Origin: Gammaproteobacteria bacterium
GTDB taxonomy: Bacteria; Gemmatimonadota; Gemmatimonadetes; Longimicrobiales; Gaopeijiaceae
DNA: 64,000 nucleotides
Direction of reading: 5' to 3'
Assembly: GCA_009840525.1 (NCBI GenBank)
Contig: VXNP01000098.1
Span: 1 to 64,000 of the forward strand
Of the stretch, positions 1-64,000 are shown one piece after another. The position numbers were made by a program, and so were the translations under genes. How positions within the stretch are numbered: the first letter of the stretch is position 1; the number at the start of each line of letters is the position of its first letter. The notes under the pieces were generated by a model. That model was not told the DNA's origin and made no database searches. It saw only the letters and a list, made by a program, of their open reading frames with translations.

Positions 1-133
1 GGCTCACCCCGCACACCCCTGCCTCCCCCGGAACATCCGCCCCGGGAGCGAGCGCGCCGGCGGCCGCCAGCCGCTCGACCACGCGCGCGAGCGACAGGCT
101 ACGGGCTCTGTCCACGTTCGATTCTCCCGACAT
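1..133 (-). CDS. murE: MurE N-terminus, UDP-MurNAc-tripeptide synthetase (partial)
   Basis: This is a gene fragment cut by the left edge. The minus strand reads from an ATG at 133-131 as MSGESNVDRARSLSLARVVE, then a leucine/alanine-rich stretch, then PGEAGVCGVS. This resembles the N-terminus of Mur ligases of the MurE type, which begin with a 'LxxLLxxL' helix before the substrate-binding domain. It overlaps the 3' end of ftsI by 35 bp; an in-frame GTG at 115-113 is an alternative start. MurE adds the third amino acid to the peptidoglycan stem peptide in the cytoplasm, and it normally follows ftsI in the dcw cluster. The identification rests on this order and on about 44 residues, so it is good but not certain. 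Confidence 0.66.
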   Translation of the reverse strand, partial: MSGESNVDRARSLSLARVVERLAAAGALAPGADVPGEAGVCGVS

Positions 134-2066
134 CGATCGAAACGGTGTCGCCCTGCACGAGCAGCGTGCCCGCAACGGGCCAGGTGCCGAGCACGGGCCC
201 GGGGGCGTCCCAGACCACGCGCAGCCCGGCAGTGTGCAGCCGCCGCACCGCGGAGCGCGCCGACAGACCACGGACGTCCGGCACCACCACCTCGGTCCCC
301 TCCCCGCTCGCCCAGGCCGCAGGCTCGGAGCCGGGGGCTTCCGCACCGGCGAAGCGAATCACGGGGTTCTGCGGCGCGGGGCGGCGCGCCGCGTGGGCGA
401 GCACCCGCCGGTCCACGGGTGGCTGCTGGGCAGCCAGGATGCCCTCCATGGTGGCGCGGATGACCGGGGCGGCCGCCGCTCCGCCGTAGTAGACGCCCTC
501 GGGACCGTTCAGTTTCACGTACGCCAGCAATTGCGGATCCTCGGCCGGGAAGAAGCCGACGAAGGTGGCGAAATACTCGCCCTCGGCGTAGCCGCCGTCC
601 GCGCGGTACGCGCGACTGGTGCCGCTCTTGCCCGCCACCGCGAAGGAAGTCAGGCGTGCGCGGGTTCCTGTTCCCGACTCGGTGACGTCGACCAGCACCC
701 GGCTGATGTTACGGGCCACCCCGCTTTCGACGACCCGCCGAATAAGGCGCGGGTCGGGACGCTCGATCAGCGTTCCGTCGGCCGCCCGTACCTCGCGGAT
801 CAGCCTGGGCGCCATCAGGCGGCCGCCGTTGGCCAGCGCGCCATACGCCATCGCGAGCTGCAGCGGGCTGACGGAGATTTCGTAGCCGATGGCCAGGGAG
901 ACCGGTGACTGCAGGGACCAGTCCTCCGGCTTCCGCAGAACGCCCGAGGTCTCGCCCGGGATCGGCAGGCCGGTGGGCATGCCGAAGCCGAAGTCGCGCA
1001 GCATCTCGTATTGCTGGCGGTCGGAAAGGCGGTCGGCCACCTTGGCGACGCCCACGTTCGACGATACCCGCAGCGCGTCGGCCAGCGTCATCGTGCCGCC
1101 CTTGGGGTGCACGTCATTCAGGGTGCGCCCGGCGACATGCCAGGTGCCGTTGCCGATGTCGACGAGGTCCTCCAGCGTTCCCACGTCGCTGGACAGAATC
1201 GCCGCCACCGTGAAGGGCTTGAGCGTCGACCCGGGCTCGTTGGCGGTATTGATGGCCGCGAGACCGGCCGCGTCGCCGTCCCGGATCGAGACGACCGCCA
1301 GGACCTCGCCGGTGGCCGGATCCGTCAAGAGGATGTCCCCGCCGCTGGACCCCGTTGTTTCGATGGCTTCCTGAAGCTCCTCGCGGGCGATTTCCTGCAA
1401 ATCCACGTCGATGGTGAGTGAAACGCTTCCGCCCGGCACGGGCGGCCTTACCGGCACCGCGCGGCCCGGGAGTTCGACGCCGCTAGCGTCGCGAAGCGTC
1501 ATCTCCTCACCCGGACGTCCGGTAAGGACCCCGTCGTAGGACTCCTCGATGCCCCCCGCGCCGCTGCCGTCCAGGATCCCGCCCAATACACCCGCAACCA
1601 GGTCTCCGTGCGGCCGAAAGCGCTCGTAGTCGCGCCCCAGATAGACGCCCCGGATGTCCTCCAGTCCGGCGCGCACGGTGGTTGGATAGCGGCCCGGAAT
1701 GACGACCCACGCGTCATCGGAACTCGTGCGCCGCCGCGCCTCGGAGGGCGACAGGCCCAGTACGGACTGGAGCGCGGAGCTCGCCTCGGCCGCGAAGCCG
1801 TTCTCGTCGCGCCTCAGCTCGCCCGGCGCCAGGCCCACTTCCACCACCTCCCGGCTCTGGGCCAGCAGGACGCCGTCCCGGTCCAGGATGGAACCGCGGA
1901 TCGACGGAACCGGGCGTGACATCTGGTGCTGTTCGGCCGACCGCTGGCGCCACTCGGCGTTCTCCACCTGCAGCATGGCGGCGCGCCCGACGACGGTGCC
2001 GGCCGATACCAGCCATCCTATCAGGATCAGCCGCCGGGGCCATTGCGATCTTTGCGGAAGCCTCAT
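99..2066 (-). CDS. ftsI: Division transpeptidase FtsI / PBP with C-terminal PASTA domain
   Basis: This is a class B penicillin-binding protein that cross-links septal peptidoglycan in the periplasm. The 655-residue product has one N-terminal membrane anchor (about residues 12-32) and a PBP dimerisation domain (about 50-205). The transpeptidase domain follows, with all three catalytic motifs: STLK at 280-283 (nucleophile S280), SSN at 335-337 and KSGT at 480-483. A PASTA-like domain (VVVPDVRGLSARSAVRRL) occupies the last 55 residues or so, as in Spo VD/PBP2x-like members; E. coli FtsI lacks it. Its ATG overlaps the ftsL stop by 4 bp, so translation is probably coupled. Position between ftsL and murE supports the division role rather than elongation. 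Confidence 0.95.
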   Translation of the reverse strand: MRLPQRSQWPRRLILIGWLVSAGTVVGRAAMLQVENAEWRQRSAEQHQMSRPVPSIRGSILDRDGVLLAQSREVVEVGLAPGELRRDENGFAAEASSALQSVLGLSPSEARRRTSSDDAWVVIPGRYPTTVRAGLEDIRGVYLGRDYERFRPHGDLVAGVLGGILDGSGAGGIEESYDGVLTGRPGEEMTLRDASGVELPGRAVPVRPPVPGGSVSLTIDVDLQEIAREELQEAIETTGSSGGDILLTDPATGEVLAVVSIRDGDAAGLAAINTANEPGSTLKPFTVAAILSSDVGTLEDLVDIGNGTWHVAGRTLNDVHPKGGTMTLADALRVSSNVGVAKVADRLSDRQQYEMLRDFGFGMPTGLPIPGETSGVLRKPEDWSLQSPVSLAIGYEISVSPLQLAMAYGALANGGRLMAPRLIREVRAADGTLIERPDPRLIRRVVESGVARNISRVLVDVTESGTGTRARLTSFAVAGKSGTSRAYRADGGYAEGEYFATFVGFFPAEDPQLLAYVKLNGPEGVYYGGAAAAPVIRATMEGILAAQQPPVDRRVLAHAARRPAPQNPVIRFAGAEAPGSEPAAWASGEGTEVVVPDVRGLSARSAVRRLHTAGLRVVWDAPGPVLGTWPVAGTLLVQGDTVSIDVGRIERGQSP

Positions 2067-2362
2067 GGGTTCACTCCCGACAGGTAGACGATTTCATCGG
2101 CGGCCGGATTGTGCATGCCCAGACGCTCGCGCGCTTCCGGGACGACGCGGCCCCGGCTCTCCAGATACTGGATCTCCCCGAGCAAGTCCTTTCGGACCGC
2201 CGACACCACCTCGATCTCCTGACCCACATCGTGCAGATCCTCCAACACCTCCAGGGCTCGCATCTGGCGCCATGTGACCACGCTGAGGGAGGCCAGCAGG
2301 GCTCCTATCGCGATCGCCACTCGCTTCGAGTCGCTCATCCGTCTCACGATGTCTTCCTCCAC
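2063..2362 (-). CDS. ftsL: FtsL-like cell division protein
   Basis: This small bitopic protein of 99 residues has a short basic cytoplasmic tail and one membrane segment (about residues 13-27, VAIAIGALLASLSVVTW). A predicted periplasmic coiled coil (about 35-75) follows, ending in a conserved-looking RVVPEARERLGMHNP motif. The motif is typical of FtsL/DivIC family proteins, which form a septal complex with FtsB and FtsQ and help to activate FtsI/FtsW. The gene overlaps the end of rsmH by 19 bp and the start of ftsI by 4 bp. Sequence conservation in this family is weak, so position in the dcw cluster carries much of the identification. Confidence 0.85.
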   Translation of the reverse strand: MEEDIVRRMSDSKRVAIAIGALLASLSVVTWRQMRALEVLEDLHDVGQEIEVVSAVRKDLLGEIQYLESRGRVVPEARERLGMHNPAADEIVYLSGVNP

Positions 2363-3303
2363 GCGCGCAGGCGTGCGCTCCGGGCACGGGGGTTCGCCGA
2401 GGTTTCAGTTGGAGCGGGCCGCACCGGACGGCGCACGAGCGTCTCTCCCGCGGCCCGGCCGGCGCAAACGCACACCGGGAGCGCGGGGGGACAGGTGCAG
2501 TCGCGGCTCCACTCGCGGAACCGGTTCTTGACTTCGCGATCCTCGAGCGAGTGATAGGAGATCACCGCCATCCGTCCGCCCGCGTCCATGGTGTCGCGCA
2601 GGGTGTCGAGGCCTTCCCGCAGCGCCCCCAGCTCGTCGTTCACCTCCAGGCGCAGCGCCTGGAAGACGCGCGCCTTGTCGCGAGGCGCCGGCGACCGTCC
2701 CATCGCGGCGCGCAGCGCTCCCACGAGATCGTCGCTGACGGCAAACGGGCGCGTCCTCCGCCGGCGCACGATCCGGCGCGCCAGCCGGTGCGCCCCGCGA
2801 TGCTCGCCCAGCTCCCGAAAGACACGCGCCAGATCTCCTTCGTCGTAGCTGTTGAGCACGTCGGCGGCGCTCGCCGTGCGCGCATCGCTCCCGTCCATGC
2901 GCATGTCCAGCGGCACCCCGCGGCGGAACGCGAACCCCCGCCGGTCGTGATCCAGTTGCCGCGAGCTCACGCCCAGGTCGAGCAGCACCCCGCTCACGGC
3001 GCCCTCGTCGAGTTCAGGGGCACGCGCGGCGTGGCGGAAGTCGGAAAGAAGGAAGCGTACCCGGTCACCGAACGGCGCGAGGGTCCGTTCGGCCTCTGCG
3101 AGCGCTCCCGGATCGCGGTCCACCGCGACCAGGTGGACCCCGGGAGCCCGCTCCAGGATCGCGCGCGCGTGTCCTCCACCTCCCACGGTGCCGTCCACGA
3201 ACAGCCCGCCGCGCTCGGGCTCGAGAAGCGCGAGCACTTCCCGCACCAGCACCGGCGTGTGATAGTCCTGGATGCCGGGATCATCGTCCGCTCGCCTCCG
3301 CAC
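2344..3303 (-). CDS. rsmH: 16S rRNA (cytosine-1402-N4) methyltransferase RsmH
   Basis: This cytoplasmic SAM-dependent enzyme N4-methylates C1402 in the decoding centre of 16S rRNA. The product begins close to the family landmark YHTPVLVREVL and has the SAM loop VDGTVGGGGHA, followed by the VDRDP acidic strand. Further on are the DLGVSSRQLD and FRRGVPLDMRMD motifs and the C-terminal ISYHSLEDREVKNRF motif. I chose the GTG at 3303-3301, 8 bp after the mraZ stop. An upstream ATG at 3372 would add 23 unconserved residues and overlap mraZ. The length (about 319 residues) fits the family. It is co-transcribed with mraZ and ftsL. Confidence 0.95.
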   Translation of the reverse strand: MRRRADDDPGIQDYHTPVLVREVLALLEPERGGLFVDGTVGGGGHARAILERAPGVHLVAVDRDPGALAEAERTLAPFGDRVRFLLSDFRHAARAPELDEGAVSGVLLDLGVSSRQLDHDRRGFAFRRGVPLDMRMDGSDARTASAADVLNSYDEGDLARVFRELGEHRGAHRLARRIVRRRRTRPFAVSDDLVGALRAAMGRSPAPRDKARVFQALRLEVNDELGALREGLDTLRDTMDAGGRMAVISYHSLEDREVKNRFREWSRDCTCPPALPVCVCAGRAAGETLVRRPVRPAPTETSANPRARSARLRAWRKTS

Positions 3304-3310
3304 GCGCCGC

Positions 3311-3742
3311 TCATCCGAAGATCTTGTGCACGAACTCGGAGGCGTCGGGCGCGCCGTCCTCGAGATGCGCATCGAAGAGTCCGGGGTTCCAGATCTCGAT
3401 CCGGTCCAGTGAGCCCACCACGAGCACCTCGCCTTCCAGGGAAGCCGCCTCCTTCAGCCATCCGGGAATCAGAAACCGGCCGAGCTTGTCGGGCGTGACC
3501 TCGACCGCGAACGAGGTGATGCGGCGCACGAACGCGTCGGCGTCGCGATCCGAGCGCCGGTATTCCATGAGGCGGTCCTGAATCGTCTCCCACGCTGCGC
3601 CGGGGAACAGGGTCAGCGCAGGCGTCTGGTACTGGAGCAGCACGAGAGATCCGTCCCCCGCGGCACGCCGCAGCGGAACCGGCAGACTCAGACGACCCTT
3701 GTCGTCGAGACGTTTCTCGTAGCGCCCCAGAAAGCCGTTCAC
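3311..3742 (-). CDS. mraZ: MraZ transcriptional regulator
   Basis: This is the first gene of the division cluster. The 143-residue product has the two tandem AbrB-like half domains of MraZ: YEKRLDDKGRLSLP near residues 8-21 and VTPDKLGRFLIPGWL near 77-91, each with the D-K-x-R/G core. MraZ oligomerises into a ring, binds repeats upstream of its own promoter, and represses or tunes the mra/dcw operon in species where it has been studied. The length is normal. Two GATTGTGG repeats just upstream are candidate binding sites, listed separately. Confidence 0.95.
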   Translation of the reverse strand: MNGFLGRYEKRLDDKGRLSLPVPLRRAAGDGSLVLLQYQTPALTLFPGAAWETIQDRLMEYRRSDRDADAFVRRITSFAVEVTPDKLGRFLIPGWLKEAASLEGEVLVVGSLDRIEIWNPGLFDAHLEDGAPDASEFVHKIFG

Positions 3743-3800
3743 GGTGGTCGATTGTGGGTTAAAATGGATGATTGTGGAGACTGGGGGGAATCATAAGGAA
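3743..3800. promoter_or_regulatory. Region upstream of mraZ with candidate MraZ boxes
   Basis: The 5' region of mraZ contains GATTGTGG at 3750-3757 and again at 3770-3777, 20 bp apart, followed by a G-run at 3782-3788. MraZ proteins bind short G-rich direct repeats upstream of their own gene, so these are candidate autoregulatory sites. The repeats are read on the strand opposite to mraZ, and no clear -35/-10 pair is visible, so the assignment is weak. Confidence 0.3.
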
Positions 3801-3934
3801 GGCAATGGGGAACGCGCAAGCCCGGCGGGCGAACGAAATCAGACGGGGGCGAACGCGGTTGCGGAGCGTGCCCCGCAGCTCGCCAGGAACGGCCCGTCTT
3901 GTGCGCGGGGAGGCGCCGTCCCGAATTCGGGGCA

Positions 3935-3967
3935 AGAAAAAGGCGCCGCGGACGAATCCGCGGCGCC
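3935..3967 (-). terminator. Intrinsic terminator after the TPR gene
   Basis: A perfect 11-bp stem (GGCGCCGCGGA at 3942-3952, its complement at 3957-3967) closes a CGAA tetraloop. On the minus strand it is followed by a T-rich run, TTTTTCTT. It lies 26 bp beyond the stop of the TPR gene at 3994 and separates that gene from the mra operon promoter region. Confidence 0.85.
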
Positions 3968-3993
3968 ATGGCTGCGAGCGGGGCGTCCTGGCG

Positions 3994-5730
3994 CTACTCC
4001 CCTCCCCCGCGCCGGATGATGGCGTCCTGAATGTCGACGTACGTCTGCGCCGCCCCGAGAATCTCGGTCAGGTTGATCGAATCCACGGTAGCGGCGTACG
4101 CACGGCCGAGCTCAAACAGCTGGAGGGCTTGCTGGAAGATCGGCAGTGACTGGCGGGCGGAATCGATGGTGTTGGGCTCCTGGACCGAAAGGCCGTGGTT
4201 GTAGAGCGACCACCCGTGCCAGAAGTTCAACTGTGAGGCCATCTGCTCGGACACTTCGAACTCGCTCTTGGCAGTCTCGAGGATGTTGGCCGCGAAGGTG
4301 AACTGCTGAACCTGCACGCCGTCGTTGTACGCCTTCCCGAACAGCAGGTTCGCCATCATGTCCGCGGACTGTTCGCCGCGATCCACGGCCTCCTTGAGGA
4401 ACGTGATGGCCTCGTCGACCTCATCGGCCTCCAGGAGCCAGCTTCCCTGGCGGGCGGACAGGTTCGGGTAGTCCGGATCGGCTCCCTTCGCGCTCTCGAG
4501 CGCCGCGATCGCCTCTTCCAGACGGTCGTTGCGCTGCAGGGCGTCGGCCAGCCGTGACCAGAGCGAGGCCTCCTGGGGATGCACCTGCACCGCGCGCTGG
4601 GCGAAGTCGACGGCGCCCGGATCGCCGAGCTGCATGTAGGCGGCGATGACGTTGGACAACTGGGCGGGAGTGGTCTCCTCGCCACGGTCGTCGAAGACGC
4701 GCGTATACGCTTCGATGGCCCTCCGGTAAAGCATCTCGACCTCGGCGTTGGGTTCGCTCTGGCCCTCCATCGCGCGGCCTGCGGCCGTGAAGGCAAAGCC
4801 GCCAAGTTGCTGCCACAGGTCGACGTTGGTGTCATCCATGGCGATGCCCTCCTCGATGAGGGTCATCGCGCCCCTTGGATTTCCTGCGGTCGCGAGCTCG
4901 TACGCCACGTTCATGCGAACGGCCGCGTTACCCGGGTTGAGTTCGAGATAAGCGGAGTAGTGCTGCAGGGACTCCTCATCCATGCCGAATTCGGCGGAGA
5001 GCATCCCGGCGAACTGGAGCGCGTTCTCGTTGAAAGGGTTGAGGTCTAGCACGCGCATCATTTCGTCGAGACCTTCCTGACGATCACCCAGCTCCATCAC
5101 GGCTCGGGCGCGGGCATAGCGCGAACCCTCCGAATCGGGGTTGCCCTCGATCGCCCGGTCGCAGTTCTGGAGGGCGTTGGCCCACTGCTGGCTGCCGAAG
5201 TACTCCTGGCAGATGGCCGCAAAGCGCAACTGCTCCACGTATCCGTCGAATACGCCGAAGATGTGTTGCGCGGCGAGTTCGTCGCCGTCGTCATCCGGAA
5301 CGGTGAAATCGTCCACCGTGAAGGTCTCGCCGGATGCCACGCTCACGAACTGGATAGCGGTCAGGGTCCAGTCGTCCTGCCCTTCCGTGTAGTTCGCGCA
5401 CATGACCAGCTCGGCGTTGATCTGGGTCGCGAGCTGGCGCGAGCGGATGCAGTTCAGGTCGTCGCGGTCGATGTCGAACTGACGCATGGCGTCGCGGATT
5501 TCGTTGCGCTCGACCGGCTCGTGGGTGGGCAGCCGGTTGATGAGGTCGCGAAGCTCTTCGGCCACGTCCTCTCCGAAGCCCCGGCCGGTGTCCTCTCCCG
5601 GGAAGAGGTCGGGGATCATGACCCTGAAGCGTCCCTGCACTTCCTGCTGCGCCGACGCGAGCGCCGGCAGGAACAGGAACGCCGCAAGCAACGCAACTCC
5701 CAGCCGGGGAAATGCCAACCTGAAGAACAT
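3994..5730 (-). CDS. Secreted TPR-repeat protein
   Basis: The product is about 578 residues with a signal peptide (MFFRLAFPRLGVALLAAFLF, then ALASAQ). The following region (VMIPDLFPGEDTG...) resembles the FlgO/TolB-N-like domain that precedes TPRs in some secreted bacterial proteins. Several TPR units come after it, for example around NPDSEGSRYARARAVMELGD, NPGNAAVRMNVAYELATAGN and HPQEASLWSRLADALQRND. It is probably periplasmic and a protein-protein scaffold; the partner is unknown. I chose the ATG at 5730, which has AGGAG just upstream, over one 17 codons earlier. It is transcribed alone and ends in a strong terminator. Confidence 0.85.
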   Translation of the reverse strand: MFFRLAFPRLGVALLAAFLFLPALASAQQEVQGRFRVMIPDLFPGEDTGRGFGEDVAEELRDLINRLPTHEPVERNEIRDAMRQFDIDRDDLNCIRSRQLATQINAELVMCANYTEGQDDWTLTAIQFVSVASGETFTVDDFTVPDDDGDELAAQHIFGVFDGYVEQLRFAAICQEYFGSQQWANALQNCDRAIEGNPDSEGSRYARARAVMELGDRQEGLDEMMRVLDLNPFNENALQFAGMLSAEFGMDEESLQHYSAYLELNPGNAAVRMNVAYELATAGNPRGAMTLIEEGIAMDDTNVDLWQQLGGFAFTAAGRAMEGQSEPNAEVEMLYRRAIEAYTRVFDDRGEETTPAQLSNVIAAYMQLGDPGAVDFAQRAVQVHPQEASLWSRLADALQRNDRLEEAIAALESAKGADPDYPNLSARQGSWLLEADEVDEAITFLKEAVDRGEQSADMMANLLFGKAYNDGVQVQQFTFAANILETAKSEFEVSEQMASQLNFWHGWSLYNHGLSVQEPNTIDSARQSLPIFQQALQLFELGRAYAATVDSINLTEILGAAQTYVDIQDAIIRRGGGE

Positions 5731-5914
5731 CGCTCCTAACTCCGCCAAGGTTACCCGGAAAGCTATGCAAACTATACCCACGCGCGGGAGGCGGTCAACC
5801 GACCCCGAAATACAAAGGGGGCGTTGACACGCAGCGCGTCAAGAGCGAACCGGATTGGCCATCGGAGCCCCGCCGGCACGGTGTTCGATTTTTCCTGTAA
5901 CCCGGGCGGGCGCG

Positions 5915-6337
5915 TCAGGATCCCCGGCGCGCGGGAAGCGGCCCCTCATGGGCGCGGATGCGGTTCGCGAGGCCGGACGAAATCCGCTGGCTCGCCCCGG
6001 CGCCATAGTCGTACATCACCTGGACGGTGCTGCCCGAAACCAGCAGCCGCCCCTCGCTCGACCGCACCTCGTATTCCATGACGAAGTGTTTCTTGCCGAG
6101 AACGGATACTCGCGTGCCCACGGTGAGGCGGTCGGGATAGAGCACCCGCGCGTGATAGCGGATGCGGGCCTCGGCGAGGATGTAGTCCACATCTTCCGGC
6201 GTGCGGCGCCCCGCAATCTCCCGCCAATAGGCTGCGCGCGCCTCCTCGAAGTAGGACAGCGCCCTGGAGTGATGGGCGTGGCCGCCCACGTCGATGTCCT
6301 GGAACCGGACCTGCACCGGTTGCTCGAAGCGAAACAC
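5915..6337 (-). CDS. Acyl-CoA thioesterase, 4HBT/YbgC-like
   Basis: This 140-residue single hot-dog domain carries the 4HBT signature VRFQDIDVGGHAHHSRALSY near residues 10-29, where the aspartate is the usual catalytic residue. The following ARIRYHARVLYPDRLTVGTR segment also matches the family. These enzymes hydrolyse acyl-CoA thioesters in the cytoplasm; YbgC members act on short chains or associate with the Tol-Pal system, while FadM members act on long chains. The substrate cannot be read from sequence. The gene stands alone between a terminator upstream (6373-6409) and a gap of about 185 bp downstream. Confidence 0.85.
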   Translation of the reverse strand: MFRFEQPVQVRFQDIDVGGHAHHSRALSYFEEARAAYWREIAGRRTPEDVDYILAEARIRYHARVLYPDRLTVGTRVSVLGKKHFVMEYEVRSSEGRLLVSGSTVQVMYDYGAGASQRISSGLANRIRAHEGPLPARRGS

Positions 6338-6372
6338 CCGACCTCAGCGGCTCCGACGGAACGCGGACGCAA

Positions 6373-6409
6373 ACATCCCCGGCCCGGCGACCTTCCGGGC
6401 CGGGGATGT
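6373..6409 (-). terminator. Intrinsic terminator after the DUF4097 gene
   Basis: A perfect 15-bp stem (ACATCCCCGGCCCGG at 6373-6387 and its complement at 6395-6409) encloses a 7-nt loop. It lies 10 bp past the stop of the DUF4097 gene. Only a short T-stretch (TTTG) follows on the minus strand, so termination may be less efficient than at 3935-3967. Confidence 0.7.
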
Positions 6410-6419
6410 TGCCCGGATG

Positions 6420-7511
6420 TCAGCGGCCCAGGACGCGGATGGACCCCGAACCCGTGTCGACCACGATGTTGCCCCGGCCGTCACCGATGGTGCCGCGCAG
6501 ATAGGTGCGCCGCCGCGTGCTTTCATCGATCGGGACTTCCACGTCGATCCTGCCACTGCCCGTGTCCACCTCCATCTGCGCGCCCAGGTCGCCCGGGACG
6601 CGCAGGGTCACGCCGCCCGACCCGGTGTCCACCTCCAGCCGCTCGACATCGGCGACCAGGTCCACTTCCACGCTGCCGCTGCCGGTGTCCAACATGATGT
6701 CCGGCGCCTCCACGGCCAGCAAGGTAATGCGACCCGACCCGGTGTCCACCTCCACCGATTCCGAACGGATGTCCGAGCCGTGCACGCTTCCTGAACCCGT
6801 GTCGACGAGCACGCGCTCCCCGGCCACGCCATCCAGCGTGACCTGTCCCGAGCCGGTATCGACGTCCAGGTCCCCGTTCGCGCCCGCCACCCGCACCGAT
6901 CCCGATCCGGTATCGATGCTCAGGCTGCCGGAGGTGCCCGCCGATTCGACCGAACCCGACTGGGTATCGAGTTCCAGATCCCCTTCGACATCGCGAGCCT
7001 CCGTGGCGCCCGCGCCCAGGTACAGCGAGAAGCGCTGGCCGGGGGGCACCGCGATGGTGAGGTCGGCCCAGGCCTCGAGGCCGCTGCCCGAACTCCGGAT
7101 GTCCACCCTGTCGCCACGCGACAATCCGCCGTGGCCGAAGGTGCCGTCGCCCCGGACCCGGACCTGGGTTCGGGAGTTGCCGCCCATGTCGCTGTAGATA
7201 ACGCGGTCGGAGGGATAGCGGACACGCAGGGTCTGCACGCCTCGAATCTCGCCGGACTCGACGGTCAGGGTTTCCGCGTCGGCACCCCGCGCATTCACGG
7301 TCACGACTACGTCGTTGCCCGTTGCCGGGACGACGCTCACCTCGCCCGCCAGGTTGTACACGGCGACATGGCTGCCTGCAATGCGGTATTCCTGTTGCGA
7401 CGCCTGGACTGCGGTTCCGTCCATCGCCGACAGGGCGACCACCGCCGCGGCCACCGCCCCTCCCGCCCAGATGAGCTTCCTGTTCCTGCTGTGTCCGGCT
7501 GTCTTCGTCAT
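6420..7511 (-). CDS. Secreted DUF4097-type protein with nine DTGSG repeats
   Basis: The 363-residue product starts at ATG 7511 with GGAGG 8 bp upstream; the longer open frame to 7781 lacks coding character. It has a signal peptide or membrane anchor (about residues 11-30), then a region of short beta strands. Nine copies of a (V/L/I)DTGSG(S/R/Q/G)(V/I)-type motif follow (the first copy has DTQSG), spaced about 20 residues apart, each with hydrophobic strand residues on both sides. This fits the DUF4097/DUF4098 putative-adhesin family, thought to form a right-handed beta helix or beta roll. A periplasmic or surface location is likely. No ligand or enzymatic residues are visible. A hairpin terminator follows. 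Confidence 0.85.
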   Translation of the reverse strand: MTKTAGHSRNRKLIWAGGAVAAAVVALSAMDGTAVQASQQEYRIAGSHVAVYNLAGEVSVVPATGNDVVVTVNARGADAETLTVESGEIRGVQTLRVRYPSDRVIYSDMGGNSRTQVRVRGDGTFGHGGLSRGDRVDIRSSGSGLEAWADLTIAVPPGQRFSLYLGAGATEARDVEGDLELDTQSGSVESAGTSGSLSIDTGSGSVRVAGANGDLDVDTGSGQVTLDGVAGERVLVDTGSGSVHGSDIRSESVEVDTGSGRITLLAVEAPDIMLDTGSGSVEVDLVADVERLEVDTGSGGVTLRVPGDLGAQMEVDTGSGRIDVEVPIDESTRRRTYLRGTIGDGRGNIVVDTGSGSIRVLGR

Positions 7512-7644
7512 CGATTTCCTCCGTGAGTCCGGATGCCGCCGGGCCGGGGAGCTACCGTCGGCTACGCTATGCTGTCGCGGCACGCCGCGAGGCCTCGGGC
7601 GCGGGCGCGGCGAGGTCTGGCGGCTTCGTTGGCGCCCGTACGTG

Positions 7645-8544
7645 CTAGCGGGCGCGAAGTGTCGCGGGCGCGGATGCGGGCCCGCCGCCCTTCCGGGCTT
7701 CACGCGACAGCTCGACCAGGAGACGGTGGGCGGCGTCCGCCCTGGACGTCCAGAAGCGGGAAACGGCTTCGGCTTCTGCACGGTAGCCCTCGTGCACTCC
7801 GCGCCAGCGGGCGGCCTCCCGGCCGAGCCAATCGAGCGTGTCCTCGGGACTCGAGGAGAGTAGCGCCTTCAGCACGAAGCGGCGCTCCCCGGCGCGTCGC
7901 CCGAGCCCCACGTCGCCGGCGCAGCGCGCCAGGTCCGCGCGCGTCAGGAGCATGCCGGTGCGCACCGGCGTGGTCAGCTGGCTGAGGAAGGCCTCTCCTC
8001 CGGTTACGCGCGGATCCTCCAGAGGCGGCGCCTCGCGCAGGTGCAGGGGCAGCCGGTCCGGCGCGCCGAGTTCCGCAGCCTCGGAGAGAAGGGCGGCGCC
8101 CAGCAGTTCGGCCCATTGCCGATAGAAGGGGTGTGCGATCTCGCCTACGGCGTGCAGGTAGGGCGGCAGCCAGGAGAGCAGATGCTCCCAGAGGAGGGCC
8201 TTGCGGCTCTCGCGGCGCAGAATCCGGCCCGCTCCGGCAGACTCCCGCGCTTCGGCGTCCGCAAGCCCCGCATACAGGCCCAGCAGCGCGCTCAGGTGAT
8301 CCGGCTCGCCGGGCACCTCGCTGCCCAGCGCGCGCCAGAAGCCCGCCACCCGGTCGGCGGCCTCGCCGCCCAGCATCCCGTCCGCGCCGACGTGGAACGA
8401 GGCGAAGGGATACAGCTGGAAGAGGAAGAGCTCGGTGTGGTCGGCCGGGCGCGGGAGTTCCGGCAGGTCGAGGGCGCACGCGATGGGGGCGTGGGCGGGG
8501 TGCGGAGGCTCGGCCAGCGTCGCCAGCGCGCGGATGACCTCCAC
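7645..8544 (-). CDS. TorD/DmsD-like molybdoenzyme chaperone
   Basis: This 299-residue, mostly helical protein is encoded 6 bp after the catalytic molybdoenzyme gene. It carries the TorD-family landmarks: an N-terminal YPFASFHVGADGMLGG region, a central LLWEHLLSWLPPYLHAV segment (family pattern E-H-x5-W-x-P) and a following HPFYRQWAELLGAAL helix. TorD/DmsD chaperones bind the apo-catalytic subunit and hold it for cofactor insertion. The protein is longer than typical family members (about 200 residues), with an extra C-terminal region of roughly 100 residues (ERRFVLKALLSSSPEDTLDW onward) of unknown role. Context and motifs agree. Confidence 0.8.
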   Translation of the reverse strand: MEVIRALATLAEPPHPAHAPIACALDLPELPRPADHTELFLFQLYPFASFHVGADGMLGGEAADRVAGFWRALGSEVPGEPDHLSALLGLYAGLADAEARESAGAGRILRRESRKALLWEHLLSWLPPYLHAVGEIAHPFYRQWAELLGAALLSEAAELGAPDRLPLHLREAPPLEDPRVTGGEAFLSQLTTPVRTGMLLTRADLARCAGDVGLGRRAGERRFVLKALLSSSPEDTLDWLGREAARWRGVHEGYRAEAEAVSRFWTSRADAAHRLLVELSREARKGGGPASAPATLRAR

Positions 8545-8550
8545 GAGGTG

Positions 8551-11481
8551 CTAGCCTCCCGCAGGATCGTCCGCGGGCAGCTGGTACGCCTCGCGCGTGG
8601 GACGCACCGGCCGGAGCAGCCAGTAGGGGCGGCGGGTGCCGTCGGGAGAAACGCGCCCGGCCGGGCGCGTTTGCTCGAGCCATTTGCGGAAGACCTGGCC
8701 GGAACGACCGGCGTGCACGGAGATGTCGCCGTACGCATCCCCCGGGCGGGCCGCGCTCACGCGCACCGCCTGGTGCCAGCAGTGCGATCCGGAAATCGGG
8801 TCGGGGTGCACAGGGAAGGTCAGGTTCTGATGAACCCCCACGTCGGTCCACCAGATGCGGCTGGTGTCGGCATCGGCCGACTCGTAGGGCCCTCCGCCCT
8901 TGCGCCGCCTGAGCGACCAGCCCTCCTCGCCGCGTTCCAGATCCACGGTGGCCATGGCCTGGTTCTGGCCGTGGTCGGCAACCTTCCAGCGGCCCATGTG
9001 GTGGCTGCACGCGACCACTCCGGGACGAATCCCCTCGGTGACCCAGGCGCGCACCACGAAGTGACCGATCTCGGTTTCGACGCGCACCAGGTCGCCGGTG
9101 CGGACGCCCATCCCGCGCGCGTCCCGCGGGTGGATCCAGAGCGGGTTGGTGTGGGCGATCTCGTCGAGCCACTTGGCGTTGGCGCTGCGGGTGTGGATCT
9201 GGATCGGAACCCGGAAGGTGGAGATGAGCACCATCTGGCCCTCTTCCAGGTTCTCGCGGTGGATGTGGCTGCGCGTATATCCGGGTATGGCCAGTTCAGG
9301 CCAGCCCCACTCCGCGAGCGTGCCCGACCAGAACTCCAGCCGCCCCGAGGGCGTGGGGAAGCCTCGCACGATGCGGCCATCCACTTCGACCCCGGCGCGG
9401 CGGCGCCCGTCGGCGTCCCCGTCCACCACGGGGAGCGGGACCACATTGGGAGAGTCGGGCTTCGGGGCGCGGGTGAAGGCGCGCCCGTCCGCGTCGACCC
9501 GGACATCTTCGAGCTCGCCGTCGGGAACCGGCTCGTCGTGCAGCGCGCCCGTCCTCGAGGCCACCTCGAACGCCCCGTAGCGGCGCATGTACTCGAGAGG
9601 CGTGACGCCCTCCCGGGCGGCGGCGGCGGGCAGTCCCGGAACGGAGTTCTCGAACATCCATCCGTAGTATTCGTCGACGCCGAGCTTCGTCCCCGGACGC
9701 GCGCGCGATTCGAAGAACGAGCGAATGCCGAGGTCGCCGTCGGGATCGATGCGCCAGGTGAGATCGATCCAGAACTCGTTCTCCTCCCACACCTCGCCCG
9801 GGTTGGCCTCGCGGGTATCGGAAACGCTCTCGCCCAGGCGCTCGCGCGCGGCGCGCAGCACGGGCTGGCGGAAGCCCACCCACTGACCCGCGTACTGTTC
9901 GTAGGAGTGCACGTCGTGGCGCTCGGAGCCGAGCCCCATGGGCAGCACGTAGTCGGCGAAATGCGCGGTCTCGTTCCAGGTCGGCGTCAGGGCGACGTGC
10001 AGGCCGACCCGCTCCGGGTCGGTGAGCATCTCAATCCACGAGAACCCGTCCGGGTTGGTCCAGACCGGGTTGTACACGCGGGTGAAGTAGACATCGAGGA
10101 AATCGCCGCTCCTCTTCAGCAGATGCGGCAGGAGGAAGGACATCTCCATCAGCGCAAGCGGATATTCGGCAGGCCAGGTGAGGTCGTTCCAGTGCTCGGG
10201 ATGCCTCGGCAGATGGATGGGACGCGGCACGAACTTGTTCCACGAGTTGGGATGGGTGCCCCCCTCGGTGGCCACCGCGCCCATCAGCGCGTTGAGCAGG
10301 AAGAGGGTGCGCGCCACTTGCCAGCCGCCGAGGTTGCCCGCTGCCGCGCTGCGCCAGTTGTGCGTCGAGAGCCGGGTGCCGGCCCCGGCCACGAGGCGGG
10401 CCACGGCTTCGATGGTATCCGCCTCCACCCCGGACTCGCGCGCCGCGTACTCGAAGGTGTACTCGGCGTACATCTCCTCGAGCGTCTCCTCGAATCGCTC
10501 GAAGTCAGGCGGAAGATCGGGGTGCGCCTCGGCCATGAACTCCCGCCAGTTCCACCAGCGGCGCACGAAGTCCCGGTTGTGGAGCCGGTTCGCGACCAGC
10601 CAGCGGGCGATGGACAGGAAGATGGCCGCCTCCGAGCCCGGATAGGGGGACAGCCAGTGGTCGGCGTGGGTGGCGGTGTTGGAGAGGCGGGTGTCGAGGA
10701 CGACGAGCTTCGCTCCGCCGGCCTTGGCGTCGATGATCCGCTGGGCGTGGGGGTTGAAGTAGTGCCCGGTCTCCAGGTGGCTCGACACGAGCAGGATGAC
10801 GCGCGCGTGGGCGTGGTCGGGGCTCGGGCGGTCCATCCCCATCCAGAGGTGGTAGCCGGCCCGCGCGCCCGACGAGCAGATGTTTGTGTGCGAGTTGTGG
10901 CCGTCCACGCCCCAGGCCGCCAGCATGCGCTCGGTGAAGCCGTCCTCTCCGGGGCGGCCCACGTGATACATGATCTCCTTCTGCCGCCCTTCCTCGAGCG
11001 CCCGGCGAATGCGTCCCGCGATGTCGTCCAGGGCCTCGTCCCAGCTCACCCGCGTCCACTGCCCGGAGCCGCGCTCGCCGGCGCGCTTCAGGGGATAGAG
11101 GATGCGGTCCGGATCGGTGACCTGGTTGGCGGTCGCCGGCCCCTTGGCGCAGTTGCGACCGCGCGATCCCGGGTGCTCGGGGTTGCCCTCGAACTTGCGC
11201 ACCTCGAGCGTGTCGCGGTCCACGTACGCCAGCAGCCCGCACGCGGACTCGCAGTTGAAGCAGGTGGTCGGCACCAGCATGTAGCGCTTCTCGACCCGCC
11301 GGGGCCACGCGCGCGAATCCAGTTCCACCCAGTCGTCCCAGCGCTCCTTTGGCGGAAACGAGGCCAGGTGCACGCGGCTGGGCCCCGGATAGAAGCTCTC
11401 GCCACGCTCCTCCGCCTCCCGGCGGGCGGCGGACACCCGCTCGTTCAGGCGCTTCAGGTTCACGCGGTCCCTGTTCTTCAT
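8551..11481 (-). CDS. Molybdopterin oxidoreductase catalytic subunit (DMSO reductase superfamily)
   Basis: The 976-residue product has an N-terminal [4Fe-4S] motif, CFNCESACGLLAYV plus a later NCAKG cysteine, then the molybdopterin-binding fold (QWTRVSWDEALDDIAGRI and GAKLVVLDTRLSNTATHADH). A C-terminal dinucleotide-binding domain follows (LISTFRVPIQIHTRSANAKW, NPLWIHPRDARGMGVRTGD). The stretch HTNICSSGARAGYHLW has a cysteine where a Mo ligand is expected, as in polysulfide, tetrathionate and arsenate-type enzymes; I cannot confirm the alignment. No Tat signal is visible at the N-terminus (MKNRDRVNLKRLNERVSAAR), which suggests a cytoplasm-facing enzyme. It lies 12 bp after the FeS/NrfD gene and 6 bp before the chaperone gene. 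The substrate is not predictable. Confidence 0.9.
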   Translation of the reverse strand: MKNRDRVNLKRLNERVSAARREAEERGESFYPGPSRVHLASFPPKERWDDWVELDSRAWPRRVEKRYMLVPTTCFNCESACGLLAYVDRDTLEVRKFEGNPEHPGSRGRNCAKGPATANQVTDPDRILYPLKRAGERGSGQWTRVSWDEALDDIAGRIRRALEEGRQKEIMYHVGRPGEDGFTERMLAAWGVDGHNSHTNICSSGARAGYHLWMGMDRPSPDHAHARVILLVSSHLETGHYFNPHAQRIIDAKAGGAKLVVLDTRLSNTATHADHWLSPYPGSEAAIFLSIARWLVANRLHNRDFVRRWWNWREFMAEAHPDLPPDFERFEETLEEMYAEYTFEYAARESGVEADTIEAVARLVAGAGTRLSTHNWRSAAAGNLGGWQVARTLFLLNALMGAVATEGGTHPNSWNKFVPRPIHLPRHPEHWNDLTWPAEYPLALMEMSFLLPHLLKRSGDFLDVYFTRVYNPVWTNPDGFSWIEMLTDPERVGLHVALTPTWNETAHFADYVLPMGLGSERHDVHSYEQYAGQWVGFRQPVLRAARERLGESVSDTREANPGEVWEENEFWIDLTWRIDPDGDLGIRSFFESRARPGTKLGVDEYYGWMFENSVPGLPAAAAREGVTPLEYMRRYGAFEVASRTGALHDEPVPDGELEDVRVDADGRAFTRAPKPDSPNVVPLPVVDGDADGRRRAGVEVDGRIVRGFPTPSGRLEFWSGTLAEWGWPELAIPGYTRSHIHRENLEEGQMVLISTFRVPIQIHTRSANAKWLDEIAHTNPLWIHPRDARGMGVRTGDLVRVETEIGHFVVRAWVTEGIRPGVVACSHHMGRWKVADHGQNQAMATVDLERGEEGWSLRRRKGGGPYESADADTSRIWWTDVGVHQNLTFPVHPDPISGSHCWHQAVRVSAARPGDAYGDISVHAGRSGQVFRKWLEQTRPAGRVSPDGTRRPYWLLRPVRPTREAYQLPADDPAGG

Positions 11482-11493
11482 GGCTCGATCCCT

Positions 11494-13059
11494 TTACGAG
11501 AGGGGGACGGCCTGTCCCGCCTGCACGTAGGCGTGCTCGTAGGCCAACAGCCCGAGGAGCCCGGCGAGCAGGGCCGGCAGCCCGATCCAGGGGGCGGCGA
11601 GCCCGATGGCGCTCAGGAGGACGCCCGCCCGGAACCACGCGGCGAAGCGCCCCCGGGTAAGCTCGCGGACCGCCAGGTGCGCGTGGGCGGTGCCATGCGT
11701 GATGGTGATCTCGCCCAGAACCAGGAGCAGGTGGGCGGCGGTGAGGGCCGCGAAGCCTCCCTCCAGCAACGGGCGCACCCCAAGGGCCGCCAGCGGATGG
11801 ACCGCGGCCGCGCCCCCGAGCAGCGCCTGCACCAGGAAGTGCGGGGGAAGCAGGGGATTCTGCCACAGGTCGCGGGCCTTCGCCTGGGCGAACAGGTACG
11901 CCGTGTACACCGCCGTCATCGCGGCCAGCGGGACTCCGGCCAGCGCCAGCACGCGGACGAAATCAGAGGCTCCCGCCCAGGCAGCTCCCAGATGGGCCGC
12001 CAGAACGGCCCCGAAGCCCGCCAGCACGAATCCTCCGCGCACCAGCCAACTTCGCCACTGGGGTCGGAGCAGGATGTAGTGGAAGCGCCAGGGATGCTCC
12101 AGATCCCAGATCAACAGGCCCGTGGTGACCGCCAGAAAGGCCATCGCCAGCAGCGGCGCGCCAAAGAGCCAGAGCGGATCCGTCCACGAGAGCGCCCCGA
12201 AGAGGATGAGCAGCAAGGGCGCCAGGTAGGCCCCGGCCGCGATCGACTTGGTCCAGGTGTAGAGGCTGACGCGCGCGTCCCAGGGAGCGCTGTGGGGCAC
12301 GTCGTAGCTCAGGATTGCGGCGGCGGACGAGTTGCCCGGCCCGGGGTGGCCGGAAGTCACCTGGTCGGCGCCGCTCCCCTGCTCGCTCCACATGAAAAGC
12401 CCCCCTTCCGGTCGCGCCGCGGCCAGCGGGTCGAGGGTCGCCTGACGCGCGTCCTTGTAGAACAGCTTCGGGCGGGTCTCCTTCTCCGGGCGCCGAACCG
12501 TGAGGGCATCCTCGTGGACCATCTGCGTCACCTTGGCCAGCGGGTCGTTGAGATCGCCGACCAGGATCGCTTCGGTGGGGCACACCACCACGCACGCCGG
12601 TTCGAGACCGATGTCGAGGCGGTGCGCGCAGAAGTTGCACTTCTCCGCGGAATGGTCCTCCGGGTTGATGAAGATGGCGTCGTAGGGACAGGCGGCGATG
12701 CAGGCCTTGCAGCCGATGCACGCCTCCTTGTCGAAGTCCACGATCCCGTCGGACCGGCGGTACATGGCCGAGGTGGGACAGGCCGTTACGCACGGCGCGT
12801 CCTCGCACTGGTTGCAACGGGTGACCTGGAACGCACGGCGGGTGCGCGGGAAGTGGCCCGCATCGACGTACTTGACGTAGGTGCGTGTAACCCCCAGAGG
12901 AACTTCATTCTCCGACTTGCATGCGGTGGTGCAGGCGTGACAGCCGATGCACCGCGAGTGGTCGATGACCTTGGCCCAGCGGGCCGCCCTGCTCGCCGTC
13001 TCCTCGTGCGCGCGCGGCTCGCCCGCAGTTTCGACCGGCGAGGGGGCGGAGGGATTCAC
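11494..13059 (-). CDS. Fused four-cluster ferredoxin / NrfD-type membrane subunit
   Basis: This is the electron-transfer and anchor subunit of the molybdoenzyme. The first 180 residues or so carry four [4Fe-4S] cysteine groups in order: CIGCHACTTAC, CNQCEDAPCVTACP, CIGCKACIAACP and CNFCAHRLDIGLEPACVVVCP. After a linker, residues 250-521 form about eight hydrophobic segments of NrfD/PsrC type (LEHPWRFHYILLRPQWRSW is characteristic). In most complexes these are two separate proteins (PsrB and PsrC, or NrfC and NrfD); here they form one 521-residue chain. It would pass electrons between the quinone pool and the catalytic subunit. No secretion signal precedes the ferredoxin domain. Confidence 0.9.
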   Translation of the reverse strand: MNPSAPSPVETAGEPRAHEETASRAARWAKVIDHSRCIGCHACTTACKSENEVPLGVTRTYVKYVDAGHFPRTRRAFQVTRCNQCEDAPCVTACPTSAMYRRSDGIVDFDKEACIGCKACIAACPYDAIFINPEDHSAEKCNFCAHRLDIGLEPACVVVCPTEAILVGDLNDPLAKVTQMVHEDALTVRRPEKETRPKLFYKDARQATLDPLAAARPEGGLFMWSEQGSGADQVTSGHPGPGNSSAAAILSYDVPHSAPWDARVSLYTWTKSIAAGAYLAPLLLILFGALSWTDPLWLFGAPLLAMAFLAVTTGLLIWDLEHPWRFHYILLRPQWRSWLVRGGFVLAGFGAVLAAHLGAAWAGASDFVRVLALAGVPLAAMTAVYTAYLFAQAKARDLWQNPLLPPHFLVQALLGGAAAVHPLAALGVRPLLEGGFAALTAAHLLLVLGEITITHGTAHAHLAVRELTRGRFAAWFRAGVLLSAIGLAAPWIGLPALLAGLLGLLAYEHAYVQAGQAVPLS

Positions 13060-13235
13060 GTTTCGGTCGACCAGGGTCCTGAGGGTTGAGGACTGGGAGA
13101 GAGCATCCGGCGCGCCAGCGGGTTATCGATCAGGCCACCTGGGCATGGGTCGACCGGAATCGCGGGCACCGCCTTCCAGCCACGTCCGGGCGCGCCGGAA
13201 TGCTCTCCGTGCTGCGTACAGCTACATCCGAGGAT

Positions 13236-13532
13236 CTATCCCCCTGCTACCCGGTCCCGCAACGGCTTGCCGGGCTTGAAATACGCGTACTTCTTCGCCG
13301 CGATGGTGATCTTTTCGCCGGTGGCCGGGTTGGTCCCGGTGCGCGCGGCGCGCGACTTGACTCCGAAGCTGCCGAACCCGGGGAGCGTCACCTTGCCACC
13401 CGCGTCGAGTTCGCCGGCGATGATGCCCGATCCGGCGCTGGTGTCGAAGATGCAGTTGAGCACGTCCGCTGCCTTCGCCTGGGAGAGGTTGGCCTGCTGC
13501 GCGAGAGCGGCCGCCATTTCCTTCTTGTTCAT
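13236..13532 (-). CDS. HU-family DNA-binding protein
   Basis: This 98-residue histone-like protein bends and compacts DNA in the nucleoid. It shows the family pattern: MNKKEMAAALAQQANLSQAKA at the N-terminus, LPGFGSFGVKSRAARTGTNP over the beta arm, and GEKITIAAKKYAYFKPGKPL at the end. I chose the ATG at 13532 because AGGAG lies 7 bp upstream; a longer frame to 13607 has no support. The first half (VLNCIFDTSAGSGIIAGELDAG) is slightly unusual for HU, but the fold elements are complete. It is monocistronic. Confidence 0.93.
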   Translation of the reverse strand: MNKKEMAAALAQQANLSQAKAADVLNCIFDTSAGSGIIAGELDAGGKVTLPGFGSFGVKSRAARTGTNPATGEKITIAAKKYAYFKPGKPLRDRVAGG

Positions 13533-13650
13533 TACATCTCCTGCGTTGTGGGTGCACCCGACACCGCCGGACTGCCCTATCCGACGGAAGGACAGGACAG
13601 GATACACGGAAAGGAGCGATTGCGGAACCTCGCGGGCATGATCCCGGCCA

Positions 13651-13725
13651 TGGGCGCTGACGGATTCGAACCGCCGACCTCCTGCTTGTAAGGCAGGCGC
13701 TCTGAACCAACTGAGCTAAGCGCCC
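13651..13725 (-). tRNA. tRNA-Val (anticodon TAC)
   Basis: Read on the minus strand, the segment folds as a full cloverleaf of 75 nt. The acceptor stem is GGGCGCT paired with AGCGCCC, and the discriminator base is A. The D arm is GCTCAGTTGGTTCAGAGC. The anticodon stem CCTGC/GCAGG holds the loop CTTACAA with anticodon TAC, and the T arm is GGCGGTTCGAATCCGTC. No CCA is encoded. Confidence 0.95.
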
Positions 13726-13807
13726 CGGAATGAAACCTACTGGATGCGCCTAGCCGTTGCACCGGGTCAGCCAGGAACGATGGAACCGCGCTCGCGTGGT
13801 CGAGTTG

Positions 13808-14707
13808 CTACTCCGGCTGCCATTTCAGGCTGAAGCCGGCTCCAAGTGCAGCCAGTCCGCTGGTCTCGGCCCGGTACTGCACGTCGAAGCCCCGCCCCAC
13901 GGACGATTCATGGCTTCGTATCTGCGCGTATTCGGCTTCGTCCTCAAACTCGCGGTAACCCGTCCAGCGGAGCTGAATGCCGAGCGAGACGCCATCGTTC
14001 ATCTCATAGTCCACGCCGGCGAACACCCGGTAGCTCGCGAGCACGTCGGAGAGCTTCAGGTCCGAGATCGAAGTCGTGCCGGCGATCCTCGCCCTCATCA
14101 ACGGGTCGTCGAACGTGGTAATCCGGTCGGGGTCGTCGTTACGCTTCCAGCGCGTGTAGTAGTCCAGCCTGGTGAGCGCCATGCCCACTCCCGCGCCGAC
14201 GTACGGCGCGTAGCGCGACGCGTTGCGAAGCTCGTAGGCGAGGTCTACGAACAAGCCGTGCGTTTGCACGTCGTCCACCCCGGCCTCCGCCTCTTCGAGC
14301 TCCTGGTCGGCCTTGCCCAGCGTGATCTCGTCTCCGATGACCGGCGGCGCGGGTCCGCCGTAGGTTGTAGCGCGGAAGGAGTACGCCGCCTCGATGCGCA
14401 GCCGGTTCACGCTGTAGCCCAGCAGGAGACCCCCCATCGTGCCCGTCCCGCCATCCACGTCACTGTACCACTGCGCGCGCGGCGGAGCCGAAGCGCAGTT
14501 GCTCGGGTCGGTCTCGACCTGAGCCGGGTTCGAGAGCAGGTCGCACTTCGTGGACCAGTCGTCGTCCGAACCGTGGACGGTCATGCCCGGAGCCAGCGCG
14601 GCACCCAACTCCATGCGCACGTACCAGCCGTTCTGAGCCGAGACGCCGCAGGGTAGCGCGAGCAGCGCGAGCAGGACGAGTCCGCACAGCCGCGAAGATC
14701 GTTGCAT
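13808..14707 (-). CDS. Outer-membrane beta-barrel protein
   Basis: The 299-residue product has a signal peptide (MQRSSRLCGLVLLALLALPC, then GVSAQ). Alternating amphipathic strands follow, many with aromatic or glycine ends (GGLLLGYSVNRLRIEAAYSF, DLAYELRNASRYAPYVGAGV, FSLKWQP at the C-terminus). This is the usual look of an OmpA/OmpW-type barrel of 8-12 strands. The start at ATG 14707 gives the signal peptide; an open frame to 14848 adds no plausible sequence. No enzymatic motif is visible, so it may be a porin, receptor or structural barrel. The 548 bp on its 5' side contain candidate regulator sites (14972-14986 and 15206-15230). Confidence 0.75.
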   Translation of the reverse strand: MQRSSRLCGLVLLALLALPCGVSAQNGWYVRMELGAALAPGMTVHGSDDDWSTKCDLLSNPAQVETDPSNCASAPPRAQWYSDVDGGTGTMGGLLLGYSVNRLRIEAAYSFRATTYGGPAPPVIGDEITLGKADQELEEAEAGVDDVQTHGLFVDLAYELRNASRYAPYVGAGVGMALTRLDYYTRWKRNDDPDRITTFDDPLMRARIAGTTSISDLKLSDVLASYRVFAGVDYEMNDGVSLGIQLRWTGYREFEDEAEYAQIRSHESSVGRGFDVQYRAETSGLAALGAGFSLKWQPE

Positions 14708-14971
14708 ACCCACCAACTCCTGCTCCCCGCGAAGACGAAGAGCGCCACGCCCGAGCACGCCCGGGCAATCGGCACGACCGGCTCGGCCCCTGGCGTGTTC
14801 AACGTCTGCCGACCGCCCTTGTGCTGATCCTGCAATGGTCATGGCCAACTCCCTATTTGCTTCAGTATCCGAGGCTTCATCTCAGCCCGGGCTTGTCAGC
14901 GGCCCGGACCACAGGTCAAGAAGCATGGTCAGATGCGCAGTTGGGTGCAACGGAAGATTCTCGGGTCTAGG

Positions 14972-14986
14972 CTCAGGATTGTTGAG
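14972..14986. promoter_or_regulatory. Candidate LysR-type operator, copy 1
   Basis: CTCAGGATTGTTGAG is an imperfect inverted repeat with outer arms CTCA/TGAG, preceded by TCTAG one base upstream. It resembles the T-N11-A boxes bound by LysR regulators and matches two further copies at 15216-15230 and 16278-16292. It lies 265 bp upstream of the outer-membrane barrel gene and 270 bp upstream of the LysR start. Confidence 0.45.
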
Positions 14987-15205
14987 TCATGGTTCGGCCC
15001 GGCACGTCACGAACGGGCTGAGCTTTCCTTCCTGAACTCGCGCCGGACGCCCGCAGCCACACTTGCGGATGGAGCCATCCGCCTTGAGCGTACGCTATGC
15101 GGCAAAGCGAGTTGCGTGCCGTCCTTCGCGCCGCCGCGCAATCCGGACCCCGTGTCCCCGCTGGATGCCGCTCTTGGCGGGCGATTGACTGCGGCCCGTG
15201 CTGCT

Positions 15206-15230
15206 TCTAGTCTGACTCAGTATTGTTGAG
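15206..15230. promoter_or_regulatory. Candidate LysR-type operator, copy 2 (upstream of LysR)
   Basis: TCTAG, five bases, then CTCAGTATTGTTGAG (15216-15230) lies 26 bp before the chosen start of the full-length LysR gene. This position would allow autoregulation. The spacing and core match the copy in front of the truncated LysR gene. Confidence 0.5.
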
Positions 15231-15255
15231 CCAGATACCGGAGGGTGGAGACCCC

Positions 15256-16164
15256 ATGAGGAACAAGCGACTGCTTCCCCTGAACTCGCTCCAGGCATTC
15301 GAGGCGGCGGGCAGACACGAGAGCTTCCTGGACGCCGCGGCCGAACAGAGCGTCTCGTCGGGTTCCATCAGCCGGCATGTGCGGCTGCTCGAGAACTATC
15401 TGGGTACCGAACTGTTCGTCAGGCGCAGAAACGGGGTCGCGCTCACCTCCGCCGGAAGGGAATTCGCCGTGACGGTGAGCGCCGTTTTCAGGGACCTGCG
15501 AACCGCGACGGACCGCGTCCGCAAGCCGCCGCCCGACCGCGCGATCGTGATCTCGACGCTCCCGATCTTCTCGGAGCGCTGGCTCTACCGCCGCATTCCG
15601 TCGTTCAGGAGGGCGTTCGACCATGTCGAGCTGCGGGTCGAGGCGCACAACGGCGAGCACGACGCGGAGCGCGAAGACGTGGATGCGTGGATCCTGTATT
15701 CAACCGGTCGGCATCCCGGTTACAGCGTCACGCGGCTGTTCGGAGAAGAGGTCTTCCCCGTTTGCAGCCCTCAGTTCCGCAAGACGCTGTCCTCCCACCC
15801 CGATGCCGAGGAAGTCATCGGGCAACCGCTGCTGCACGACATCTACTGGGACACCGACTGGCCGGACTGGGCTCGCGCCGTCGGCGTAACCACGGGCGAG
15901 TTCGCCGCCAACATGCGCTTTGCGCTCTACAAGGGCGTCATCCGCGCCGCGGTCGACGGCATGGGCATGGCCGTCGGTCATGGCGAGATGGTCGCCGAGG
16001 AGCTGGCGACCGGACAACTCGTCCCCCTGGCGCATCTGTCGGTCGTGTCCGAGAAGTCCTATCACCTGGTCATGAACCCTTCGTCGGCGAACAATCCCGC
16101 CCTTGTCCGGCTGAGGGAATGGCTCCTCGAGGAGTGCGCGGTGCGCAGGTTGGGGAACGCCTGA
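15256..16164 (+). CDS. LysR-family regulator, GcvA-like
   Basis: The 302-residue product has an N-terminal winged HTH (LPLNSLQAFEAAGRHESFLD to LENYLGTELFVRRRNGVALT, residues about 7-65). A full LysR substrate-binding domain follows (residues about 90-295) with the usual VAWxxxxG/GMGMAVGHGEMV features. The 'PLNSLQAFEAA' opening is typical of GcvA/AmpR-like members. The ATG at 15256 has GGTGGAG upstream and gives the standard family N-terminus; the frame from 15223 adds 11 residues. Candidate operators lie just upstream. The effector is unknown; neighbouring targets could be the outer-membrane barrel gene and the truncated paralogue downstream. Confidence 0.9.
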   Translation: MRNKRLLPLNSLQAFEAAGRHESFLDAAAEQSVSSGSISRHVRLLENYLGTELFVRRRNGVALTSAGREFAVTVSAVFRDLRTATDRVRKPPPDRAIVISTLPIFSERWLYRRIPSFRRAFDHVELRVEAHNGEHDAEREDVDAWILYSTGRHPGYSVTRLFGEEVFPVCSPQFRKTLSSHPDAEEVIGQPLLHDIYWDTDWPDWARAVGVTTGEFAANMRFALYKGVIRAAVDGMGMAVGHGEMVAEELATGQLVPLAHLSVVSEKSYHLVMNPSSANNPALVRLREWLLEECAVRRLGNA

Positions 16165-16267
16165 CGATGTTCTGCGTCGCCGGCCTCGCGCTGGGTCCCA
16201 CCGGCGATTCCCGGGCAATCGGGATGGACGCCGACGCCGCCCGAGATTGACCGTGGCCTGCAAGAAC

Positions 16268-16292
16268 TCTAGACTGGCTCAGATTATCTGAG
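16268..16292. promoter_or_regulatory. Candidate LysR-type operator, copy 3 (upstream of truncated LysR)
   Basis: TCTAG, five bases, then CTCAGATTATCTGAG (16278-16292), a near-perfect palindrome with 7-bp arms around a central T. It ends 22 bp before the start of the truncated LysR gene and has the same architecture as copy 2. Confidence 0.55.
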
Positions 16293-16314
16293 CCTCTGCC
16301 CGTACCGGAAACCC

Positions 16315-16608
16315 ATGTCCGTTGACCCGCTTCCGCCGCTGAACGCGCTCCAGGCGTTCGAAGCGGCGGGCAGACACGAGAGTTTTCTGTATGCGGCGGC
16401 CGAACTGCGGGTTTCGCCCGGCGCCATCAGCAGACATGTCCGGAGGCTCGAACGATTTCTGGGAACCGAACTGTTCGTCAGGCGAAGCAACGGGGTGACG
16501 CTCACCTCCACTGGCAACCGCTACGCCCGGAAGGTGACCCGCATCGTCAGGGACCTGAGAAGAGCGACGGCTGAAGTGCGGAAACCGGCTGCGCTCGCCG
16601 GGCCCTGA
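16315..16608 (+). CDS. Truncated LysR-family protein, HTH domain only
   Basis: The 97-residue product matches the first 90 residues or so of the LysR protein encoded just upstream (PPLNALQAFEAAGRHESFLY, AISRHVRRLERFLGTELFVR). It then ends in VRKPAALAGP without any effector-binding domain. The shared upstream palindrome shows that the promoter region was duplicated with the gene. It may be a decaying duplicate, or a functional HTH-only protein that competes for the same operator. The reading frame of the HTH is fully intact and its helix residues are conserved. I keep it as a gene, with the pseudogene alternative open. Confidence 0.6.
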   Translation: MSVDPLPPLNALQAFEAAGRHESFLYAAAELRVSPGAISRHVRRLERFLGTELFVRRSNGVTLTSTGNRYARKVTRIVRDLRRATAEVRKPAALAGP

Positions 16609-16875
16609 CCCGAAGCCTCCGTACCGTTCGGACCGACGGCCGGCCCGGGGGGTCTTCTCAAGCGGGCACGCGTTCGACCGTGCGCAGCGGCATGTTGAGC
16701 TCCATCGGGCGGAACACGACGGAATCCGACAACAGGTTCTCCCGCGGATTGCCGTCCTCCTGCGCCCATCCAGAGCCTGCCATCGGCGCCGCATCCGGCC
16801 AACCCGGCGTGCGCGGTTCAGACAACTGCGTCGCGCCCGCCATCCGTGTACGGCAGCCCCTCTGAACCACCCGAG

Positions 16876-17706
16876 CTACCCCCCCGACCCCCTCCACGCA
16901 TCATACCGCATGCGCAGGGTTCGGACCGGGTTGGCATCTTCGTGCGGCAGGGTATTCGTCGGGATGGCCGAGATGTAGAGGTAGTAGTCCCCGTCGTTGT
17001 AGGGCGCGCGCAGGTTCTCGGGATGGTTATCGGCGAATTCGCCCAGGGTGTTCTCCGGGTCGGCGGCGAGGATGTAGGCGACGTGCGAGGTCTTGCCGTT
17101 GCAGTCGGCGTACGCCTCCGGCAGGGGCTCGGTCTCGCAGGTGCACCGGCTGTCCCCGCCCAGCTCGTCGGCCCTTTCCATGGCGCGCATGACGCGGTCG
17201 ATGACGTCGTCGCTGCCCTCCTGCATGATGCGCGCGGGCTCGGTGAGCGCCTCGGTGGTCGCAATGATGTTGCCCTGGACCGAGTACAGGATGTTGTCCG
17301 GGCTGCGCCCCTGGATGTCCAGCGACACGGGCCGGTTGCCCTCGCCCGAGCGCCCGGCGGTGCGGCCCTGCATGTCGATGATGCCGAACTGGCGGCGCTC
17401 GATGTTGGGATCCTCCTCCAGCATGCGGATGATCTCGACGGGATCGGTGCCGTTCTGCAGCTCGGCGAAGATGAGCTTCTGGTTCTCGTGGGTGCGGTCC
17501 ACGCCCGCCTGGGCGGCGGCCACGCCCACGCCGGGCACCACCACCGCCTGCAGCAGCTTGAGCTGGTCGGGGCCGGTCGCCGCGCAGGTGGCGGAAGCGA
17601 TCACCACGCGCCCGGTGTTGAGATCGATGGCGATGATCGACCAGGTGGCGAGCGCGGTGGAGGGCACCAGGAGGACGAAGGCAAGAGCGAGGAGCAGGCG
17701 TCTCAT
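16876..17706 (-). CDS. Secreted DUF1028 (Ntn-hydrolase-like) protein
   Basis: The 276-residue product has a cleaved signal peptide (MRRLLLALAFVLLVPSTALA) that leaves ATWSIIAIDLNTGRVVIASA at the new N-terminus. This is the DUF1028 start, in which a residue after cleavage is thought to be the Ntn-type nucleophile. A VPGVGVAAAQAGVD motif follows, then a variable middle with three cysteines (CTCETEPLPEAYADC). The function of DUF1028 is unknown; the fold suggests amide or peptide hydrolysis in the periplasm or outside. It follows the TIG-domain gene by 38 bp, probably in one operon. A second, different DUF1028 gene lies at 61711-62796. Confidence 0.8.
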   Translation of the reverse strand: MRRLLLALAFVLLVPSTALATWSIIAIDLNTGRVVIASATCAATGPDQLKLLQAVVVPGVGVAAAQAGVDRTHENQKLIFAELQNGTDPVEIIRMLEEDPNIERRQFGIIDMQGRTAGRSGEGNRPVSLDIQGRSPDNILYSVQGNIIATTEALTEPARIMQEGSDDVIDRVMRAMERADELGGDSRCTCETEPLPEAYADCNGKTSHVAYILAADPENTLGEFADNHPENLRAPYNDGDYYLYISAIPTNTLPHEDANPVRTLRMRYDAWRGSGG

Positions 17707-17744
17707 GGGACCCTCCGCAGGGCTTTCTTGGGGGCAGGTTGAGG

Positions 17745-18398
17745 CTACGGCGAAGTGCTGCGCGCCGGCCGCATGCTTCGGACCGAGAGCGTGGTCTCGT
17801 GCAGACACGGCGAACTCTCGGTGAGGACGCCCTGGACGACCACCTCGGTCCCCATCTCCCAGTCGCCTTCCTCGCCCTCCAGCGCGTAGACGTCGCCGAA
17901 CTCGCCGAACAGCACCGAGCAGGGTTCGCCCACGTGAATAAGCTGGCCCCGGCGGGTGAGGATGCCGTTCTCGTCGGTGGCGTGGAAGTAGTTGGAGAGG
18001 GCGAGCGGCCGGAAGTAAAAGTCGAAGACGATGAACACCGTGGGCCGGTCGAGGTGCGCCCACTCGGGTACGGTGACGGTCATGTCGATCCGGCCCCGCT
18101 CCGTGGTCAGCTCCTGGCCGATCTCCTCGAATCCGAACTGCGCGGCCCCCAGCCCGATGCGGGTCGGTGTGATGGCGGGCAGCCCCCCGGTGTTGATGCT
18201 GACGCGCGTCCCGGCCGGACCCGTGCGTGGGCGGATCGACTCGATGCGGCGCGAGGGCGCATGGCCTTCCACCACTTCGGCCTGCGCCGCGGCCTGGCGC
18301 GCATCCGCGAGACCGAGCACGAGGAACGGGATCGACATCGCCAGGCGTACCGTAAGGCGGACGCGCGCGATCGGGGACGGACTCGGAATCTGGTACAT
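17745..18398 (-). CDS. Secreted protein with IPT/TIG-like domain
   Basis: The 217-residue product has a signal peptide (about residues 1-38, ending ARQAAAQ). An RPRTGPAGTRVSINTGGLPA segment follows, typical of the first strands of IPT/TIG immunoglobulin-like folds, then a mostly beta region with two cysteines near the C-terminus. The ATG at 18398 has GAGGAGG 6 bp upstream, which decides the start over a GTG at 18431. TIG domains occur in many secreted and cell-surface proteins and mediate binding. No specific role can be given. It is the upstream partner of the DUF1028 gene. Confidence 0.7.
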   Translation of the reverse strand: MYQIPSPSPIARVRLTVRLAMSIPFLVLGLADARQAAAQAEVVEGHAPSRRIESIRPRTGPAGTRVSINTGGLPAITPTRIGLGAAQFGFEEIGQELTTERGRIDMTVTVPEWAHLDRPTVFIVFDFYFRPLALSNYFHATDENGILTRRGQLIHVGEPCSVLFGEFGDVYALEGEEGDWEMGTEVVVQGVLTESSPCLHETTLSVRSMRPARSTSP

Positions 18399-18552
18399 GA
18401 TCATCCTCCTCGCCGAAGGCTTCGGCTGCACGAGGTCAACTTGCTACATCGTACTCCAGAGGAGGGGGTTGGGCCAGTGGAGAAAGCCGAGAAAGTGGGT
18501 TCCCAACGCGCTCTCGATGAACGTGGCCACCCCGGGGCTACCGCGCCGTGAA

Positions 18553-18780
18553 CTAGAGGACGAGCGCGAGGGGCAACAGCACCAGGTAGCCGAGGACCAG
18601 CAGCAGGGGAGCCGCGGTGATTGAACCCTGCGCGAGCAGTGCGTACCCCAGGACGATGACCAGCAGTCCGGCGAGGCCGAGGATGCCGTTCTTGCGCGAA
18701 AAGCGCAGTGAGTCGGCATCGCGGTTGCGGTTTCTCTCCCGGCTACGGGCCGCCCGGCGGTTGGTTCGCTTTTTTGCCAT
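18553..18780 (-). CDS. Small two-helix membrane protein
   Basis: The 75-residue product has a strongly basic N-terminus (MAKKRTNRRAARSRERNRNR) and an FSRKNGILGLAGLLVIVLGY segment leading into two hydrophobic helices, the last reaching the C-terminus. The pattern resembles the small DUF3098-type proteins, but I cannot confirm this. It starts 38 bp inside the end of the upstream peptidase gene in another frame, so translation is probably coupled. It is the last gene of the yggS-punA-ileS-rluD-peptidase run. Confidence 0.7.
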   Translation of the reverse strand: MAKKRTNRRAARSRERNRNRDADSLRFSRKNGILGLAGLLVIVLGYALLAQGSITAAPLLLVLGYLVLLPLALVL

Positions 18781-19744
18781 GGGTTCCAAGATCCTGTCGG
18801 TCGCGGGGCGGGTCAAGCCAGAAGGCGGGATCGTTCGGGAGTTCGGAGGCGCGCAGGCGCGCCATGCGCCAGCGTCCGCGGCGGCGGCGCACGACCACCA
18901 TGACGGCGAGCAGGGTCCCCAGGAAGGCCCAGAAGACGAGCGACTGGGAAAGCACCAGGAGCCAGCCGTAGCGGCGGCGCACGTATCGGCCCCAATCTCC
19001 CTCGAGCTGTCCGCTGGTGACGCCGAAGGTACGACGCAGCGCCGCCTCGAAAGAGTTGCCCTCGCGCCAGCGGGACAGGAAGAGCGCGAGGCCCCGCTCG
19101 CCGCTGGACGCCACCAGGTACTCGACGGCGGTCGCGGAGAGCATGTAGGCGACTTCCGCGGATGCCCTGTCCGCGGGCCAACCCAGGGCGAGCGAGTCCA
19201 GCGGGGGCGTGCGGCCTCCCGCCACGGCGATGCGCAGACGCCACCCCTCGGCGGCGTTCCATCCCCCGGAAGCCCATTCCGCATACCCTTCGGAGAACCA
19301 TCTCGGGACGCGCAGGCCCCGCAGGTATTCGTGCAGACCGAGGTGCGCCCATTCGTGCCGCGCCACGCGCTCCTCGCTCCAGCCGCGGGTGCGGTCGTCG
19401 GCGTACATGGGCAAGACGACGGTGCCGATGGAGGGAATGGCCAGGCCCGCGCTCCATTCCGGGACCCGGCCGCCGGCGAATTCCAGGAAGTCGGCCTCGG
19501 ACGCCGCGAGGTACACGGTCGCCGTCGCGGGGAAGCCCGGAGGCAGGCCCGGCAGGTCCGGCGCGTTCGCCAGCAGGTTCAGCAGCCGCTCGGCACGCAG
19601 GGAGTCGCCCGGGGCGTAGTGCATGGTGATCCCGAATCGCGTCAGGGCGGAGTAGACTGACGCATCCTGCTCGGGGGGCGCATCGCGGGGCGGCAGCGGC
19701 AGGAGCGCGGAGACGCACAGGACGAGGATTCCGGGCAGGCTCAT
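18743..19744 (-). CDS. Membrane-anchored gluzincin-type metallopeptidase (peptidase MA-like)
   Basis: The 333-residue product has an N-terminal signal or anchor (MSLPGILVLCVSALLPL) and the zinc motif HEWAH near residues 130-134. A downstream VPRWFSEGYAEW contains the candidate third ligand glutamate. This HExxH plus E spacing is the 'peptidase MA' arrangement. A C-terminal hydrophobic helix (LVLSQSLVFWAFLGTLLAVM) is followed by a basic tail that would be cytoplasmic, so the catalytic domain faces the periplasm. The start at 19744 lies 5 bp after the rluD stop. Substrates are unknown. Confidence 0.82.
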   Translation of the reverse strand: MSLPGILVLCVSALLPLPPRDAPPEQDASVYSALTRFGITMHYAPGDSLRAERLLNLLANAPDLPGLPPGFPATATVYLAASEADFLEFAGGRVPEWSAGLAIPSIGTVVLPMYADDRTRGWSEERVARHEWAHLGLHEYLRGLRVPRWFSEGYAEWASGGWNAAEGWRLRIAVAGGRTPPLDSLALGWPADRASAEVAYMLSATAVEYLVASSGERGLALFLSRWREGNSFEAALRRTFGVTSGQLEGDWGRYVRRRYGWLLVLSQSLVFWAFLGTLLAVMVVVRRRRGRWRMARLRASELPNDPAFWLDPPRDRQDLGTHGKKANQPPGGP

Positions 19745-19749
19745 CCGGA

Positions 19750-20751
19750 TCACCTGTGCGTTCGCGCCCACTCCGCGACCTCCGCCAGGTCCGGAGGGAG
19801 GGACGAACGAAAGCGCATGCGCGTTCCCAGCAGGGGATGGGTGAAAGAGAGGGCGCATGCGTGCAGGAACTGGCGCCGGGTCCCGCGCGCCACCTCCTTC
19901 GCCCAGCGCCGGGCGGGCCCCGACACCCCCCGCTCCCGCCCCGCCCCGTACACGGGATCGCCCACCACCGGGTGCCCGATGTGCGCCAGGTGCACCCGGA
20001 TCTGGTGGGTGCGTCCGGTCTCGAGGCGCACCTCGAGCAGCTCCGCCGCCTCCCAGCGCTCCCGTACCGCCAGGTGGGTGACCGCCCGGCGCCCCCCCTC
20101 CACCACCGCCATGCGCTGCCGGGCCCGGGGATCGCGGCCGATAGGGGCATCCACCGTCATGGGGGTGTCGCGCAGGTGCCCCCAGGCGGCCGCGAGGTAG
20201 GTGCGGCCTACCCTGCGCGCGGCCAGTTCGGCGGAAAGCGCCCGGTGGGCCGCGTCGTTCTTGGCCACCACCAGCAGCCCGGAGGTGTCGCGGTCGAGCC
20301 GGTGCACGATCCCCGGGCGCAGCCGCCCCCCCACCCCGGCCAGGTCGGCGACGTGGTGGAGGAGCGCGTTCACCAAGGTACCCCGCCGGTGGCCCGGCGC
20401 GGGATGCACCACCAGCCCGGCGGGCTTGTCCACCACCAGCAGCGCGTCGTCCTCATGGACCACCGCGAGGGGGATGTCCTCGGGAACGAGGTCGACCGGA
20501 TCGGGTGGCGGGATCTCCACCTCGACGCGCTGCCCGGCCGCCACCGGCGCGGACTTCCTGACCGCCCGCCCCCCCACGCGGACGAGGCCCTGCTCCACCA
20601 GCCGGGCCGCCTGCGTGCGCGACAGGTCGAGGCACCGGGCCAGCCAGGCGTCCAGGCGCTCGGGGCGACCCTCCCCGACCGCGAGCGTTTCGCGCCGACC
20701 GGCCCCATCCCCGACGATGAGCGTCTCGCGCCGCGAGCCAGCCTCGCTCAC
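19750..20751 (-). CDS. rluD: 23S rRNA pseudouridine synthase RluD family
   Basis: The product is about 333 residues. An S4 RNA-binding domain (ERLDAWLARCLDLSRTQAAR) comes first, then the catalytic domain with the family signature GIVHRLDRDTSGLLVVAKND. The aspartate of HRLDRDTSG is the nucleophile. Also present are VVDKPAGLVVHPAPGH and the late TGRTHQIRVHLAHIGHPVVG. RluD-type enzymes make pseudouridines in helix 69 of 23S rRNA. The start is uncertain: a GTG at 20751 leaves a 73-bp gap from ileS, while the open frame extends to 20913 inside ileS with low-complexity sequence. RluA/RluC specificity cannot be excluded. Confidence 0.9.
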   Translation of the reverse strand: MSEAGSRRETLIVGDGAGRRETLAVGEGRPERLDAWLARCLDLSRTQAARLVEQGLVRVGGRAVRKSAPVAAGQRVEVEIPPPDPVDLVPEDIPLAVVHEDDALLVVDKPAGLVVHPAPGHRRGTLVNALLHHVADLAGVGGRLRPGIVHRLDRDTSGLLVVAKNDAAHRALSAELAARRVGRTYLAAAWGHLRDTPMTVDAPIGRDPRARQRMAVVEGGRRAVTHLAVRERWEAAELLEVRLETGRTHQIRVHLAHIGHPVVGDPVYGAGRERGVSGPARRWAKEVARGTRRQFLHACALSFTHPLLGTRMRFRSSLPPDLAEVAEWARTHR

Positions 20752-20824
20752 GACGCCCCCCGGCCGGCCGGCATCGCGCACCGGAGAAACGGCCCGGAGG
20801 GTCGCGGCGCCATCCGACGGCCGG

Positions 20825-23800
20825 CTACCCGCGCGCGCGTGCCAGCGCGATCGCGGCGCGCGTGCCGTCGAACGCGACTTCCCTGTGGCTGGTGTACGCC
20901 TCCGCCGCCCCATCCGCCTCCGCCGCGATCACGAGATCGACCGCCAGCGTCTCGCCCGCGATGAAGCTGCGGTGGCGGGCCGCCGCGGCGCGCACGCCCT
21001 CCGGGCCGGAGATGGCGAGCCGGATGCGGTCGGTGACCTCCAGGCCCGAGTCCCTGCGCAGCCGCTGCACCCGGTTCACCAGTTCGCGCGCGAGCCCCTC
21101 CGCGCGCAGCTCGTCGTCCAGACCGGGGGCGATGGCGGCGGTGAAGCCGTTGGCCGAGCGCACCACCAGGTCGCCGCGCCCGACTTCCGCCACCTCGAGG
21201 TCGTCGGGGCCGAGCGGGTGTTCCCCTCCGTCGACCGTGATGGACACCGCTTCCCCCCCGCGCCAGGCGCGCAACGCCGGCTGCCCGAGGGCACGGATTG
21301 CCGCGGCGGCCGCGTTGCTGTGCCTCTGGAAGCGAGGTCCGAGCATACGGAAATTGGGGCGCGCCTCAAGACGCAACAGGTCGCCGGCATCGCGCACGAA
21401 CACGACCTGCTTGACGTTCAGTTCTTCGCGCAACACCGCCAGCACCTGCGCCCGGAGGGCGACGCCGGGAACAGCCGCATGCAGCGTCCGCAGCGGCTGG
21501 CGCACCCGCACCCCCGCCTGCTCGCGAGCCGCCCGCCCCAGCGTGACGAGCTGGCGCACCGTGTCCATCTCACGCTCCAGACGATCGTCCAGACACCCCT
21601 CGTCCGGCTCCGGCAGCAGGGACAGGTGAACGCTCTCCCCTCCGGTCAGGGCCCGGTGCAGCCAGTCCGCGGTGAAGGGCGCGACCGGCGCGATCAGCTG
21701 GCTCACCGTGCGCAGCGCTACGTGCAGGGTGCGGAAGGCGGCGTCGGCGTCCGCGGCTCCGGTCTTGCCCCAGTAGCGCGGCCGGCTGCGCCGCACGTAC
21801 CAGTTCGAGAGGTCCTCGTCGACGAACTGCGCAACCTTCCGGTATGCGGGAGTGAACTGGTAGCTGTCCAGATCGGACCGCACGCCGCTCACAAGGCGAT
21901 TCAGCCGCGAGAGCATCCAGCGGTCGAGGAGGGACGCCTCGCGCGGGACGGCCATCCGCTCCGGCACGCCGCCCCCGTCCCCGCCGTTCCGCGCATCCCC
22001 GCCGCCCGAGGGTCCCGGGTCGGCCCGCCAACCCTCGACGTTCGCATACAGCGCGAAGAAACGGTACGTGTTGAAGAGGGTGTCGAAGAACTTGCGCGCC
22101 ACCTCGGCGATCCCGCGCTCGTCGTAGCGCTTGGGCACCCACGGATTGCTCACGGTGACGAAATACCAGCGCAGCGGGTCGGCCCCGTACGCGCCCACCG
22201 CCTCCCAGGGATCGACCGCATTGCCCTTCGTCTTCGACATTTTCCGGCCCTCGGCGTCGAGCACCAGGTCGTTGACGAGAACGTTGCGGAACGCCATCCC
22301 CCGTCCGAGCATCGCCGAGATGGCCATCAGCGAATAGAACCAGCCGCGGGTCTGGTCGAGCCCCTCGCTGATGAAATCGGCCGGAAAGTGACGCTCGAAG
22401 TGCTCGCTGTTCTCGAAGGGATAGTGCCACTGCGCGTAGGGCATCGCCCCGGAATCGAACCACACGTCGACCACCGGGGAGGCCCGGCGCATGGTCCCGC
22501 GGCATCCGCTGCAGGGCCAGGTTACCTCGTCGATGAAGGGCCGGTGCGGGTCGAAGTCCTCGCCCAGCGGGCCGGCGCGCTCCTCCAGTTCGGCCAGGCT
22601 GCCGATCCACTCGGTGATGTTGTCGTCGCGGTCGCAAACCCAGACCGGGAGCGGGGTGCCCCAGTAGCGGTCGCGCGACAGCGCCCAGTCCACGTTGCCG
22701 GCCAGCCATTCTCCCATGCGCCCCGCGCCGATCTCCGGCGGGTACCAGGCCGTGTCCCGGTTGATGGCGAGCATCTCGTCCTTGAGGGTCGAGGTGGCGG
22801 CGAACCAGGATTCGCGCGCGATGTAGAGCAGCGGGGACTGACAGCGCCAGCAGTGCGGGTACGAGTGCGCCACCCGGCCGGCCCGCAGGAGGTTGCCTCG
22901 GCGGTCGAGTTCCTCCACCAGCAGTGGATCGGCGTCCTTGACGAACATCCCCCCCACCAGCGGCAGCCCCTCGTGGAAGCGTCCCGCGTCGTCGATGGAA
23001 CGCATGAGCGGGAGGCCGTGGCGCTGGCCGGCCGCGTAGTCGTCCGCGCCGAAGGCGGGCGCGATGTGCACGATGCCGGTGCCGTCCTCCGCCGTAACGA
23101 AGTCCTCGAGGATGATGCGCCACGCCGTATCCGACCCGTCGGGGACCGGCACCACCTCCAGCGGCCGCGCGTAACGGACCCCTTCGAGCGAGCGGGCGTC
23201 GTGCTCGCGCACGATGCGGGCATCCTCGCCGAGCACGCGCTCGACCAGGTCCTTCGCCACGATCACACGCCGGCCGTCCGCCTCCGCCTCGGCGTAGGTG
23301 AGGGCGGGATTGAGCGCCAGCGCCGTGTTTGAAGGCACGGTCCAGGGGGTGGTGGTCCAGGCCAGGAAGGCGCGTCCTTCAGGGTCCGGCTCTCCTTCCT
23401 CGGTGAGGAGAGGAGCGAGGAAGAAGAGCGACGGATCCTCCACCTCGCGATAGCCCAGCGCCACCTCGTGCGAGCTGAGCGCGGTGCCGCAGCGGGGGCA
23501 GTAGGGCACGCTCTTGTGGCCGCGGTAGAGAAGCCCCTTCTTCGCCAGCTCGCTCAGGATCCACCAGACCGACTCGATGTAGCTGGTTTCGCAGGTGACG
23601 TAGGGCCGCTCGTAGTCGAGCCAGTAGGCGATGCGCTCGGACAGCGCCTCCCAGTCCGCCTTGTAGGTGAACACGGAATCACGGCAGGTGCGGTTGAAGC
23701 GTTCGATGCCCACCGCTTCGATCTCGGGCTTCCCCGAGATGCCGAGCGTCTTCTCGGCCTCGATCTCGACCGGGAGCCCGTGCGTGTCCCACCCCGCGAT

Positions 23801-24040
23801 GCGCGTTACCCGGCGTCCCTTGAGCGCCTGGTAGCGGCAGGCGAGGTCCTTTAGCGTGCGCCCGAGGACGTGGTGAAGGCCGGGGCGTGCGTTCGAGGTG
23901 GGCGGTCCCTCGTAGAAGACGAAGGGCTCGCGGCCCTCGGAGGCCTCCATGCTTCGGCGGAAGAGGCCTTCCTCGCGCCAGCGCTCGAGGGTCTGCTGCT
24001 CCAGTTCGAGCAGGGTCGCGGGCAGGTCCGGGTAGCGCAT
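20825..24040 (-). CDS. ileS: Isoleucyl-tRNA synthetase
   Basis: This 1071-residue class I synthetase charges tRNA-Ile in the cytoplasm. The HIGH-equivalent is GLHHVLGR near residue 54, the KMSKS loop is KMSKTKGN near residue 597, and the CP1 editing domain lies between (SYPHCWRCQSPLLYIARESW). The overall arrangement, with RYWGTPLPVWVC and DVWFDSGAMPYAQWHYPF, fits the long 'type 2' or eukaryote-like IleS group. That group lacks the C-terminal zinc finger of the E. coli enzyme and is often less sensitive to mupirocin; this is family knowledge and is not shown here. It starts 9 bp after punA. No lspA lies between it and rluD. Confidence 0.97.
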   Translation of the reverse strand: MRYPDLPATLLELEQQTLERWREEGLFRRSMEASEGREPFVFYEGPPTSNARPGLHHVLGRTLKDLACRYQALKGRRVTRIAGWDTHGLPVEIEAEKTLGISGKPEIEAVGIERFNRTCRDSVFTYKADWEALSERIAYWLDYERPYVTCETSYIESVWWILSELAKKGLLYRGHKSVPYCPRCGTALSSHEVALGYREVEDPSLFFLAPLLTEEGEPDPEGRAFLAWTTTPWTVPSNTALALNPALTYAEAEADGRRVIVAKDLVERVLGEDARIVREHDARSLEGVRYARPLEVVPVPDGSDTAWRIILEDFVTAEDGTGIVHIAPAFGADDYAAGQRHGLPLMRSIDDAGRFHEGLPLVGGMFVKDADPLLVEELDRRGNLLRAGRVAHSYPHCWRCQSPLLYIARESWFAATSTLKDEMLAINRDTAWYPPEIGAGRMGEWLAGNVDWALSRDRYWGTPLPVWVCDRDDNITEWIGSLAELEERAGPLGEDFDPHRPFIDEVTWPCSGCRGTMRRASPVVDVWFDSGAMPYAQWHYPFENSEHFERHFPADFISEGLDQTRGWFYSLMAISAMLGRGMAFRNVLVNDLVLDAEGRKMSKTKGNAVDPWEAVGAYGADPLRWYFVTVSNPWVPKRYDERGIAEVARKFFDTLFNTYRFFALYANVEGWRADPGPSGGGDARNGGDGGGVPERMAVPREASLLDRWMLSRLNRLVSGVRSDLDSYQFTPAYRKVAQFVDEDLSNWYVRRSRPRYWGKTGAADADAAFRTLHVALRTVSQLIAPVAPFTADWLHRALTGGESVHLSLLPEPDEGCLDDRLEREMDTVRQLVTLGRAAREQAGVRVRQPLRTLHAAVPGVALRAQVLAVLREELNVKQVVFVRDAGDLLRLEARPNFRMLGPRFQRHSNAAAAAIRALGQPALRAWRGGEAVSITVDGGEHPLGPDDLEVAEVGRGDLVVRSANGFTAAIAPGLDDELRAEGLARELVNRVQRLRRDSGLEVTDRIRLAISGPEGVRAAAARHRSFIAGETLAVDLVIAAEADGAAEAYTSHREVAFDGTRAAIALARARG

Positions 24041-24049
24041 GGTGACGTT

Positions 24050-24883
24050 CTACGCCAGCGAGGCGACGACCGCGCGGGCCACCGCGGTGAGACCGGGCTC
24101 CGCCTTCATGGCGACCCGGATGATGGTCGGCACGTCGACCTCCTCCAGCGCGTCCGGGAGGCAGACGTCCGTAACGATGCACAGGCCGCATACCCGCATG
24201 CCCATGTGGCGCGCGACGATGACCTCGGGCACGGTGGACATCCCCACCACGTCCGCGCCCATGGCGCGCAGCATTCGGTACTCGGCCCGGGTCTCCAGGC
24301 AGGGCCCGGTCACGGCCGCGTAGACCGCGCGCGCGAGCGGAATGCCCTGGGCGAGGGCGGCGTCCAGGGCGACCTGCTGGAGCCCCCGGTCGTAGGGCTC
24401 GGACATATCCGGAAAGCGCGGGCCGAGCGCATCCGCGTTGGAACCCACCAGCGGATTGTCGCCCAGGAGGTTGATGTGGTCGTCGAGCACCACCAGTTGC
24501 CCCGCCGGCCAGAGCGGGTCCATCCCGCCGCAGGCCGCCGAAACCACGAGGGTGTCCGCGCCCAGGGCGGCCATCACCCGGATGGGGAAGGTCACCTGCT
24601 GGAGGGTGTAGCCCTCGTAGCGGTGGAAACGGCCCTGCATGGCCACCACGGGAACCCCGTCGAGCGTGCCCAGCAGCAGGCGGCCCTCGTGGCTCTCCAC
24701 CGTCGAGACCGGGAAGTGGGGCAGCTCCGCGTAATCGATGGCGCACTCAACGGCGATCTCGCGCGCCAGGCCGCCCAGCCCGGTGCCCAGTACGATGCCC
24801 GCCCTGGCGTGGAGCGTGCACCGGGCGCGCACCACTGCGACCGCTTCGTCGATGCGGGGGACGAGGTCGTTCGCCGTCGTCAT
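24050..24883 (-). CDS. punA: Purine nucleoside phosphorylase
   Basis: This 277-residue cytoplasmic enzyme splits purine nucleosides with phosphate for salvage. Family features appear in order: the phosphate-binding IVLGTGLGGLA loop, the VESHEGRLLLG segment, RFHRYEGYTLQQVTFPIRVM, the VVSAACGGMDP strand, the substrate-binding TGPCLETRAEYRML, and GMSTVPEVIVARHMGMRV. The length is typical of trimeric class I PNP. The ATG at 24883 overlaps the yggS stop as ATGA, so the two genes are co-translated. Confidence 0.95.
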   Translation of the reverse strand: MTTANDLVPRIDEAVAVVRARCTLHARAGIVLGTGLGGLAREIAVECAIDYAELPHFPVSTVESHEGRLLLGTLDGVPVVAMQGRFHRYEGYTLQQVTFPIRVMAALGADTLVVSAACGGMDPLWPAGQLVVLDDHINLLGDNPLVGSNADALGPRFPDMSEPYDRGLQQVALDAALAQGIPLARAVYAAVTGPCLETRAEYRMLRAMGADVVGMSTVPEVIVARHMGMRVCGLCIVTDVCLPDALEEVDVPTIIRVAMKAEPGLTAVARAVVASLA

Positions 24884-25608
24884 GCAACCGTCCCCGCCTG
24901 CCGCGCGGGCGGTCTCGGGCGCGGCCCCAGCAGCGCCGTGCCGATGCGCACCATCGTGCTGCCCTCCTCTATCGCAATGCCGAAGTCGTTGGTCATCCCC
25001 ATCGACAGATGCTCCCCGTGGTATCCCTCGAGCGAACCGAGTTCCTCGTGCAGCCGGCGCAGCGCGCGGAAGCCGCCGCGCAGGACGCCCTCGCGATCGG
25101 TGAACGGGGCCATGGTCATGAGCCCGCGCACAGACAGCCCCGGAAGCTCGGTGATGCGGTGGACGGCCTCCGGCGCCTCCGCAGGGGAGATGCCGCTCTT
25201 GGTACCCTCCCCCGAGGTGTTCACCTGAACCAGCACCGGCAGCGGAGCGGCTCCGGCGGGCACGAAGCGGTCGAGCCGCCCGGCGAGCCGAACCGTGTCC
25301 ACCGAGTGCAGCAGGTCGCAGATCCCGATCACCCGCGGGGCCTTGCGGCGCTGCAGGTGCCCGATCATGTGCCAGCGCGGGGCTGGCAGGCCCTCCAGCG
25401 CCCCCACCTTGACCTCGAGCTCCTCCACCCGGTTCTCGCCGATGTCCCGGATGCCGGCCCCGAGCGCCGCCTCCACCGCCGCCAGCGGGTGGCTCTTGGT
25501 CACCGCCACCAGCGTCACGTCGGCGCCCGTGCGACCGCTCCGGCGCGCGGCCTCCTCGACCTCGTCGCGGACGCGCGGCAGCGCTTCCCTCAGCCTTTCC
25601 GGATACAT
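24880..25608 (-). CDS. YggS-family PLP-binding homeostasis protein
   Basis: The 242-residue single TIM-barrel protein belongs to the YggS/PLPBP family. The lysine of VTLVAVTKSHP near residue 38 is the expected pyridoxal-phosphate Schiff-base lysine. GENRVEELEVK, WHMIGHLQRRKAPRVI, VLVQVNTSGEGTKSGI and the C-terminal LSMGMTNDFGIAIEEGSTMV with IGTALLG are all diagnostic. The protein buffers PLP and affects amino-acid and keto-acid pools; it has no confirmed enzymatic activity. It is the first gene of a minus-strand run with punA, ileS and rluD. Confidence 0.95.
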   Translation of the reverse strand: MYPERLREALPRVRDEVEEAARRSGRTGADVTLVAVTKSHPLAAVEAALGAGIRDIGENRVEELEVKVGALEGLPAPRWHMIGHLQRRKAPRVIGICDLLHSVDTVRLAGRLDRFVPAGAAPLPVLVQVNTSGEGTKSGISPAEAPEAVHRITELPGLSVRGLMTMAPFTDREGVLRGGFRALRRLHEELGSLEGYHGEHLSMGMTNDFGIAIEEGSTMVRIGTALLGPRPRPPARQAGTVA

Positions 25609-25651
25609 CGCTCCATTCCGTCGCCCATGAACCAATCGCCCACAAACCAAA

Positions 25652-25682
25652 GGAACCCCGCCGGAAGCTCCGGCGGGGTTCC
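25652..25682 (-). terminator. Intrinsic terminator of the TonB operon
   Basis: A perfect 14-bp stem (GGAACCCCGCCGGA at 25652-25665, complement at 25669-25682) encloses an AGC loop. On the minus strand it is followed by CTTTGGTTTGTG. It lies 26 bp beyond the tonB stop and upstream of yggS, so it separates the two operons. Confidence 0.85.
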
Positions 25683-25708
25683 TGTCCGGCTCGGACCGTC
25701 CGAAGCGA

Positions 25709-26392
25709 CTAACGCGTCTGGAAGGTAATGGGAATCGCGATCCACACGGGCACGATCTTGTCGAGATTGAGCGCCGGGGTGAACTGGAACACGTTGGCAA
25801 CGCGCAGCGCGGCCTCGTCGAGGGAGGCGTGTCCCGAGGTCTGCGCCACCAGCGTCCTCTGCACCCTGCCTTCCTCGTCGATGAAGAACTGCACGTTCAC
25901 GGTGCCGCCGATGCCCGCGTCGCGCAGGATCGGCGGGTACTCCCGCTCCAGCGCGCGCTGCACCTCGGACTCGTTGATGAGGTCGGGGCGGACGGTGTAG
26001 GGCGTGAAGGTGGGCGCCGCCGAGATGTCGACCGCCTCCTCGTCCGGCGGCGGAGGCAGTTCCTCGACCGGATTGTCCTCGAAGGTGGTCGGCGCGATGG
26101 TGATGTCCTCGCTGATGTCGGCTGCCGCGATCACGGGGGTCGCGGGCCGGCTGATCGCCTGGGGAGGCGGCGGGATTTCGATCTCGGGCGGGAGTTCGAT
26201 CGCCACCAACTCCTCGGAATCGAACGAGACGTCCTCCGCGGTCATGCTCGGCCAGAACATGAACATCACGAAGTGAACCACGGTCGCCGCCAGCACCGAT
26301 CCCCAGAACCAGGTGTTGAACGACCTCTTGAAGCGGTCGTTCGCCGTCAGGGTCGGACCTTCCTGCACCTGCACGGATTCGTTGTCGCTCAT
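25709..26392 (-). CDS. TonB-family energy transducer
   Basis: The 227-residue product has a cytoplasmic N-terminus, one membrane helix (WFWGSVLAATVVHFVMFMFW, about residues 28-47) and a proline/glutamate-rich periplasmic spacer (ELPPEIEIPPPPQAISRPAT, EELPPPPDEEAVD). The C-terminal TonB domain (about residues 140-227) includes VQRALEREYPPILRDAGIGG, GTVNVQFFIDEEGRV and the ending PVWIAIPITFQTR. It transmits proton-motive force from the ExbB/ExbD-type complex encoded just upstream to outer-membrane receptors. Its ATG overlaps the stop of the preceding exbD. Confidence 0.92.
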   Translation of the reverse strand: MSDNESVQVQEGPTLTANDRFKRSFNTWFWGSVLAATVVHFVMFMFWPSMTAEDVSFDSEELVAIELPPEIEIPPPPQAISRPATPVIAAADISEDITIAPTTFEDNPVEELPPPPDEEAVDISAAPTFTPYTVRPDLINESEVQRALEREYPPILRDAGIGGTVNVQFFIDEEGRVQRTLVAQTSGHASLDEAALRVANVFQFTPALNLDKIVPVWIAIPITFQTR

Positions 26393-26838
26393 CGTCTCTC
26401 CCTCGTCATGCGGCGTTCCAACTCGGTCGCGAATACCACGCGGACCACGTTTGCTTCCTGCAGTTCCTCCTGGACCTGATTCACGAACTGATAAGGCACG
26501 TCCGTGTCCGCACGCAAGGAAATCACCAGGCGCCGGTCCGAGTCCGCGTACGCCGGCGCCACGATGTTCGACAGTGTGGACATGGTGATGCTGCGGTCGT
26601 TCACCCACACGTCGCCGTTGCGCTCAACCCACACGTGCATGATGTCCTCTCGCTTCTCGTCGATCTTCTCGCTGGCCGCCGCCGCCGCCCACTCAATGGG
26701 CCGCTCCTTGCTGGTGCGGAAGACGGTCGTGACCATGAAGAAGATGAGAAGCAGAAAGGCGATATCGGCCAGCGACGAAGAAGGGATCTCGTCGGAAGCC
26801 TTCGATTTGCGCGAGAATCCGCCCGTCTTGATAGCCAT
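26389..26838 (-). CDS. ExbD/TolR-family protein (second copy)
   Basis: The 149-residue product has a short basic cytoplasmic tail and one membrane helix carrying the essential aspartate in SSLADIAFLLLIFFMVTTVF (residues about 22-41). A periplasmic domain ending in VNQVQEELQEANVVRVVFAT follows. It is a stator component that couples proton flow to TonB. It lies 3 bp after another exbD gene and overlaps tonB by 4 bp. Its periplasmic part differs clearly from the other copy, so the two may form a heteromeric complex. Confidence 0.92.
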   Translation of the reverse strand: MAIKTGGFSRKSKASDEIPSSSLADIAFLLLIFFMVTTVFRTSKERPIEWAAAAASEKIDEKREDIMHVWVERNGDVWVNDRSITMSTLSNIVAPAYADSDRRLVISLRADTDVPYQFVNQVQEELQEANVVRVVFATELERRMTRERR

Positions 26839-26841
26839 CGG

Positions 26842-27267
26842 CTAATCCTCCAGCAGCTGCAGGGAAATACGTTCTGCCCCGGCGGTCTGCAGGGCGTCGA
26901 GGACATCCACCATGAACCTGTAGGGCGCGTTCGGGTGGGTCTTGACCGCGGCGATCAGGTTGGGGTTCTCGGTGACCCCCTGGCGCCAGATCGCTTCAAC
27001 GTCGTTGGCGCGCACCTGCTGAATCTGCGTGCTCTCGCCCCGTTTCACGTCCACCAGGCCGTTGGGCAGGACCGAGAGGTGCAGGATGTTGCGCTGGCTC
27101 ACCTGGACCTCTTCGGCGGACTCGGGAAGCACCACCGCCAGCCCGCTGTCCTTCGGGAAGACCGTGGTCACCAGAAAGAAGATGAGGAGCAGGAAGGCGA
27201 TGTCCGCCATCGAGGAGGTGGGAACCTCGTCGCTGACCTTGGATTTCTTGTTCTGCAGTACGGCCAT
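26842..27267 (-). CDS. ExbD/TolR-family protein (first copy)
   Basis: The 141-residue product starts MAVLQNKKSKVSDEVPTSSM and continues with the proton-path helix ADIAFLLLIFFLVTTVFPKD (residues about 21-40), whose aspartate is conserved. The periplasmic domain contains HPNAPYRFMVDVLDALQTAG near the C-terminus. It is paired with the second copy directly downstream, as in many Bacteroidetes- and Gemmatimonadota-type TonB operons with two ExbD proteins. Confidence 0.92.
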   Translation of the reverse strand: MAVLQNKKSKVSDEVPTSSMADIAFLLLIFFLVTTVFPKDSGLAVVLPESAEEVQVSQRNILHLSVLPNGLVDVKRGESTQIQQVRANDVEAIWRQGVTENPNLIAAVKTHPNAPYRFMVDVLDALQTAGAERISLQLLED

Positions 27268-27351
27268 CTTCAGGTCCTCCCGCCGATTGCGGCTGTTCCG
27301 TAATCCTTAAGTTACCAATCCGTTCCCCGTATCGTTCCCGTCACGCCCGCA

Positions 27352-28062
27352 TCAGGCGGGCAGTGTCGGCGGGGGCGGGGCCAGCGCAGTGATCGGATCC
27401 CTGGCGACCACCGTCAACTGGCCCGCGTTCTCCAGATCCCAACTGACGTTCAGGATCGCCTGCGTACCCTGCTCCATGTCGACGATCAGCTTGTCGATGC
27501 GCGTGACGAAGAAGTTGTATCCGATGTTGACCGGAATCGCAATCGCGAGCCCGGATGCGGTGGTGAGCAGCGCCACCTTGATGCCGCCGGCGACGAGCGC
27601 CGGATCCACGCTGCCCGCGGCCTCGATGGAGGCGAAGGCGAGGATCATGCCCGCCACCGTGCCCAGGAAGCCCATGAGGGGCGCCACGTTGGCGATGGTC
27701 GCGAGCACCACCAGCCCGCGCTCCAGGAAGCCGAGCTCGATGGTGCCGACGGTGCTGACGGCCTGCTCGATCTCGCCCTCGCCCACCTCGCGCCCCTTGA
27801 TGCGCCGAAGCCCGGCCATGAGGATGGCCGACGCCGGCCCACGCTTCGAGCCTGCCGCCGCCATCGCGCCGTCGATGTCCCCGGCGCGCGCCAGCTCGTC
27901 GACCTCCGCCAGCACCTTCGCGGTGTCCTTGTGGGCCGCCCACAGGGTCCAGGCCTTGGCGATAATCACGCCGAGCGCGATGAGCGAGCACAGGACCAGC
28001 GGATACATCATGAATCCGCCATCGGCGAACAGGGTCAGGAGTCCGAATTGGTCGTTGGCCAC
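27352..28062 (-). CDS. MotA/TolQ/ExbB proton channel family protein
   Basis: This 236-residue inner-membrane protein has a first helix near residues 18-38 (MYPLVLCSLIALGVIIAKAW) and two helices near 100-125 and 140-165. The conserved LGFLERGLVVLATIANVAPLMGFLGTVAGM region forms the proton-channel core. It is the pentameric partner of the two ExbD proteins encoded downstream and heads the TonB operon (84-bp gap to exbD). A longer frame starting at 28132 is a shadow. Confidence 0.93.
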   Translation of the reverse strand: MANDQFGLLTLFADGGFMMYPLVLCSLIALGVIIAKAWTLWAAHKDTAKVLAEVDELARAGDIDGAMAAAGSKRGPASAILMAGLRRIKGREVGEGEIEQAVSTVGTIELGFLERGLVVLATIANVAPLMGFLGTVAGMILAFASIEAAGSVDPALVAGGIKVALLTTASGLAIAIPVNIGYNFFVTRIDKLIVDMEQGTQAILNVSWDLENAGQLTVVARDPITALAPPPPTLPA

Positions 28063-28218
28063 CGAAGCCTTCCTTTTGACGGGATTCGACCGGGATCGCA
28101 GATGCCCGGAGAGACGGAACTCTAGCGAGCACGCACCGCGCGCGCTACTTCAGCAGTGCGAAACTACCTGTCCATCCGCTGGCCTGTCAACGCCGAAATC
28201 CCGCCAGGAGGCGACGCA

Positions 28219-30054
28219 ATGAACGCAATCTTCCGCACCACCGGCCGGGACGCCGCGCGCGTCCCTGGCGCGATCATGTTCCTGCTCCTGCTCGCCGCTG
28301 CGGGCACGCCTCCCGCGGGAGCCCAGGAGGCATCCGATCGGCCCGTCTGGCGCCCGGTCATCCTCGGCACCGAGGCGATGGTCGCCGCGGAGCATCCGCT
28401 GGAGGCGCTGGCCGCCGAGGAGGTGTTGCGCGCCGGCGGGAACGCCTTCGACGCCGCTTCGGCGGTCTTCTACATGACGACGGTCGTGGAACAGCACCAG
28501 GCGGGCATCGGAGGCGACGCCTTCATGGTCGCCTATCTCGCCGCCGAGGACCGCGTGGTCTTCATCAATGGAACCGGGCACGCGCCCGCGCTCGCGACGC
28601 GCGAGTTCTACGAGGAACACGGGGGCATCCCGAGCGCCGGGCCGCTGTCGACCGACGTTCCGGGCGCGGTGGGCGCCTTCGAGCTGGCCCACTCGCGCTA
28701 CGGGAGCCTGCCCAGGGAACAGGTGCTGGCGCCCGCGATCCTCGCCGCGCGCCGGGGGCATCCGCTCGACTTCTGGGTCGCCGGGCATCACGAGCGCTCG
28801 GTGGAGAAGATCTCCCCCTACCCCGCCTCGCGGGAGCTGCTGATGCCGGGCGGGAGGCTGCTCGGAGTGGGCGACCTGTACGTGCAGGAGGATCTGGCCC
28901 GTTCGCTTGAGGAGATCGCGCGCGAGGGCGCCGACGCCTTCTACCGGGGCCGGCTGGCGCGGATGAGCGCGGACTACTACGAGGAGCAGGGCGGACTGCT
29001 CCGCTACGAGGACCTCGCGGGCTACGAGGCCGAGGAGGCGGAGCCCATCCAGGTGAGCTACGAGGGGCTTGAGGTCTACCAGAGCGCGCCCAACTCGCAG
29101 GGCATCGTCATGCTCATGGCGCTGAACATCCTCGAAGGCTTCGATCTGGAGGCGATGGGCCACAACTCCGCGGAATACGTGCATGTGGTCACGGAGGCGA
29201 TGAAGCTGGGCTTCGCCGATCGGAATCGATACGTGGCCGACCCGCGCTTCAGCGACGTTCCCACCCAGGAACTGCTGTCGAAGGAATACGCGGCCGAGCG
29301 CCGTGGGCTCATCCGGATGGACCGGGCGATGAGCGGGGCGCCGGCCGGGGATCCCCGCAGAATGGCCGCCGTAGCCGAGGGGCAGGCCGCGGAGTACGAG
29401 AGCGGGGCGCAGGACGTCTCCCGGCCGGAGGTTCTCTATCGGGAGGACGGCGAAACCTCGTCGTTCTCCATCGCGGACCGCTTCGGGAACCTGGTCTCGG
29501 TGACGCACAGCGTGAACTCGAGCTTCGGCAGCGGGATGGTGGTTCCGGGCGGCGGCTACTTCCTGAACAATCGCATGCCCTACTACGGGCTCGAGCCCGA
29601 CGACGTGAACGTGCTGGAGCCGGGCAAGCGCACCCGCCACACCATCAACCCGGCGCTGGCGCTGAAGGACGGCCAGCCGTACCTGGCGTGGAACACCCCC
29701 GGGGGCGACAACCAGCCGCAGGCAATGTTGCAGGCGTTCCTGGCGGTGGTGCATTTCGGCATGAACGTGCAGCAGGCGGTGGAGGCGCCCACGGTCACGA
29801 GCACCGCTTTCCGGGCGTCGATGTATCCGGGGCGCATGCGGGGCATGCTGACGATGCCCGAGGTGCTGTACCAGGGGGCGGGCGAGGCGCTGGCCGCCCT
29901 CGGCCACCGAGTGGAGGTGAGCCCGCTGCAGCAGCCGTACCGTCAGGCCGCGTCCGGGGCCGGGGCCGTCAAGATGGTGATGATCGACCCGGAGACCGGC
30001 GTCATGTACGGCGGCGTCAGCCCGGCGAAGAGCGACTACGTGATTGGATGGTAA
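28219..30054 (+). CDS. Gamma-glutamyltransferase family protein
   Basis: The 611-residue secreted product has a signal peptide ending around PPAGAQEAS. The large-subunit features NAFDAASAVFYMTTVVEQHQ and GIGGDAFMVAYL follow. Thr413, in ETSSFSIAD, is at the autoprocessing position and would become the N-terminal nucleophile of the small subunit; classical GGTs read TTHxS there. The small subunit contains NNRMPYYGLEPDDVN, TINPALALKDGQPYLAWNTP and PGGDNQPQAMLQ. Such enzymes cleave gamma-glutamyl or related amides in the periplasm. The ATG at 28219 has GGAGG upstream. It leads a cassette with a small protein and an amidase. Confidence 0.9.
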   Translation: MNAIFRTTGRDAARVPGAIMFLLLLAAAGTPPAGAQEASDRPVWRPVILGTEAMVAAEHPLEALAAEEVLRAGGNAFDAASAVFYMTTVVEQHQAGIGGDAFMVAYLAAEDRVVFINGTGHAPALATREFYEEHGGIPSAGPLSTDVPGAVGAFELAHSRYGSLPREQVLAPAILAARRGHPLDFWVAGHHERSVEKISPYPASRELLMPGGRLLGVGDLYVQEDLARSLEEIAREGADAFYRGRLARMSADYYEEQGGLLRYEDLAGYEAEEAEPIQVSYEGLEVYQSAPNSQGIVMLMALNILEGFDLEAMGHNSAEYVHVVTEAMKLGFADRNRYVADPRFSDVPTQELLSKEYAAERRGLIRMDRAMSGAPAGDPRRMAAVAEGQAAEYESGAQDVSRPEVLYREDGETSSFSIADRFGNLVSVTHSVNSSFGSGMVVPGGGYFLNNRMPYYGLEPDDVNVLEPGKRTRHTINPALALKDGQPYLAWNTPGGDNQPQAMLQAFLAVVHFGMNVQQAVEAPTVTSTAFRASMYPGRMRGMLTMPEVLYQGAGEALAALGHRVEVSPLQQPYRQAASGAGAVKMVMIDPETGVMYGGVSPAKSDYVIGW

Positions 30055-30067
30055 GGAGGAAAGAGCC

Positions 30068-30337
30068 ATGCGCCCGCGACCCCAGACGCCCGAACCCACG
30101 GACGAAGAACTCAACGCCTACATCCTGACCCGCTACCGGCTGCTCGGGATCGACATCTCGGTGCTTCCCGAATCGGACGAGGACGCGCCGATGGACCAGG
30201 AGCGGCTGCTCGAGAACGGCCGCTCGATCCTCCGGCAGGACGTCGAGGCCGCGAACTTCCACATCGATCCGCAGTTCAATCTGCCCAGCGCCTTTCCGGC
30301 GCCGTTGGTGGCATGGACGGAGGAGGAAGGATCATGA
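30068..30337 (+). CDS. Small acidic protein coupled to an amidase (AtzG/GatC-like role proposed)
   Basis: The 89-residue product starts 13 bp after the gamma-glutamyltransferase stop, with AAGGAGG upstream. Its stop overlaps the amidase start (ATGA at 30334-30337). It has no signal peptide and is acidic: EPTDEELNAYILTRYRLLGI, then DQERLLENGRSILRQDVEA and FHIDPQFNLPSAFPAPLVAW. Small helical subunits encoded directly before amidases (AtzG/DUF4089, GatC) stabilise the amidase, and this layout suggests a similar partner. I do not recognise the sequence as a member of either family, so this is inference from context. Confidence 0.72.
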   Translation: MRPRPQTPEPTDEELNAYILTRYRLLGIDISVLPESDEDAPMDQERLLENGRSILRQDVEAANFHIDPQFNLPSAFPAPLVAWTEEEGS

Positions 30338-31929
30338 GCGGGGATGGCGCCGGCCGCGCGGTGAGCGCCCGAGCCCGCGAGGCCCCGGCCCCCCAGGACG
30401 ACCGGGTTTCGCGCCGCTGGTTTGTGGAGCGCATGGCGTGGGTTTCTTCGGCTGCGGCGGCCGGCACCCTGTTTTCGCGCACGCCGGCGGCCGCGAGCCC
30501 GGGCGGTCCGGCAGTGACTCCGGAAGCCTTCGGGGCGGATGTGCGGCTTCAGGAGGTCGACGACCTCACGCAGCTCACGATGTCCGAGTCGATGACGCTG
30601 ATCCGAACGGGCGCCCTCGATCCGCGGGAACTGGTCGAGGCGTACGTTGACCGCATCGAGGCCTTCGAAGGAACCTACCAGGCCTACGCCGACCGTCCGT
30701 CGCGCGAGACGCTCCTCGCACAACTGGCCCGGACGCCCGCCGACGAGCGGCGCACCCCGCTCCGGGGCATGTGCCTTGCGCCCAAGGACAATTGCTACAC
30801 GGCGGATCTGCTGACCGAGGGCGGGTCGCTTGTGTTCGAGGGCTTTCAGCCGGACTACGACGCCACCTGCGTGGCCCTGATGCGCGCGGCCGGCGGCCTG
30901 GTTGTGGGGAAGGCGCAGATGGGCAACCTGGCTGGGGGCAGGGCGCGCGTTTACGGCACCACCACGCCGACCACGCGCAACGCCTGGACGCCGGACGACG
31001 TGCGCTACAGCCCGTCGGGATCATCCTCGGGCACGGGGACGGCGGTGGCGGCCCGGCTCGCGGTTGCCGGGCTGGGAACGCAGACCGGGGGCTCGGTGAT
31101 CGGCCCCTCCACCGCGCAGGGGCTGACCGCGGTCAAGCCCACCTTCGGCCGTATCTCCCTGCACGGCATCATCCCGCTAAGCTACACGCGCGACCACGTC
31201 GGCGTGATGGCCCGCGATGCCATGGACGCGGCCATCCTGCTCCAGGTGTGCGCGCAGCCGGATCCGAACGATCCTCGGACGCTCGGCCTCCCGCGGCCCC
31301 CCAACTACGCGCTCGCGGCGACGCCGTTCGGGGGTGACCGCCCGCGCGTGCGCTGGACCACGCGGGTGGGCGTATGGCCCGAGTATCTCGATGGCGACAA
31401 CGAGCGCGTGAACGAGCTGAGGCGCGACTTCCTTACCGAACTCGAGCGCACGCCGGGCGTTCAGATCGTGTCGGACGTGACCCTTCCGGACGACTGGGAG
31501 ACCCTGACCTCACCGCCCCTGGGCGGCTCCCACGGCGACCCCACGGCGTTCTTCATCGAGCAACTGCGCGACGACGTGCGCAACTTCGCCGACCGCCTGC
31601 CCCGCTTCCTGAACGGCATGCTCCAGAGCGCCGACACCTACGTGAAGGTCCAGCAGGCGCGCAACCTCCTGCGCCACCGCATGGTCACGCAGCTCTTCAA
31701 CCAGTGCGACGTCGTGGTCACGAGCGCGGGCGGTTCGTTCGACGGGGCCGGGCTGCCGCTTGCGTGTACGCCCATCGGGTTCGACACGGACGAGACGACG
31801 GGGGCGCGGGTGCCGCGCGGGGTCACGCTCGGGGCACCGCCCTTCGCGGAGGAGCGGCTGCTCGCGGTCATCGCCGCGTACCAGGCGGTGACGGAGTTCC
31901 ATCGGGAGAGGGCGCCGGATCCGAGCTGA
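30334..31929 (+). CDS. Tat-exported amidase (amidase signature family)
   Basis: The 531-residue product has a twin-arginine type N-terminus (SRRWFVERMAWVSSAAAAGT). The amidase-signature catalytic triad is present: K151 in APKDN, S230 in SPSGSSSGTG and S254 in GTQTGGSVIGP; the 24-residue serine spacing equals that of known members. It would hydrolyse a linear or aryl amide outside the cytoplasm. Its start overlaps the upstream small gene. Together with the gamma-glutamyltransferase this suggests a periplasmic amide-degrading pathway. A second small gene follows 12 bp downstream. Confidence 0.92.
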   Translation: MSGDGAGRAVSARAREAPAPQDDRVSRRWFVERMAWVSSAAAAGTLFSRTPAAASPGGPAVTPEAFGADVRLQEVDDLTQLTMSESMTLIRTGALDPRELVEAYVDRIEAFEGTYQAYADRPSRETLLAQLARTPADERRTPLRGMCLAPKDNCYTADLLTEGGSLVFEGFQPDYDATCVALMRAAGGLVVGKAQMGNLAGGRARVYGTTTPTTRNAWTPDDVRYSPSGSSSGTGTAVAARLAVAGLGTQTGGSVIGPSTAQGLTAVKPTFGRISLHGIIPLSYTRDHVGVMARDAMDAAILLQVCAQPDPNDPRTLGLPRPPNYALAATPFGGDRPRVRWTTRVGVWPEYLDGDNERVNELRRDFLTELERTPGVQIVSDVTLPDDWETLTSPPLGGSHGDPTAFFIEQLRDDVRNFADRLPRFLNGMLQSADTYVKVQQARNLLRHRMVTQLFNQCDVVVTSAGGSFDGAGLPLACTPIGFDTDETTGARVPRGVTLGAPPFAEERLLAVIAAYQAVTEFHRERAPDPS

Positions 31930-31941
31930 GAGGAGAACACC

Positions 31942-32112
31942 ATGACCGATCTGCGCGAGCGACTGGACAGGCTACACGCGGTCCGTCGAGAGAAGATAGA
32001 CGAGCGCGCGAAGGCGTTGATCGCCGAGGCGGCGCGTCGCTTCCCCGAACTAGGTCCGCGCCTTCCGCTGCCCCCGCACGACGTAGAGAAGGAAGCCAGC
32101 GGCGGCGAATAA
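31942..32112 (+). CDS. Small charged hypothetical protein downstream of the amidase
   Basis: The 56-residue product begins MTDLRERLDRLHAVRREKID and continues ERAKALIAEAARRFPELGPR before a proline-rich end and a charged tail. It has a strong ribosome-binding site (GAGGAGA, 6 bp before the ATG) and starts 12 bp after the amidase stop. The first 35 residues form an amphipathic, probably coiled-coil helix. Its last 63 bp overlap the 3' end of the convergent tctA gene. I recognise no family. Confidence 0.5.
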   Translation: MTDLRERLDRLHAVRREKIDERAKALIAEAARRFPELGPRLPLPPHDVEKEASGGE

Positions 32113-33516
32113 TAACCCGACGCTGATGGGCGATGAGATGAAGATGAGGGGATCTCCGTCCGACAGGATCAGCGCGCGCCTGAAGTTGGACTCGAGCATC
32201 GGGCCGAGGATGAGGCCGAGGAGCACGGGGATCACGGGGTAGCCGAGCCGTCGCAGGACGTAGCCGAGGATGCCGATGCCCACGGCGACGTAGATGGCGA
32301 ACGTCGTTCGCTCGGAGGTGAAGGCCGCGACCACGGCCAGCGGCGCGATCGCCGGGAAGAGGATGCTCCGCGGCACGCGCGTGATGCGCGCGTAAAACGG
32401 AAGCAGTGTCAGGCCGAACACCAGGATCAGCAGGTAGCTGGCGAAGAAGGCGGCGAAGAGCGGGGCGACGAGGTCCGCGGACTCGGTGAAGAGCTGCGGG
32501 CCGGGGGTGATGCCGTGAATTACCAGGCCGCCGAGGATGACCGCGGTCACCGAGTCGCCGGGGATTCCGAGCGCCAGCAGCGGGACGAGCGCGCCTCCGG
32601 TCACGGCGTTGTTGGCGACCTCGGGAGCCACGATGCCTTCGGGCGCGCCCTTGCCGAAGCGTTCCGGCTCGGGCGAGCTGCGGCGGGCCTCGCTGTAGGC
32701 CAGGAAGGCAGCCATGGCGCCGCCGGCGCCCGGGAGCGCCCCGACTGATGTGCCGATCACCGAATTCTTGACGAAGGGCCTCCATCCCACGCGGCGCACC
32801 TCGCGCCACCAGCCCAGCGCGCCTTCCCGCCCTTCCGAAGGGTAATCCTGGGTCCTCGACGGCGGCAGGCTCGCCTGACGGTACAACTCCGTGAAGGCGA
32901 AGATGCCGATCACCACCGGAATCAGCGGCAGCCCGACCAGCAGGTTCACCGAGCCCAGGGTGTAGCGCGGGACCGGCACCAGGGGGTCGATGCCGATCGT
33001 CGAGAGCATCAGCCCGATGACGGTGGCGGCCATTCCCTTGGCCAGCGATTCGCGCGAGACGGTGGCGACCGCGACCAGCGCCAGCACCACCAGGGCGAAC
33101 ATCTCGGGGGACTGGAAGCGCAGCGCGATGCGCGCCAGTTGCGGGCTGAAGAGCACCAGCACCACGCCCCCGGCCAGGCCCCCCACGACGGAGCTGAAGG
33201 TTGCGATGCCGATGGCGGTGCCGGTCCGGCCCTGGACCGCCATCGCGTTTCCGTCGAGCATGGTCATCGCGTTTGCGGGCGCCCCGGGAATGCGGAGCGC
33301 GATCGCCGCGATCGAGCCCCCGTAGAGGCCTCCGGTGAAGATCCCGACCATCATCACGATCGCGTTGGCGGCCGAGAGCTGGTAGGTCAGCGGCAGCAGC
33401 AGCGCGATTGCCAGGGTGGCGGTGAGGCCCGGGATGGCGCCGACGGCGATGCCCAGAAGCGATCCGGCCGCGAGGGAAAGGAGCAGGGTCGGGTCGAGGA
33501 ATAGTTCGAGGCTCAC
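32050..33516 (-). CDS. tctA: TctA-family large permease of a tripartite tricarboxylate transporter
   Basis: This 488-residue inner-membrane protein has about twelve hydrophobic segments. The TctA signature is at the N-terminus (GIAVGAIPGLTATLAIALLL and GIFTGGLYGGSIAAIALRIP), followed by GALPGAGGAMAAFLAYSEAR in the middle and GGALVPLLALGIPGDSVTAV later. These are the two symmetric gate motifs of the family. With TctB and the TctC-type binding protein encoded upstream, it forms a secondary transporter driven by an ion gradient. The substrate is probably a carboxylate but cannot be named. Confidence 0.95.
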   Translation of the reverse strand: MSLELFLDPTLLLSLAAGSLLGIAVGAIPGLTATLAIALLLPLTYQLSAANAIVMMVGIFTGGLYGGSIAAIALRIPGAPANAMTMLDGNAMAVQGRTGTAIGIATFSSVVGGLAGGVVLVLFSPQLARIALRFQSPEMFALVVLALVAVATVSRESLAKGMAATVIGLMLSTIGIDPLVPVPRYTLGSVNLLVGLPLIPVVIGIFAFTELYRQASLPPSRTQDYPSEGREGALGWWREVRRVGWRPFVKNSVIGTSVGALPGAGGAMAAFLAYSEARRSSPEPERFGKGAPEGIVAPEVANNAVTGGALVPLLALGIPGDSVTAVILGGLVIHGITPGPQLFTESADLVAPLFAAFFASYLLILVFGLTLLPFYARITRVPRSILFPAIAPLAVVAAFTSERTTFAIYVAVGIGILGYVLRRLGYPVIPVLLGLILGPMLESNFRRALILSDGDPLIFISSPISVGLLFAAAGFLLYVVRGQRKART

Positions 33517-33562
33517 GGAGCGCCTCGCGTGGCAGGGACGCTGGGAGCCAATCGCTCGCGAC

Positions 33563-34045
33563 TCATGCCAGCAGGCCCTCCGGCAAGCGGGCTCCCAGTA
33601 CTACCCGGAATAGCACGTAGGTGAGGAGGGTCACGCAGGGTGCCAGCACCAGGATCGTTCGTCGGCGGGCACCGAAGCGTTCCGCCACCGCCCCTGTGTA
33701 GAGTAGGGTCGCGAGTACGTAGCCGAGGACCTGGAAGACGGTGGCGTAGACGATGGTCAGGCCGATGACGGTCCAGGCGCGGGTGGGGCCGGCGCGGCGG
33801 GTGGCGTCGACCGTCCGGCTCTCTTCGGCTGCGCGCTCACGCCGCAGCTTGCGCCATCCCGAGAGCACGATGCCGGCAGAGAAGAGCGCGAGGGCGGCTG
33901 CCAGGCCGATTGGGACGAGGGCTACGTCCGCATCTCCCGACGCGGCGAGCCCGCCGGCCCCGATGCCGTAGGCGAGGGCGACGACGAAGAGGCTGGCGCC
34001 GGAGATGAGGTCGGTTCGGGGAGAACGGCCGCCGTCCGCGCTCAC
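33563..34045 (-). CDS. tctB: TctB-family small permease subunit
   Basis: The 160-residue product has four hydrophobic segments (LISGASLFVVALAYGIGAGG, VALVPIGLAAALALFSAGIV, a pair near WTVIGLTIVYATVFQVLGYV, and LVLAPCVTLLTYVLFRVVLG), as expected for TctB/DUF1468. The GTG at 34045 is the most plausible start; the frame stays open into the upstream gene in an unused phase. It lies between the ThDP enzyme gene and tctA in a single minus-strand operon. Confidence 0.85.
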   Translation of the reverse strand: MSADGGRSPRTDLISGASLFVVALAYGIGAGGLAASGDADVALVPIGLAAALALFSAGIVLSGWRKLRRERAAEESRTVDATRRAGPTRAWTVIGLTIVYATVFQVLGYVLATLLYTGAVAERFGARRRTILVLAPCVTLLTYVLFRVVLGARLPEGLLA

Positions 34046-34058
34046 GCGACCGACCCGC

Positions 34059-35735
34059 TCACGCGATCCATTTCGAGACGGGGGCGTTGGCTTCCTCCAG
34101 CGGCTGCGTGACGACATCGAGGAGGAACGGGCCGGGGGCGGTGAGCGCCTCTTGCACAGCGTCGCCCAGCTCGGCGGGATCTTCCACGCGACGGGCGCGC
34201 AGGCCGTAGGCGCGGGCGATGGCAGCGTGGTCGGAGTCCTTGAAGTCGACGGAGAAGTAGCTGCTGCCGCGGCTCTTCTGGCCGGCCTTGATCCAGCCGT
34301 AGCCGGCGTTGTTGCAGACGATGAGGGTGACCGGGAGGTCGAGCCGCACCAGGGTCTCGAGCTCACCGGCGGAGATGCCGAAGCTGCCGTCGCCCATGAC
34401 GCCGATGACGCGGCCGGCATCGGGTCGGGCGTAGTGCGCGCCGACCACGGCGGGAAGCGCGTACCCCAGGGCGCCGAAGGCGCGCGGGCTGACGAACCAG
34501 CGGCCCGCCTGCGGGAGGCGCCAGTAGGCGGAGAAGTACGGGCAGGGCGTGCCCGGATCGGCGAGGATGATGGGACGCTCCGGAAGGCGCGGCAGCAGCT
34601 CGGCGAGCAGGCGCTCAGGGCGGATGGGGCGCTCGTCGGAAGCGAACAGCCCGGCCACGCGGTCGCTGTGGGCGCGGCGCGCGGCGGCGATTTCGGCCGG
34701 GTCGAGGCGGGGGGTGGCGGCCGCCCGGTCGTGCAGCTCGGCGGTGAGGGCGGCGAGGCCCTCGCGGGCGTCGGCCCGCATGCCCGCGGCAAGCGGGTAG
34801 CTGCGCCCGAGGACGCCCGGGTCGACGTCGAGCTGAACGAAGCGCGCGTCGCCCGGGCTGGGGAGGGTCCACTTTTCGGTGGTCACGGAGCCGGTGGAGC
34901 AGCCCACGTAGAAGACCACGTCGGCCTTGCGCACCAGGTCGTGGCGCCAGGGAAGGCCGCCGTTGCTGCCGATCACCCCGAGGGAGAGGGGGTCGGTCTC
35001 GGCGATGCTCCCCTTCCCCGAGACGGAGGTGGCCACGAAGGCGCCCAGTGCGCGGGCGAGCTCGCGCACTTCGGTCCAGGCGCCCGAGCGCAGCACGCCG
35101 GCGCCGGCCACGATCAGGGGGCGGCGGCTGCGGGCGAGCTCGCGGGCGACGGCGCGCACCTGGTCGGGGGCGGGGGCGACCCGCTCGGCGGGGTAGCGCC
35201 CGTAGCAGGCGTCGCCGTGGACGGCCGAAGCGGGGACCGAACCGCCCTGGGTGTCGAAGGGCAGGGCGATCTGGCAGGCGCCCAGGCGGCCGGTGGAGGC
35301 CTCCCGGAAGGCCGCGCGCGTCATGTCGGCGAGGTCGCGGGGGGTGGTGGGGGAGAACACCCGCCGGGTCACGGGCGCGAACAGCGCGGCCTGGTCGAGG
35401 TCGGTCAGGGTGCCCACGCCCCGCTCGGTGGTCGCGATGTCGGAGGTGAGGCACACCATCGGCACAGACGACTCGTTCGCCTCCGCAACACCGGGGAGGA
35501 TGTAGGTGGCGCCGCCCCCGCTCGGGCCCTCGCACACCCCTACCCGGCCGCTCAACCGCGCGTAGGCGTCGGCCATGAAGGCGGCGCTACGCTCGTCGCG
35601 GGTGAGGACGTGGCGGATGGTGGGCGACGCGGCCAGCGCTTCGTACCACGGGAGCGATGTGTCGCCGCACAAGCCGAAGATCGTGTCGACGCCCAGGTGC
35701 TCGAGTACGCCGACCAGGGCCTGACCGCCGTTCAC
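34059..35735 (-). CDS. Thiamine-diphosphate-dependent enzyme (acetolactate synthase/decarboxylase superfamily)
   Basis: The 558-residue product has the three ThDP-enzyme domains. The pyrimidine-binding domain contains the catalytic glutamate region HVLTRDERSAAFMADAYARL and GVCEGPSGGGATYILPGVAE. The central domain follows (PLIVAGAGVLRSGAW). The pyrophosphate domain contains VMGDGSFGISAGELETL ... NNAGYGW, the GDG-x-N motif that holds Mg-ThDP. The superfamily includes acetolactate synthase, glyoxylate carboligase, and 2-keto-acid, sulfopyruvate and benzoylformate decarboxylases; I cannot choose among them. The start is a GTG with GGAGG 6 bp upstream, overlapping the tctC stop. Its place inside a TTT operon suggests that it acts on the imported acid. 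Confidence 0.88.
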   Translation of the reverse strand: MNGGQALVGVLEHLGVDTIFGLCGDTSLPWYEALAASPTIRHVLTRDERSAAFMADAYARLSGRVGVCEGPSGGGATYILPGVAEANESSVPMVCLTSDIATTERGVGTLTDLDQAALFAPVTRRVFSPTTPRDLADMTRAAFREASTGRLGACQIALPFDTQGGSVPASAVHGDACYGRYPAERVAPAPDQVRAVARELARSRRPLIVAGAGVLRSGAWTEVRELARALGAFVATSVSGKGSIAETDPLSLGVIGSNGGLPWRHDLVRKADVVFYVGCSTGSVTTEKWTLPSPGDARFVQLDVDPGVLGRSYPLAAGMRADAREGLAALTAELHDRAAATPRLDPAEIAAARRAHSDRVAGLFASDERPIRPERLLAELLPRLPERPIILADPGTPCPYFSAYWRLPQAGRWFVSPRAFGALGYALPAVVGAHYARPDAGRVIGVMGDGSFGISAGELETLVRLDLPVTLIVCNNAGYGWIKAGQKSRGSSYFSVDFKDSDHAAIARAYGLRARRVEDPAELGDAVQEALTAPGPFLLDVVTQPLEEANAPVSKWIA

Positions 35736-36706
35736 ACGTCCTCCAGCGCGGCCAGGAGACCTTCGACCCGTGGCGCGAGATCGTTCAGGTATTCGCGCAC
35801 TGTGGTGCGCCCGCGCCACGTCGCGCCCACGGCCCCGGCCCGGGCCCATTCCTGGAACTCGGGCGACGCCGCCGCAGCCTCGCAGGCGGTCTCCAAGGTC
35901 GCGAGCCGATCATCGGGTGTCCCCGGCGGCGCCATCAACATCCGGAAGCTTCCGTACTCCAGGTCGTAGCCCAATTCCGCGAACGTCGGAACGTCCGGCA
36001 CCAGAGGGCTGCGCTCCGGCGCCATCAGCGCGAGCACCCGCAGTTCGCCGCTGCGTACGTAGGACATCGCGCCGGGAAGGCTGGAGACGACGGCGTCCAC
36101 TTCATCTCCGAGAATCGCGCCGATCTGCGGACCGGAACCTCCCTCGTAGGGGATGTGCCTCAGTTCGACGCCCATCGCCTGCTCCATGGCTGCGGCGTGC
36201 TGATGCCAGACTCCTTTCTGCCCCACGTTTCCGACCGCGATTGTGGCCGGGTTGGCCCGGGCGTCAGCCTGGAACGCTGCCAGGTCCGCCCATCGATCCG
36301 CGGGAACGATCAGCGCGCTGGGATGCTCGGTCACCATGCACACCGGCTCGAGCGCCCTCCAGTCCACCGGCGCCAGGCCGAGCAGCTGGACGCTGAGCGC
36401 ATCGTAGGTCATGGTCCCGAGCGTGTACCCGTCCGCGGGCGCGTTCTGCACGACGGTAAGGCCGACCGAACTCAGCCCTCCCGGGACGTTCTCGGTGACC
36501 ACTCCGACGCCGATCTCTTCCTCGAACCACCTCATGAATCCGCGCATGGCGGTGTCGGTGCCGCCGCCGGCCCGCCAGGGGATCACATGGCGGATCTCGC
36601 GGCTCGCGTCGGGATAGGCTGCCGACTGCTCGCCCGACGGAAGGCGCAGGACCAACACGACGAGGGCTACGAGCGCGAGCACGACGAGGGGGATGCGGAG
36701 GGGCAT
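35732..36706 (-). CDS. tctC: TctC/Bug-family solute-binding protein
   Basis: The 324-residue periplasmic binding protein has an N-terminal hydrophobic signal (MPLRIPLVVLALVALVVLVL). The Bug-family features are HVIPWRAGGGTDTAMRGFMR, the GGLSSVGLTVVQNAPADGYT helix, GNVGQKGVWHQHAAAMEQAM and PTFAELGYDLEYGSFRMLMA. It captures a carboxylate and delivers it to TctA/TctB. The ATG at 36706 is chosen because the longer frame (to 36901) adds sequence before the signal peptide. It is the first gene of the operon. Confidence 0.92.
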   Translation of the reverse strand: MPLRIPLVVLALVALVVLVLRLPSGEQSAAYPDASREIRHVIPWRAGGGTDTAMRGFMRWFEEEIGVGVVTENVPGGLSSVGLTVVQNAPADGYTLGTMTYDALSVQLLGLAPVDWRALEPVCMVTEHPSALIVPADRWADLAAFQADARANPATIAVGNVGQKGVWHQHAAAMEQAMGVELRHIPYEGGSGPQIGAILGDEVDAVVSSLPGAMSYVRSGELRVLALMAPERSPLVPDVPTFAELGYDLEYGSFRMLMAPPGTPDDRLATLETACEAAAASPEFQEWARAGAVGATWRGRTTVREYLNDLAPRVEGLLAALEDV

Positions 36707-36927
36707 TGTGCGAAACAGCGGTGCGCAATGTGCGAGGCAACGGTGCAAGGGACTCGATTCGGCTGGCAAGATACCAGTTGATTCCCGCGGATGCGAAGAG
36801 CACGTCTCGAATGGCCGCGCGGGCGCGCCCTGCCTGGCCAGATGAGCCTTTCCTCCATGGCCGGAATCCCATGACGCGCGTACTCTAGCAGGACGCTTCA
36901 CCCTGTCTCTTGCCGCGAGAGGTCGTC

Positions 36928-39753
36928 ATGTCCGGCACCCGACTGTTTTCCGCACGCTCATTGACCGTCTGCTTCGCCTTGCTCGCGCCGGTGGCCCTGC
37001 TGCCCGAAAGCGGCGCGGCCCAAGACGCCGACGCCTCCGTCAACGCCTCCGACCATCCGCTGCTGCGCGCGTTTTCGTGGCGCAACATCGGGCCGTTCGG
37101 GCAGGGGGGACGGGTCGACGACCTGGCCGTGCATCCCGACGACCCGTACACCTACTTCGTGGGCTTCGCGACCGGCGGGCTGTGGAAGACGACCAACAAC
37201 GGGACCACCTTCGAGCCCGTCTTCGACAGCTACGGCACGCACTCGGTCGGCGCACTCGCGATCGCGCCCTCGAACCCGGACATCCTCTGGGTCGGGACCG
37301 GTGAGGCCAACAACCGGCAGAGCTCGTCGTTCGGCGACGGCATGTACAAGTCCGAGGACGGCGGCAAGACGTTCACGCACGTGGGGCTGCGCGAGACGCA
37401 GACCATCGCGCGCATCGTCGCGCATCCGGACGACGCGGACGTGGCCTGGGTAGCGGCCAACGGCCACCTGTTCGGCCCCAACCCGGAGCGCGGCGTGTTC
37501 AAGACCACGGACGGGGGCCGGTCCTGGAGCCACGTTCTCAGCGTCGACGAGAACACCGGCGCCACCGACCTGGTCATCGATCCCTCGAACCCCAACACGC
37601 TCTTCGCGGCGACCTATCAGCGACGCCGGACGGCGTGCTGCTTCGTGGGTGGAGGGCCCGGAAGCGGCATCTGGCGCTCCGACGACGGGGGCGAGAGCTG
37701 GAGCCGACTGAGCGGCAACGGCCTGCCGCGCGGCACCATGGGGCGCGTCGCGCTGGCGATGACCCCGGCCGATCCCGACGTCGTCTACGCCCAGATCGAA
37801 GTCGCCGCGGACAAGGAAGAGCCTCTCACGGATGAAGAGCGGGCCGAGTGGGAGCGCCTGGACGACGATGACGCGCTGCCTCTCGATTCCCAGTACAACG
37901 GCATCTGGCGCTCGAGCGACAAGGGCATGAGCTGGGAGTTCCGTTCGAACGAGAACGGCCGCCCGATGTACTTCAGCCAGATTCGGGTCGACCCGGCGGA
38001 CCCGGACCTGGTCTATATCGTCGATCTGCGCATCTACAAGTCGCGTGACGGCGCGCGCACCTTCGAGACGCTGGACGGCTACGGACACGTGGACCAGCAC
38101 GCGTTCTGGATCAATCCCGGCGACAGCGATCACCTGATCGCGGGCAACGACGGTTCGGTGGACGTCAGCTACGACCAGGGCGAGACCTGGGAGTCGCTCC
38201 GGCGCTGGTCCATGGGCCAGCCCTATCACGCGTCCGTCGACATGCGGCGCCCGTACTACGTGTGCACCGGGCTCCAGGACAACGGCAGCTGGTGCGGCCC
38301 GAGCGCGGTCCGGACCGGCGAGATCCTCTCCGAGGACTGGTACCGGGTCGGGGGCGGGGACGGCTTCTACACCGCCGTCGATCCCACCGACCACACCGTC
38401 GTCTATTCCGAGTCCCAGAACGGCAACATCCGGCGCCTGAGCCTCGCGACCGGCGAGCAGGTCAGCATCCGGCCGCGCGCGCCGAGCGAGAACAATCCCT
38501 CGTCGAACATCGTGCCCATGCCCGCGCAGGGCACCGAGATCCGCTGGAACTGGAACACGCCCTTCATCCTCTCGCCGCACAACCCCGAGGTCGTGCACGC
38601 GGGCGGGAACCGCTTCTTCACGTCGATGGACCGGGGCGAGACCTGGACGATGAGCCGGGATCTGTCGAGGAACACCGACCGCGACATGATCGAGGTCATG
38701 GGCCAAGCCAACGCCCTGCCGCGCTGCAACCAGATGGACCGCGGCCGGGAGTGCATCCTCTCGCGCAACGACGGCGTGAGCGCCTGGGGTGCGGCCGTGT
38801 CGCTCACCGAGTCCCCGCTGGTGCCGGGGCTCCTGTGGATGGGCACCGATGACGGCAACCTCCAGGTGAGCCGCGACGGCGGCGCCAGCTGGACGGAGGT
38901 GGGTGAGAACATCCCCGGCGGGACGAAGGGCTACTACATCTCGCGGATCGAGGCCTCGCACTTCGACGCGGGTACGGCCTACGCCTCCGTGGACGGGCAC
39001 AAGAGCGGGGATCTCGCGCCCTACGTGTATGTGACGCGCGACTATGGCGCCAGTTGGGACAATATCACGTCGAACCTGCCGGAATACGGCAACGTCAATA
39101 CCGTGCGCCAGGATCCGCGCAACCGGAACCTTCTGTATGCCGGAACCGAGTTCGAGTTCTTCGTCTCGCTCGACGAGGGCGGGAGTTGGCACCGGTTCAT
39201 GACCGGGCTCCCGGTGGTCCGTATCGACGACGTGCTGGTGCACCCCCGCGACAACGACCTGGTGGTGGCCACGCACGGCCGCAGCGTCCTGGTCATGGAC
39301 GACATCACGCCCCTCCAGCAACTGACCCCCGAGGTGATGGAGCAGGACGCGTTCCTGTTCGAGCCGCGGGAGGCCGTGGCCTGGAAGCAGAACCGGATGC
39401 GCTCGCGCTCGGTGACGGGCGACAAGGTCTTGCGGGGGGACAATGCGCTGCCGGGGACGGCGATCCACTACTACCTGTCGGATGATGTGGATGCGGATGA
39501 TGTGAGCTTGACGGTCAGTGACGTGGTCACCGGGGAGGTGTTCCGGGATCTGGAGGCGACCGGGCACGAGGGGATCAACCGGGTGCAGTGGGATCTGCGG
39601 GGGAATGTGCCGGAGGGCCAGACCGGCGGCGGGTTTGGCGGGCCGCAGGCCCCGGTGGCGGGGGTGGGGACGTATCGGGTGACCCTCACGGTGGATGGGG
39701 AGGAGTTTTCGGAGCTGGTGACCGTGGTGGAGGATGTTTGGATGGGGGGGTGA
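36928..39753 (+). CDS. Secreted BNR/sortilin (VPS10-like) beta-propeller protein
   Basis: The product is about 941 residues with a signal peptide (LTVCFALLAPVALLPESGAA). Many BNR/Asp-box repeats follow (KTTNNGTTF, KSEDGGKTF, KTTDGGRSW, RSDDGGESW, RSSDKGMSW, VSRDGGASW, VTRDYGASW), which fold as one or two large beta propellers, as in VPS10/sortilin and xyloglucanase-type proteins. A C-terminal beta domain (GINRVQWDLRGNVPEG, YRVTLTVDGEEFSELVTVVE) is typical of the large 'glycosyl hydrolase'-named proteins common in Gemmatimonadota. Despite that name no catalytic residues can be assigned. It is transcribed alone. Confidence 0.88.
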   Translation: MSGTRLFSARSLTVCFALLAPVALLPESGAAQDADASVNASDHPLLRAFSWRNIGPFGQGGRVDDLAVHPDDPYTYFVGFATGGLWKTTNNGTTFEPVFDSYGTHSVGALAIAPSNPDILWVGTGEANNRQSSSFGDGMYKSEDGGKTFTHVGLRETQTIARIVAHPDDADVAWVAANGHLFGPNPERGVFKTTDGGRSWSHVLSVDENTGATDLVIDPSNPNTLFAATYQRRRTACCFVGGGPGSGIWRSDDGGESWSRLSGNGLPRGTMGRVALAMTPADPDVVYAQIEVAADKEEPLTDEERAEWERLDDDDALPLDSQYNGIWRSSDKGMSWEFRSNENGRPMYFSQIRVDPADPDLVYIVDLRIYKSRDGARTFETLDGYGHVDQHAFWINPGDSDHLIAGNDGSVDVSYDQGETWESLRRWSMGQPYHASVDMRRPYYVCTGLQDNGSWCGPSAVRTGEILSEDWYRVGGGDGFYTAVDPTDHTVVYSESQNGNIRRLSLATGEQVSIRPRAPSENNPSSNIVPMPAQGTEIRWNWNTPFILSPHNPEVVHAGGNRFFTSMDRGETWTMSRDLSRNTDRDMIEVMGQANALPRCNQMDRGRECILSRNDGVSAWGAAVSLTESPLVPGLLWMGTDDGNLQVSRDGGASWTEVGENIPGGTKGYYISRIEASHFDAGTAYASVDGHKSGDLAPYVYVTRDYGASWDNITSNLPEYGNVNTVRQDPRNRNLLYAGTEFEFFVSLDEGGSWHRFMTGLPVVRIDDVLVHPRDNDLVVATHGRSVLVMDDITPLQQLTPEVMEQDAFLFEPREAVAWKQNRMRSRSVTGDKVLRGDNALPGTAIHYYLSDDVDADDVSLTVSDVVTGEVFRDLEATGHEGINRVQWDLRGNVPEGQTGGGFGGPQAPVAGVGTYRVTLTVDGEEFSELVTVVEDVWMGG

Positions 39754-39959
39754 GGGTTGTCGTTGGTGGCCGCTATTGCCGCAGAGTCCTTTGTTTCACT
39801 TGATTTCTGTGTTGATGGTTCCTGAAATGAATGAATCTCTGTTTTCTTCTCCCAAGAGGGTGCGGAACCTGACAACGACGATGAGACACTTTCCCATTCA
39901 GTTTAGTGAGTCCTCCTTTTTTCCCCGTTGCCGGACTCTCCTCCATCGACCGCCGTCAC

Positions 39960-40540
39960 GGCGAGTGCGCGGTTGATCCAAACCGCCGCGGGAAGCTTGG
40001 CGGCCTTCGGCGGGCCGACGACCAAGCGGTCCCGCCTGGCGGCGTAGGCCGCGGCCACCACCCCCGTCTGTTCTCGATCACCTCGGGGGCGCGACGGGTG
40101 ATGTCCCAAGACCACACTCGTTGGATGCGCGGGCCACGACCTCGGGCTTCGGGTGGTTGGGGTGGCGGCGCTGCGCCTGCGGCTTCCGGACCGCTCGGTT
40201 CTCGGCCAAGATCCGGTACATCGTCCGCTCCGAGCAGAGGTAGGCCCTCTCGTCCAGCAGCGTCGCATAGACCTCCGCCGGCGCGGGGTCGGCGAAGCGT
40301 TGCGAGCACAGCACGGCGACGGTAGAACGCGGCGCGCGAGACCCCGAGGGCCTCGCACACCGCGCGTACGCCCACCTACCCGGGCAACCTTCGGCCACTC
40401 TCAAGAGCGCCACCCGCTGGAAAGACAGGCGCGAACTGTACAAACCCTCGCGCAGAAGCAACGCTCCGATCTCACCGGGCGTCTCGCAGTCGTCCGCCCG
40501 TTCGACGATCGACAGCTTGTACGGCCGCCGTGAAGCGCCG
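39960..40540 (-). pseudogene. Decayed IS3-family transposase
   Basis: Pieces of an IS3-type transposase are readable in alternating minus-strand frames. ETPGEIGALLLREGLYSSRL lies near 40,480; AVCEALGVSRAAFYRRR (HTH_21) near 40,350; and LDERAYLCSERTMYRILAEN and QAQRRHPNHPKPEVVARASN near 40,150-40,260. VWSWDIT, the first D of the DDE catalytic triad, lies near 40,105. At least two frameshifts separate these pieces, and the rest of the catalytic domain is missing. It is therefore a dead fragment. No terminal inverted repeats were recognised. Confidence 0.75.
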
Positions 40541-40594
40541 CCTCGTGGCCTTCGCCGCAACCTCCGGACCCGGCGCCGGCGGGGGTTGGCGTCC

Positions 40595-41580
40595 CGTGGC
40601 GTGACGGACCGGGCGATGGAGTCCACGGGCGTATACTGGCGCTTGGTGTGGGCAGAGCTGGAGGACGACTTCCGGCTGCTGGTGGTCAACGCCCGGCAAG
40701 GCAAGCACGTCCCGGGCCGCAAGACGGACATGCGGGACTAGGAGTGGATCGCGCGGATTCCGGAGTGCGGGCTGCTGAGGGGAAGCTCCGCGCCCCCCGG
40801 GAGATCCGCGACCCTCGGGACCCGACGCGGCTTCGGGACCCGCTGGTCCGGGAGCGGAGTTCGCAGGTCAACCGGGGGGCAAGGTCCTGGAGTTGGCGAA
40901 CGTCAAACTCGGCTCGGTGGTGTCGGACGTCAGGGGGGCGAGCGGCCGGGCAATTCTGGAGGCGATGATCGCGGGGGAGGACGATCCGAACGCGCCGGCC
41001 GGCTTGGCGAAGGGGAGCCCGCGGGGCAAGCGCCGGGAGCTCGCGGAAGTCGTTCACGGGCTGGTTCGCGACCACCACCGCTTCCCACTTCGCCGGCATC
41101 TGGACATGATCGACGAACTGGACCGCCAGATCGCGACGATCGAGGCGCGGATCGTCGCGTAGACGACCGGCCCTTTTCGGGTCGGCACTCGCCCCCCTTG
41201 GAGAGCATTCCGGGGGTCGCGCGGCGGTCGACCGAGGCGATTCTGGCGGAAATCGGCGATGACATGTTGAGGTTCCCGACCGCTACGCACCTCGCGTCCT
41301 CGGCCCGGGTCTACCCGAGTAACCACGAGAGCGTCGGAAAGCTCAAGTCCGCATCCCCCGGAAAAGGGAACAGGTGGCTGCCGGACGTGCGAAGGTGGCC
41401 TAGGCAGCGGCCCGACGAAGGGAAGCTGTACCACCGCATGAAGGCGTGCGGCGGCTCCAAGAAGGCGATCGTCGCGGTCCAGCACGCGATCCCTGTGGCG
41501 ATCTGGCACATGCTCACGATCGGTTCCCTGCACGAGGATCTCGCACGCTGCCACTTCGCCTCGGACCGCGCCCCAGCTCG
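40595..41580 (+). pseudogene. Decayed IS110-family transposase
   Basis: The plus strand carries both ends of an IS110/IS1111-type transposase. The N-terminal part is AMESTGVYWRLVWAELEDDF and LLVVNARQGKHVPGRKTDMR, ended by a stop at 40,739-40,741 (DMRD-stop-EWIA). A C-terminal transposase_20 part at 41,198-41,560 reads LESIPGVARRSTEAILAEIG, HLASSARVYPSNHESVGKLK and KKAIVAVQHAIPVAIWHMLT. The middle is frameshifted. IS110 elements use a DEDD transposase and lack inverted ends, so the boundaries cannot be set precisely. The sequence is inactive. Confidence 0.75.
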
Positions 41581-41682
41581 GTAGCGCTCCCCGCGGTCAC
41601 GAGGTCCCGCAATCCGGTGTCCCCCTACCCCCAGTACGGGGGACACGGTTTCGGTTTCCGCGGACAGGGGAACTCAGTTGCT

Positions 41683-43149
41683 TCAGATCAACGGGATGAC
41701 TCCCCGAATTGCCATAAAGCCTTCCATTTCGCGCCTCAGACTTGGAGCAATATAGATCGTCTCCTCAAAGAGTTCCCACGCCTCACGAGCCAGCTCGAGT
41801 CGATTCCGCGCCTCCTCCAGCGACGTGCTGATCGTTTCCGCAAAGAGCACGTATTGCTGCTCACGACGGTCCCCGGTATTGGCTTCGAAACGGGATTCCC
41901 ACACCGACCGAGCCTCCCGAGCTTCGGCGGCCTCCGAGAACACATCGAGACTGGCTTCGAATTGACGCATGATATCGGATCCGGCGTTAGCCTTGGCTTC
42001 GAATCGATCTGTGAAGGCCATCGCAGACGAAAGATAATCGCCGAAGTCCAACATCTCTTGGAAGTTTGCGGTGATCGGGTGGGAACTATTGAAGTGCTGG
42101 ACCTCGGTGGCCAGCGTCGAGTCATTCTCCAGCGTTTCTCCAATCAGATAGTCCAAGCGAATAAGGTCGTTGTATACCATACGATTGAAGCTGAATAAGC
42201 GGATGGTCCGGTCGAAATGTCCCATGGCGCCCGCAACCACCTCATCTACATCGGCGACGTCGGATGTCGAAAACAACCCGATCGCTGCTGACACGACCGA
42301 TCCCGCAGCCAGCCCCCAGAGTCCATCGTCCGACTCGCGACCGAGTCTTAACCCAATAAACCCCACTGCCGGCAGGAACCGTCGCACCTTGTCGAGCAAC
42401 GACACGTCCTCTCTGAACTCAGTGCTGATGTATGGGGAGGCAAGTGAGCCCATCTGCAATCCGAGCCGCAAATTACTCAGCGCGGCTTCGATCCCTCGGA
42501 CTCCTACTTCCACTCGCGTCATGTAGTTCTGGGCCTGTCGGAGGTAATCGACGTGTAAACTGTCAAGCGCTTCCCGCTGTTCAGGTTTGTCCTCTTCCCT
42601 ATCGACATTATCATCGGATCTCTGCGGAGCTTGGACATTGACGAAGTTCGTCAAGCGTTCCCTTATGGCGGTGATCTCTTGCAACAAAGCAGCCTCGGGA
42701 GAGACTTCCCGAGGTGAAAGCGCGTCTTGCGTAGGCTCAATGGCTTCCCTCACCGTTACGTAGAGACGGAAGTCGCCTTCCTCGCCTTCATAGTAGCTGC
42801 TGGCGAAGAGCGTCCATATCCCCGTTTGCTCAGCGACCAATACCAAGGCCGCGTCGAACCCGTCGCCACCGTCATCGTCACGAAACCGCTCGCCGCTCGG
42901 AGCTTCGAGGATGACATATGGATCAAGCGTGTCGACCGCCCGCATGTCGATCCTCACTAGCTCACCCTGACTCAACGGCAGCCGGTAGGGGACCGCCAGC
43001 CGTCCCCCGTCGACCGTTACTGCCTGGTCTTCGTCGAGAGAGGCAACCGTGTCGATCACGACTCGGACGGCGCCCTGGGCAACAAGTTGTTCTGATAGCG
43101 TTCCAACGGAAAACCATATGAACGCCATTGCAAGAATTGAGTTGTGCAT
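41683..43149 (-). CDS. Secreted protein with N-terminal PPC-like beta domain and helical body
   Basis: The 488-residue product starts at ATG 43149 with GGGAG upstream and has a signal peptide (NSILAMAFIWFSVGTLSEQL). Residues about 25-135 form a PPC-type beta sandwich (LVRIDMRAVDTLDPYVILEA, RFRDDDGGDGFDAALVLVAE, TGIWTLFASSYYEGEEGDFR). The DDDGGDG loop recurs in two other proteins of this island. The rest is mostly helical, with one glycine/alanine-rich hydrophobic stretch (LWGLAAGSVVSAAIGLF) that could insert in a membrane. The function is unknown. Codon use looks less GC-biased than in the core genes. It lies beside decayed insertion sequences, so it is probably acquired. Confidence 0.7.
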   Translation of the reverse strand: MHNSILAMAFIWFSVGTLSEQLVAQGAVRVVIDTVASLDEDQAVTVDGGRLAVPYRLPLSQGELVRIDMRAVDTLDPYVILEAPSGERFRDDDGGDGFDAALVLVAEQTGIWTLFASSYYEGEEGDFRLYVTVREAIEPTQDALSPREVSPEAALLQEITAIRERLTNFVNVQAPQRSDDNVDREEDKPEQREALDSLHVDYLRQAQNYMTRVEVGVRGIEAALSNLRLGLQMGSLASPYISTEFREDVSLLDKVRRFLPAVGFIGLRLGRESDDGLWGLAAGSVVSAAIGLFSTSDVADVDEVVAGAMGHFDRTIRLFSFNRMVYNDLIRLDYLIGETLENDSTLATEVQHFNSSHPITANFQEMLDFGDYLSSAMAFTDRFEAKANAGSDIMRQFEASLDVFSEAAEAREARSVWESRFEANTGDRREQQYVLFAETISTSLEEARNRLELAREAWELFEETIYIAPSLRREMEGFMAIRGVIPLI

Positions 43150-43234
43150 AAAATCTCCCATTGTACAAGAAAAGAGATGACACTGCTTCTTGAGTTCGGT
43201 GGCGCTATCGGGGATCACAGGAGCACAGGACTTG

Positions 43235-44715
43235 TCAGCCAAGCTGGCGGCAGTCGTCAGCGAAGCTCCGCCGACCGCGAACGCCAATTGGGAACAAGGT
43301 GTGGAATGGTAAGTGGGACATGACAACACCACCATTTGATACACACGTTGTCGCGAAGCCGCTGACGCGTCTGCGGTTTTCGAACCGATGCGTCCTCAAT
43401 CGACGACCATCTTCATCGTAGTAGGTCAAAGTGCCACGAAGTTCGTCGTTCATGTAAGGGCTGTTGCCTCGGCGTCACGCCTCACGCCTTGGAGGCCACC
43501 GAGCCGCCGGGTACGCGAGCTGGGGCGGCTTTGGGACCGCCACAGCACACACCTCAACCGCGGACCGGAGCCTCCAACCCGTCTCCCGTTTTCGTATCGG
43601 ATGGTCCCCAATCGATTGCCGGATTGATCGTATCCTGTCCAGGTGCCGTGACGCTCGTCATTCACGTCGGGACCTACTTGTCGTCCCACCTCGCCCGCCC
43701 CCCAGTACAAGATCCAGATTCCGTCACGCTTCCCGTTCATGTAGGGACCTACTTGTCGGTCGCGCCCGTCCTGCGTGAGAACGGTCCATGTGCCGTGCTG
43801 CTCGGCGTTCACGTACTGGCCCTCTGCTTCAAGCGCCCCATCCCCGTAGCGCTGAACAAACGGACCATCGGCGCGGCCGCCCTTAAGACGTGCCTCCCAG
43901 ATCTGAATGAGCTCATCGTCCTAGTACCAATTGACCTCTCCGTCTCCTTGGGTGAGTCCGTTCGAACACCCTCCGCTCCACGTTACTGTCACGTTCTCCC
44001 TAGGCTGAGGATTCCACACGTAGCATCCGGGGAGGTCGGCCAACTCCACCCAGCACGAATCCGGAGAGTAGGTTTTCGTGCAGATTCGCCCCTCCGGCAG
44101 GTCCGGCTCCGGCGCACTGGTCTCCGCAGCTACTCTCTCCGCCACCCTCCGAGTCTCCCTCAGCAGCACTTCGTATCCGCTGCCGTCGTTCTGGCTGCCG
44201 AAGCGGTGGTTGATCGTCGTCGCCTGCATTTCGGCCGCATCGAAGTCCGTGCCGAAGCCCACGCTGAAGGCTTGGAACCGCGGGTCTTCCGGGTCCACGG
44301 TCAGATCCTGGCGGATGACGCCCGTGTAGCTGATGATTACGGCGTGATCGTCCCCGGGATCGGACCACGCGCACCACACCTCCGGATAGGAGCCGAGGTC
44401 CGGGCTGAGATCGCGCTCGACCTGGTCGCGCTGGCCGATGTCCGCGCCGATCCGGTACACGATCTCCATGTCTTCCGTGTAGACCCTGCGGATCGGGTTG
44501 GTCGCGAGAGTTCGCCTTTCGCTCCCGACGCAGACGACGGCTTCGGAGCCGGACTGGGCGGCGGCAGGTGTGGCAACCAGCGCCATCGCCAACGTCGGCA
44601 AGGTGATCGGCTGACCGCGCGGTCCGATCAGCTGACGGATTGCGCGCACGGTTCTCTTAGTTGCGCCTCTGGCGGCGGCGAGGCTGCCCGTGATGGAAGT
44701 GCCGGAATCCTGCAT
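43235..44715 (-). pseudogene. Broken secreted MORN-like repeat protein, paralogue of the gene at 48146-49408
   Basis: From ATG 44715 the product closely matches the intact paralogue at 48146-49408: signal peptide, then SGSEAVVCVGSERRTLATNP and YTEDMEIVYRIGADIGQRDQ, through CYVWNPQPRENVTVTWSGGC. A TAG stop at 43921-43923 interrupts it right after GEVNWY, where the paralogue reads RTTWYQNHQ. The same frame then continues for 150 residues or so without a stop. It carries MORN-type repeats of about 24 residues (YVNAEQHGTWTVLTQDGR, PYMNGKRDGIWILYWGAG, PDVNDERHGTWTGYDQSG). A frameshift near 43,460-43,570 separates one more repeat (PYMNDELRGTLTYYDEDG). The 265-residue N-terminal part could still be made. 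Confidence 0.72.
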
Positions 44716-44799
44716 GATGGAAACTCGCCCTCCTGCCCCGGCTATTGACGAGACGCTCGCTAGCATTACTAGTAAAGAGAAGGGCTGAATTCCCGATTC

Positions 44800-44842
44800 G
44801 CAATACGTCAATAACGCGCGCCTTATACGTCATTATCAGACA
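44800..44842 (-). repeat. 40-bp dispersed repeat, copy A
   Basis: This is one of six related elements. It reads GCAATACGTCAATAACGCGC at its left end and ACGTCATTATCAGACA at its right end on the plus strand, 43 bp long with 3 extra bases. It lies 85 bp upstream of the broken MORN-like gene, on the far side from the start codon. The opposite strand contains TTGACG, which could serve as a -35 element. Confidence 0.6.
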
Positions 44843-44843
44843 T

Positions 44844-45690
44844 TCCCCGATGTCTTTTGTTTTGCGCCGTGACCGGTGATGGAGCGGCAGTGGCTTCACC
44901 TAACATCGCGCGCATTGTGCGCCATGGCCTCGATGCGGAGAGCGCGCGCGCCTTTCGTGTAGATCTCTTCCGCATCAGGCGCCTGAAGCGGATTCGCAGG
45001 ATCGTCAGACCGTACTCACGTGTCTCGAGCGAGACCTCCACGACCGGAGTTCGCGGCTGCCCCTTATGTCGCCTCGGACGCTGTCGGCGTCCGAAGACCG
45101 TCTTCACGGCGTGCAAGTCCAGTGGGCCCCGAGTTCGGTCGATCAGGGCGCCGAAGACCCGGCCCACCTGGTGGCCGCTCGCGAAGAGCAGGTTGCGACT
45201 GTATCCGGCCTGAAAGAGCGAGTAGTGGTAGCCGAACCCCGTCCGTTCCTGATCGGCGGCGTCCAGCGCTAAGCACGGCACCATCGAGTAGATCCAACCC
45301 TCCGGAGCCTGGACCAGACGCCCTGCAAGGCCCAGGTCCCAGGCGTTGGATAGCTCCGTGAAGCAGTTGTCCCGCTTCCGGAAGGCAAGTCTCCGGCGCT
45401 TCGCCTCACTGGCCACCCACTCATCGCCGTTAAGGATCTCCAGCGCGTTGAAGGGCGCGTGCGGTCAGAAGCGGATGATCATGCGGCCCCAGTCAAGGTC
45501 CAGGTGTGGAACGTAAGGGGATGGTGGTTCACCCAGGATCTCGACACCATGCGCTTGATGCGCCGAATCCGCCCATGGGGCGTTTGTCCACGCCGCAGAC
45601 ATTGCCCGGTGCCGGACCCACGATGACCACGAACACGCCCTCGTAGCCCGGCCGTCGGGACCGTGGTCTGTTGTTAGAACGGTATTCACC
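44844..45690 (-). pseudogene. Decayed gene of unknown family
   Basis: An open frame of 197 residues (45416 to 44823) reads FRKRDNCFTELSNAWDLGLA and GYHYSLFQAGYSRNLLFASG, up to VSLETREYGLTILRIRFRRL. The better continuation is in a neighbouring frame: DAEEIYTKGARALRIEAMAH, then NARDVR and a stop at about 44,900. This indicates a frameshift near 44,970. Upstream, another frame (HAPFNALEILNGDEWVASEA) appears to join at the left end of the readable protein, across a stop. It is therefore at least doubly broken. I do not recognise the family; association with mobile-element remnants suggests a transposon-borne gene. Confidence 0.4.
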
Positions 45691-45711
45691 TGACAGATGT
45701 CCCCCGTGCAC

Positions 45712-46710
45712 TCAATTGATGATTCGGACCACGCGGAAGCCGCTGGCTTCGCTCCGGAAGTCCTCCACAGGATCCCGGGAACGGCTGGCCGAGCGAAGTC
45801 TTCCAGGACCGTTCAGCCAACCACCACCGCGTGACACGCGATCCGAACAGTCGCCCGACTCCCAGGCACTGCCGTCTGCGGGTGCACCCGAATAGCGCTC
45901 GTTCCAGCAGTCCAGCGTCCACTCCCACACGTTGCCCAGCGCGTCGTACAACCCGAACGCGTTGGGCGTGAACGATCCCACCGGCGCCGTCCCCAGATAC
46001 CCGTCGGAACAGGGGGCCGTGATCCAATCGGGATATTCCTGCAGAGCCGCGGCATCCGCGCCGTTCGCGTGCCGGCACTGCGCGGCATCGGTCTCCCCCC
46101 AATAACGCGCCGTCTCCGTTCCGGCTCTGGCGACGTACTCCCACTCCGCCTCGCTCGGCAGCCGATACGTTTCGCCGGTTTCGCGGGACAGCCATTCCGC
46201 GTAGCTCCGAGCTTCCGGCCAACTCACGTTGATGACGGGACGCCGACCCCGACCCCATCCTTCGTGGTCCGGAATCAGTCCGCCGCATCCCCCTCCGCGG
46301 GCGCAAGCGTCCCATTCCTCGAAGGTCACTTCGTAGACGCCCACCGCGAACGGAGCCGCGATGGTCACGTAGCGCTGCGGTCCTTCCACGATGACGAGTC
46401 GCTGGCCCGCCCCAACCTCGAGCCGCACGGTGTCTTGCGTGGTCCACTCGATCGCCTCGCCCTCCTGATCGTAGACCACCCTAAGTCTCCCGGCTTCCGA
46501 TTCCGGCGAACCCATGATGAACGTCCCGGCGGGGACCACCACCATTTCGGGGCAGGACGCGCAGTCTCGGAAGGTCTGGCCGGGCACGAGGCTGGCCGCA
46601 TCGGGGGCCGCTTGAGCCAGGAGCGAGTCCGGCTGGATCATATAGGCAACCCCACAGACCACGATCAGAGTGGAGAGGAAACCAGCAACTCTTCGCCCTC
46701 TGCTTCTCAT
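45712..46710 (-). CDS. Secreted SUMF1/FGE-sulfatase-like protein
   Basis: The 332-residue product has an N-terminal signal/anchor and the FGE-sulfatase fold. It begins at MVVVPAGTFIMGSPESEAGR and continues with PFAVGVYEVTFEEWDACARG, PVINVSWPEARSYAEWLSRE, YRLPSEAEWEYVARAGTETA, FGLYDALGNVWEWTLDCWNE and RVSRGGGWLNGPGRLRSASR. The two cysteines used by true formylglycine-generating enzymes in the final RGGSWxCxxxxC region are absent, so it is probably a non-catalytic, ligand-binding member (C-type-lectin-like fold). The start at 46710 overlaps the upstream ankyrin gene as ATGA. It is the third gene of the intact modular operon. Confidence 0.88.
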   Translation of the reverse strand: MRSRGRRVAGFLSTLIVVCGVAYMIQPDSLLAQAAPDAASLVPGQTFRDCASCPEMVVVPAGTFIMGSPESEAGRLRVVYDQEGEAIEWTTQDTVRLEVGAGQRLVIVEGPQRYVTIAAPFAVGVYEVTFEEWDACARGGGCGGLIPDHEGWGRGRRPVINVSWPEARSYAEWLSRETGETYRLPSEAEWEYVARAGTETARYWGETDAAQCRHANGADAAALQEYPDWITAPCSDGYLGTAPVGSFTPNAFGLYDALGNVWEWTLDCWNERYSGAPADGSAWESGDCSDRVSRGGGWLNGPGRLRSASRSRDPVEDFRSEASGFRVVRIIN

Positions 46711-48149
46711 CGATCCCATCGGCCAGTCCCGCTGAAGTCACCATTGGCCTCCTCGCCACCCGCTGGCCGCTCTATGCGGATCGTGTACCGGCCCGTCTCT
46801 TCGGCGATAGCGCTCGTTGCGAGGATCGTATACCGCGTAGTCGCCCGCGCCCGAAAATCCAAGCGAGCGTTCCGACCGTCTCCGCCGTCGTCATCGCTGG
46901 CGACTTCGGTCCCGTCATCCCGCAGCACCATCAGGTACGCGTCGACCTCCTCGGAGTCCATGGCTACGACAATGCGCTGGCCGGCGATAGCCGAGTAGCT
47001 CCACTCGTCGTAGTATGCCAGACCCCAGCGAACTCCATCCGTTGACGCGAGATTCCCCGTGGCTGACCGGCCCGCCATCAAGGGACTGGGCTGACTCACC
47101 AGGAGCCGGCGGTACGCGCTGCTTCCGGTGATCGCGTCGTTCTCTCTGGCAAAGTCGACCGGGCGCTGCCCGCTTGCGTCCCTCAGGGACGGATCCGCAC
47201 CGGCACTAAGAAGGGCGAGAACCACTGAAGGAGCGTCGGCCGAAAGGGCTGCGTAGTGAAGCGGTGTTCGAGCTTGTTCCAGATCGCCGTCTATCGCGTT
47301 CGGGTCAGCGCCGGCATCGAGGAGGTCCGCAACCACCTCCAGCGTGGCCTGACGCGCCGCCAGATGGAGTCCGGAGGCGCCGCCGACGGTTCGCGCGTTC
47401 GGATCGGCTCCGGCCGCGAGCAGCGCGGAGACGACTCCCGGTCCAGCCATCGGTACGGCGAAGTGGAGAGAACTCCAGCCGTAGGCATCTGCTGCCCTCG
47501 GATCAGCGCCTGACGCCAGCAACAGACTCACCGCAGCCGAGTCACCTTCGAGGACCACCATTGAGAGAAGGGTCAGGTTCTCGGCCGCGCCCGCCTCGAC
47601 GAGCTCTGAGACAACGTCTGGCTCGGCGGCATAACGTAGAGCGGAATGCAGCGGTGTTCGTCCGTCATTGCTCTCGACCAGCGGATCCGCCCCCGCGCCC
47701 AACAGCCTTGTGACCGCGCGCGCATTGCCGCTCTGCGCGGCGGCATAGTGCAGCGGCGTATAGCCGTCGTTGTCCATGGCGTTCGGATCTGCGGCGGCGG
47801 AAAGAAGATGGGAGATGACCACCGGGTTGCTGTTCGTTGCGCCCCGGTGAAGCGGCGTCTGCCCGAGGTCATTGATCGCGTTCGGGTCGGCATCGGCTCC
47901 CAAGAGAAGTTGGACGACCGTTGGGTTGTTGGTATTGGCCGCCGCGTTGTGCAGTATCGTGTTGCCTGAGGGGGCACTCCACCAATCCAACTCTACCTCG
48001 CTCAAACAGCGCCGGAAGAGCTGCACGTCGTCCCAATCGTCAGGCCCGACGGTGCAGTCCTGCGCGGCGGCGGGTGTAGCGAAGAGCAAGATAGCCAGAA
48101 GGCCGATGACAGAACGAGAGCGCTGCCCTCGAAGTCGTTTCTCACTCAT
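46707..48149 (-). CDS. Secreted ankyrin-repeat protein with C-terminal PPC-like domain
   Basis: The 480-residue product has a signal peptide (VIGLLAILLFATPAAAQ). A short DWDDVQLFRRCLSEVELDWW segment follows, then about nine ankyrin repeats (GNTILHNAAANTNNPTVVQL, GQTPLHRGATNSNPVVISHL, GYTPLHYAAAQSGNARAVTR and others, residues about 55-345). The C-terminal PPC-like beta sandwich (IAGQRIVVAMDSEEVDAYLM, TEVASDDDGGDGRNARLDFR) spans residues about 385-475. Both module types mediate binding. The start overlaps the stop of the upstream gene as ATGA, and its own stop overlaps the SUMF1 gene in the same way. It is probably periplasmic or surface-exposed. Confidence 0.88.
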   Translation of the reverse strand: MSEKRLRGQRSRSVIGLLAILLFATPAAAQDCTVGPDDWDDVQLFRRCLSEVELDWWSAPSGNTILHNAAANTNNPTVVQLLLGADADPNAINDLGQTPLHRGATNSNPVVISHLLSAAADPNAMDNDGYTPLHYAAAQSGNARAVTRLLGAGADPLVESNDGRTPLHSALRYAAEPDVVSELVEAGAAENLTLLSMVVLEGDSAAVSLLLASGADPRAADAYGWSSLHFAVPMAGPGVVSALLAAGADPNARTVGGASGLHLAARQATLEVVADLLDAGADPNAIDGDLEQARTPLHYAALSADAPSVVLALLSAGADPSLRDASGQRPVDFARENDAITGSSAYRRLLVSQPSPLMAGRSATGNLASTDGVRWGLAYYDEWSYSAIAGQRIVVAMDSEEVDAYLMVLRDDGTEVASDDDGGDGRNARLDFRARATTRYTILATSAIAEETGRYTIRIERPAGGEEANGDFSGTGRWDR

Positions 48150-49408
48150 CGCGGACCGCAATCTTCCCCCGGGTTCGTGGTGCCAGGGTCGCGGTCTCCC
48201 ACCCACAACACGAAGGGTCCCGAGTCTTCGTCGTCGTACGCGCTGGTCCTTATCTTGTACTGCCCAGTCACCGGCACCCTGAACTCCAGCCGGGCGTTCA
48301 ATCCAGAACCTCCGTCATCGTCACTCGCGACTTCGGACTCGCCATCCCTCAGTACCCGGAGGTAGGAATCGACGGCATTCGACTCCATGTTGGCCACGAT
48401 GCGTTCACCCGCCGAAAAGAAGAAGGTCCAATCCCACGAGGATCCGGCCGAAAGATGTTCCGTCAGCCGTTGTGTCCACCTGCCCCGGCTCCTACCGTCT
48501 ACGTAACAGCCTTCCCTTTCTCCCGCGCCATCGCCGAAATCGCGCACAACAGTCCAGCCATCGTTCCGTCCACCTTCAAGACGCGTGTCGACCGTCTGAC
48601 TTGTTTGATGGTTCTGATACCAGGTCGTTCGTCCGACTCCTTGGGCAAGACCGTCTGAACACTCTCCGCTCCACGTAACCGTCTCACCATCCTTCGGCGC
48701 ACCATTCCACAGGTAGCATCCGGGACGATCCGCCAGTTCCATCCAGCATGAGTCGGGAGAGTAGTTTCCGGTGCAGATCGGCCCATCCGGCAGGTTGGGC
48801 TCTCGGGCACTGACCCCCGCTGCAATCTCCGATGCCACTCTCCAAGTCTCCCTCAACAGTACCTCGAATCCGCTGCCGTCGCTGTAGGTGCTGAACCGCT
48901 GGTTGATCGTCGTCGCCTGGGTCTCGGCCGCATCGAAGTCCGTGCCGAAGCCCACGCTGAAGGCCTGGAACCGCGGGTCTTCCGGGTCGACGGTCAGATC
49001 CTGGCGGATGACGCCCCTGTAGCTGATGATCACCGCGTGATCGTCACCGGGATCGGACCACGCACACCACACCTCGGGATAGGAGCCGAGTTCCGAGCTG
49101 AGATCGCGCTCGACCTGGTCGCGCTGGCCGATGTCCGCCCCGATCCGGTACACGATCTCCATGTCCTCCGTGTAGACCCTGCGGATCGGGTTGGTCGCGA
49201 GGGTTCGTCTTTCGCTCCCGACGCAGACGACCGCTTCGGAGCCGGACTGGGCGGCGGCAGGTGTAGCAAACGGTGAGAGCGTCAGCAGCGCCAAGGCGAT
49301 CCATCGACCGCGCGGTCCGGTCAACTGACGGATGGCGCGCGCGCTCCTCTCCGTTGCGCCTCTGGTGGCGGCGAGGCTGCGGGCGTTGGAAGTGCCGAAA
49401 ACCTGCAT
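48146..49408 (-). CDS. Secreted protein with uncharacterised N-terminal domain, MORN-like repeat and PPC-like domain
   Basis: The 420-residue product is the first gene of the intact operon. It has an N-terminal export region (residues 1-55, ending FATPAAAQ). An uncharacterised domain follows (AVVCVGSERRTLATNPIRRV to FEVLLRETWRVASEI, residues about 60-200). Next is a cysteine-bearing segment (GPICTGNYSPDSCWMELADR), one MORN-type repeat (TRLEGGRNDGWTVVRDFGDG), and a PPC-like sandwich (FFSAGERIVANMESNAVDSY, SEVASDDDGGSGLNARLEFR) at residues 310-405. It is a close paralogue of the broken gene at 43235-44715. I know no function for the N-terminal domain. Confidence 0.85.
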   Translation of the reverse strand: MQVFGTSNARSLAATRGATERSARAIRQLTGPRGRWIALALLTLSPFATPAAAQSGSEAVVCVGSERRTLATNPIRRVYTEDMEIVYRIGADIGQRDQVERDLSSELGSYPEVWCAWSDPGDDHAVIISYRGVIRQDLTVDPEDPRFQAFSVGFGTDFDAAETQATTINQRFSTYSDGSGFEVLLRETWRVASEIAAGVSAREPNLPDGPICTGNYSPDSCWMELADRPGCYLWNGAPKDGETVTWSGECSDGLAQGVGRTTWYQNHQTSQTVDTRLEGGRNDGWTVVRDFGDGAGEREGCYVDGRSRGRWTQRLTEHLSAGSSWDWTFFFSAGERIVANMESNAVDSYLRVLRDGESEVASDDDGGSGLNARLEFRVPVTGQYKIRTSAYDDEDSGPFVLWVGDRDPGTTNPGEDCGPR

Positions 49409-49490
49409 GATGGAACTCGCCCTCCTGGCCCGGCAATTGACAGGGCGCTCGCTAGCACTACTAACAAGAGAAGGACTGAAAGTCCGATTT

Positions 49491-49510
49491 GCAATACGTC
49501 AATAACGTGT
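49491..49510 (-). repeat. 40-bp dispersed repeat, truncated copy B
   Basis: Only the left half of the repeat remains (GCAATACGTCAATAACGTGT). At 49,511 an unrelated integrase fragment begins. The retained half, and the 83 bp between it and the start of the gene at 49408, match the region upstream of the paralogue at 44715. The promoter block was therefore duplicated together with the gene. Confidence 0.6.
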
Positions 49511-49795
49511 GTCAATGGCCATCGAAAATGGCGCATCCTCGACGACGTCCGCGCCCTCCTGGAAGGGCTTGAGGCAACCGACATCACCCTCCACGACCGC
49601 CAGCAGGCCAACGCATTCATCGAGCAACCCCTAGTCCGGTTTCGCTACCACTTCGGCTTCTCTCGCGCCGGCAAGGGCCTGGTGCGGAGGTTCCTCGCCA
49701 AGGTGAACGGTTATTCTCCGGCCCAACTGAGCCGCCTCATCGCCCGACAACGCCAAGCGGGCGGGATCCGCGACCGCAGAAGCACATCCCGGCGC
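49511..49795 (+). pseudogene. Fragment of an integrase/transposase N-terminal region
   Basis: An uninterrupted plus-strand frame of about 93 codons has no start codon. It reads KWRILDDVRALLEGLEATDI, QQANAFIEQPLVRFRYHFGF and RAGKGLVRRFLAKVNGYSPA, then QLSRLIARQRQAGGIRDR. The pattern (helical segment, F-R-Y-x-x-L/F-G, then V-x-GYS-x-x-QLxRLI) matches the DNA-binding N-terminus of a common integrase-core transposase family. The catalytic domain is missing; at about 49,800 the sequence changes to a minus-strand SUMF1 remnant. It marks an old insertion or recombination junction. Confidence 0.5.
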
Positions 49796-49811
49796 GGCCC
49801 TTCCAGACCGT

Positions 49812-50063
49812 CTACACGCCCGGCGACGCGTACGTCACTTCGTACACGCCCACCGCAAACGGGTAGTCGATCGTCACCCCGTGCTGCGGCCCCTCCCGGG
49901 AAAACCGACCCTCCTCCGAGTCTGCGGATCCCATCAGGAAGCTCCCGGGCGGCACCACCACCATCTCCGGGCACACGTCGCAGCCGCGGAAGACATCGCC
50001 GGTTGCCTGAGCGGCCAACGGGATCGGTAGCGCGGCCAGCGGCAGCATCACGAGCTTCCTCAT
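49812..50063 (-). pseudogene. Truncated SUMF1-like gene (N-terminal fragment)
   Basis: From ATG 50063 the frame encodes a signal peptide (MRKLVMLPLAALPIPLAAQ). The start of an FGE-sulfatase domain follows (GCDVCPEMVVVPPGSFLMGS, FAVGVYEVTYASPGV) and then stops. This matches the first third of the SUMF1-like protein at 45712-46710 (SCPEMVVVPAGTFIMGSPES, FAVGVYEVTFEEWD). The homology ends where the integrase fragment abuts, so the gene was cut. Its start overlaps the upstream ankyrin-type remnant as ATGA, exactly as in the intact operon. Confidence 0.7.
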
Positions 50064-50281
50064 CGCGCGAACTGCGCCCATGCGACCTTGGTGCTGACGG
50101 CGCAGCTACGAAACCACCCGATGTCATCCCAGTCCGGGTAGGAGTAGTAGTTGTCCTGCGCGACAGCCGGGACTGCAACCAGCGAGGTCGCAAACAACGT
50201 CACGGCGGTCCACGCGCGGCGCGGTCCAGTTGGCGAACCGTGGGTGGCGACCGCCCGTCCGCCTGCGGTCGCACCGTACAC
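50060..50281 (-). pseudogene. Remnant of an ankyrin-type secreted protein (N-terminus only)
   Basis: The readable product has a hydrophobic export segment (AWTAVTLFATSLVAVPAVAQ) followed by SYPDWDDIGWFRSCAVSTKV. This matches the post-signal segment of the ankyrin protein at 46707-48149 (GPDDWDDVQLFRRCLSEVEL). All ankyrin repeats are missing. A TGA stop, overlapping the ATG of the SUMF1 remnant, follows after VAWAQFAR. An internal deletion that kept the ATGA junction would explain this. A short protein could still be made. Confidence 0.55.
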
Positions 50282-50401
50282 GGGGAGGTCCTGCTTCCTG
50301 TTGTCGAGGACCTGCTACGTCAAACTTCCCCTCCTCTCCCCCGGTCAGCGGAATGCCGAACGCAAGCTGTAGGACCAATAGAAAAACTGTATTTCCGATG
50401 T

Positions 50402-50442
50402 GCAACGTCCAAGATGTGCGTCTTTACCTCAATACCAGACAT
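50402..50442 (-). repeat. 40-bp dispersed repeat, copy C
   Basis: It reads GCAACGTCCAAGATGTGCGT at the left and ACCTCAATACCAGACA at the right. It lies about 120 bp upstream of the ankyrin remnant that ends at 50281. The flanking leader (50,290-50,400) is similar to the leader next to copy D, so a longer block is duplicated. Confidence 0.55.
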
Positions 50443-50824
50443 AGCCAAGTGCGACAAGAAACCACGGCAGGGAAGATGTCCGACGGGGTTCAAACACCGT
50501 CAACGTCACGTACCTCCTAACAAGGTGGAGCGACTCGTCGACCGGGCGGGCGGGATGATCGCCGACGCGATGGAGCGAGCCTTCCACCTGCTCGCGGACG
50601 GCGGGCGCCATGTGTGCGCCGGGCCACCGGGCACCGTGGAGTCGCTGATGGCGTCGTTGATGTCGGGCGTCCAGTAGAAGCCGCAGTGCTTGCGGCCCTC
50701 GCCGGGGAGCGCGTCTGCGGCACCGACCAGAACCTCCCCGATCGCCGCCGTCTGGGGCTGGAGGACGCGCGGATCACGGTCGATTACGACGACGATCCCA
50801 CCGACGGAAAGGCTAGTAAAGACC
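50443..50824. other. No recognisable gene
   Basis: This stretch of about 380 bp has short open frames on both strands, for example a plus-strand frame ending at 50,677 (VERLVDRAGGMIADAMERAF). None has a convincing ribosome-binding site, a family match or a partner. It may contain remnants of a deleted gene. Confidence 0.4.
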
Positions 50825-51262
50825 TTAGCGCCGCCAGCCGCAGTAGAGGTCCGGGTCTCCCTTGATGCTGGCCCAAGTCTCCTGGATACCTTCAAGGTAG
50901 TCGAGAATGACTTCAGGCCCTTGGGGCCATCCGTCCATTGCGCCCGTCGCCGAGCGTTCAAACGCGAGACTCAAGGCGTCGCTAAGCCAGAACAACTCGG
51001 CCCTCAGATCAGGGGAATCACAGCCGGCCGCAGCCAACTCGCCAAGGATCGCCTCCGCAAACAGGCCGCCATACCCGAACAACTCGATCCAGCCTCCGCG
51101 AATAGCGTCAGCATCTTCACGGGCCGCCGCTATCGCGGCGCTCTGTAACTGATCCGTCGCGACCGCCATGAGCGAATCGACGCGCAGAGTGTCCAGCTCC
51201 TGGGCCCTCGCCCCGATCGGCAGCGCGCCCAGCGCCAGCGCCAGCGTTGCGAGCGTCTTCAT
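50825..51262 (-). CDS. Small secreted hypothetical protein
   Basis: The 145-residue product has a signal peptide (MKTLATLALALGALPIGARA) and a helical mature part: LDTLRVDSLMAVATDQLQSA, IELFGYGGLFAEAILGELAA, ELFWLSDALSLAFERSATGA and a tryptophan-rich end. Two cysteines remain in the mature part. No family is recognised. Its ATG overlaps the (frameshifted) end of an ankyrin-repeat tail as ATGA. The signal peptide closely resembles that of the ankyrin protein starting at 52182. It probably belongs to the same duplicated gene family as its neighbours. Confidence 0.65.
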   Translation of the reverse strand: MKTLATLALALGALPIGARAQELDTLRVDSLMAVATDQLQSAAIAAAREDADAIRGGWIELFGYGGLFAEAILGELAAAGCDSPDLRAELFWLSDALSLAFERSATGAMDGWPQGPEVILDYLEGIQETWASIKGDPDLYCGWRR

Positions 51263-51511
51263 TCGTTACGTCCTCCATGCGCCGGGAGCAGCGCGGCGAC
51301 CTTGAGTCTGGCTCGAAGACTTGGCCCAATCCAGCGCGGTCATGCCGTTATCGTCCAGCACGTTCAGGTCCGCGCCCGCCGCGATCAAGATCGCCGTGAC
51401 CTCGGCGGTCCAAAGGACGCGGACTTCAAGTCGATCCTCACTTCTCCGCGCGTCCTCCAGTGCGGAGAGGACGTCGATGGTGACCTTCCTCCGCCTTCGG
51501 TTCAACCGCAA
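51259..51511 (-). pseudogene. Frameshifted ankyrin tail
   Basis: The frame ending at 51266 reads VTAILIAAGADLNVLDDNGM and TALDWAKSSSQTQ, a final ankyrin repeat, then GRRAAPGAWRT and a stop. The neighbouring frame gives VAALLPAHGGRNE and a TGA that overlaps the next gene's ATG. It matches the other tail copy at 52179-52268 (TALDWAGSSGQTQ, ITALLREHRRRNG). A one-base shift near 51,300 therefore broke the end. A second shift near 51,500 separates it from the ankyrin gene at 51502-52182, of which it was probably the C-terminus. Confidence 0.6.
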
Positions 51512-52182
51512 CCGCCTCCATGCTTCGAGCCCGCCGCGATCAAGAGATCGACAATGATCTGGGAAGCCTCTGTGGCCCTTCGGTAGTGTTCCGGATACGT
51601 CAGGGACAATTCAGCCCAATAAAGGGGGGACGTAAGCGGAAAGATGCCCGCCGGATCGCAAGGATGGGAACAGACGAACCCGACGCTGGCCCCAGCATCC
51701 AGAAGCATTTGAACTACTTCGACTGTGTTCCACACCACCGCGAGGCAAAGGGGAGTCTGGGGGCTGGTGAAACGCCCGCTGCCAGAAACGATATCGCAAA
51801 CGCCATCGACCCAGCTCCCTCCTTCGAGCAACGCCCGAACCACGGGGGCGCTACGTCCGTCCCGGGCCGCAAGGCAGAGAGGAGTCAGCCCTTCCGCCTT
51901 CACGTCCGGTCGCGCGCCCGCCGAAATCAGCAGGGAGATGATCGCCGGATCATCCCGCGTGGCCGCGAGATGCAGCGGGGTACGTCCATCAGGGTCTCTG
52001 GCGGTGACGCTCTCGCCGGCATCAAGGCAGGCACGGACGTCGGCCACGCTTGCCCGGTCGAAGAATGCAGCGGTGTTCCATTCGGGACAAGAATCCGCTA
52101 CGGGTGCAGTACCTGATTCGGCGCCACACGCCAGGGAGCTAAACGAAAAAAAGGCCAGCGCCAGCGTTGCAAGCTTCTTCAT
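51502..52182 (-). CDS. Secreted ankyrin-repeat protein, probably C-terminally truncated
   Basis: The 226-residue product has a signal peptide with a possible lipobox (MKKLATLALAFFSFSSLAC). About five ankyrin repeats follow (GRTPLHLAATRDDPAIISLL, GLTPLCLAARDGRSAPVVRA, QTPLCLAVVWNTVEVVQMLL, then a longer irregular one with SLTYPEHYRRATEASQIIVD). It ends in GSKHGGGCG, while ankyrin-coding sequence continues in another frame downstream, so the native protein was longer. The ATG overlaps the TGA of another ankyrin tail (ATGA). Copy D of the 40-bp repeat lies 185 bp upstream. Confidence 0.7.
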   Translation of the reverse strand: MKKLATLALAFFSFSSLACGAESGTAPVADSCPEWNTAAFFDRASVADVRACLDAGESVTARDPDGRTPLHLAATRDDPAIISLLISAGARPDVKAEGLTPLCLAARDGRSAPVVRALLEGGSWVDGVCDIVSGSGRFTSPQTPLCLAVVWNTVEVVQMLLDAGASVGFVCSHPCDPAGIFPLTSPLYWAELSLTYPEHYRRATEASQIIVDLLIAAGSKHGGGCG

Positions 52183-52268
52183 CCGTTACGTCGTCGATGC
52201 TCCCGGAGGAGCGCTGTGATCTGCGTCTGGCCCGAAGACCCGGCCCAATCCAGCGCGGTCAGGTTCGT
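52179..52268 (-). pseudogene. Orphan ankyrin C-terminal tail
   Basis: About 28 codons (NLTALDWAGSSGQTQITALL, then REHRRRNG and a stop) match the C-terminal tail of ankyrin proteins in this island but have no repeats in front. The upstream sequence (52,270-52,366) is instead similar to the leader next to repeat copy C. The remnant keeps the ATGA junction to the following gene. This suggests that a deletion removed the body of an ankyrin gene. Confidence 0.55.
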
Positions 52269-52366
52269 CGAGGACCTGCAACGCCAAACCTCCTCTCCTC
52301 TGCCGTCGGTCTGCGGAGTGCCTAACACGAACTGGAGAAGCAATAGATGGACTGTATCTCCGGCGC

Positions 52367-52406
52367 GCAACGTCAAGAACATGCGCTCTTACGTCAATAT
52401 CAGACA
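52367..52406 (-). repeat. 40-bp dispersed repeat, copy D
   Basis: It reads GCAACGTCAAGAACATGCGC at the left and TTACGTCAATATCAGACA at the right. It is the best match to the consensus among the copies in front of minus-strand genes. Copy F lies 77 bp to the right in the opposite orientation. Confidence 0.6.
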
Positions 52407-52482
52407 GTCTAGCGACTCTGCTTTCCTTCGGCCGGCGGAGGCCGCAGCTGATGAGCCAGAAGTAGGCTGGCCCACCCCGTTA

Positions 52483-52522
52483 CACGATGTTGACATTAGT
52501 ATGGTCTGATTCTGACGTTGCA
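52483..52522 (+). repeat. 40-bp dispersed repeat, copy F (inverted)
   Basis: This is the repeat on the opposite strand. Its inner 19 bp (GTCTGATTCTGACGTTGCA, 52504-52522) are identical to copy E read in reverse at 56236-56254. It faces copy E across 3.7 kb, with the kinase and REC-like genes between. No gene starts next to it on the plus strand. Confidence 0.6.
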
Positions 52523-52839
52523 CGGGAGCGGATTGCCATCCATTCTGGCTTCGATCAGGTGGAAGTCGTCGTTCCTCCCGGCATGGCTGACCTCCCTGGT
52601 TCGCTCAACTGGAATACGGTGTCCGTCATGGCGGAACAGCTCCACCGCCCCACCCCGGCGACACGCATGACCTCACTTCGCTACGGCCTCCCGGCGGTTC
52701 TTGTCCCTTTCGCCTTCACAACCTCTACCCACCCTCCGGCATCCGGTGGATCCCGGATCGAATGGCGATCACACCGTGCCCCCAACCCGCCCTGGTGTCC
52801 TGAGCCGCCAGCGGCCTGTCGCCGGCCCGACCGCGGCCC
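52523..52839. other. Intergenic stretch without a recognised gene
   Basis: A plus-strand open frame (52487-52894) covers this stretch but lacks a ribosome-binding site and any family resemblance, and it runs into the 3' end of the convergent kinase gene. I see nothing else here. Confidence 0.4.
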
Positions 52840-55194
52840 TCACCCCCCAGCCTCCACCATCCGGTACCCAACCCCCCGCTCGGTAAGGATGTAGACAGGA
52901 TTCCCCGCGTCGTCGCCCAGCTTCCGCCGGAGCTTCTTCACGAAGGTGCGCACCGGCTCGGAATCACCCCCTCGGCCGCGATTCCAGATCCGGCGCAGCA
53001 GGGTGTCCGTAGTCACGACGCGGCCCGCGTTGAGCGAGAGCACCCGCAGCAGTTCGAACTCGGTGGCGGTGAGCTCGACTTCGCGCCCCGCCAGGGTCAC
53101 CTCGCGCCGGTCGTAGCGGATGCGGAGTTCGCCCGACACGAAGGGTCCCGCCTCGGCGCGCCCTCGCAGCGCGGCCCGGACCCTCGCCACGAGTTCCGTC
53201 GGCGAGAAGGGTTTGACGATGTAGTCGGCCGCGCCGGCCTCGAGCGCCCGGGCCATGGTCTCGTCCCTGTTGTAACCGGAGATGAAGATGACCGGCAGCT
53301 CGGAGAGTTCGGGGAGCTGCTCCATCAGTTCGATCCCGTCGCCGCCGGGAAGCATCAGGTCGAGCAGCACGATTGCGGGCTTCTCGGTCCGGATGAGGCG
53401 CGGCAGGTTCAGCGGGTCACCCGTCACCAGCGGCGCGAAGCCGGCCCGCGAGAGGGCATCGCGAACGAAGCGCAGCGTCCGGGGGTCATCGTCGATCACG
53501 AGTATGCGCGTGCTCTCGCGCCCTTCCTGGGCCTCGCCCGCGGCAGCCCCGCGACCGTCTTCGCGTAACATCTCCTCGGCAACGGGCACGGTGAAGGTGA
53601 AGCACGCGCCCCGGCCCACGCCGGCGCTTTCGGCTCGAATGCGCCCTCCATGCGCCTCCACCAAGCCCTTGCAGATGGCGAGCCCCAGCCCCTGGCGCAC
53701 CGCCGCGTCCTCCCCGTCGCGACGGGCGTGCTTGCTGAACAGGTACGGCAGGCGCTCCGGCTCGACGCCCCGGCCCTCGTCGGACACGGAGACGGCAACG
53801 TGCACCCCGTCGCGCACCGCCTCGACCCGGATGGGAGATGACTCCGGCGAGTGCCGGGCGGCGTTGGTGAGCAGGTTGTTCAGCACCTGGACGATGCGTC
53901 GGCGATCGGCCATGACCGGGGGCAGGTCGGGCGGCAGGTCGATGAGGATGGCGTGCCGGCGGCCGCCGCTCAGGAAGGTATTCCGCGCTCGGTCGACCAG
54001 AACTCCCAACCGGGTGGGCTCCGGTTTGATCGACAGCGTGCCCGAATCGATGCGCCCGGTGTCCAGAAGATCGCCGATGAGGCCGCGCATCTGGTCGGCC
54101 TGCTCGTCGATGATGCGGGCGAACTCGCGCTGTTCGGCCGGATCCAGCTCGGGCGATGCCGTCAGCAGGGTCGTGCTTGCGCCCTTGATGGAGGTGAGCG
54201 GAGCCCGCAGCTCGTGGCTGACCAGGCTGAGGAATTCGGTGCGCGAGCGCTCCAGCTTCTCCAGCGGCGCCAGATCCTGCGCGGTGATAATGACCGACTC
54301 GACTTCACCATCCTTGCCGAGGACCCGGGTGGAGTTGATCAACGCCTTGACGCTCCGGCCATCGGGCACCACGAACTCGACCTCTTCGGCGCGTAGCCGC
54401 TCGGCCCCGCCTAGTTGCTCGGCCAGGGGGGATTCTCCCAAGACGATCACACGCCCGTCACTGAACCGACACGTCATCCCATCGAGCACGTCTGTAAGCG
54501 AAGGGCCGAGGCGCTCGCCGAGCGCTCTCGCCTCCCGGTTGAACACCGTGAACTCGGCTGTCCGGGCGTCCAGGACTGCAACGCCCACCGGCGAAGTATC
54601 GATCAGCACCTCCAGACGGGCCCGGGCCAGGTGTTCGTCCCGATAGGCGCGGGCGTTGGCGATGGCCACCGCAGCCTGTGACGCGAACAGCACCAGGGTC
54701 TCTTCGTCCGCATCGGTGAATTCCTGGCCTCCCTCCTTGTTGTCGAGGAAGAAGCTGCCGACGTGCAGGCCTCGGTGGTGCATCGGGGTCGCCTGGAAGG
54801 TCCTGGTACGCCAAGTGTTCGGCGCCAGACCCAGTGATTCGAGGTACCGGGACAGGTCCGCCACTCGCAGCGGCCTGGAAAGCCTGCGAAGGTGCTCGTA
54901 GAGCCGCAGGCCATCGGGCCAGTTCAACACCCGATCGAGTTCTTCTCTCGAAAGACCGGAGGAGACAAGCTCCTGGAGTCGTCCCCGGTCGTCCATGGTC
55001 ATGATGAGCCCGTACCGGGCGTTGGTCAGGGCGCGGGCGCTGTCGACGATCTCCTGCAGAACGGTATCGAGGTCCAGGCTTGCGCTGACGCGCAGAATCG
55101 CCGCCGTCAGCCTGGAGATGCGCTCCTGAAGCGCCTCGTTGCGGCGCTTGAGTTCGTCGATGCCGTTCAACGTTGCTTCCCCGGCCGAATACAC
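52840..55194 (-). CDS. Histidine kinase fused to OmpR-type response regulator
   Basis: The 784-residue product carries a whole two-component system in one chain. It starts with a coiled coil (about 12-35), then a GAF domain (about 40-185) and a PAS domain (about 195-305). HisKA follows with phospho-acceptor H327 in FLSLVSHELRAPL, then a HATPase_c domain with the N box near N443 and G boxes DEGRG and GLGLAICKG. Next come a receiver domain (564-680; acidic DDD at 568-570, phospho-acceptor D612, K661) and a C-terminal OmpR winged helix (about 690-784). No membrane segment is seen, so it senses a cytoplasmic signal. It is divergent from a REC-like/HTH gene 128 bp away. Confidence 0.92.
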   Translation of the reverse strand: MYSAGEATLNGIDELKRRNEALQERISRLTAAILRVSASLDLDTVLQEIVDSARALTNARYGLIMTMDDRGRLQELVSSGLSREELDRVLNWPDGLRLYEHLRRLSRPLRVADLSRYLESLGLAPNTWRTRTFQATPMHHRGLHVGSFFLDNKEGGQEFTDADEETLVLFASQAAVAIANARAYRDEHLARARLEVLIDTSPVGVAVLDARTAEFTVFNREARALGERLGPSLTDVLDGMTCRFSDGRVIVLGESPLAEQLGGAERLRAEEVEFVVPDGRSVKALINSTRVLGKDGEVESVIITAQDLAPLEKLERSRTEFLSLVSHELRAPLTSIKGASTTLLTASPELDPAEQREFARIIDEQADQMRGLIGDLLDTGRIDSGTLSIKPEPTRLGVLVDRARNTFLSGGRRHAILIDLPPDLPPVMADRRRIVQVLNNLLTNAARHSPESSPIRVEAVRDGVHVAVSVSDEGRGVEPERLPYLFSKHARRDGEDAAVRQGLGLAICKGLVEAHGGRIRAESAGVGRGACFTFTVPVAEEMLREDGRGAAAGEAQEGRESTRILVIDDDPRTLRFVRDALSRAGFAPLVTGDPLNLPRLIRTEKPAIVLLDLMLPGGDGIELMEQLPELSELPVIFISGYNRDETMARALEAGAADYIVKPFSPTELVARVRAALRGRAEAGPFVSGELRIRYDRREVTLAGREVELTATEFELLRVLSLNAGRVVTTDTLLRRIWNRGRGGDSEPVRTFVKKLRRKLGDDAGNPVYILTERGVGYRMVEAGG

Positions 55195-55202
55195 GATATC
55201 GC

Positions 55203-55258
55203 CACAATATATAGCTGATTCGTCACAACAGGTTCACACCCCAGGTCGTTATATTGTG
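55203..55258. promoter_or_regulatory. Divergent promoter region with 9-bp inverted repeat
   Basis: CACAATATA (55203-55211) and TATATTGTG (55250-55258) form an inverted repeat between the divergent kinase (start 55194) and REC-like (start 55323) genes. Each arm contains a possible -10 element (TATATA or TATATT) for the gene it faces. The pair would suit a dimeric regulator that controls both genes. The kinase-OmpR fusion or the REC-like protein are obvious candidates. Confidence 0.5.
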
Positions 55259-55322
55259 AATAGGCCCATTGCACAGTGAAACGGATGTGGCCTTGTGTTT
55301 TTCCGATCCTCGAAGGCGCCCC

Positions 55323-56123
55323 ATGATCCCGCTGTATCACGAGACGCGCGCCCTTCGGGAGACGGTCGAGAAGCTGCTCGTCGATGTGCCCCTGGAACCC
55401 ACGGCGTCCCGTCGTGAGTTCGGCACGCTCGTCGGCAACGCGGATGTCGGGATCATTGGTCTCGGCCGATGCTCGGCAACAGATGTGCAGTGGCTCACCA
55501 AGGTGTCTCGCGGGGGACTCCTCGCCCCTTCGTGCATCGTGATCACCCCGCTGTCGATCGGCCGTCTTCAGCGGCTCCGGGGGATCGAATCCGAGCGGAT
55601 TCACGTGGTGTGGGCCGAAGAAGTGGACGACCGCCTGGTCGACGTAGTCACCGAGATCGCACCCTGGCATGACGATCCTCTCCGGCTGCTGGGACGACGT
55701 CTGCTCGCCGTGAGTTCGCCGCACCGGTCCGTTGCCGAGGCCATCCGGCGCATCTGCAACCTCTCCGGCCATCGCCCTCCCACCCGGCCCGAGACGTCGG
55801 TTACCGAGCTGGCATTCAGCCTGGGGATCTCGCCCGACTCGTTCCGCCGCTACTGGCGGGAGGGAATCCCCCTCAGGTGTGGTCCCAAGGTGCTGCTGAA
55901 CTGGGCCGTGCTCCTCTGGGCGTTTCGACAGCGTCGCCAAGTCAAGTGGGACGCTCTCGCCAGGCAGGCGGGAATCGGCAGGCGCACGCTGGAGCGATAT
56001 GGCCGGCAGCTTGCCGACTGTACGCTCGCCGAGGCGTCCCGTGACCCGAAGCTGCTCAAGCGCCGGTTCCGGGAATGGGCCGGAGCGGTCTCCGCGGTCA
56101 CGACGGAGGCGGCCCCGACGTAA
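55323..56123 (+). CDS. REC-like / double-HTH regulator (paralogue 1)
   Basis: The 266-residue product has two parts. Residues 1-115 look like a divergent receiver or Rossmann-type fold (MIPLYHETRALRETVEKLLV, LVGNADVGIIGLGRCSATDV, LAPSCIVITPLSIGRLQRLR). No acidic pocket or phospho-acceptor aspartate is evident. Residues about 150-250 hold two helix-turn-helix segments (VTELAFSLGISPDSFRRYWR; KWDALARQAGIGRRTLERYG) linked by LRCGPKVLLNWAVLLWAFRQ, an AraC-like layout. A close paralogue is at 57729-58703. It is probably a DNA-binding regulator not controlled by phosphorylation. The ATG at 55323 fits the paralogue's start. Confidence 0.7.
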   Translation: MIPLYHETRALRETVEKLLVDVPLEPTASRREFGTLVGNADVGIIGLGRCSATDVQWLTKVSRGGLLAPSCIVITPLSIGRLQRLRGIESERIHVVWAEEVDDRLVDVVTEIAPWHDDPLRLLGRRLLAVSSPHRSVAEAIRRICNLSGHRPPTRPETSVTELAFSLGISPDSFRRYWREGIPLRCGPKVLLNWAVLLWAFRQRRQVKWDALARQAGIGRRTLERYGRQLADCTLAEASRDPKLLKRRFREWAGAVSAVTTEAAPT

Positions 56124-56235
56124 GACAGGCTGGCGTAACGCCGGGAACAGGGTCATTTATGGTCGCGATCCGCAGGTCCGTGTGCGCAGCCGTTGGTGAG
56201 TCATTCAGGCAAGGTGACGGCTACGCCCGTCGGCT

Positions 56236-56275
56236 TGCAACGTCAGAATCAGACGACGCTACGACAACATCAGAC
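56236..56275 (+). repeat. 40-bp dispersed repeat, copy E
   Basis: It reads GCAACGTCAGAATCAGACGA from 56237 and ends ACGACAACATCAGACA at 56275. Internally it is a clear direct repeat, ACGTCAGAATCAGAC and ACGACAACATCAGAC, offset by 20-21 bp. It ends 13 bp before the start codon of the hydrolase gene, so it could act as an operator there. Confidence 0.6.
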
Positions 56276-56288
56276 ACTCCTCCGCCCC

Positions 56289-57620
56289 ATGCCCATCTCC
56301 CCCGTCATCGTCATCCCCGGGATCACCGCTTCGGATCTCCATGACGAGTACGAGCTCCCGCCCGAGGCCGTCTGGACCACCATGCTCAAGCGCCGCTACG
56401 ACCGGGTCACGCTGCACCCGGAGGACCAGCGCTACGAGCTGCGCGAGCCGGCCCGCGTCATGCCGCGCGGTCCCTTCCCGCTCATCTACGAGGACCTGGT
56501 CGAGGAGCTGCGCGACGGGCTCTCCGACAACCAGCCGGGCCCGGTGCCGGTGTTCCCCTTCGGTTACGACTGGCGCATGCCGCTGGACTGGACCGAGGAG
56601 CGGCTGGCCGCGTTCGTGCGCGAGGTCATCGACAGGACGCTGCTGATGAAGCACTACCGGGACGACGAGACGTATCGCGCCAACCCGACCGTGTCCCTGA
56701 TCGGCCATTCGATGGGCGGGCTGATCATCGCGGGGTACGTCGAGAGCCTTTTCGCCGGGCGCATCGGGAGCGCTACGGGCGGGAGCCGCCTCGTCGACAA
56801 GGTCGTGACGCTGGGCACCCCGTTCCGGGGCTCGTACGAGGCCATCCTCAAGGTCGCCACCGGGACCAGCGAACTCGGGGACGACTCCGGCAGGGCCCGG
56901 GAGCGGCGCATGGCCCGAATGACGCCCGCCCTCTATCACCTGCTGCCGGAGTCGGCGGGGACGGTCGCGTCGCACGGCGGCATGGCGGTGAACTCGACGC
57001 CTTCCGCCGGGCGGCGGCCGCCCAACTTCTTCCGGCCCGAAGCGTGGCAACCGAACGTGGTTCAGACCATCGAACATCAGGTCCGGGACTGGGACGTAAC
57101 CGGGGCGGCACTCTTCCGGAAGATGCTCGACGAGGCACGGGCGCACCGCGAGCGCGTCTCGGGGCTGGAGCTGCCTGATGCCGGCGCCGGCTGGCTCGCC
57201 ATCGCGGGCGTCGACTCCAGGACCCGCGTGGGGCTCAGGGTAGCGCGCGACGAGAACGGCTTTCCGCGCTTCGACCTGCGGGGCGCGGACCGACGCAACG
57301 AGTGGGACTCCGGCATCGAGGGCGACCGCCGCGACACCGGTGACGGCACGGTCCCGCTCGAGGGTGCGATCCCGCCCTTCCTGGACGAGGCGCGCGTGGT
57401 GTGCGTCACCCCCGGCGACTTCGGCTACTGGGAGATCCGCGACCGGGCGCTGTCCGCCGCCGCGGGTTTCCACGGGCTGCTGCCGAAGATGAACATGCTG
57501 CATCGGCTCATCCTCCGCTTCCTGCTGGGCCGGGGCGATCCCTACGGAAACACCTGGGGACGGCGGTTTCCCGGGGTGCAGGAGTGGAATCCGCCGCTGG
57601 AGCTGACGGAGAAGAGCTGA
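56289..57620 (+). CDS. Alpha/beta-hydrolase, LCAT/lipase-like
   Basis: The 443-residue cytoplasmic-looking protein begins MPISPVIVIPGITASDLHDE, the typical first strand and oxyanion region of LCAT/PGAP1-like hydrolases. It has VFPFGYDWRMPLDWTEERLA and the nucleophile elbow VSLIGHSMGGLI, with serine near residue 141. The segment TGDGTVPLEGAI near residue 358 probably contains the catalytic aspartate, and FHGLLPKMNMLH contains a candidate histidine. Such enzymes cleave or transfer acyl esters. No secretion signal is visible from this start; a longer frame to 56193 adds 32 non-hydrophobic residues. It sits between two REC-like/HTH paralogues. Confidence 0.85.
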   Translation: MPISPVIVIPGITASDLHDEYELPPEAVWTTMLKRRYDRVTLHPEDQRYELREPARVMPRGPFPLIYEDLVEELRDGLSDNQPGPVPVFPFGYDWRMPLDWTEERLAAFVREVIDRTLLMKHYRDDETYRANPTVSLIGHSMGGLIIAGYVESLFAGRIGSATGGSRLVDKVVTLGTPFRGSYEAILKVATGTSELGDDSGRARERRMARMTPALYHLLPESAGTVASHGGMAVNSTPSAGRRPPNFFRPEAWQPNVVQTIEHQVRDWDVTGAALFRKMLDEARAHRERVSGLELPDAGAGWLAIAGVDSRTRVGLRVARDENGFPRFDLRGADRRNEWDSGIEGDRRDTGDGTVPLEGAIPPFLDEARVVCVTPGDFGYWEIRDRALSAAAGFHGLLPKMNMLHRLILRFLLGRGDPYGNTWGRRFPGVQEWNPPLELTEKS

Positions 57621-57655
57621 GCGGGAACCGCGTTTTGTCGCATGGGTGTCGCGAT

Positions 57656-57684
57656 TTGACAGGGTTCGGGGCGGGAGATACCGT
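57656..57684 (+). promoter_or_regulatory. Sigma-70-like promoter
   Basis: TTGACA (57656-57661), a 17-bp spacer and TACCGT (57679-57684) lie 44 bp before the start of the second REC-like/HTH gene. The -35 hexamer is perfect and the spacing ideal; the -10 matches at three of six positions. Confidence 0.55.
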
Positions 57685-57728
57685 CACGTAGCGATGCGTT
57701 CGCGACCCGCACTCGAACCCCGGCGCTC

Positions 57729-58703
57729 ATGATCGCGTTGTATTACGACACACGTGACTTGCGCGACCGGATCGAAGGGTTGCTCGGCGACGCGGATCTG
57801 TACTCCACAAGGGACCGCGACGAGTTCCAGTCGTTCATCGCCGCGACCGACATCGGCATCGCCGGTCTGCAACGCTGTTCGACCTCCGATGTAGCCTGGC
57901 TCCGGGAGGTTTTCGCCCAGGGTCTCGCAAGGCCTTCCTGCATCGTGGTTACGCCGTTGTCGCTGGCTCGCCTACAGCGGCTTCGGACGGCCGAGTCGCA
58001 CCGGTTTCAGGTCGTGTGGGAGGAGGAGGCGCACGACCACCTCAGGCCGACCCTGGGACGGGTCAATGTGATGCATCGGGATCCGCTCCGGCTTCTGGGG
58101 CGTCGCATGCTCTGGTCCTGCTCGCTCCACTGGTCCATGGTGAAGGCGGTTGAGCGCATCTGCAGGCTCTCGGACGAGTGGCGATCGAGCCCGCCGGCAA
58201 AATCGGTCCGGGATCTCGCACAGGACATCGAAGTGCCCGCGGAGACCTTCCGCCGGTACTGGAAGGAGAACATGCCGTTGCGGTGCGGTCCCAAGCAGCT
58301 CCTCAGTTGGGCCCTGCTCATGTGGGCGCTTGGCGAGCGGCCGAAGACTCGCTGGGACGTCATCGCCAGCCGGGCGGGTGTGCGCCGACGCACGCTCGAG
58401 CGGCACAGTGTGCGCCTGGTGGGGTGTACGCTCTCCGTCGCAACCCGCGAGCCGGTCCTGGTTCGGCGCCGCTTCCGGGCCTGGGTCTCGCAGGTGTCGG
58501 ACGTGAAGCCGCCCGCCGCCCGCCCGTTGCCGTCGGCCGAGCAGCGTAACGGTCCAGCGCGGGTCCAGCGTCAATGGGACGATGTCGTCGGGTCCCCCGG
58601 CTTCTTCGTCGCAGGCCGGCGCTGGACGGCGCTGCCGGGTTCACCAGGACGTCCGAACATGCCGGCGGACTTCGTTGCCCAGGCGATGATGGCCGGGCAG
58701 TAG
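57729..58703 (+). CDS. REC-like / double-HTH regulator (paralogue 2)
   Basis: The 324-residue product is similar throughout to the protein at 55323-56123: MIALYYDTRDLRDRIEGLLG, TDIGIAGLQRCSTSDVAWLR, RPSCIVVTPLSLARLQRLRT, DPLRLLGRRMLWSCSLHWSM, then the HTH region VPAETFRRYWKENMPLRCGP and SRAGVRRRTLERHSVRLVGC. It has an extra C-terminal tail of about 60 residues (RWTALPGSPGRPNMPADFVA) not found in paralogue 1. A strong promoter precedes it, and an NHL-repeat lipoprotein gene follows after 30 bp. I know no named family for this architecture. Confidence 0.7.
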   Translation: MIALYYDTRDLRDRIEGLLGDADLYSTRDRDEFQSFIAATDIGIAGLQRCSTSDVAWLREVFAQGLARPSCIVVTPLSLARLQRLRTAESHRFQVVWEEEAHDHLRPTLGRVNVMHRDPLRLLGRRMLWSCSLHWSMVKAVERICRLSDEWRSSPPAKSVRDLAQDIEVPAETFRRYWKENMPLRCGPKQLLSWALLMWALGERPKTRWDVIASRAGVRRRTLERHSVRLVGCTLSVATREPVLVRRRFRAWVSQVSDVKPPAARPLPSAEQRNGPARVQRQWDDVVGSPGFFVAGRRWTALPGSPGRPNMPADFVAQAMMAGQ

Positions 58704-58733
58704 CTGTTGGAACCCTCCAGAGAGGTGACGTCA

Positions 58734-59876
58734 ATGAAGATCGCGCGCACAGGTCTGACCCCGTTGGTGGCCTTCGCCCTGGCCCTGCTGCCCGCCTGCG
58801 CGGCGGAGAGTCCGGGCGGTGGGATGGCATCGGCATCGTCGGGCCCAGTGGTCAAGGGAGGCGATGACCGAACGGGCGAATACGACGCCGTCCCGGGATG
58901 GTGGAAGCCGGCGCCGGACCATGTGGAGCCGTGGGTTTGGGGGCAGGTCTCCGGGGTGGCGGTCGACAACCCGGACCGCGTCATCATCGGCATCTGGGGC
59001 GACCGGGACGCCGAGGGGAACGAGCGCGAGGGCAGCACCAACTACATGGTCGCCGTGGACCGCGACGGCAACATCACCGAGAACTGGTCCCAGTGGGATT
59101 CGATCTTCAACAAGCCGCACCAGGTCTACATCAGCCCCTACGATCCCGACCGTCACGTGTGGGTCGTGGAGCGCGGCGGCGGCAGGAACGTCAACATGCA
59201 GCTCCTCAAGTTCACCAACGACGGGAGCGAGCTGGTGATGCGGCTGGTAGATCGGGATCACCCGACGACCCGCGAGGAGGCGCGCGCCAACCCGCACCCG
59301 GACCCGTTCGAGTACGGCGACCCGTCGGTGATGGCCTTCCTCCCCAACGGCGACTTCCTGCTGGGCGACGGCTACTGGCACTCGCGCATCATCAAGTACA
59401 GCGCCGAGGGAGAATACCTGATGGAGTGGGGCGAGCTGGGAAGCGGGCCAGGGCAGTTCGACCTGATCCACGGGCTCGCCGTGGACCGCAACCGCCGCGT
59501 CTACGTGGGCGACCGCACCAACAACCGCATCCAGATCTTCACCGAGGACGGCGAATACATCGAAGAGTGGCCCAACATCACCGATCCGGTGGGCGTGTTC
59601 GTGGACGAGCACGATGCCGTCTGGGTCATCTCGGCGGCGCTGAACCGCATCCTCAAGTACAACATGGACGGCGAACTCCAATACCACTTCGGCGCCTACG
59701 GGGGCACCCGCGGCGGCTTCCCCGGCGGCCTGTCGCGCCCGCACCAGATGGATGTCGATCAGGAGGGCAACCTCTACATCGCGAGCTGGGACGGGGGCTG
59801 GATGGACAAGTACATCCCGAAGCCGGATGCGGACCCGGCCAAACTGGTGGGGAGGCCGCTGGTTCTGGACGATTAG
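58734..59876 (+). CDS. NHL-repeat lipoprotein
   Basis: The 380-residue product has a lipoprotein signal peptide (LVAFALALLPACAAESPGGG, with the lipobox cysteine in LPAC). NHL/six-bladed propeller repeats follow (GQFDLIHGLAVDRNRRVYVG, NNRIQIFTEDGEYIEEWPNI, DPVGVFVDEHDAVWVISAAL, GLSRPHQMDVDQEGNLYIAS). It resembles peptidylglycine alpha-amidating lyase-like propellers, but catalytic histidines and metal ligands cannot be assigned. It is probably anchored in the outer or inner membrane and exposed to the periplasm. It is likely co-transcribed with the REC-like/HTH gene upstream and is followed by a terminator. Confidence 0.87.
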   Translation: MKIARTGLTPLVAFALALLPACAAESPGGGMASASSGPVVKGGDDRTGEYDAVPGWWKPAPDHVEPWVWGQVSGVAVDNPDRVIIGIWGDRDAEGNEREGSTNYMVAVDRDGNITENWSQWDSIFNKPHQVYISPYDPDRHVWVVERGGGRNVNMQLLKFTNDGSELVMRLVDRDHPTTREEARANPHPDPFEYGDPSVMAFLPNGDFLLGDGYWHSRIIKYSAEGEYLMEWGELGSGPGQFDLIHGLAVDRNRRVYVGDRTNNRIQIFTEDGEYIEEWPNITDPVGVFVDEHDAVWVISAALNRILKYNMDGELQYHFGAYGGTRGGFPGGLSRPHQMDVDQEGNLYIASWDGGWMDKYIPKPDADPAKLVGRPLVLDD

Positions 59877-59896
59877 GGGGCGATTCGACCGACCCT

Positions 59897-59946
59897 GAAG
59901 AGGCCCGTCAGAGGTGTGAAGAGCATCTCTTGACGGGCTTCTCTTC
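59897..59946 (+). terminator. Hairpin terminator after the NHL lipoprotein gene
   Basis: GCCCGTCA (59903-59910) pairs perfectly with TGACGGGC (59931-59938). The flanking GAAGAG and CTCTTC extend the stem with a small bulge. It lies 20 bp beyond the stop and directly before the HipBA promoter region. No clear T-run follows. Confidence 0.55.
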
Positions 59947-59950
59947 GTAG

Positions 59951-59976
59951 GTGATGTTGCAATTAGTCAACATCAC
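59951..59976. promoter_or_regulatory. Candidate HipB operator
   Basis: GTGATGTTG, an 8-bp spacer (CAATTAGT), and CAACATCAC form a perfect 9-bp inverted repeat 26 bp before the hipB-like start codon. TATAAT follows at 59993-59998. HipB-type antitoxins repress their own operon by binding such palindromes. The TATAAT lies only 4 bp before the ATG at 60003, which would make the mRNA leaderless or nearly so. Confidence 0.65.
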
Positions 59977-60002
59977 CATATGCCAAGTAGGATATAATCA
60001 AC

Positions 60003-60344
60003 ATGCCTGTCGGTCGGAGGACTTCGTCGTCACCACCCGCCGCCGTCGAGGACGCCCTGAAACGACTGGGCCGCAACATCCGCATCGCGCGGCTGCGCCG
60101 TCAGCTGCGCATCCAGGACCTGGCCGAGCGCATGAGCGTCTCGCGGTTCACGGTCGCGGATCTCGAGCGGGGGAAGCCGGGCACTTCGGCGTCCGCCTAT
60201 TTCGGCGCGCTCTGGTCCCTCGGTCTGCTGGACCACGCGCACGAGCTCGCCCATCCGGATCGCGACGAGGAAGGCCGGGTGCTGGAGAGCGCACGCGCTC
60301 CCCGGCGCGCCGCCCGCCCCCGACGTCTCGACAATGACTTCTGA
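60003..60344 (+). CDS. hipB: XRE-family HTH antitoxin, HipB-like
   Basis: The 113-residue product has an XRE helix-turn-helix domain (residues about 22-77): GRNIRIARLRRQLRIQDLAE, RMSVSRFTVADLERGKPGTS, AYFGALWSLGLLDHAHELA. A basic disordered tail follows. It overlaps the hipA-like gene by 11 bp, the usual toxin-antitoxin layout with the antitoxin first. It would bind and neutralise HipA and repress the operon at the palindrome upstream. The ATG at 60003 is the only good start. The tail composition is unlike E. coli HipB, and the specific name is by context. Confidence 0.82.
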   Translation: MPVGRRTSSSPPAAVEDALKRLGRNIRIARLRRQLRIQDLAERMSVSRFTVADLERGKPGTSASAYFGALWSLGLLDHAHELAHPDRDEEGRVLESARAPRRAARPRRLDNDF

Positions 60345-61599
60345 GCGCGGGTGCTACGTCTTTGTCGTTCTGCCCGGGGAGACGGAGTTCACGGTGGCGG
60401 GCAGGTTTCGTGTCTCGGATACCGGGACGGGATCCCGGCTGGGAGAATTCGTCTATGGGCGAAGCTATCTTCGTCGCCCCGATGCCGTCGAACTCGATCC
60501 CGTGGAACTGCGGCTGGCGGAGCGCGTCTACCGAACGGGGCGCATGGAGGGCTTCTTCGGCGTGATTCGCGACGCCATGCCGGACTACTGGGGACGGTTG
60601 CTGATCGAGAGGCGCTCCGGTCGTACGATGCTGGACGAGTTCGACTACCTGATGCTCGGGCCGGACGACCGCGCGGGCGCGCTCGGGTTCGGCTCGCAAC
60701 TGGAGCCTCCGAGGCCCCGGCGGCGATTCAACGCGGTGGTCGACCTTTCGCGGCTTCAGGCGGCCGCCGACGCCGTGCTCGCAGACAGGTTCGAAGTGAC
60801 CGGCGCCGTGGCCGATCGCGCACGCGAGCTGCTGCTTGCAGGCACATCGATGGGCGGCGCCCGGCCCAAGGCCCTCGTCGAGGACGGCGAAGCGCTGTGG
60901 ATCGCGAAGTTCCGCCAGGCGAGCGACCGCTGGAACCTGCCCCGGGTGGAGCACGGGCTTCTCCGGCTCGCGCGCCGATGCGGACTCGACGCGGCGGAGA
61001 GCCGGGTCGAACGCATCGGCGACCGCGATGCGCTGCTGGTGCGCCGTTTCGACCGGGAACGGACGGGCGACGGCTACCTGCGCCACCGCATGGCGAGCGC
61101 GCTCACCCTCCTGCGCGCCGACGACTCACCCACGGACCGCAGGCGATGGTCCTATCTGTCGCTCGCCGACGAAGTGAGGCGCGCAAGCGCGTCTCCGCGG
61201 GAGGACCTCCGTGAACTGTTCGGCCGGATGTGCTTCAACGCCGCGGTCTCCAACCTGGACGATCACCCGCGCAACCATGCCCTGCTGGCGCGGGGCCGCA
61301 GCTGGCGCCTGAGCCCGGCCTACGATCTGGAGCCGATGCCCGTGGTTGCCGTCGAACGGCGCGACCTGGCCATGGTCTGCGGTCCCCGCGGGCGGCGCGC
61401 CAACCGCGCCAACCTGCTGGCAGCCGCCGGGCGCTTCCTGCTGGGGCGCGACGAGGCCAGGGCCATCTTCAATCATGTCACGGAGACGATTCGCGGATCC
61501 CGGCGCCAGACCATGCGTCGAGCCGGGGTGAGCGACCGCGACTCCGAGCGCATTCGGGACGCGTTTCTCTACGACGGACTGTTTCTGGATGCGGGATGA
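60334..61599 (+). CDS. hipA: HipA-family serine/threonine kinase toxin
   Basis: The 421-residue product has an N-terminal HipA_N domain (about 10-105, GEFVYGRSYLRRPDAVELDP) and the kinase-like C-terminal domain. The nucleotide loop is in LAGTSMGGARPKALVED near residue 172, followed by LWIAKFRQ. The catalytic segment FNAAVSNLDDHPRNHALL lies near 300-317 (D309 or D310 as base), and the metal-binding motif SPAYDLEPM near 328. HipA kinases phosphorylate glutamyl-tRNA synthetase or other translation targets to cause growth arrest. All kinase motifs are present, so it is probably active. It pairs with the HipB-like protein. Confidence 0.9.
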   Translation: MTSERGCYVFVVLPGETEFTVAGRFRVSDTGTGSRLGEFVYGRSYLRRPDAVELDPVELRLAERVYRTGRMEGFFGVIRDAMPDYWGRLLIERRSGRTMLDEFDYLMLGPDDRAGALGFGSQLEPPRPRRRFNAVVDLSRLQAAADAVLADRFEVTGAVADRARELLLAGTSMGGARPKALVEDGEALWIAKFRQASDRWNLPRVEHGLLRLARRCGLDAAESRVERIGDRDALLVRRFDRERTGDGYLRHRMASALTLLRADDSPTDRRRWSYLSLADEVRRASASPREDLRELFGRMCFNAAVSNLDDHPRNHALLARGRSWRLSPAYDLEPMPVVAVERRDLAMVCGPRGRRANRANLLAAAGRFLLGRDEARAIFNHVTETIRGSRRQTMRRAGVSDRDSERIRDAFLYDGLFLDAG

Positions 61600-61710
61600 A
61601 CCAGCGTCCTGGCCCGCTTCGGAGGGTTCGGGCGCCTTGGATTTGTTCGCGTTGAATGGGATGCGTATCATGTCCTCCCCGAGTTGGAACCATCTGTCGG
61701 AGTGCAAGCC

Positions 61711-62796
61711 ATGACTCGCCGAACATCGATTGTAGTGCCCGCTCTCGCTGCCGTGCTGGCCCTCGCGATCATCTTCGCGCCCGCGCAACAGCCAGAGGCG
61801 CAGACTCCAGGCACGGTCGTCCCTCCAGGCTCGATCGCCGGCGCTGCGGGCTCTGCTGGCGAGATGCCCGGCCCCATCGTCAACGAGTTCGGAGAGGAAG
61901 TCGTCGCCACCTTCTCCATCGTAGCGCGGGATCCCGCCACCGATGAGCTGGGGGTGGCGGTGCAGTCGCGGGCGTTTCGCGCGGGGGCGATCGTGTCGTA
62001 TGCGAAGGCGGGTGTCGGGGCGATCGCGACCCAGGCGGCGGCCAACCAGACCTACGGGCCACGCGGGCTGGAGCTGCTGGAGCTGGGGCTCTCGCCGGAC
62101 GAGGTGGTGGAACACCTGACCGGCTCCGACCCGGGCCGCGACCGGCGCCAACTGGCCGTGATCGACGCCGAAGGGCGGGTGCGGGCCTACACCGGATCGG
62201 GCACCAGCGCCTGGGCGGGGCACATCGAGGGCGAGAACTTCTCGGCCCAGGGCAACATCCTCGCCGGGGAGGCGGTGGTGCAGGCGATGGCGGAGGCGTT
62301 CGAGTCGTCGACGGGGCCGCTCGCACTCCGCCTGATGGATGCCCTCGATGCCGGCGAGGCCGCCGGGGGCGATGCGCGCGGCAAGCAGGCGGGCGGGGTG
62401 CTTGTGGTGAAGCCCATCGGCGACTCGGGCCGGACCACCGACCGCTGGGTGGACGTGCGCGTGGACGACCACGCCGAGCCCTTCAAGGAGCTGCGCCGCC
62501 TGGTGAACATGTCCGTCTCGCGCATCCACTCCCGAGACGCACGCGACCTGGCCGCCCGGGGCCGCTTCGACGAGGCCATCGCGGCCCAGAAGGAAGCGAT
62601 TGCGATCGTGCCCGGGGAGGACCAGCTCATCTACGGGCTGGCGCGGCTGTATGCCCGAGCGGGCGACGCTGCGGGTGCGGTCGCCACGCTCGAGGAAGCC
62701 ATCGCCATCGACGCGCGCTGGCGCGGGCTGGCCGCGACGCAGGCCGATTTCGACAACATCCGCGACAACGCGGAGTTCCGGAGACTCATAGGATGA
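61711..62796 (+). CDS. Secreted DUF1028 protein with C-terminal TPR-like region
   Basis: The 361-residue product has a signal peptide (SIVVPALAAVLALAIIFAPA). A DUF1028 domain follows (ATFSIVARDPATDELGVAVQ, AGVGAIATQAAANQTYGPRG, RQLAVIDAEGRVRAYTGSGT, YSAQG-like FSAQGNILAGEAVVQAMAEA). The last 90 residues or so are TPR-like helices (AARGRFDEAIAAQKEAIAIV, YARAGDAAGAVATLEEAIAI). It is the canonical longer form of DUF1028, unlike the shorter protein at 16876-17706. A periplasmic Ntn-hydrolase role is suspected for the family. Its stop overlaps the first possible start of the RidA-like gene. Confidence 0.87.
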   Translation: MTRRTSIVVPALAAVLALAIIFAPAQQPEAQTPGTVVPPGSIAGAAGSAGEMPGPIVNEFGEEVVATFSIVARDPATDELGVAVQSRAFRAGAIVSYAKAGVGAIATQAAANQTYGPRGLELLELGLSPDEVVEHLTGSDPGRDRRQLAVIDAEGRVRAYTGSGTSAWAGHIEGENFSAQGNILAGEAVVQAMAEAFESSTGPLALRLMDALDAGEAAGGDARGKQAGGVLVVKPIGDSGRTTDRWVDVRVDDHAEPFKELRRLVNMSVSRIHSRDARDLAARGRFDEAIAAQKEAIAIVPGEDQLIYGLARLYARAGDAAGAVATLEEAIAIDARWRGLAATQADFDNIRDNAEFRRLIG

Positions 62797-62834
62797 GACT
62801 CGGGAGGATCATGACCACGACAATCCAGAGGACA

Positions 62835-63317
62835 ATGACCATGAGCGTTCGCGCATTCTTCGCTTTCATCGTGCTCGCCATGCTTCCTGCGTGCGCCGGC
62901 GACGTGTCGCTCGACCTGAACCTCGAAGGGCTCCTGCGGGAGCGGAGCTACGTCAACCCGCGCTCGGCGGCTGATCCGGACGTCCCTCCCTTCAGCGCCG
63001 GGGTGATGGTGGGCAACACCTTCCACGTGTCGGGGACGCTGGGGCTCGGACCCAACCAGACCGTCCCCGAGACCGCCCAGGAAGAGGCCCGCAACGTCCT
63101 CACCAACGTGCAGAACACGCTGGAGGCCGCGGGGCTGACCATGGACGACCTGGTGTCGGTGCAGGTGTACGCTTCGGACGTCGCGGACTACGACGCCTTC
63201 AACGAGGTCTACCGCACCTTCTTCACCCAGGAGTACCCGGCGCGGGCGTTCCTGGGCTCGGGCCCGCTGCTCTTCGGAGCGCGCTTCGAGGTGCTGGGGT
63301 TCGCGGTCGCTCGGTAG
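62835..63317 (+). CDS. RidA-family lipoprotein
   Basis: The product is about 160 residues with a lipoprotein signal peptide (MSVRAFFAFIVLAMLPACAG, lipobox cysteine in LPAC). A RidA/YjgF domain follows: FSAGVMVGNTFHVSGTLGLG, QEEARNVLTNVQNTLEAAGL, LVSVQVYASDVADYDAFNEV, EYPARAFLGSGPLLFGARFE. Cytoplasmic RidA hydrolyses reactive enamines and imines; an exported lipoprotein form is uncommon, and its catalytic arginine (PARAF) is retained. The start is uncertain: ATGs at 62793, 62811, 62835 and 62841 are all in frame. AGAGG precedes the last two. The DUF1028 gene just upstream suggests joint handling of an amide or imine compound. Confidence 0.82.
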   Translation: MTMSVRAFFAFIVLAMLPACAGDVSLDLNLEGLLRERSYVNPRSAADPDVPPFSAGVMVGNTFHVSGTLGLGPNQTVPETAQEEARNVLTNVQNTLEAAGLTMDDLVSVQVYASDVADYDAFNEVYRTFFTQEYPARAFLGSGPLLFGARFEVLGFAVAR

Positions 63318-63416
63318 GACGAGACGCCGCCCGCACACCAGCCCACCGCGGATTCGCCCAGGCCCGCCCTGGCACGCGCCGCGCGCCGCGTTCGCTCAGG
63401 CCGAGGCGCGTGCAAC

Positions 63417-64000
63417 TCAGAACGTACTCACCAGCTCCCGCATGCGGCGTTTGGCGGCCTCATCCGGGAAGCGGCCCAGCGCCGAGTGCATGTTTTCCAC
63501 GAGATGCACCGGGTTCGAGGTCTCGGTGAGCGCGCAGGTCACCGCCGGGTGCGACAGCACGTACTTGAGCGAGAACTGGGCCCAGCTCTCGCAGTCGAAC
63601 TCGGCCGCCCACTCCGGGAGCGTGTGGTCCGCGACCCGCCCGAAGTAGCTGTCGTTCATGAAGGGCCGGTTGGTGAGCACGGCGAGTCCCAGATCCTGCG
63701 CCAGCGGCAGGATCCTCTCTTCGGCGAGCGGCTCCATGACCGAGTAGTTCACGTGTACGAAGTCGAACGACTCGCTACGCATGAAGGCCTCGAGCCGCTC
63801 GAAGTTTCGGTACGCGGAGACGGTCACGCCGATGTAGCGCGCCTCGCCGCTGTCCTTCCAGGCGCGCACGTTGGGCCAGTGGACATCGAGGTCGCGCAGG
63901 CTCTCGACCTGTAGCAAGTCGAGGGTCGGGCGTCCGAAGAGCCGCTGGGATTGCCGCATCTGCGCGATGCCGACATCCTCGCCCTCGGTGTTGATCTTGG
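63417..64000 (-). CDS. Aldo/keto reductase family oxidoreductase (partial)
   Basis: The frame remains open to the right edge, so at least 193 C-terminal residues are present and the N-terminus is missing. The visible part matches the second half of an aldo/keto reductase TIM barrel: LQVESLRDLDVHWPNVRAWK, SGEARYIGVTVSAYRNFERL, FDFVHVNYSVMEPLAEERIL and FSLKYVLSHPAVTCALTETS, the last being the NADP-binding helix region. The catalytic tyrosine and lysine would lie beyond the edge. The substrate is unknown. Confidence 0.85.
   Translation of the reverse strand, partial: KINTEGEDVGIAQMRQSQRLFGRPTLDLLQVESLRDLDVHWPNVRAWKDSGEARYIGVTVSAYRNFERLEAFMRSESFDFVHVNYSVMEPLAEERILPLAQDLGLAVLTNRPFMNDSYFGRVADHTLPEWAAEFDCESWAQFSLKYVLSHPAVTCALTETSNPVHLVENMHSALGRFPDEAAKRRMRELVSTF

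Follow-up and report, generated by a model that had tools for sequence, protein, structure and literature searches.

Three adjacent genes for putative exported modular proteins in a variable locus of a Gemmatimonadota genome

The window (the whole 64,000-nucleotide stretch of contig VXNP01000098.1 that was analysed) contains three consecutive minus-strand genes, here called A, B and C, which are joined by overlaps in an operon-like layout, as the earlier note had described. Gene A (48146-49408, minus strand) encodes a 420-residue protein composed of a leader, an N-domain, a MORN-like region and a PPC-like tail. The leader is long (residues 1-54), with the hydrophobic core at residues 37-48. 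The first 54 codons show a dN/dS of 0.56, which suggests that the true start of the gene could be further in than annotated. The lineage-restricted N-domain (residues 55-190) is characterized by the motif VCVGSE and by two invariant cysteines, C62 and C115 in A, which may form a disulfide. The MORN-like region spans residues 206-313 and the PPC-like tail residues 327-387. The latter is the sole Pfam match in the protein and is sub-threshold (E 0.0018, 19.5 bits vs the gathering score of 25.9). The MORN-like units were seen by eye, and relatives of A give sub-threshold MORN_2 matches; in A and in these relatives the units are placed after the N-domain. The structure model of full-length A is poor (pLDDT 49). 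The N-domain modeled alone, as the earlier note had proposed, reaches a pLDDT of 78 and a pTM of 0.73. No known fold could be assigned to it, with no Pfam match, no PDB sequence match and a best Foldseek match against the PDB at E 0.2 (probability ~0.1 or less).

Gene B (46707-48149, minus strand, ATG at 48149) encodes 480 residues, with a signal leader (hydrophobic core at 14-25), ankyrin repeats at ~62-340 (Pfam Ank_2, E 9e-52) and a PPC-like tail at 383-444. Also in this case the PPC match is sub-threshold (E 3.6e-4, 21.8 bits vs 25.9), and the PPC-like tails of B and A are 47% identical. Gene C (45712-46719, minus strand) encodes 335 residues, with a signal leader (hydrophobic core at 14-25) and an FGE/SUMF1-like domain at 56-332, which fits the FGE-sulfatase family PF03781 end to end (E 4e-50, 171 bits vs the cut-off of 23). 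In the alignment to human FGE, the positions of the catalytic cysteines (which we take to be C336 and C341 of the human protein) are occupied in C by a gap and a serine. The solved structure nearest to C is PvdO (5hha), which is also its best curated family, although the score for NF051459 (206 bits) is below the cut-off of 500. No pyoverdine biosynthesis genes were found among the neighboring proteins scanned. The three signal-like leaders, the binding-type character of the modules and the absence of the catalytic cysteines from the SUMF1-like domain are all as first noticed, with the PPC matches below threshold.

The overlap between A and B (48146-48149) is an exact ATGA. In the case of B and C, the ATGA at 46707-46710 corresponds to an internal methionine of C (M4, the fourth codon), while the reading frame of C has an earlier first ATG, at 46719; the overlap is 4 nt or, with a start at 46719, 13 nt. 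Overlaps of 4 nt are present in three other gene pairs of the window and are ordinary there, so the fixed ratio of products that had been deduced from them does not follow. The N-domain of A, as well as B and C, are under purifying selection in comparison with their relatives (dN/dS 0.09-0.25), and for this reason all three look like real proteins; their codon bias is weak. A-B-C is a probable single operon, and a complex of the three proteins is hypothetical.

The three genes are located within a ~13-kb stretch of lower GC content (63.3% vs 69.1 and 67.8%). This interval is a hotspot with conserved borders and variable contents. One border is a gene for a sortilin/BNR-repeat protein (36991-39753, plus strand), which is 91-98% identical in congeners, and the other is a gene for a hybrid histidine kinase-response regulator (HK-RR; 52840-55194, minus strand) with the domain order GAF-PAS-HisKA-HATPase-REC-OmpR-type wHTH. 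Between them lies a second copy of A, called A' (43690-44715, minus strand), which is 88% identical to A in the N-domain, carries MORN-like repeats in place of the PPC and is interrupted by an in-frame TAG at 43921-43923. A cut-off start of a C-type gene, C', is found at 49755-50081 (minus strand). A further ankyrin protein is encoded at 51502-52182 (minus strand), and its 5' region is in common with that at 50825-51262, forming a second type of 5' element. The plus-strand frame at 49493-49780 (96 residues), which abuts the 5' element of A, is a possible transposase- or integrase-like remnant of putative identity; its assignment to an insertion sequence was not confirmed, as it has a weak HTH_29 match over a part of its length and one 40% paralogue.

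Between the same borders, four loci of congeners contain different mixes of A-type genes, ankyrin genes, C-type genes or remnants of these. The interval of G010 (locus L033) lacks B and C and carries an A gene with MORN-like repeats in addition to an ankyrin gene. A broken A accompanies an Ig-like protein in G006 (L055), and a frame-broken A accompanies ankyrins in L036. In G009 (L091) the interval contains a fragment of C interrupted by a stop, along with ankyrin remnants. In G005 (L092) a B-type gene (58%) adjoins the sortilin gene without A, and the contig ends before the HK-RR. In L035 the HK-RR is followed by Ig-like and glycosidase-like genes and then by B (81%), which overlaps an A gene by 4 nt, without C. 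The order A-B-C is absent from all the congeneric loci and contigs examined and is unique to this genome. Conservation of this order elsewhere, the test set by the earlier note for its own reading, was thus not observed, and the A-B-C set is a passing arrangement of a variable locus. The proposed duplication and diversification is borne out by the copies A' and C' in the island, but several hotspot copies are broken (A', C', the C of G009, and the A of L036 and of L055, both with a broken frame), so that decay accompanies diversification.

The A-type genes combine divergent 3' modules with a 5' module that is conserved and comprises the upstream element, the leader and the N-domain. The DNA of A, A' and the full-length A genes kept in G010 and L034 is mostly 75-99% identical from about -75 to +525, with the highest values (93-99%) at codons 55-105, and falls below 60% beyond this point; over the 5' region, the leader and the N-domain of A-type genes most values are 80-99%. 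Fourfold-site differences are 0.21-0.22 in the N-domain vs 0.50-0.62 in the middle of the genes (Fisher P 0.003 and 0.0005), and dS is 0.23-0.32 vs 1.0 or more. Judged by the background dS at the borders (0.15 for the sortilin gene and 0.41 for the HK-RR), the head resembles a product of ordinary inheritance or homogenization, and the tail seems to have been replaced by divergent sequence; recombination as the cause of this mosaic is our inference. The 3' modules are MORN-like repeats or the PPC here, and an FGE-like domain in other genera.

The 5' element is ~100 bp long and usually contains two ATTGACGTA repeats 22 bp apart. Twelve aligned copies show the pattern AATGTCTGA-ATTGACGTAT-N11-ATTGACGTATTGC together with conserved flanking DNA. 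The element heads A-type genes, ankyrin genes and, in L035, the B-type gene, which carries an A-type 5' element and leader; in the window it precedes A' at 44716-44816 (minus strand) and A at 49409-49513 (minus strand). A 20-base core of the element has 6 matches in 11 congeneric genomes, all within the hotspot, and the reversed control has none in the same genomes. The spacing of 22 bp is found in 9 of the 10 elements tested, the exception being the element of A itself. The latter retains one intact ATTGACGTATTGC repeat and the conserved 5' leader DNA, while the upstream repeat of the relatives is missing; the remaining second repeat adjoins the possible mobile-element remnant. With the upstream repeat lost, the regulation of the A-B-C operon may be impaired. 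No sigma70-like promoter was found in the region.

DNA-binding domains of the PhoB/OmpR type recognize direct repeats set at intervals of 11 bp. The 22-bp spacing in 9 of the 10 elements tested, though not in that of A, is a multiple of 11 bp, as in OmpR-type regulons. The paired ATTGACGTATT element would, by analogy, be an appropriate target for an OmpR-type regulator, for instance the neighboring HK-RR, for which control of these genes is a hypothesis. An N-domain gene immediately follows an HK-RR of the same family in G123 (g62) and, in degenerate form, in G349 (g25). Between these two loci, which come from different families, the intergenic DNA shows 79% identity over 159 bp, which suggests a transfer between families or a strong constraint. 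The idea that HK-RRs of this family are generally linked to such loci was rejected, because the other paralogues encoded in the genome are not found at their borders. The 5' element, the mosaic structure and the HK-RR neighbor, together with the fusions described below, go beyond what had been noticed earlier.

A profile search across 395 genomes of the phylum (138 genera) recovered the N-domain in 21 genomes, which belong to 3 genera. It is joined to MORN-like repeats in the genus of the window and in three g62 genomes. In the two other genera, 17 genomes encode it as a fusion with a C-type FGE domain, and several of those from g25 also have a separate C-type gene just upstream. C and the fused FGE domains form one set with eight cysteines, in which the fused protein of G419 is the nearest to C (66%), and the tree is poorly resolved. 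In G419 a TPR-like/ankyrin-like/FGE fusion, the ankyrin part of which is below the Pfam threshold, lies 2.5 kb from the N-domain-FGE fusion. Because relatives encode the two domains as a single polypeptide, the N-domain and the C-type FGE domain probably act together. No relative of the N-domain was found in viral contigs or plasmids, so a phage or plasmid origin was set aside.

We consider A-B-C to be the present configuration of a locus that recombines and encodes putative exported recognition proteins, with a probability of roughly one half. According to this sequence-based reading, A, B and C would be exported through their leaders and would have extracytoplasmic binding partners, most likely ligands on the surface of the host (a sponge) or of neighboring cells. 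Recombination around the conserved 5' module would exchange the binding modules, the adjacent HK-RR would bind the repeats spaced by 22 bp and control the genes, and the N-domain and the FGE-like domain would work jointly, as their fusion in relatives indicates. Of the recognition complex first suggested, the linkage between the N-domain and the C-type FGE domain is retained, whereas the three-gene set is not conserved. A further-reaching version, which we regard as doubtful, is that host-associated Gemmatimonadota possess a locus dedicated to diversification, in which an HK-RR-controlled 5' cassette is recombined onto MORN, PPC, ankyrin and FGE-like modules and generates strain-specific secreted recognition sets, with a complex built on the N-domain/FGE pair. 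The cassette would then comprise the paired ATTGACGTATT element, the leader and, for A-type genes, the new N-domain, which is predicted to be extracellular.

The genes could also be chance neighbors, gathered head-to-tail by an insertion hotspot that accepts unrelated exported repeat proteins, and not acting together. This is somewhat unlikely, yet it would agree with the uniqueness of the A-B-C order, the presence of the parts alone in relatives, the frequency of 4-nt overlaps in the window, and the numerous and scattered FGE-like and ankyrin genes (C-type paralogues are likewise mostly scattered elsewhere in the genomes). Against it speak the fusion of the N-domain and the C-type FGE in two other genera, the second overlapping pair of B and A in L035, the PPC-like tail common to A and B, and the occurrence of one 5' element before different genes of the locus. 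The same fusion, with the eight cysteines common to C and the fused relatives and the proximity of C to PvdO in both family score and structure, is compatible with a periplasmic enzyme unit, where C would be a PvdO-like enzyme of the FGE fold, the N-domain of A its partner or lid, and B a scaffold. We consider this improbable, as no siderophore or peptide-substrate genes are recognized beside the operon, the FGE cysteines are absent from C, and the N-domain in the genus of the window is otherwise joined to MORN-like repeats and not to FGE. Finally, the stop in A', the fragments C' and G009 C, the frame-broken A genes of L036 and L055, the weak codon bias and the possible mobile-element remnant would fit a graveyard of inserted genes in which A-B-C is a short-lived intact remnant. 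This is very improbable in view of the intact state of A, B and C, the low dN/dS of their lineages and the persistence of full-length A genes in G010 and L034.

The preferred reading, a recombining locus for exported recognition proteins, places the locus among the secreted eukaryotic-like recognition proteins of host-associated bacteria, within which the modular arrangement is unusual and the small domain is new. The host bacterium is probably sponge-associated, as judged from the names of related MAG contigs (e.g. Candidatus Palauibacter rhopaloidicola, the genus of which is described in PMC10469786). Two of the four matching related contigs are titled as other phyla, and their binning or labelling is thus unreliable. 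Ankyrin enrichment in sponge-associated bacteria is described, for example, in PMC6372511. B resembles the secreted ankyrin proteins of sponge symbionts in its ankyrin repeats and export leader, and the genus of the window includes named sponge-associated species; B differs in that its operon also encodes a new domain and an FGE-like protein, and in that the locus shuffles modules. No literature joining the ankyrin, new-domain and FGE-like parts was found, in line with the initial remark that no described system with this set was known. Sponge symbionts are rich in exported ankyrin proteins, and for the question of how these repertoires arise and are controlled the locus offers a concrete, testable case. 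It brings together a regulatory and head segment that is used repeatedly, a new domain that is linked or fused to ankyrin and FGE-like modules, and a neighboring sensor-regulator that may control the locus.

C fits PF03781 end to end and is nearest to its PvdO branch, but it stands apart in lacking the FGE catalytic cysteines, in scoring below the PvdO cut-off and in its eight-cysteine subfamily, fused to the N-domain in relatives. Being exported, of the FGE fold and encoded in a locus that diversifies, it is reminiscent of the targets of diversity-generating retroelements (C-type lectin/FGE fold); here, however, whole modules vary. Such a retroelement was rejected, since no reverse transcriptase (RVT_1) match was obtained in the genome (G000, 98% complete), where control searches gave matches. 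A defence system was also discarded, as PADLOC returned nothing but ankyrin-type matches for B and weak matches for the kinase. Loci with a conserved 5' head and a variable tail are known from polymorphic toxins and pilin-type cassettes. The present locus shares with them the conserved 5' module on divergent 3' modules and the partly broken copies alongside, but no toxin, immunity or pilin domain is recognized and several different genes carry the same 5' element.

The gene for the hybrid histidine kinase-response regulator (HK-RR) adjoins two related proteins of unassigned family (window 55323-56123 and 57729-58703; about 50% to each other). The pair is kept together with HK-RR across the genus, and one of the two gives HTH matches only, all weak. 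Where an HK-RR stands before a gene with the lineage-restricted N-domain, the stretches separating the two at L054:8531-8689 and L138:6363-6517 share 79% identity across 159 bp, although the genomes of these contigs belong to two different families. This likeness of the intergenic sequence across families is a sign of transfer or of strong constraint.

Parts of one locus are found on three contigs (L033, L034, L035) titled Gammaproteobacteria, Gemmatimonadota, and Bryobacterales, and the HK-RR border is also present on L033 and L035, with 82-92% to the window. A wrong title or bin is probable for at least two of the three. The contigs of G003 and G001 stop a few hundred bases past the sortilin gene, beside short transposase-like frames (L093:54-293 and L094:8-238, with weak DDE_3 in L094), which suggests that repeats may cause assemblies to break at the hotspot. 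The short frame at window 40917-41162, without a Pfam match, resembles a remnant of an IS110-type transposase.

A DUF4377 protein (L057:7031-7825, the contig in which the assignment was tested) adjoins the gene fusing the N-domain to an FGE-like domain; equivalents lie in L058-L062, and this site is conserved in the g62 genomes. Another kind of 5' region, common to two genes (window 51234-51342 and 52154-52261; about 85% identity, 109 bp), heads a 145-aa protein (50825-51262) and an ankyrin gene (51502-52182).
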